From contig JAFADT010000672.1 in NCBI GenBank assembly GCA_023424585.1, positions 1 to 19,193 on the forward strand: DNA of 19,193 bases, written 5' to 3'. Positions 1-19,193 of this stretch are shown piece by piece; the first letter of the stretch is position 1, and every line of letters begins with the position of its first letter. The notes under the pieces are model-generated. The model had not been told where the DNA came from and did not search any database. It saw only the letters and a list, made by a program, of their open reading frames with translations. Both the position numbers and the translations under genes were made by a program. The stretch is from Pseudomonadota bacterium (GTDB lineage: Bacteria; Myxococcota; Myxococcia; Myxococcales; Myxococcaceae).

Positions 1-51
1 CGACGGACGGCCACGCATCCAGGGACTCCGCGGGTCACTTCTCTTCAACAT
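1..51 (-). CDS. Lipoprotein, left copy, N-terminus only (runs off the window)
   Basis: ATG at 51 on the minus strand encodes MLKRSDPRSPWMRGRPS before the window edge. The bases are identical to the start of the lipoprotein at 379-864, with the same ribosome-binding site (GGAGA, 5 bases before ATG) and the same promoter upstream. From the geometry of the duplication, this left gene should be the full-length parent, continuing beyond the point where the right copy is cut off. That part lies outside the window, so the length is unknown. Confidence 0.75.
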   Translation of the reverse strand, partial: MLKRSDPRSPWMRGRPS

Positions 52-83
52 GGGCTCTCCGGGAACGGAATTGTTCAAGGTCG

Positions 84-99
84 AGCAAAATCCGTTCCG
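84..99 (-). promoter_or_regulatory. Sigma-54-type (-24/-12) promoter, left lipoprotein copy
   Basis: On the minus strand this reads CGGAACGGATTTTGCT. The GG-N10-GC spacing and TTGCT of the -12 element fit the sigma-54 consensus TGGCACG-N4-TTGCW, with the leading T and one C changed. It lies about 33 bases before the ATG at 51. It is identical in the right copy (897-912). Assignment is by motif only. Confidence 0.6.
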
Positions 100-149
100 A
101 GCGCCCCCGCTGCGCCCACCCCCTCAAGAAGGACCCATGAATGCTTCAC

Positions 150-188
150 TGACGCGTCAACAACAGCCCCTGACGCGCCAATGACGCC
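150..188. promoter_or_regulatory. TGACRYGTCA operator pair (upstream activating site), left copy
   Basis: TGACGCGTCA at 150-159 and TGACGCGCCA at 171-180 start exactly 21 bases apart, with a further TGACGC half-site at 182. The array lies ~50 bases upstream of the -24 element at 84-99, a usual distance for a bacterial enhancer-binding protein. The same arrangement recurs at 954-992, 6978-7008 and 15661-15691. The binding protein is unknown. Confidence 0.6.
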
Positions 189-378
189 CTTGATACGAGC
201 CTCGACCCGCTACGGCTTCATCGTGGCGCCCGAGGAGGTGGCGGCGCGCCTCTCGCTGACCGCTCGCAGGGATTGCGCCGTGGCGGCGCGCGTCCGAGAA
301 GGTAGGCACCGGCGGGTCTTCGTCTCCCCCATTGGTCGGCGCGGGAGCGCTCCCGCTCCCGTCTTGGGGAGCGCGCGC

Positions 379-864
379 TCAGAAGGAGGAGTGGGTCCGC
401 GCGTTCCTCGCGCGGATGGCCTCTTCGGTCCTCGGAACGAGGGACTCACCCTGCTCGGTGACGGCCACGACCCGACGGGCGAACCCCAGCGGGTTGGCGC
501 CCGGGCCGTCGCTCGGCGCCGACACCACGACCTGGCCGGTCTCCCAGTGCAGCACCTCGGGGTTCTCCGCCCTCGGGAAGACGAGCGAGTCGGGCCTCAC
601 GACGACAGTGCGCGCCTGGGTCTCCGTGACGACCTGTACCCATGGCTGGGGTTGAAGGTTGTTGTAGTCGGGCTCGAACTGCGGCTCCCATACGAGGCTT
701 TCGAGGTCCTCGTGCGGGCTCTCCACGACGTATTCCCCTGGGGTGTCGTCGTCGGGGTTCGTCGTCGTACATGAGCCGGTCAACAGGAGGCTGACGAGCA
801 TCGACAGCACCAGCGACGGACGGCCACGCATCCAGGGACTCCGCGGGTCACTTCTCTTCAACAT
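379..864 (-). CDS. Truncated lipoprotein fused to the tail of the monooxygenase (chimeric, 161 aa)
   Basis: The product starts MLKRSDPRSPWMRGRPS, continues with a hydrophobic signal segment (residues 18-30) and has a lipobox-like LTGSC with Cys32, then a low-complexity TTTNPDDDTP linker. The mature part (EYVVESPHEDLESLVWEP...) is an acidic domain that I recall from long hypothetical myxobacterial lipoproteins; no function is assigned. After residue ~138 the chain is SLVPRTEEAIRARNARTHSSF, the same C-terminus as the monooxygenase at 1189-2313. The gene has therefore lost its own 3' end to the duplication joint near 447. I chose ATG 864 because GGAGA lies 5 bases upstream; ATG 831 (MRGRPS) is an alternative. 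A sigma-54-type promoter and TGAC/GTCA operators precede it. The intact parent probably starts at 51. Whether the chimera is stable or functional is unknown. Confidence 0.7.
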   Translation of the reverse strand: MLKRSDPRSPWMRGRPSLVLSMLVSLLLTGSCTTTNPDDDTPGEYVVESPHEDLESLVWEPQFEPDYNNLQPQPWVQVVTETQARTVVVRPDSLVFPRAENPEVLHWETGQVVVSAPSDGPGANPLGFARRVVAVTEQGESLVPRTEEAIRARNARTHSSF

Positions 865-896
865 GGGCTCTCCGGGAACGGAATTGTTCAAGGTCG

Positions 897-912
897 AGCA
901 AAATCCGTTCCG
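897..912 (-). promoter_or_regulatory. Sigma-54-type promoter, right lipoprotein copy
   Basis: The minus strand reads CGGAACGGATTTTGCT with GG-N10-GC spacing, identical to 84-99. The expected transcript start is near 886, giving a leader of ~22 bases before ATG 864. It lies 42 bases downstream (on the minus strand) of the TGAC/GTCA operator array. Confidence 0.6.
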
Positions 913-953
913 AGCGCCCCAGCTGCGCCGCCCCCTCCAGAAGAACACGTGAA

Positions 954-992
954 TGCGTCACTGACGCGTCAACAGCAGCCCCTGACGCGCCA
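954..992. promoter_or_regulatory. TGACRYGTCA operator array, right copy
   Basis: TGCGTCA at 954-960, TGACGCGTCA at 962-971 and TGACGCGCCA at 983-992. The GCGTCA/GCGCCA half-sites start at 955, 966 and 987, spaced 11 and 21 bases, so they lie on one face of the helix. A further TGAC is at 994. In the left copy the outer half-site is altered (TGCTTCA), so the two copies may bind with different strength. Confidence 0.62.
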
Positions 993-1188
993 ATGACCCT
1001 TGATACGAGCCGCGACCCGCCGAGACTTCATCGTGGCGCCCGAGGAGATGGCGGCGCGCCTCTCGCTGACCGCTCGCAGGGATTGCGCCGTAGCGGCGCG
1101 CGTCCGAGAAGGTAGGCACCGGCGGGTCTTCGTCTCCCCCATTGGTCGGCGGGAGCACTCCCGCGCCCGTCTTGGGCAGCGCGAGCGC

Positions 1189-2313
1189 TCAGAAGGAGGA
1201 GTGGGTCCGCGCGTTCCTCGCGCGGATGGCCTCTTCGGTCCTCGGAACGAGGGACTCGAGCCCGGTCCTCACGGCCTCCGCCTGGACCTGCTCGATGAAC
1301 GGCCGGAAGCGCTCGTTGTAGGCTCGAAACGCGAGCTCGAAGTCGCAGTCGTGCTCTCGCATCGCATCCGCCAGCGCGGCCGCGCCATCGATGGCCAACG
1401 AGCCCCCCATGCCGGCAGCGGGTGACGCGCAGTACGCCGCATCGCCGACCAACGCGACCCGGCCTCTCGTCCAGGAAGGCATGCGGATCTGGCACAGCTT
1501 GTCGAAGTAGAAGTTCTTCGAGCCCCGCACCTCTTCGAGCAGCTCCGCGGTCCTCCAGCCCGTCCCCGCGAACTGGTCCGCGATGATCCGCCGCTGCGCC
1601 TCCTCGTCGCGACGGTCGTAGGAGAGCTCCTTGTCGGAGGCGAACGCGAAGATGATGTCCGTGTTGTTCTTGTAGGCGTTGAGCATCACGGCCTTGCCCG
1701 GCACGTTGAACATCTGCGCGGTGTCCCGCTCGATGAGCAGCTTGTCCACGATCGTGATCGAGAAGTACTGCTCAAGGAAATACATGTACCGGGCCTCGTC
1801 GCCGAACCAGAGCCTCCGCACGGCGGAGTGAACACCGTCGCAGCCGAACACCAGGTCGAACGTGCGCCGGGCGCCCCTCGCGAACGTGGCTTCGATGCTG
1901 TCTCTCGTCTCGAGCAGCGCGGCAACGCTGTCGTCGAAGATGACTTCGATGGGGTCCTTCACGGCGTCGAACAGCATGTTCAGCAGAACGGTCCGCTCGA
2001 TCTCGAACTCGTCATCCGAGGGAGCCTCGCCTTCCTCCCTCAGCACCATCGAGCGCTCCGTGACGTCCCGCTCGTTCTTCATGTCCCACCGCCGCAGGCT
2101 CAAGCGGTTCGCCCGGATCGGCTCGAAGAGGCCCATGCGCCGGACGATGTCGACGGTGTTGCCTTTGATGTCGACGGCCGTACCGCCAACCCGGAGCCCG
2201 CGCGCGACCTCCACGACGGTGACCTCGTAGCCCAGGCGGCTCATCCAAAAGGCCGTCGAGAGCCCGGCGAAGCTCGCCCCGGAGATGAGGACCTTCTTTC
2301 CATTCGCGCGCAT
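1189..2313 (-). CDS. FAD-dependent monooxygenase (aromatic hydroxylase type, 374 aa)
   Basis: Class A flavoprotein monooxygenase of the PHBH/UbiH/tetracycline-monooxygenase fold, cytosolic, using FAD and NAD(P)H. Visible motifs in order are an N-terminal dinucleotide-binding segment (GASFAG, residues 12-17, with the acidic strand end VTVVE), the DG motif (GCDGVHSAVRR, 158-167), and the GD motif that binds the FAD ribityl chain (GRVALVGDAAYCASPAAGMGG, ~284-304). Length is normal for small single-domain members. ATG 2313 is chosen because GAGGAG lies just upstream (agaggagacgtc-ATG) and the family start (KKVLISGAS) follows at once. It is divergent from a TetR gene with palindromic operators between them, so it is probably the main target of that repressor; an inducing aromatic compound is likely but unidentified. 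Its last ~23 codons were copied into the chimeric lipoprotein at 379-864. Substrate unknown: detoxification of an antibiotic or tailoring of a metabolite are both possible. Confidence 0.9.
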   Translation of the reverse strand: MRANGKKVLISGASFAGLSTAFWMSRLGYEVTVVEVARGLRVGGTAVDIKGNTVDIVRRMGLFEPIRANRLSLRRWDMKNERDVTERSMVLREEGEAPSDDEFEIERTVLLNMLFDAVKDPIEVIFDDSVAALLETRDSIEATFARGARRTFDLVFGCDGVHSAVRRLWFGDEARYMYFLEQYFSITIVDKLLIERDTAQMFNVPGKAVMLNAYKNNTDIIFAFASDKELSYDRRDEEAQRRIIADQFAGTGWRTAELLEEVRGSKNFYFDKLCQIRMPSWTRGRVALVGDAAYCASPAAGMGGSLAIDGAAALADAMREHDCDFELAFRAYNERFRPFIEQVQAEAVRTGLESLVPRTEEAIRARNARTHSSF

Positions 2314-2360
2314 GACGTCTCCTCTAGACGGCCGGATCACGGCAGCCCCGGAGCCGGAAT

Positions 2361-2366
2361 ATTGTA
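2361..2366 (-). promoter_or_regulatory. Probable -10 box of the monooxygenase gene
   Basis: On the minus strand this reads TACAAT, a good sigma-70-type -10, about 48 bases before the ATG at 2313. It overlaps the edge of the operator at 2365-2373, so a bound repressor would block it. No convincing -35 was found at 16-18 bases. Confidence 0.45.
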
Positions 2367-2405
2367 CCCGGTAAAATTTTTCGCAATCGATTCGTTTACC
2401 GGGTA
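2365..2405. promoter_or_regulatory. Double palindromic operator for the TetR regulator
   Basis: TACCCGGTAAA at 2365-2375 and TTTACCGGGTA at 2395-2405 form a perfect 11-base inverted repeat. Each arm is also itself a 9-base palindrome, TACCSGGTA, with centres 32 bases apart (about three helical turns). The pair sits inside the divergent TetR/monooxygenase promoter region and overlaps candidate -10 boxes for both directions. A TetR dimer on each palindrome would repress both genes. A possible forward promoter is TTCGCA (2380)-N17-TATAAA (2403). Confidence 0.75.
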
Positions 2406-2452
2406 TAAAAATCTGTCTCCCGGGTTTGCGGCGCTTCGTTAGAATCCGGCGC

Positions 2453-3091
2453 ATGGGCGAGCGACGCGAGCGCAAGAAGCGCGAGACCCGGCAGCGGATC
2501 TCCGATGTGGCGACGGAGCTTTTCTTCGCGCGGGGCTTCGAGGCGGTGACGCTCGACGAGATCGCGGCCGCCGCGAACGTCTCCAAGATGACGGTCTTCA
2601 ACTACTTCGCGCGCAAGGAGGACCTCATGCTCGATCGCCAGGATGACCTGAAGCTGGTCTTCTTTCGAGAGGCGATCCGCGCGAGGCCCCCAGGGCAGTC
2701 TCCGATCGCCGAGCTCCGCGCGCTCATGGGCAGGATGCGGGAACAGAAGCATCCCTTCGCGCGCTTCGACCGCCACACGGCTGACTTCTGGCGCTTCGTC
2801 GCGGCCAGCCCGCCGCTCGAGGCGCGGCTCCGTGAGCTCGACGACGAAGCGACCGAAGCGCTGGCGATCGAGCTCGCCGGTCCGGGGCCGGATGGCCTCG
2901 CGCGGCTCGCGGCCGGCATGATCGTGCTGACGGTGCGCACGGCGCGCCAGGAAGCCGTCCGCGTCTTCGACAGCGGCAGCTCCGCGAAGAAGGCGAACGC
3001 TGTGTTCTTCACCTTGATCGATCAGGGCTTCGCGGCCGTGCAAGGCATGGCGGAGACCGAGACGCGCGGCGAGAGCGTGCCCGCCCGATAG
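2453..3091 (+). CDS. TetR/AcrR family transcriptional regulator (212 aa)
   Basis: One-component repressor with an N-terminal DNA-binding domain and C-terminal ligand pocket. Residues 11-60 (ETRQRISDVATELFFARGFE...TLDEIAAAANVSKMTVFNYFARKEDL) are a textbook TetR helix-turn-helix; the recognition helix is around VSKMTVFNYF. The C-terminal part is helical and not assignable to a known ligand class. ATG 2453 is used; an in-frame TTG at 2426 would add nine residues but lies against the operator. It is divergent from the FAD monooxygenase, with 139 bases between the start codons that carry two TACCSGGTA palindromes. The regulator therefore probably represses itself and the monooxygenase. Inducer unknown. 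Confidence 0.92.
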   Translation: MGERRERKKRETRQRISDVATELFFARGFEAVTLDEIAAAANVSKMTVFNYFARKEDLMLDRQDDLKLVFFREAIRARPPGQSPIAELRALMGRMREQKHPFARFDRHTADFWRFVAASPPLEARLRELDDEATEALAIELAGPGPDGLARLAAGMIVLTVRTARQEAVRVFDSGSSAKKANAVFFTLIDQGFAAVQGMAETETRGESVPAR

Positions 3092-3106
3092 GTGGGCCTC
3101 CCCCAC
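3091..3106. terminator. Small hairpin at the end of the TetR gene
   Basis: GGTGGG (3091-3096) pairs with CCCACC (3101-3106) around a four-base loop. It overlaps the stop codon and lies between convergent genes. There is no T-tract, so function as an intrinsic terminator is uncertain. Confidence 0.35.
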
Positions 3107-3149
3107 CCCGCGGGTTCCACCCGTTGCAAGCGCAAGGCGCGCCTCCGCG

Positions 3150-4178
3150 CTACAGGAACTCGTCCCCTCCCCCGGCCTCCGGCTCCTGCGCGGAGAGGAG
3201 AACGTCCCCGGGCCGCTGCTCCACGCGGAGGCCCAGGCCCATGGCGGTCAGGTCCTCGACCGCGGCGAGGGCCTCCATGACGGGCTGCACATCGGCGACC
3301 CGGGCAGGCGCGGCGGTGCGCTCGAGGCGCGAGCCCACCCGTTCCAGCAGCGTGTGCGAGGGGAGGTCCTCGATGTATCGGCCGTACAGGTAGGCGGGCG
3401 CGATCAGGTGGGTGGCCTCGGAGGGAGAGACGGTCGCGATGCTCGTGTCGAAGCGCGCCCGCGCCTCCTCCCGCGAAGTGTCCTGACGCCACAGGCCGAG
3501 CAGGGAGCGCAGGAAGTCCCTCAACGGTTGCGACCGGGCCTGCCCCCGCTGGGCCGAGGCGACCTCCAGCGCCCGCTCCGCGCGTGCGGGGTCGGGCTCG
3601 ACGAAGAACAGCGGCAGCACCTCCTCGATGCTAGGCGTGTAGAGGGGCTCGGCGAGTCGCTCCGGCTCCCCCGCGAACGCGCGCAGCGTCTCGGGTTCGA
3701 GCGGCTCCCCCGCGAGCCAGCGACACCACAGCGCCTCGAGCGAGCCCGCGGCGCGCGGTGCGCGGCGCAGCAGATGGGGACGTGCCTGCTCCACGCCTCC
3801 GAACAACAAGACGGTCACCAGGTCCGCGGTGGAAGGCCCCTCGGGGAACTCGAGCGCGTCCGCCCCCGTCCAGCGCGCGTATCGTTTGCGCTTCAGGTCG
3901 CGCTGGACCTCGCGCGCCACCTCGCCCCACGCGGACCACGGCACGCCGAGCGCCGCGTAGTCCCTCCGGAGGCGCTCGTCCGCGGGGGCCGAGACCTCGT
4001 TGGGGCGCTTCTTGAAGTCGGCCCGCACGCGCTTGAGCTCCTTCGCGAGCGCGGGCAGCTCCTCCGCCGGACAGCCGCCGGTCAGGAGCCGGAGGCGGGC
4101 GATGGGAACGCCGTGCAGCTTGAGCAGCCAGGCTTTGAACGCCGACCAGGCGGGCTCGGAGAGGTGTCGGGATTCCAC
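3150..4178 (-). CDS. Hypothetical protein (342 aa)
   Basis: Not recognised. The product is soluble-looking (no signal peptide or membrane helix), rich in Arg, Glu, Leu and Ala and largely helical. It has a charged stretch around residues 45-65 (ELKRVRADFKKRPNEVSAPADERLRRDYAAL) and an acidic, Gly-rich tail (EPEAGGGDEFL). Codon use is strongly GC-biased at third positions on this strand, which supports it over the long antisense frame at 3354-4547. The start is GTG 4178 with GAGGAC about eight bases upstream; the first ATG is further inside. It stands alone, convergent with the TetR gene (58 bases between stops). No partner gene suggests a role. Confidence 0.75.
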   Translation of the reverse strand: MESRHLSEPAWSAFKAWLLKLHGVPIARLRLLTGGCPAEELPALAKELKRVRADFKKRPNEVSAPADERLRRDYAALGVPWSAWGEVAREVQRDLKRKRYARWTGADALEFPEGPSTADLVTVLLFGGVEQARPHLLRRAPRAAGSLEALWCRWLAGEPLEPETLRAFAGEPERLAEPLYTPSIEEVLPLFFVEPDPARAERALEVASAQRGQARSQPLRDFLRSLLGLWRQDTSREEARARFDTSIATVSPSEATHLIAPAYLYGRYIEDLPSHTLLERVGSRLERTAAPARVADVQPVMEALAAVEDLTAMGLGLRVEQRPGDVLLSAQEPEAGGGDEFL

Positions 4179-4543
4179 GGGCTGTCCTCACTCAGGTGGC
4201 AGACCCGCGCCCCCTCGATGGGGCCGTCGGGCCCTGGGGCCTGCTCCGCGATGATAGTCAGCTCGAGCCGTGGAGCCCCAGGCGGTGACGTCCTTCGCGG
4301 GCGGAGACGCCTCCTGAATCCAGCCAATCCGGCCCCCGCCTCGCCCTTGCCCGGCCAGAAACTGGAGAGGCCGCGGCGCGCTCACGGTCGCCGGAAACCG
4401 CCGGCCACGCCTCTTCTCCCCCTGTACACTCGCTGGAACTTTCGGAACTGGCTGGCTGCGTCAACGCGAACGCACAGGGTTCTGGCGCTCCCAAGGCAGC
4501 TCCAGCGCGCCCCCCTGTGCCCAACTTCCTTGGAGCCGCCACC
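4179..4543. other. Intergenic region between divergent genes
   Basis: 365 bases between the hypothetical gene (-) and the S74 lipoprotein gene (+). I see one isolated TGCGTCA half-site at 4457-4463, ~80 bases before the start at 4544, and a weak GG-N10-GC match at 4483-4498 whose -12 element (AGGCA) is poor. The ribosome-binding site for the next gene is GGAG at 4532-4535. No other gene or RNA is recognised. Confidence 0.5.
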
Positions 4544-5837
4544 ATGAAGCGTGTCGCCACCGCGATGTTCTTGATGGCCAGCACCGTGTCGTGCAGCGAC
4601 GAGCCCACCCAGCAGCAGCCCGGGGCTGACGGCCTCAACCCCGTCTTCGCGACCTCGGCGGCGAGCGCGGAGGTGTGTCCGACGGGCGGCACGAAGCTCG
4701 AGGTGGGCCTCGATGCGAACCGCAACGGGAAGCTCGACGCAGCGGAGCTCCAGCAGGACCTCACGAGCATCGTATGCAATGGCGCGGACAGCACGGTCGC
4801 GGGGCCCGCCGGTCCGCAGGGGCCCGCGGGAGGAACCGGGGCGGTGGGCCCGGCCGGGGAGCAGGGCCCCAGCGGCGTCGCGGGGCCCTCGGGACACGGG
4901 CGCCCTCGTCGCGGGCGGGGCCTGGGACGGCGCGACGGCGGGCGCCATTCCCCTGGAGGGGCCCGGCACGCGCCTGATGTGGTACCCGGAGAGGAGCGCG
5001 TTCCGCGCCGGCTCGGTCACGGGCACGCAGTGGGACGAGGCCAGCGTCGGGCACTTCAGCTTCGCCGCGGGCGAGGACGTCACCGCCAGCGGCCCCAACA
5101 GCACGGCCTTCGGGCTGGGCTCGCAGGCGTCGGCCAGCGCCTCGTTCGCGGCCGGTGAGGAGTCCGTCGCCAGCGGCACTGCTTCGGTCGCGCTCGGCTA
5201 CCATGGGACCACCAACTCGCGGCAGGGCGCGTTCGTGTTCGCGGATCGCTCGTCGGTCAACACCTTCAGCGCCGGCGTCAACCACTCGGCCAACTGGCGT
5301 GTCTCGGGCGGCTTCCGCATCTACACGGCCTCCAACCTGTCCTCGGGCATCACCCTCCAGTCCGGGAGCTCGGTCAGCAACTGGGGTCAGGCCAGCGCGG
5401 TCATCAGCACGAGCACCGGCGCCATGCTGACGACCGGCGGCGTCTGGCAGAACGCGTCCGACGTCCACCGCAAGCACCTCTTCCAGGAGGTCTCGTCCGA
5501 GGACGTGCTCAAGCGGGTCCAGGCGCTGCCCATCACCTCGTGGAGCTACCGCGCGGAGGACGCGACCATCCGTCACCTGGGCCCCACGGCGCAGGACTTC
5601 CGCGCCGCGTTCGGCCTCGGCGTGGACGAGGTCTCCATCGGGACGGTGGACGCCGACGGCGTGGCGCTGACCGCCGCCAAGGCCCTGGCCACCCGCACCG
5701 ATGAGCTGCGCGCCCGGGTGAAGGCGGTCGACGCGGAGGACACCACCCTGCGCGAGCAGGTCTCCACCCTGGCCCAGAAGAACGCCGCGCTGGAGGCGCG
5801 CCTGGAGCGCCTCCTGGACGGACGGCGGGGCGAGTAG
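4544..5837 (+). pseudogene. Collagen-like / YadA-head / S74-chaperone surface lipoprotein, frameshifted
   Basis: The gene reads as one protein in two frames. The first frame (from ATG 4544, GGAG eight bases upstream) gives a lipoprotein signal (MKRVATAMFLMASTVSC), a calcium-loop-like segment (GLDANRNGKLDAAEL...SIVCNG, as in DUF7151) and collagen-like Gly-X-Y triplets (GPAGPQGPAG...). Near 4888-4896 the frame is lost. The continuation, one base later, reads DTGALVAGGAWDG...LMWYPERSAFRAG, then YadA-like head repeats (ASGPNSTAFGLGSQASASASFAAG), then a C-terminal intramolecular chaperone domain of peptidase S74. In that domain SDVHRK keeps the Ser and Lys of the self-cleavage pair, and a coiled coil (TDELRARVKAVDAEDTTLREQVSTL) ends the chain at 5837. 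Such proteins form trimers at the cell surface. The break needs one extra or two missing bases; it may be a real mutation, a sequencing error or a phase-variable site. Confidence 0.85.
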
Positions 5838-5838
5838 C

Positions 5839-5852
5839 GAGCCGCGCGGCTC
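5839..5852. terminator. Palindromic hairpin after the S74 gene
   Basis: GAGCCGCGCGGCTC is a perfect 14-base palindrome two bases after the stop codon (5835-5837). It can form a short GC-rich hairpin but has no T-tract. Possible transcription end. Confidence 0.35.
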
Positions 5853-5877
5853 CTAGAACGCGACCGCCCTGCCGCGC

Positions 5878-6027
5878 ATGCACGAGCAGGTGGGGACGCG
5901 GGAGACCGCCCCGTTCGCGGAGCGCATCGCCGTGAAGGGCACCCCGCTGAAGGACCTACGGGCGCGGAGCGCGATGCGCTCATGGCTGGAGCAGGCCGTG
6001 AAACTCGGGGCGGGAGTCCTCGCATAA
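5878..6027 (+). CDS. Small open frame or gene remnant (49 codons)
   Basis: ATG 5878 to TAA 6025-6027 encodes MHEQVGTRETAPFAERIAVKG...LEQAVKLGAGVLA. The composition looks like real coding sequence (GC-rich third positions, amphipathic C-terminal helix). There is no clear ribosome-binding site, and the stop lies inside a strong hairpin. It could be a short hypothetical gene or the 3' remnant of a larger one. I do not recognise it. Confidence 0.25.
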   Translation: MHEQVGTRETAPFAERIAVKGTPLKDLRARSAMRSWLEQAVKLGAGVLA

Positions 6028-6042
6028 GGCCCCTCCCGCCCC
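6007..6042. terminator. Strong inverted repeat, probable terminator of the lipoprotein gene at 6077-6691
   Basis: GGGGCGGGAG (6007-6016) and CTCCCGCCCC (6033-6042) pair perfectly over 10 bases with a 16-base loop. It lies 35 bases past the stop of the minus-strand lipoprotein gene, followed on that strand by GAGTTT. It could also stop plus-strand transcripts. Confidence 0.55.
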
Positions 6043-6076
6043 AGACCTCACGTGGCCAGAGCCGCGAGGCGAGCCC

Positions 6077-6691
6077 TCACGGGAACGCCGCGACGGTCGG
6101 CGGCGTGGTGCTGGTGAAGAAGTCCGGGAAGGTCGCGGTGTAGTGGCTCCCGCTGCCGCTCTCTCCCAGGATGACGCCGGTCTTCGAACCCGAGACGGTG
6201 ACCGTGGTGCCGTCCGCGGCAATCGCCACGTTCTCCGACTGGATGTTGCCCTTCCCCAGGTAGACGCCCAGGCCGACGGTCCGGATGACGGTCAGGGTGG
6301 CCGGGTCCACGTGGCGCACGCTGAGGGTGATGGGCGCGCTGCCGCTGACGCTCCCCTTCGAGGTGTAGCTCGCGGCGATTCCCAGCCCGTTCGCCGCCAC
6401 GGAACGCGTCGGCACATAGATGACGGACGTCCCCAGGGTCACGCTGCCGGTCCCATACACACACGTCGGGATGGGCTGGCGGAAGAGCTTGATGTCATAG
6501 ACAGGCGGCGTCACGTTGGCCTGCGGATAGGCGGAGATGCTGTAGATGCATCCGTCAAGCGACGCGGAGGATACCGCTGACTCCTGCTGCGCCAGCGCGT
6601 CGTCCTGGCCGGTCACCCCATCTCCCCCACCGCAGGCAGGGAAGACCATTGCGACACAAAGACAGACAGCCCGTTTGAAGAATCGCATCAT
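6077..6691 (-). CDS. Small secreted lipoprotein, hypothetical (204 aa)
   Basis: The N-terminus MMRFFKRAVCLCVAMVFPAC is a type II signal peptide with the lipidated Cys at residue 20, followed by GGGDG and a short linker (DDALAQQESAV) of the kind common in myxobacterial lipoproteins. The mature part (residues ~45-204) is rich in Ser, Thr, Val and Gly in alternating patterns (SVTLGTSVIYVPT, APITLSVRHVDPATLTVIRTVGLGVYLG), so it is probably an all-beta domain. It has one pair of cysteines in the mature domain (DGCIYS, PTCVYG). ATG 6691 is chosen, with AAGGAG 8 bases upstream; ATG 6688 is adjacent. Its upstream region holds three phased GCGTCA half-sites (6871-6898), but no sigma-54 promoter pointing this way was found. 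Probable location is the outer membrane; function unknown. Confidence 0.8.
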   Translation of the reverse strand: MMRFFKRAVCLCVAMVFPACGGGDGVTGQDDALAQQESAVSSASLDGCIYSISAYPQANVTPPVYDIKLFRQPIPTCVYGTGSVTLGTSVIYVPTRSVAANGLGIAASYTSKGSVSGSAPITLSVRHVDPATLTVIRTVGLGVYLGKGNIQSENVAIAADGTTVTVSGSKTGVILGESGSGSHYTATFPDFFTSTTPPTVAAFP

Positions 6692-6870
6692 TCAATGACT
6701 CCTTGGCTCGCGGGAAGCGCGCGCAAGGTAGCAGCAATGCGATCCTCCTCGTGGACAATCTGCATGCATCCGCGCACTCATCAATGACACCACAGGGGGC
6801 GATGATGACCCCGGCCCCGAGGAGCACCCACGCGCAGCAAGCTGCTGCGCCGGGCCAAGGCTCGCTCACC

Positions 6871-6898
6871 GCGTCATGAGTGCGTCAAAGCTGCGTCA
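6871..6898. promoter_or_regulatory. Triple GCGTCA half-site array
   Basis: GCGTCA starts at 6871, 6882 and 6893, exactly 11 bases apart and in the same orientation. Spacing matches the half-site phase of the other TGAC/GTCA arrays in this window. It could be a distal or weaker site of the same regulator, serving either the lipoprotein (-) or the ferritin-fold gene (+). Confidence 0.5.
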
Positions 6899-6974
6899 AG
6901 ACGCGCGCGACGCGGCGCCGATGTCCAAGAAGGTGACCGGGGGCCCCAAAGGCTCGCGTCCAGCGGTCCCAGGG

Positions 6975-7011
6975 CCATGACACGTCAGCCCCCGTCATTG
7001 ACGTGTCATGG
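6975..7011. promoter_or_regulatory. Inverted-repeat operator with two TGACRYGTCA palindromes
   Basis: CCATGACACGTCA (6975-6987) and TGACGTGTCATGG (6999-7011) form a perfect 13-base inverted repeat with an 11-base spacer. The inner palindromes TGACACGTCA (6978) and TGACGTGTCA (6999) start 21 bases apart, and another GTCA lies at 6994-6997 between them. It ends 80 bases upstream of the -24 element of the sigma-54 promoter at 7091, as expected for an enhancer-binding-protein site. Confidence 0.68.
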
Positions 7012-7090
7012 CTCTGGCGCTCCCCCAGCGCCGGGGACCGGCATCACCCCAAGTAGCCCATAGACCTGGGAAACAGACTTTCCCGGCTTC

Positions 7091-7106
7091 TGGCACGGAC
7101 GTTGCT
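7091..7106 (+). promoter_or_regulatory. Sigma-54 promoter of the ferritin-fold gene
   Basis: TGGCACGGACGTTGCT matches the sigma-54 consensus TGGCACG-N4-TTGCW at every fixed position, with GG and GC separated by ten bases. The expected start of transcription is near 7117, about 43 bases before GTG 7160. This is the best promoter match in the window. Confidence 0.85.
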
Positions 7107-7159
7107 CTTCGCGAGGGCGCATTCCTCAATGGCAACCGACCTCCACCTTGGAGCGACTT

Positions 7160-8173
7160 GTGCAAACCAACCCCTGGACCGATGCAGCCCTCCTTGATCA
7201 CCTCCAGAAAGCCGTCTACCTGGAGCTGTGGACCATCCCGCTCTACCTGACGGCCGCCTACTCCCTACAGGTCCCCGGCACGGACCCCGCGCACCCGCCC
7301 CAGCAGGTCATCGTGCGTGGCAACAAGAACCCCAATCGCAGCCGGGAGCAGCTCGCCTTCAACAACATCTATTCAATCGCCGTGCAGGAGATGCTGCACC
7401 TCGAGCTGGCCAGCAACCTCTTCAATGCGCTGTTCGCCTCCAAGGGATTGTCCCCGAAGTTCACGGGCGAATGGGCGCCGCGGTACGACAGGTTTCCATC
7501 CTGGATCGCGGGCAACAAGCCCGTGCAGTGCGGGCCCGTGAACCCCGAGCAGATGGCCCTCCTGGCGTCCATCGAGACGCCCGAGCCCAAGAGCGACGGC
7601 GCGCCTGACGGGCCGCGCGAGACCTATGACTCCATCGGTCAGTTCTACAAGTCCATCGAGCAGGGTCTCCAGGAGCGCTGGAGCGCGCTCTACAAACCCG
7701 ACGTGGACCCCCACCGGCAGAAGAACGAGTTCGGCAACTCGGACTACAGGAATGACTACTACACAGGGTTCAGCAGCGTCATCAGCGGCGACAGCGACAC
7801 CGCGCTGAAGCTCGCGAACGGGGTGCTCCAGGCCATCATCGGCCAGGGCGAGGGCAACCGGGGCCCCCTCATCGAAGCGGACCTCCGGCCCGAGGACGCC
7901 AACGACGTCGAGGACCGGTTCAGCCACTTCTCACGGTTCCGGATGGTGCAGGCGATGCTGAAGTTCGGTGGCCCGCTCAAGACCTACCCCACCACCACGA
8001 AGAGCAAGGAGCTCGCGAGCGCGCAGAATCAGCTCACCGACGGCTTCCAGAGCCTCCTGACCGCCCTGGAGAAGGGCTATGCGGGGAACGGCCAGCTCGA
8101 CCTCACCCCCATGTGGACGCTTCCCCAGCAGATCGTGTCCGTCTGGGCCGCGGGCGGCGTGCCGCAGTTCTAG
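7160..8173 (+). CDS. Ferritin-like protein of the iminophenyl-pyruvate dimer synthase (VioB/RebD) fold (337 aa)
   Basis: The N-terminal ~90 residues carry the ferritin-like pattern of this family: LELWTIPLYLTAAYSL (Glu22 as first ligand helix) and IAVQEMLHLELASNLFNAL with the ExxH pair Glu77/His80. Family members related to the VioB/StaD/RebD domain couple indole-pyruvate imines in violacein and rebeccamycin biosynthesis, but many stand-alone members have no known substrate and no tryptophan oxidase gene is seen here. There is no signal peptide, so it is cytosolic. GTG 7160 is preferred because GGAG (7150-7153) lies six bases upstream; TTG 7148 would overlap that site, and ATG 7129 is out of frame. 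It is followed after 48 bases by an unknown small protein, probably co-transcribed. It is driven by the sigma-54 promoter at 7091 and the TGAC/GTCA operators. Role inferred: metal-dependent oxidation or condensation. Confidence 0.82.
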   Translation: MQTNPWTDAALLDHLQKAVYLELWTIPLYLTAAYSLQVPGTDPAHPPQQVIVRGNKNPNRSREQLAFNNIYSIAVQEMLHLELASNLFNALFASKGLSPKFTGEWAPRYDRFPSWIAGNKPVQCGPVNPEQMALLASIETPEPKSDGAPDGPRETYDSIGQFYKSIEQGLQERWSALYKPDVDPHRQKNEFGNSDYRNDYYTGFSSVISGDSDTALKLANGVLQAIIGQGEGNRGPLIEADLRPEDANDVEDRFSHFSRFRMVQAMLKFGGPLKTYPTTTKSKELASAQNQLTDGFQSLLTALEKGYAGNGQLDLTPMWTLPQQIVSVWAAGGVPQF

Positions 8174-8221
8174 GTCCTCCGCAGTGCGTGCAGCCCGCTC
8201 GACATCCCAAGGAGAACGCCC

Positions 8222-8773
8222 ATGAGCAACGAGACCGCGAAGCTACACCCCCAGGAAAGCGTGACGGCGCATTCCAATGAATTGACCTTCACTGGACTCA
8301 CGGACGCGGACTTCCAGCTGCAATCCCATTCAATCACGTCGGGGCAACCCTTCAACGGAGTCAGCCGCCTTGGAGGAGGGACGATCAGCGTCAATGCGGG
8401 CAGGAAGCACAGCAAGCCCGTTGGCGACTGGTTCAACGCGCAGGCCTCCGGTGCGAAGCTCCCGACGCACACGGAGCTCAGCGCTCCCGACGAGCTGAAC
8501 TTCGCGATCCAGGGGACGTTGATCTTGAACGACGGCAACGGCCCCATCTCCTGCCCGAACTTCGTCATCGCCCAGGGGAACTGGGGGTCGGTCAACTACT
8601 GGTGGATCTCGGCCCCCGGCATGATTGAGACCGACAGCGATGTGCAGTACCTGGGGAAGGCGGGCACCTTGCCGTGCACGCAGAATGGCCGCTCGGTGAA
8701 GGTTCACTTCACGACCGAGAGTTCCAACAACTCCAACTCCCATTCCATCATCGTCAGGGTCACGCCCGCCTGA
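8222..8773 (+). CDS. Hypothetical beta-rich protein, probable partner of the ferritin-like gene (183 aa)
   Basis: Not recognised. The sequence starts MSNETAKLHPQESVTAHSNELTFTGL with no signal peptide, is rich in Asn, Ser, Thr and Gly, and alternates polar and hydrophobic residues, as in a beta sandwich or lectin-like fold. It has two cysteines, in ISCPNFVIAQGNWGS and TLPCTQNGRS, and a Trp-rich stretch (NWGSVNYWWISAPG) in the middle. A strong AAGGAG ribosome-binding site (8209-8214) precedes ATG 8222, only 48 bases after the ferritin-like gene on the same strand. It is therefore probably made together with that protein under sigma-54 control and ended by the hairpin at 8793. A role as partner, substrate carrier or secreted effector is open. 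Confidence 0.8.
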   Translation: MSNETAKLHPQESVTAHSNELTFTGLTDADFQLQSHSITSGQPFNGVSRLGGGTISVNAGRKHSKPVGDWFNAQASGAKLPTHTELSAPDELNFAIQGTLILNDGNGPISCPNFVIAQGNWGSVNYWWISAPGMIETDSDVQYLGKAGTLPCTQNGRSVKVHFTTESSNNSNSHSIIVRVTPA

Positions 8774-8792
8774 AGGGGCGGGAGGACGTCGT

Positions 8793-8821
8793 GGCGGTCC
8801 CCTGCGCCAGGGGGGGCCGCC
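8793..8821 (+). terminator. GC-rich hairpin after the ferritin-like operon
   Basis: GGCGG (8793-8797) with TCCCCTG pairs with CAGGGGGGG and CCGCC (8808-8821) around a three-base loop, with a small bulge. It begins 20 bases after the stop at 8773. There is no T-tract, but stability is high. Confidence 0.5.
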
Positions 8822-8963
8822 CCGGCCGGAGCGCCGGGCCAGGCTTGCCCGGCTCCTTCCACGCAGCACCGGGGCCCTTCCAAGGGGAGCGTGCACGAGT
8901 CAGCCACCCGGCCCGTCCGCCCTTGCCGCGCGGCCCGACCGTCGACACCCTCGACAGAGGAAG

Positions 8964-9356
8964 ATGACGACCTCACCGACAACGTGCCCCTTCTGTCAGC
9001 GCATCCAAGGAGGCGAGACCCTGCTCGACCGCGACAGGGTCGTGGCGATTCCAGACGCCTCTCCACTCAACCCCGGCCACACGCTGGTCGTCCCCCGGCG
9101 ACATGAGCCGGACTTCCTTGCGCTCACGCCCGACGAGCTCCGCTGCGCCTTTCAACTCGTCGGCGAGCTGCGCGCCCTCCTGCAAGAGCGATACGCACCG
9201 GATGGATTCAACGTGGGCACCAACATCGGGGCCGCGGCGGGCCAGACCGTGGACCACGCCCACCTCCACATCATCCCTCGATTCAAAGGAGACGTAGAGG
9301 AGCCCCGGGGCGGTCTCCGATGGATCATTCCAGAGCGGGCCCGGTACTGGCCTTGA
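8964..9356 (+). CDS. HIT family nucleotide hydrolase (130 aa)
   Basis: Histidine-triad protein that cleaves nucleoside phosphate or phosphoramidate bonds through a covalent nucleotidyl-His intermediate. The catalytic motif is HAHLH at residues 98-102 followed by IIPR, and the N-terminal CPFC (8-11) is the usual Zn-binding pair. LNPGHTLVVPRRHEPDF (35-51) is the standard HIT core strand, and the C-terminal RGGLRWIIPERARYW is typical of one bacterial subgroup. Length is normal. ATG 8964 follows an AGAGGAAG site closely. It lies 12 bases before the enolase gene and is surely co-transcribed with it. Its place beside fluoride-export genes is notable: HIT enzymes have been reported to hydrolyse nucleoside phosphorofluoridates (from memory), so a role in clearing fluoro-nucleotides is conceivable but unproven. 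Confidence 0.93.
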   Translation: MTTSPTTCPFCQRIQGGETLLDRDRVVAIPDASPLNPGHTLVVPRRHEPDFLALTPDELRCAFQLVGELRALLQERYAPDGFNVGTNIGAAAGQTVDHAHLHIIPRFKGDVEEPRGGLRWIIPERARYWP

Positions 9357-10652
<1,296 letters not shown>

Positions 10653-10682
10653 CACCGGGAGGGCCTGCTGGCGGGCGGCCCC

Positions 10683-11033
10683 CTAGCCACCGCGCTTCTC
10701 ACCTGCCGCGTAGCTGATGACACGCACCTTCTCCAGCGTCACCAGCCCTCCTTGAATCATCTCGTCAAGGATGGGCAACAGGCGCTCGATCTGCGCTGGC
10801 GTGTCCACGACCTCCAGCACCACGGGCAGGTCCTCGGAGAGCCGAAGCAGATGGGAGCTGTGCACCACGCTCGTCGCGCCGAAGCCCGCGACACCTCGGA
10901 AGACCGTGGCTCCCGCGAAGCCCTCGCGGTGCAGTCGCTCCAGGAGCGCATCCTGAAGCGAGAGGTGGTGCCACTTGTCGCTCTCTCCAATGAAGACCCT
11001 CGCCAGGGTCTGCTCGCCTTCAAGTATCCGCAT
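10683..11033 (-). CDS. DUF190 family protein (116 aa)
   Basis: Small PII-like ferredoxin-fold protein of DUF190. Recognised by MRILEGEQTLARVFIGESDKWHHLSLQDALLERLHREGFAGATVFRGVAGFG (residues 1-52) and the following SSHLLRLSEDLPVVLEVVDTPAQIERLLPILDEMI, the usual family pattern. Length is complete. It lies 21 bases downstream of crcB on the same strand and is expected on the same riboswitch-controlled transcript. DUF190 genes often neighbour crcB; a regulatory or accessory role for the channel is presumed, with no activity established. Its stop at 10683 is 30 bases from the convergent enolase stop. Confidence 0.9.
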   Translation of the reverse strand: MRILEGEQTLARVFIGESDKWHHLSLQDALLERLHREGFAGATVFRGVAGFGATSVVHSSHLLRLSEDLPVVLEVVDTPAQIERLLPILDEMIQGGLVTLEKVRVISYAAGEKRGG

Positions 11034-11054
11034 GACTTGATGTCCCCAGGCCGC

Positions 11055-11438
11055 CTAGCTGCCCATCAGCACCCTCGCGACCACGAAGCCCAGCGCGCCC
11101 GCCAGCAGGCAGCCCACCACCGTGCCCCCCACGTCGAGGGCGAAGGCCAGCCAGGCCCGCTCCTGGAGGAGCGCCAGCGACTCGTACGAGAAGGCGGAGT
11201 ACGTCGTGAAACCGCCAATGACGCCCGTCGTCAGGAAGAGGCGGACGGTGGGTGGGATGGCATTGGTCGCCAGCGCGAGCGCCATGATGAGGGCCATCAG
11301 GAACGAGCCCACGACGTTGACCGTGAGTGTGCCGTAGGGAAACGACGGCCCCAGGAGCTTCGGCACCCAGCCGGTGATGAGGTAGCGCGCGCCCGTTCCC
11401 AAGGCGCCCCCCAGGCAGATGAGCAGTAAGCGAACCAT
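11055..11438 (-). CDS. crcB: Fluoride channel CrcB/Fluc (127 aa)
   Basis: Inner-membrane dual-topology fluoride channel that lets F- leave the cytoplasm. Four membrane helices are visible. Signature segments are GGALGTGARY (10-19), YGTLTVNVVGSFLM (35-48, with the conserved pore Asn41) and TTGVIGGFTTYSAFSYE (70-86). In the usual FTTFSTF box the first pore-facing Phe is Tyr80 here, while Phe83 is kept. Length is normal. ATG 11438 has GAGGAG upstream (ttgaggagacaaaggc-ATG). The gene is preceded by a fluoride aptamer (11515-11574) and a strong leader hairpin, is followed by DUF190, and is divergent from CLC-F. Confidence 0.95.
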   Translation of the reverse strand: MVRLLLICLGGALGTGARYLITGWVPKLLGPSFPYGTLTVNVVGSFLMALIMALALATNAIPPTVRLFLTTGVIGGFTTYSAFSYESLALLQERAWLAFALDVGGTVVGCLLAGALGFVVARVLMGS

Positions 11439-11454
11439 GCCTTTGTCTCCTCAA

Positions 11455-11496
11455 CGGAGCAGCCAGGCGGTCGTGCTTCGCGCACCGCCAGCTCCG
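11455..11496 (-). promoter_or_regulatory. Leader hairpin between the crcB aptamer and start codon
   Basis: Two nested stems: CGGAGC (11455-11460) with GCTCCG (11491-11496), and GGCGGT (11466-11471) with ACCGCC (11484-11489). On the transcript this follows the aptamer by ~18 bases and ends ~12 bases before the GAGGAG ribosome-binding site. It is a good candidate expression platform (termination or access to the ribosome site), though no T-tract is present. Confidence 0.5.
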
Positions 11497-11514
11497 CCAG
11501 CACCGCATGCTGTC

Positions 11515-11574
11515 CGTAGGAGTCATTGGCCGTCGGCTGTGGACGGCGGTTTCTGGCGGACTCCACCACCCCTC
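11515..11574 (-). ncRNA. Fluoride riboswitch (crcB RNA motif) controlling crcB-DUF190
   Basis: Reading the minus strand, GGTGG (11570-11566) pairs with CCGCC (11559-11555) around TGGAGT. The second stem is GCCGTC (11547-11542) with GACGGC (11534-11529). After it comes CCAATGACTCCTACGG, whose ACTCC (11523-11519) pairs with GGAGT in the first loop to form the pseudoknot. The conserved AUGA...CUAC 3' end and the A-rich joiner (AGAAACC) fit the fluoride aptamer. It ends ~76 bases before the crcB start. Fluoride binding should raise expression of the exporter. Confidence 0.9.
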
Positions 11575-11724
11575 ATGAGGTCAACGCCTTCCTGAGCATC
11601 CTTGAATCAGACTGCACACGCGGTGCGGCGCGAACCACCGAGGGACCTCCACGCTCCCGAGGGGCCGCACTCACGCCTGACTGGCGAGGGGCCTCGGAAT
11701 CATCGCCGTCTCCCTTCCTCCTGA

Positions 11725-11753
11725 TTGACCGCACCGCCTGGAGCCATTAAAGC
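11725..11753 (+). promoter_or_regulatory. Probable sigma-70-type promoter of the CLC-F transcript
   Basis: TTGACC (11725-11730), 17 bases, then TAAAGC (11748-11753). The expected start of transcription, ~11760, falls just before the fluoride aptamer, as it should for a riboswitch leader. The -10 is not a strong match. Confidence 0.45.
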
Positions 11754-11765
11754 TCCCGGCCACAG

Positions 11766-11825
11766 GGATGGCGGTGGAGTCCGCCGAGACCTGCCACCCT
11801 CGAAGGTGGCCAATGACTCCTACGG
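11766..11825 (+). ncRNA. Fluoride riboswitch (crcB RNA motif) controlling the CLC-F gene
   Basis: GGCGG (11770-11774) pairs with CCGCC (11781-11785) around TGGAGT. GCCACC (11793-11798) pairs with GGTGGC (11805-11810). Then CAATGACTCCTACGG follows, with ACTCC (11816-11820) pairing to GGAGT (11776-11780) as the pseudoknot. It has the same architecture and conserved 3' end as the aptamer on the other strand, but the stem sequences differ (GCCACC versus GCCGTC), which is good covariation support. It precedes the CLC-F start codon by ~136 bases. Confidence 0.9.
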
Positions 11826-11961
11826 CAAGCCGGTATCGGCCGTGGGTGTCGTTTGAGTCCTCATCCCCATGCCCGCGCCGGAACACTTGGAGGCGCGCGC
11901 ACGTGGATTCTTCCCCGACTCTCCGACCCCCACCCTTCCTCGCTGGCCGCGGAGCCGCGCG

Positions 11962-13278
11962 ATGACCCTGGAAAAGGGTGCTCGAAGCATCATGCAGTGG
12001 CTCGTCCTCGGCACGGTGGTGGGCGTCATCTGTGGCGTGGCCTCCGCGGCGTTCCTCTACCTGCTCGAGGAGGCCACGCGGTACCGCTCGAGCCACGAGG
12101 CCCTCGTCTACACCCTGCCCCTGGCGGGCCTCCTCATCGGCGCCGTCTATGCGCGGTGGGGCACCCCCATCCGGGGTGGCAACAACCTCGTCATCGACAC
12201 CGTGCACCAGGGGGACAAGCAGCTTCCCCTCCGGATGGCCCCCATGGTGCTCATCGGCACGGTCCTCACGCATCTCTTTGGAGGCAGCGCCGGCCGCGAA
12301 GGCACCGCGGTGCAGATGGGCGCGAGCCTCGCGGATGCCGTCGCCCATCGCTTCCGCGTCTCGCCGGAGACGCGGCGGGAGCTGCTCGCCGCGGGCGTGG
12401 CCGGGGGCTTCGGCTCCGTGTTCGGGACGCCCATCGCGGGCGCCCTCTTCGGGCTCGAGGTGGTCTGCGTCGGGCGCATCAGCTACGAGGCGTTGGTCCC
12501 TGCCCTCGTGGCCTCGGTGGTGGGCGACCTGGTGACGCGCTCCCTCGGAATCCACCACACCGCGTACCCCCTCCCCGCTCCCCTGGCCCTGACCCCCGAG
12601 TTGCTCGGCAAGTGGCTGGTCTTCGGCGCGGCCGTGGCGGTGGTCGCCGTGGTGTTCGTGGAGCTGGTCCACTTCATCAAGAAGTCGCTGGAGAAGGCCG
12701 TCCCCGCCTTGCCGCTGCGCATGGCCCTGGGGGGCGTCGCGGTCGTCGCACTCTGGAAGCTGGTGGGGATGACCGACTACCTGGGCCTGGGGGTTCCCAC
12801 CATCGAGAGGGCCTTCGTCGATCCGTCCCTCCCCAGCTCGGCATTCGCGTTGAAGCTGCTCTTCACCGCCATCACGCTCGGCGCGGGCTTCCTCGGCGGA
12901 GAGGTCACGCCCCTGTTCTTCGTCGGCGCGGCCCTCGGGAATGTCCTCGGTCAGCAGCTTGGCCTCCCGTTGGGCCTCGCCGCGGGCGTGGGGCTGGCGG
13001 CGACCTTCGGAGCCGCGGCCAACACGCCGCTGGCGCTCTCCATCATGGCCGTGGAGCTGCTGGGGGCGAGCGTCCTGCCTCATGTCGTCATCGTCACCGT
13101 GGTGGCGTACCTCCTCACCGGGCATCGCGGCATCTACCCGGCCCAGCGGATCGCACGCCTCAAGCATGGCGGCCCGCTCCTGGAGCGGCTGGTCTCATTG
13201 CATGAGCTGGAGGCAGAGCCCGTCCTTCAGTCGCCGCCATCCAACAGCGTCAAGACCGGGTCGAAGCAGGCGTCATGA
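11962..13278 (+). CDS. CLC-F type fluoride/proton antiporter (438 aa)
   Basis: Inner-membrane CLC-family exporter that drives F- out of the cell. Fluoride-type signatures are visible: GREGT at residues 111-115 (chloride-type CLCs have GREGP), GGNNL (72-76) in place of the chloride-coordinating GSGIP, GFLGGEVTPLFFVG (309-322) and GHRGIYPAQ near the end. About ten or more hydrophobic helices fill residues 11-385. There are no CBS domains, as usual for this clade. ATG 11962 is preferred (GGAG seven bases upstream, start just before helix one); ATG 11869 would add 31 Pro/Arg-rich residues without a good ribosome site. It is preceded by its own fluoride riboswitch and is divergent from crcB. It may work with CrcB at different fluoride loads or pH. 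Confidence 0.94.
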   Translation: MTLEKGARSIMQWLVLGTVVGVICGVASAAFLYLLEEATRYRSSHEALVYTLPLAGLLIGAVYARWGTPIRGGNNLVIDTVHQGDKQLPLRMAPMVLIGTVLTHLFGGSAGREGTAVQMGASLADAVAHRFRVSPETRRELLAAGVAGGFGSVFGTPIAGALFGLEVVCVGRISYEALVPALVASVVGDLVTRSLGIHHTAYPLPAPLALTPELLGKWLVFGAAVAVVAVVFVELVHFIKKSLEKAVPALPLRMALGGVAVVALWKLVGMTDYLGLGVPTIERAFVDPSLPSSAFALKLLFTAITLGAGFLGGEVTPLFFVGAALGNVLGQQLGLPLGLAAGVGLAATFGAAANTPLALSIMAVELLGASVLPHVVIVTVVAYLLTGHRGIYPAQRIARLKHGGPLLERLVSLHELEAEPVLQSPPSNSVKTGSKQAS

Positions 13279-13508
13279 CGATGAGCGCTCCGCGCGCAGC
13301 GTGTTGGATTGGCGTTGGCCATCCGTAGAGGCAGAGAAATCCAATCACAACAAAGCCAGCCTCCAAGAACGCGAGAATCACCCCCCAATGCTGGCAATGC
13401 CATTTGCTGGACCCACCTTGGCCATGCACTATTCGCTGCGGGTGAAAACAGGCTTTCCGCTTGCGCAATCCGGCGCATCCGCGGAGCCCACCTGAAGGAT
13501 GCACAGCC
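13279..13508. other. Intergenic region of lower GC content
   Basis: 230 bases after the CLC-F gene, visibly richer in A and T than the rest. It holds the weak promoter at 13450 and a GCGTCATGACG palindrome-like site overlapping the CLC-F stop (13271). On the minus strand, 13250-13400 could encode a hydrophobic peptide (WGVILAFLEAGFVVIGFLCLYGW), but no start or ribosome site supports it. Confidence 0.4.
13450..13465 (+). promoter_or_regulatory. Possible sigma-54-type promoter of the Cys-rich lipoprotein
   Basis: AGGCTTTCCGCTTGCG keeps GGC and TTGC with ten bases between GG and GC, but the first T of the -24 is A and the last base is G. It lies 43 bases before ATG 13509. No TGACRYGTCA pair is nearby (only GCGTCATGACG near 13271). 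Weak call. Confidence 0.3.
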
Positions 13509-14252
13509 ATGAAGATGCATTGGAGTGCGCTCTCGCTGCTGCTGGTCACCATTGGCTGCGGGAACGTGACGCAGGACGAAGCGCTGGCCCCCACCGAGTT
13601 GATGTCCCAGGAGGCCGGAATCGCGACGCGCACATGCGTGAACGGTCTGGGGTGCACGACCGCGTGCCAGTGCGCGGCGGGCTACTGTGTGCCGGATGAC
13701 CTCGGCCCCCCGGTGTCGCAGGAGCACTGCAACCAGGCGCCCGTGCGCGAGTGCAGCACCGGAGCGGACTGTAGCTCCGGCTGTAACTGCGTGGGCAACG
13801 TCTGCGTCAACGACGGGTTCAGCCCCCCCGCCAACTGCCTGCTGGCTCCAGCGGACGCTTACGAGAGCGACAACACCCACCTCACCGCCTCGTCCTACCC
13901 CGGCTCGCCCCAGCTCAACCACTCGTTCCACCGCCAGGGCGACATCGACTGGGTCATCGTATTCGTCCCGGCCACCCAGCTGCTGACCGTGGAGACCTAC
14001 AACCTGCGCAATGGCCCGAAGATGCGGATCGACATCTACGCGTACAACTACGCCACCCGCACGGTGGGAGCGCTGCTTGGCAGCACCCAGAGCTATCTCT
14101 GCAGCGGCCCCAACCCGCTGTGCAACGTGTATCGGGCCACGGCCAACGCCCAGGCGAACAACGTCTACGCGGTCAAGGTGACCGACCTGCGCGGCATGCC
14201 CGCGGGGAGCGATTGGACGCCCACTCCGAAGTACGACCTGAAGATGTACTGA
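13509..14252 (+). CDS. Cys-rich lipoprotein with a PPC-like domain (247 aa)
   Basis: The N-terminus MKMHWSALSLLLVTIGC is a lipoprotein signal with Cys17 as the lipid site. Residues ~43-115 hold two similar Cys-rich modules (RTCVNGLGCTTACQCAAGYCV and RECSTGADCSSGCNCVGNVCV), each probably with three disulfides, the sort of spacing seen in small extracellular binding modules. The C-terminal part (DAYESDNTHLTASSYPGSPQLNHSFHRQGDIDWVIVFVP...LTVETYNLRNG) has the pattern of a bacterial pre-peptidase C-terminal (PPC) beta domain. No catalytic domain is present, so a binding or structural role at the surface is most likely. ATG 13509 is followed at once by the signal; the ribosome site (GAAGGA ~10 bases upstream) is fair. 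It is a single gene with a strong terminator at 14295. Confidence 0.85.
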   Translation: MKMHWSALSLLLVTIGCGNVTQDEALAPTELMSQEAGIATRTCVNGLGCTTACQCAAGYCVPDDLGPPVSQEHCNQAPVRECSTGADCSSGCNCVGNVCVNDGFSPPANCLLAPADAYESDNTHLTASSYPGSPQLNHSFHRQGDIDWVIVFVPATQLLTVETYNLRNGPKMRIDIYAYNYATRTVGALLGSTQSYLCSGPNPLCNVYRATANAQANNVYAVKVTDLRGMPAGSDWTPTPKYDLKMY

Positions 14253-14294
14253 GCTGCGCTGTCGTCGTGAAGGCGGCAGAGCCTTGCCGTCCTA

Positions 14295-14334
14295 CGAGCG
14301 CCACCTGGACCTCCTGGTGGCGCTCGTTCCTCTT
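14295..14334 (+). terminator. Intrinsic-type terminator of the Cys-rich lipoprotein gene
   Basis: CGAGCGCCACC (14295-14305) and GGTGGCGCTCG (14316-14326) are perfect 11-base arms with a 10-base loop, followed by TTCCTCTT. It begins 42 bases after the stop codon. This is the best terminator in the window. Confidence 0.8.
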
Positions 14335-14560
14335 GCGGGCTCCCCACCAGGTATCACCAACACGGAGCGCCCGGGCATCGAGGCGGCGCGTGGGGCGCGT
14401 GCGAATGGCACGCCGTGGCTGAGCTTCTTCAGACCCGACATAGGCCAGCCACCGCCGTCCAAGACAGTGGTAGGCCCGCGCCACGCCAGGCGAGCCCCAC
14501 CTCGGAGAAGGGGTGGCCCTTCCGGAGCGCTACGGCGGGGCGACGGGCCCGAAGCCCGCC
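14335..14560. other. Non-coding stretch between convergent genes
   Basis: 226 bases between the terminator and the stop of the AurF-like gene. Open frames exist on both strands, but none has a start with a ribosome site or a recognisable product. I see no repeat or RNA here. Confidence 0.4.
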
Positions 14561-15484
14561 TCAATCGCAGTAGTACGTCGGAGCCAGCTCCAGGATGCGC
14601 TGCTCGGCGATGGGGGAGAGCGCGCGCAGGCGCGAGAGGAAGAGGGGCGCCTTCATCCCCATCCCGATGAAGCCCCGGACATACGAACGCTCCTGGGACT
14701 CGGCCAGGTGCTTGCTTTCCTCCGGGGTGAACGTGCGCCCCACCGCCCTCTCCAGCGTCTGGAGGTCGAGCGCGAGCTGGGCGTTCAGCGTCCCCCGAAG
14801 CGCCTGGAGCAGCTCGGCGTACTCCGTGAGGGCCGCTTCCAGCGCGTCAGGTTCCCGGGCGAGGATCTTCTGCGCCTCCAGGAAGTCCAGCCGGGTGTGC
14901 TGCGCCTCTTCGAGCCAGTGGTGCTTGAGCAGGTTGCAGAACAGCGGATCCAGCGTCTCGGTCTTGTTTCCGCGGACCGTCTCCAGATAGTGCTGCTGCG
15001 TCATCAGCTCCAAATGCAGGTTGAAGATGAGCACCCCCAGGTTCGACTTCGTCATGATGGCGCGCGCCACCTCGACGTGGTTGTCGAGCAGGGCGGGGAC
15101 GACCTTGAACCCCCGCGCGAACGCGCCGGTGAAGCGCGCGAAGAGCTGCTGGTGTTTCAGCTCCTCCTCCGTGAAGCGCAGGAGCGCGCGCATGTGCGTC
15201 GCGTTCCCGTGCAGCTCCAGGCTGGCGCGCTGGGCGGCCAGCGCCACCGCGTACTCCTCCAGGAACAGGAACAGGTGCGCATAGCTGTTGGAGCGGATGT
15301 GATTCAGCATCAGCCGCTCCTCGGCGTTCAGGAAGGGAATGACTTCCGTGCCCGTCAGCTCATCCGAAAGGAACCGGTGGCTGAAGTCCAGGACCGTGTC
15401 CTTGGGCAACAGCTCATCAAGCCGCCAGGAGACCTTCTCTGAGCTCTGGATACAGGATTGATACTCCGGAGTTTGATTTAGCAT
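14561..15484 (-). CDS. Ferritin-fold diiron protein, AurF-like (307 aa)
   Basis: Helical protein with a full set of carboxylate and His ligands for a diiron centre: Glu76 or Glu77 (LFLFLEEYAV), Glu108-x-x-His111 (EEELKHQQLFARF), Glu159 (LHLELMTQQHYLE), and His189-x3-Glu193-x2-His196 (HHWLEEAQHTRLD). The last three-ligand motif, with an extra His, is characteristic of AurF-type N-oxygenases, and the spacing of all seven ligands is close to AurF as I recall it. AurF turns aryl amines into nitro compounds; this protein's substrate is unknown. ATG 15484 is used (AGGAG 12 bases upstream, slightly far). There is no signal peptide. A sigma-54-type promoter (15582) and a TGACRYGTCA pair (15661) lie upstream, the same control as the other ferritin-fold gene at 7160. 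Confidence 0.8.
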   Translation of the reverse strand: MLNQTPEYQSCIQSSEKVSWRLDELLPKDTVLDFSHRFLSDELTGTEVIPFLNAEERLMLNHIRSNSYAHLFLFLEEYAVALAAQRASLELHGNATHMRALLRFTEEELKHQQLFARFTGAFARGFKVVPALLDNHVEVARAIMTKSNLGVLIFNLHLELMTQQHYLETVRGNKTETLDPLFCNLLKHHWLEEAQHTRLDFLEAQKILAREPDALEAALTEYAELLQALRGTLNAQLALDLQTLERAVGRTFTPEESKHLAESQERSYVRGFIGMGMKAPLFLSRLRALSPIAEQRILELAPTYYCD

Positions 15485-15581
15485 TCGAAGATGACGCTCC
15501 TCTCGATGGGGAGTGGACGCCAGGGCCACCGCCCGCGGGCTGGCGGACCCGGCTGGCACACGGGCCCGTGGCGCTCGTCAC

Positions 15582-15597
15582 TGCAACACCAAGGCCA
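15582..15597 (-). promoter_or_regulatory. Sigma-54-type promoter of the AurF-like gene
   Basis: The minus strand reads TGGCCTTGGTGTTGCA: TGGC at -24 and TTGCA at -12, with GG and GC separated by ten bases. Predicted start near 15571, giving a leader of ~87 bases to ATG 15484. The operator pair at 15661-15691 is 63 bases further upstream. Confidence 0.68.
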
Positions 15598-15660
15598 GTC
15601 GTCTCCACGCCCCGGCGAGCGCGTCGCACGGGAGGCCGAGTCGTAGCCGCGGGGCGTGCA

Positions 15661-15691
15661 TGACGCGTCATGGGGCGTCACTGACGTGTCA
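15661..15691. promoter_or_regulatory. TGACRYGTCA operator pair upstream of the AurF-like gene
   Basis: TGACGCGTCA (15661-15670) and TGACGTGTCA (15682-15691) start 21 bases apart, with GCGTCA at 15675-15680 between them. The three GTCA half-sites are 10 and 11 bases apart. TGACAG follows at 15693. The geometry is the same as at 6978-7008. Confidence 0.68.
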
Positions 15692-15735
15692 ATGACAGGT
15701 CCCCCCATCCTCTCCTGCGACGAGCAACTCCAGGC

Positions 15736-18700
15736 TCACTGCGCACCTTCGTTCGCCCCACCCGCTGGCACGTCCACCCACTTCATCTCCAGGGTGCGGG
15801 CAACCTCGCCCCGCTCCGGCAACGTCACCTCCTGGCGCAACGTCCGGACGACCCCGCCCTTCGGGTCGAAGACGAAGAAGGTATAGGTCCCGCGCTCCAG
15901 CAGGGTCTGGAAGACCCAGGTGCGCTCATCCCCATCGAAGGTGGGTTCGCCAGCCATGAGGATGCGCTGCCGTTCGGCTTCACTTCCCGGCATGGGCACG
16001 CTCCCAGCAACCAGCGCTGTCTTGAGATGCCCCAGGTTGGTGGGAGCACGAAGGCGCAGCGTCACCCGCTTCATGTTCACGAAGCTCAACGTCGCGGTCC
16101 CGCCCGGCGCGAGCGTGACGGTCTGTGGCTTGATTTCGAACGGGGGCGCCCTGTCACTCGAGACGTCGACGAAGACTTCGTAGGTGCCCGCGGGGAGGTC
16201 CGAGCGTGAGAAGTGCTCTCCCTCCAGGCGGATGTCAGCCGCGAAGGGTTCCCCCTGGCGGGACAGGACGATCCGGAGCAGGCGGGTACGCACGTCACGA
16301 ACCGTGCCCCGCACCGTGGCCCCGGGCTCGAGCCGCACGGAGACGCCCTGCCCGAAAAGGGGCACGCGCGCCTGCACGAATCGGGGATGGGTCACAAGCA
16401 GCGTCGCGGGGAGCGCCCCCACCTGCGGGAGGGTGAAGGTGCCATCCACCGCCGTGCGCACCCCACCCTCGGCACCTGACACGTCCACCCGCTCCGTCCA
16501 CCCTTGCGCGTCCTCGGGAACTCCATCCAGGTGCACCAGCGCGCCAGCAACGGCGGCCCCCGTCACGGCGTTCGTCACCCGCCCCTTCACCTCCCGGCCC
16601 CGGGCCACCACCACCGCGCCCAGATCCACGTCTTCTCCCCTGCGCGCTGTCACCTCGCGTGACACCGTCGCGAGCCCAGGTGCCTTGAACACCAGCGGGG
16701 AGGTCGGCGGCGCGTCCTCCGTGGAGAGATAGAACGCCCCCTCGAAGTCCTCGACCACCGCCTCCCCCAGCATGAAGCGTGTGATGGGCGAGCCATCTTC
16801 GCGGACGAGCCGCCCTCGGATGCCGGGGGCATGGCGCAGCACCAGGCGCACGTCCGAGCTCCCCGCTTGCACGACAACGGCCCTGGCGCGCTCGGACGCC
16901 GCGATCCCGGTGCTCGCCTGGGCATCCAACGTGTAGCCCGGCGCATGCACGGTGAGCTCGTGCGGTCCGGAGTCCAGATGGAGCACCTCGAAGCGCCCAT
17001 CCTCTCCAGCCCAGGCGCGTGAGGTGGACGGGTGCGAAGGACATGTCACGACGCCAGTCCCTTCATGCCCCTGCGACGTGCCAGCGTGCTGAAGGCTCAC
17101 CTCCGTCCCCACCAGCGGGCTCCCCGTGGAGTCCACCACGCGTCCCGAGACACGCAGCCCCTGGTCAAGCCGCAAGGATTCGTGCCTCGCCTCCGTACCG
17201 GCAACCTCCAAGTCCCTCGCCACGCAGCGCTTCCCGATGGAGGCCCATTGCTCCGCCTGGAGCCGGTACCTGCCTGGGGGAGGTCCCCTCAAGGTGAAGG
17301 AGCCCTGCGCATCCGTCGTCGTGGCCAGCTCGGGCAGGGAGCCCGTTGCGTCATCGACAGGCAACAACCGCACGCTGGCACCCCGGGCGGGGACTCCCTC
17401 CGAGTCTGTCACCTCACCGCTCACGCGCGCGCCCTCCCCGAGCGTGAAGCGCAAGTCCGAACCCGGCGACGTCACGGGCGCGAAGACGTCCTGGAAGTCC
17501 TCCCGCTGGACGCTCAGGGACCAGGGCCCCGCCGCCGTGGCGTTGAGCACGAAGGTTCCATCTGGACGGGACGTCGTGAGGCCCCCCGACTCCAGGCCCA
17601 GGTACCCTGGAGACCCCAGACGGCGCAGCGCCGAGGGGACCCCGTCATCCGTCCTGGGCCACAGGGCGAGGTGAGCCCCGCCCACCGGTCGGCCCTCTGG
17701 ATCCACCACGGCCCCCCGCACCACCGCGGCGTCGCGCAGCACGAAGGTCTTGGGCTTCCTGCCGTCCACTTGGGTCCACATGAGCCCTTCATCCCGGAAG
17801 CCTTCGGCGAAGACCTGGAACTGGTAGCGCCCAGGCACCAGGGGGCCCAGTTCATACGTGCCGTCGGCGGCGGACTTCGTCTTCCGTCTCGCACGCCATG
17901 CGGACTCGAACTCCGTGCGTCCCCCGTACCGCGCGTACACGGTCGCACCGGGAATGGGCTTCCCCCTGGCGTCCACGACCCCGCCCCGCTGCCGCGCGCC
18001 GGTCCCGAGGGTGAGCTCGACCGCCGGAGGCTCCTCGCCCTCTCCCACTTCCACCTCCGAGAGGGCGTCCAGCCCCTGGTGCTGGGCAGCGAGGACATGG
18101 AGCCCCGGCGCCATGCCGTCGAAGGTGAAGCGTCCGGCACTGTCCGTCACCGTCTCCCTGCTGGGAAACAGGCCATGGAGTGATACCCGGGCCCCCGCCA
18201 CCGGCTTCGTCCCCCGCAGCACACGCCCCGGCAGCGTCCGTGAGCGCGACATCGTCACGTCGAGTGGTGGATGGGCCGCGACATGGAGCTCCGCGAACCT
18301 GGAGAGCAGCCCCTCCCGCTGGAAGAGGAGGACGTAATCGCCAGGCGGAAGCGGCGGGAGCGCGAACCGGCCCGTCGCATCGGTGCGGGCCTCGAAGTAG
18401 CGGCGGTGCGTGGCGTGGATGGCGGTGACCAGGACCTCCCCGGCGAGCTGTCCCCTGTCGTCGCGCACCCGCCCCCGCGGCGGACGCGGCTCCTCCAGCC
18501 GCACTTCCACGTCCTGCGTTCCGGCGGCGATGCCCTCCCGGAGGCCTGAGCCCGAGGGGCTCTCGACCCAGAGCGTGAAGCGCCCCGCCCCCATCCCCGT
18601 CAGCGTGAAGCGCCCCTCCCGGTCCGTGGTGGCGCGCGCCAGGACAGCTTCCTCCCCGAACCGCTCCGAGCGCCAGGACTCCAGCGTGAACAACGCCGCC

Positions 18701-19026
18701 CGGCAGTTGGGAGAGAGGAGCCCGGTGTCCTCCCAGTCGTCGCGGGATGGACAGGGAATCATCTCCAGCGGCGTCGGTGGCTGGGCGGCCGTCGCCATCA
18801 CCACGGCATTCGCGACGGCGCCCCGCGGCCCCAGCACCGTCCCTCGCACAGCTCGCGCGTCACCCGCAGCCACGCTGGGGGCCGTCACCTCGGTGCCGAT
18901 GCGCTCGGCCGCTTCGCCGGCGACCCCGTCTCCGCGTGCCAGAACGAGGTTCTCCTGAGGCGTCGAGCACCCGAGCACACATGCGAGCAGGCACGACACC
19001 AACGCCCCTCCGAATCCGCACCGCAT
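15736..19026 (-). CDS. Large lipoprotein with about ten CarboxypepD_reg (Ig-like) repeats (1096 aa)
   Basis: The N-terminus MRCGFGGALVSCLLACVLGC is a lipoprotein signal (Cys20, or Cys16). The rest is a string of ~90-100-residue transthyretin/Ig-like CarboxypepD_reg modules. Each starts with a V-x-G-x-V-x-D-x-x-G-x-P motif: VRGTVLGPRG, PRGRVRDDRG, LPGRVLRGTK, QRGGVVDARG, VRGAVVDPEG, VSGEVTDSEG, VSGRVVDSTG, IRGRLVREDG, VKGRVTNAVT and VRGTVRDVRT, in that order. Each later has a G-x-F-x-L/F ... PG-x-Y/H turn (for example GRFTLTGMGAGRFTLWV). No enzymatic domain is seen. Such proteins are common in myxobacteria and probably act as surface rods or polysaccharide/protein binders on the outer membrane. 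ATG 19026 has GGTGAG six bases upstream; a GTG at 19047 would add seven residues. The end is at 15736, 44 bases from the operator of the AurF-like gene. Confidence 0.9.
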   Translation of the reverse strand: MRCGFGGALVSCLLACVLGCSTPQENLVLARGDGVAGEAAERIGTEVTAPSVAAGDARAVRGTVLGPRGAVANAVVMATAAQPPTPLEMIPCPSRDDWEDTGLLSPNCRAALFTLESWRSERFGEEAVLARATTDREGRFTLTGMGAGRFTLWVESPSGSGLREGIAAGTQDVEVRLEEPRPPRGRVRDDRGQLAGEVLVTAIHATHRRYFEARTDATGRFALPPLPPGDYVLLFQREGLLSRFAELHVAAHPPLDVTMSRSRTLPGRVLRGTKPVAGARVSLHGLFPSRETVTDSAGRFTFDGMAPGLHVLAAQHQGLDALSEVEVGEGEEPPAVELTLGTGARQRGGVVDARGKPIPGATVYARYGGRTEFESAWRARRKTKSAADGTYELGPLVPGRYQFQVFAEGFRDEGLMWTQVDGRKPKTFVLRDAAVVRGAVVDPEGRPVGGAHLALWPRTDDGVPSALRRLGSPGYLGLESGGLTTSRPDGTFVLNATAAGPWSLSVQREDFQDVFAPVTSPGSDLRFTLGEGARVSGEVTDSEGVPARGASVRLLPVDDATGSLPELATTTDAQGSFTLRGPPPGRYRLQAEQWASIGKRCVARDLEVAGTEARHESLRLDQGLRVSGRVVDSTGSPLVGTEVSLQHAGTSQGHEGTGVVTCPSHPSTSRAWAGEDGRFEVLHLDSGPHELTVHAPGYTLDAQASTGIAASERARAVVVQAGSSDVRLVLRHAPGIRGRLVREDGSPITRFMLGEAVVEDFEGAFYLSTEDAPPTSPLVFKAPGLATVSREVTARRGEDVDLGAVVVARGREVKGRVTNAVTGAAVAGALVHLDGVPEDAQGWTERVDVSGAEGGVRTAVDGTFTLPQVGALPATLLVTHPRFVQARVPLFGQGVSVRLEPGATVRGTVRDVRTRLLRIVLSRQGEPFAADIRLEGEHFSRSDLPAGTYEVFVDVSSDRAPPFEIKPQTVTLAPGGTATLSFVNMKRVTLRLRAPTNLGHLKTALVAGSVPMPGSEAERQRILMAGEPTFDGDERTWVFQTLLERGTYTFFVFDPKGGVVRTLRQEVTLPERGEVARTLEMKWVDVPAGGANEGAQ

Positions 19027-19068
19027 CGCCTCACCTTTCCACTCCACCCTGAATCCGCTGAAAGCCTA

Positions 19069-19193
19069 TCAACGCGCCGAGCCCCTCCCCAGGTCTGCCA
19101 CGGCGCCCGTGGGAATCAACCCCAGCCGCGTGAGCGAGCCGCACGCGGCCGTGGGCGGCTTCGGGTGCTGAGCGGGCAATGGGCTACGACGAC
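19069..19193 (-). CDS. Possible C-terminus of an upstream gene (partial)
   Basis: An open minus-strand frame enters from the right edge and ends with TGA at 19069-19071. Its product ends ...TAACGSLTRLGLIPTGAVADLGRGSAR. About 85% of third positions are G or C, which suits real coding sequence. It would sit 42 bases upstream of the large lipoprotein, perhaps in one operon. Too short to recognise. An ATG on the other strand at 19179 (MGYDD...) is an alternative reading. Confidence 0.3.
   Translation of the reverse strand, partial: RRSPLPAQHPKPPTAACGSLTRLGLIPTGAVADLGRGSAR

What the first reader, a model, noticed from the sequence alone, without database searches (positions are those of the whole stretch)
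6975..7106. A shared sigma-54 enhancer code: TGACRYGTCA pairs 21 bp apart, phased with GTCA half-sites
Seen: four arrays (150-180, 954-992, 6978-7008, 15661-15691) each contain two 10-bp palindromes TGACRYGTCA (one variant TGACGCGCCA) whose starts are exactly 21 bp apart. Extra GTCA half-sites sit at 10-11 bp steps, and a fifth array (6871-6898) has three GCGTCA at 11-bp steps. In the four pair arrays the next thing downstream is a GG-N10-GC promoter (84-99, 897-912, 7091-7106, 15582-15597), one of them a perfect sigma-54 consensus. Known: sigma-54 promoters need an enhancer-binding protein bound ~70-150 bp upstream, and myxobacteria have many of these. Inference: one enhancer-binding protein reads this code and controls a small regulon. 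I know of no described regulator with this exact site.
Basis: partly seen in the sequence, partly recalled or inferred. Interest (0 to 1): 0.87.

Follow-up and report, generated by a model that had tools for sequence, protein, structure and literature searches.

The report
Paired enhancer sites for sigma-54 promoters
Short DNA palindromes set about two helix turns apart mark, across many myxobacteria, the switches of genes that need the sigma-54 form of RNA polymerase, and indirect evidence points to one little-studied family of activator proteins as the factor that reads them.

Summary
TGACRYGTCA pairs 21 bp apart lie at 150-180, 962-992, 6978-7008 and 15661-15691, each with a GG-N10-GC promoter pointing away. 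The first two are copies in a tandem duplication, so three arrays are independent.

In related genomes the pair behaves as a regulatory code. Of 38 de-duplicated arrays, 26 have a good sigma-54 promoter pointing away and 0 pointing towards; random places 3.3%. Most spacings are 11-12, 20-22, 31-32 or 40-41 bp and array-promoter distances have a 10.5-bp period: sites and promoter share one DNA face. The ferritin-like gene keeps both in 7 of 7 relatives; the AurF-like gene has both or neither in 28 of 29 informative ones.

The best candidate reader is a sigma-54 activator subfamily (FHA fold, AAA+, two predicted HTH units). It is in all 43 array-bearing genomes of 146 sampled; members with helix V-Y-V carry sites just past their stop (23 of 23 parsed), and the palindrome centre covaries with that helix. 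Kinship confounds part of this; binding is untested; the window's genome is not held. New member of a known kind.

The parts
150..180 (.). array 1: palindromes 150-159 and 171-180 (second has 1 mismatch); copy of array 2 by tandem duplication
84..99 (-). sigma-54-type promoter CGGAACGGATTTTGCT, 50 bp from array 1, for the duplicate gene that runs off the window start (ATG at 51-49)
962..992 (.). array 2: palindromes 962-971 and 983-992 (1 mismatch), with half-sites GTCA before and TGAC after
897..912 (-). sigma-54-type promoter CGGAACGGATTTTGCT, 49 bp from array 2
379..864 (-). gene downstream of array 2: 161-aa protein whose N-terminus reads like a lipoprotein signal (LLTGSC, by eye); no Pfam family for the longer ORF 379-948
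6871..6898 (.). three GCGTCA at 11-bp steps (GTCA at 6873, 6884, 6895), possible weak extra half-sites upstream of array 3; conservation not tested
6978..7008 (.). array 3: palindromes 6978-6987 and 6999-7008, with an extra GTCA at 6994-6997; TCA-N-TGAC is invariant in the 5 aligned promoters
7091..7106 (+). perfect sigma-54 promoter TGGCACGGACGTTGCT, 82 bp from array 3; gap 82-83 bp in 7 of 7 relatives
7160..8173 (+). ferritin-like (PF12902) gene; start chosen from homologs (the ORF from TTG begins at 7148)
15661..15691 (.). array 4: palindromes 15661-15670 and 15682-15691, plus half-sites GTCA and TGAC around the second
15582..15597 (-). sigma-54-type promoter TGGCCTTGGTGTTGCA, 63 bp from array 4; relatives have TGGCATTGGTGTTGCA and the like
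14561..15484 (-). AurF-like di-iron oxygenase gene (95% identical to a protein listed as MXAN_5416); start from homologs; the AurF match is just under Pfam's cut-off

Best explanation
The arrays are upstream activating sequences (enhancers) of sigma-54 promoters. Shown by sequence statistics: pairs of TGACRYGTCA sit on one face of the DNA, and promoter and array are also on one face. Inferred: dimers of one activator subfamily bind neighbouring palindromes cooperatively, assemble into the AAA+ ring, reach the promoter by a short DNA loop and open the closed sigma-54 polymerase complex with ATP. The most likely activator is a subfamily with an FHA-fold N-terminal domain, AAA+ domain and two predicted C-terminal helix-turn-helix units, in Myxococcus the copy with helix PR(P/S)SVYVLIDKS. 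Its FHA fold suggests control by a phosphorylation signal (inference). Targets in this window would be the ferritin-like gene, the AurF-like gene and the duplicated lipoprotein-like gene; elsewhere they include a LodA-like oxidase, a geosmin-type terpene synthase (type recognised by eye), a trypsin-like protease and a phosphoesterase, so the regulon looks like secreted and oxygen-using products (inference from few genes).
For: Taxon enrichment: 98 stretches in 84,980 genomes, 58 in myxobacteria by my reading of titles, three under a Comamonas title. Reversed-pattern control 0 in every genome. Promoters away from array: 26 of 38 against 0 of 38 towards, random 3.3% of 632; before de-duplication 40 of 57 against 0 of 57. 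Spacing: of 75 listed pairs (of 90), 50 at 20-22, 9 at 11-12, 7 at 31-32, 4 at 40-41, 5 elsewhere. Array-promoter period: 23 de-duplicated distances, best period 10.6, R 0.78, 0 of 20,000 jittered sets. Orthologs: 7 of 7 ferritin-like; AurF-like 9 with pair and promoter, 19 with neither, 1 exception, of 29 informative. Reader: all 43 array-bearing genomes of 146 hold the subfamily, 13 hold it without exact pairs, 90 neither; outside the main group the array lies within 4 kb of a member in 4 of 8 genomes, but two of these four gave the idea, and for the other six genomes (2 of 6) the chance is about 5e-4 with rough counts and a distance chosen afterwards (3e-8 for all eight); 23 of 23 parsed V-Y-V genes have sites within 56 bp of the stop, 0 of 6 I-Y-D/H paralogs; palindrome centre GC 52, AC/GT 51, AT 9 in 12 V-Y-V genomes against 3, 43, 36 in 12 others. 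FHA fold; AAA+ match to sigma-54 activators.
Against: No binding or expression data. The window's genome is not held, so the activator is not shown in it. Co-occurrence, neighbourhood and helix covariation are confounded with kinship. In one search only 9 candidates per genome were scored. 12 of 38 arrays lack a promoter of score 15 or more away; of 8 M. xanthus AM003 pairs, L197 and L204 have none that is convincing, and at L201 a site of 16.0 also points towards the array. 13 genomes have the subfamily but no exact pair. Sorangium So ceGT47 has arrays but no member; its core is the stricter CGTGACATGTCACG. A gammaproteobacterium (L060) has an array with a perfect promoter and no member. Two Acidobacteria genomes with many members have their one pair away from all of those located. 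Many AurF orthologs lack the array although several of those genomes hold the activator. Two AurF orthologs without the pair (L172, L178) have an unrelated site of score 14.5. 45 of 56 genomes hold 2-6 matches of the subfamily, so a single reader is not proven.
Confidence: 0.8

Rival explanations
1. The arrays are sigma-54 enhancers, but a different activator (a paralog of the I-Y-D type or an unrelated NtrC-like regulator) reads them.
For: 45 of 56 genomes hold 2-6 matches of the subfamily, and Myxococcus sp. CA023 has 42 activator-like matches in all; L060 and Sorangium So ceGT47 have arrays without any member.
Against: Sites lie at the gene of V-Y-V members and not of I-Y-D/H ones; CA023 has one full-length member and 14 pairs; the palindrome centre covaries with the helix; published sites of NmpR and Nla28 differ.
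Confidence: 0.15
2. The arrays bind a repressor or another modulator that happens to act at sigma-54 promoters.
For: Position 40-220 bp upstream does not by itself prove activation; no expression data.
Against: Multi-site arrays upstream, on the promoter's face, with a gap that ranges from 63 to 200 bp among AurF orthologs, are what an enhancer shows.
Confidence: 0.03
3. The pair is a dispersed intergenic repeat or a chance motif.
For: One case in the window, arrays 1 and 2, is a true duplication; outside myxobacteria many of the exact matches have no good promoter.
Against: Flanks are mostly unrelated apart from orthologous loci, the promoter association is directional, the pair is conserved above orthologs, and the reversed pattern gives 0.
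Confidence: 0.02

Closest known systems
Myxococcus xanthus FHA-domain enhancer-binding proteins (Jelsbak, Givskov and Kaiser 2005; seen only as a reference-list entry, paper not held)
   Same: FHA-fold N-terminal domain, AAA+ sigma-54 activator domain, Fis-type HTH
   Different: I could not check whether this subfamily is among those described, nor find its locus tag in strain DK1622; no binding site of that class turned up in the listings
NmpR of M. xanthus, site GCGCA-N5-TGCGC (PMC11841059, passages read)
   Same: NtrC-like activator, two sites per promoter, 14-15 nt between sites in five of the seven bound promoters
   Different: other sequence; a response regulator of a two-component system
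Nla28 of M. xanthus, half-site CT(C/G)CG(C/G)AG (PMC7910581, passages read)
   Same: tandem sites upstream of sigma-54 promoters, natural-product genes among targets
   Different: other sequence, often inside genes
NorR (half-sites recalled as GTCA and TGAC, from no call)
   Same: similar half-site letters as I recall them
   Different: the candidate's N-terminal domain folds as FHA, not as the GAF domain that I recall for NorR; spacing differs

Membership tests
sigma-54-dependent enhancer and promoter | GG-N10-GC promoter downstream of and oriented away from the sites | tested here: met
   26 of 38 arrays score 15 or more away, 0 of 38 towards
sigma-54-dependent enhancer and promoter | two or more activator sites some 40-220 bp upstream | tested here: met
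sigma-54-dependent enhancer and promoter | transcription needs sigma-54 and an activator | not testable with these tools
   no experiment
sigma-54 activator (EBP), candidate protein | AAA+ sigma-54 interaction domain with GAFTGA-type loop | tested here: met
   PF00158 at 8.5e-51 or better in the three scanned; GA(F/Y)TGA pattern in L042, L003, L066; Foldseek hits FleQ, PspF, NtrC1
FHA-domain EBP | FHA fold at the N-terminus | tested here: met
   model m44d07187d733 (6 sequences, mean pLDDT 83.1): 14 of the 15 best Foldseek hits name an FHA domain, best E 2.5e-4; Pfam lists no FHA in the three members scanned
FHA-domain EBP | phosphothreonine binding | not testable with these tools
   S-R-x-P stands where I recall S-x-x-H in active FHA domains (alignment), so binding may be lost
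candidate EBP as reader of TGACRYGTCA | binds the site | tested here: inconclusive
   only indirect: co-occurrence, neighbourhood, helix covariation
dispersed repeat | copied flanks at non-orthologous places | tested here: not met
   45 of 60 array places remain after dropping look-alike flanks; arrays 1 and 2 of the window are duplicates

The most novel reading that the evidence does not exclude
An FHA-domain activator in which each subunit carries two helix-turn-helix units reads an alternating half-site lattice (GTCA-N-TGAC-RY-GTCA-N-TGAC, repeat about 10.5 bp), so that a whole activator ring is laid out on one DNA face and must also face the promoter; a residue of its recognition helix sets the palindrome's centre (Val for GC, Leu for AT). 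This would be a sigma-54 enhancer code with fixed helical geometry, driven by kinase signalling and controlling oxidative and secreted products of predatory bacteria.
Probability: 0.3. Interest if true: 0.78.

Novelty: new member of a known kind. Interest (0 to 1): 0.6.

Why it matters
Myxobacteria hold dozens of sigma-54 activators (42 activator-like matches in Myxococcus sp. CA023), and I found sites for only two in the passages that I read. A site, a set of target promoters and a candidate activator are proposed together here, for a Myxococcus xanthus strain as well, so that the claim can be tested by one gel shift and one deletion. The 10.5-bp phase between enhancer and promoter over many genomes is also a natural data set on how an activator ring meets its polymerase.

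Tried and rejected
Own-genome scan: no genome held. NorR as reader was considered from half-site memory and set aside because the candidate's N-terminal domain is FHA-like. Sorangium arrays were first counted with the rest, then also kept apart, because their core is CGTGACATGTCACG and So ceGT47 lacks the subfamily; So0157-2 and So ce26 have three members each. Sites beside the activator gene: in the Myxococcaceae loci parsed they are at the 3' side, in front of the next gene, and at the 5' side in Minicystis and Xanthomonas. Paired palindromes of another sequence beside the Acidobacteria paralogs: nothing convincing. One search's helix parser failed for every locus and was rewritten, where L105, L122, L136 and L137 gave no parse and L112 and L113 gave only their raw tail. 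L183 was dropped from the AurF count because its contig holds only about 100 bases upstream. L166, a partial second hit, was not analysed. Literature: letter searches for the four palindrome forms listed five papers, none on a bacterial regulator; other searches. That no such site is in print is claimed only for these searches of an open-access library.

Full report
What is there. The window (68.5% G+C) carries myxobacterial genes: its ferritin-like protein is 78% identical to one of Myxococcus sp. NMCA1 and 99% to one from unnamed contigs, and its AurF-like protein 95% to a protein listed as MXAN_5416.

More than chance. The pattern TGACRYGTCA-N11-TGACRYGTCA was scanned over 84,980 species genomes: 98 stretches; by simple arithmetic (36 bits over 257 billion bases, equal base use) about 4 would be expected. 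I count 58 in myxobacteria, three of them under the title Comamonas sp. KCTC 72670, which I take to be a Myxococcus because its AurF, activator and arrays are like those of Myxococcus. In 9 myxobacterial genomes the looser pattern gave 4-16 pairs per genome, and the reversed control 0; the same control was 0 in all 146 genomes of the phylum sample.

Geometry. The listed 75 of 90 pairs have start-to-start spacings 11-12 (9), 20-22 (50), 31-32 (7), 40-41 (4) and 14, 19, 23, 34, 34 (5): mostly multiples of a helix turn. With a simple weighted score for TGGCACG-N4-TTGCW (maximum 18), the best promoter pointing away from the array reaches 15 in 40 of 57 places, against 0 of 57 pointing towards it. 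After merging neighbours and dropping look-alike flanks, and without Sorangium, Minicystis and Sandaracinaceae, it is 26 of 38 against 0 of 38, and 3.3% of 632 random places in the same loci; at a score of 14 it is 35 against 7 and 15.7%. With those groups it is 30 of 45 against 0 of 45. The gaps between array and promoter in the 45 are 41, 47, 59-62, 69-74, 81-83, 92, 102, 113, 125, 141, 168, 200 and 220 bp. For 23 cases de-duplicated by gene the best period is 10.6 bp (R 0.78; 0 of 20,000 jittered sets as high); R at 10.5 bp is 0.70 for the 26 and 0.64 for the 30 flank-de-duplicated cases.

Conservation. In 96 family genomes 7 hold a full-length ferritin-like ortholog, and 7 of 7 have the pair at 21 bp (first member with one mismatch in 5) and a promoter of score 16.5 at 82-83 bp. 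An alignment of five of these promoters, the window's included, keeps both palindromes (with changes at some positions), the TCA-N-TGAC half-site, most of the promoter and a block between them. AurF-like orthologs were found in 41 of 96 genomes, and 30 had loci, one (L183) with only about 100 bases upstream. Of the other 29, 9 have the exact pair within 700 bp, each with the same kind of promoter (TGGC-N2-T-N2-YGTTGCA; score 16-17, one 14.5) at gaps of 73-200 bp (63 in the window); L171 has that promoter and a single palindrome 805 bp upstream; 19 have neither within 700 bp. L167 has sites 1.1-1.5 kb away, L178 a one-mismatch site at -34, and L172 and L178 an unrelated promoter-like site of 14.5. 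Site and promoter are thus lost and gained together, among related genomes.

Who reads it. In Xanthomonas Leaf148 and Aliikangiella marina the array lies beside, or 2.2 kb from, a sigma-54 activator gene; the two proteins are 35% identical over their length, and the Xanthomonas one is 37% identical to one from Hyalangium. As a profile this subfamily stands far from other activators (454 bits and more against 278 and less). Among 146 genomes the subfamily is in 56 and exact pairs (spacing 19-23) in 43, all 43 among the 56 (in one search only 9 candidates per genome were scored). Outside the Myxococcus-like group, 4 of 8 genomes with both have the array within 4 kb of a member. The rough chance is 3e-8, but Xanthomonas and Aliikangiella gave the idea; for the other six genomes (2 of 6) it is about 5e-4, with the distance chosen after the fact. 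Among the best-scoring Myxococcaceae loci, 23 of 23 parsed genes with helix R-P/S-S-V-Y-V have palindromes (up to one mismatch) within 56 bp past the stop, 0 of 6 genes with I-Y-D or I-Y-H; these 23 are orthologs with shared gene order. Exact sites in the flanks of 30 member genes number 20 in about 90 kb, against 7 in 690 kb of background drawn from all 98 loci, non-myxobacterial ones included. The palindrome centre is GC 52, AC/GT 51, AT 9 in 12 genomes with a V-Y-V member and 3, 43, 36 in 12 without. Kinship explains part of this, but Minicystis, Xanthomonas and Aliikangiella, with 8 sites in all, are separate lines.

The protein. An AlphaFold model of the 537-aa Myxococcus protein (mean pLDDT 84.5) shows an N-terminal beta domain, the AAA+ domain and two three-helix units at 451-485 and 497-531. 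By alignment the first is where Pfam finds its Fis-type HTH in relatives; the second resembles one by eye and was not tested. The N-terminal domain alone matches FHA domains in the PDB. Hence the proposed mechanism, with steps marked as inferred in the best explanation.

Targets elsewhere. Among 20 downstream proteins scanned, 10 have a Pfam family: trypsin-like protease, LodA-like oxidase, an FAD enzyme, terpene synthase, MpaB/Lcp oxygenase, phosphoesterase, mechanosensitive channel, GON, BNR and DUF2169 proteins; 10 have none. Downstream genes were chosen by the best-scoring promoter and by codon use, and were not checked one by one. M. xanthus AM003 (L078 = G121) holds two members and 8 pairs, 6 of them with a promoter of 14.5 or more pointing away (two of the 6 overlap and share it; at L201 a site of 16.0 also points towards the array).

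Against. Sorangium So ceGT47 and a gammaproteobacterium show arrays without a member; 13 genomes have a member without exact pairs; many AurF orthologs lack the array; several paralogs exist in most genomes; nothing was tested at the bench.

Noticed in passing
window 9369-13278: Fluoride island: two fluoride riboswitches (11510-11579 -, 11761-11829 +) in front of CrcB (11055-11438 -) with DUF190 (10683-11033 -) and a CLC channel (11869-13278 +), and beside them an enolase gene (9369-10652 +), enolase being a known fluoride target (recalled).
   Followed up: partly
window 1-466 and 814-1276: Tandem duplication that includes the start of a lipoprotein-like gene, its promoter and its array.
   Followed up: yes
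window 7040-7069: A block between array and promoter (GGCATCACC..CAAG) is partly conserved in the 5 aligned ferritin-like promoters; possibly a site for a DNA-bending protein.
   Followed up: no
L006, L009, L031, L074, L092 (Sorangium): Arrays of So ceGT47 and So0157-2 mostly use a CGTGACATGTCACG core at 21-23 bp steps; So ceGT47 lacks the candidate activator, So0157-2 has three members, so another factor may read them.
   Followed up: partly
L028, L043, L050 (Comamonas sp. KCTC 72670): Record titled Comamonas holds Myxococcus-like genes and arrays; the title looks wrong.
   Followed up: partly
L008, L016, L020 (Hormoscilla MAG): Tandem arrays of TGACATGTCA at 21-bp steps, without a good sigma-54 promoter pointing away (best score 13); unexplained.
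   Followed up: no
L060 3262-3292: Gammaproteobacterial array with a perfect sigma-54 promoter 61 bp away, before a gene that looks cytochrome-like by eye, but no candidate activator in that genome.
   Followed up: partly
window 15736-19047: 1,103-aa protein with seven carboxypeptidase-regulatory-like stretches (PF13620).
   Followed up: no
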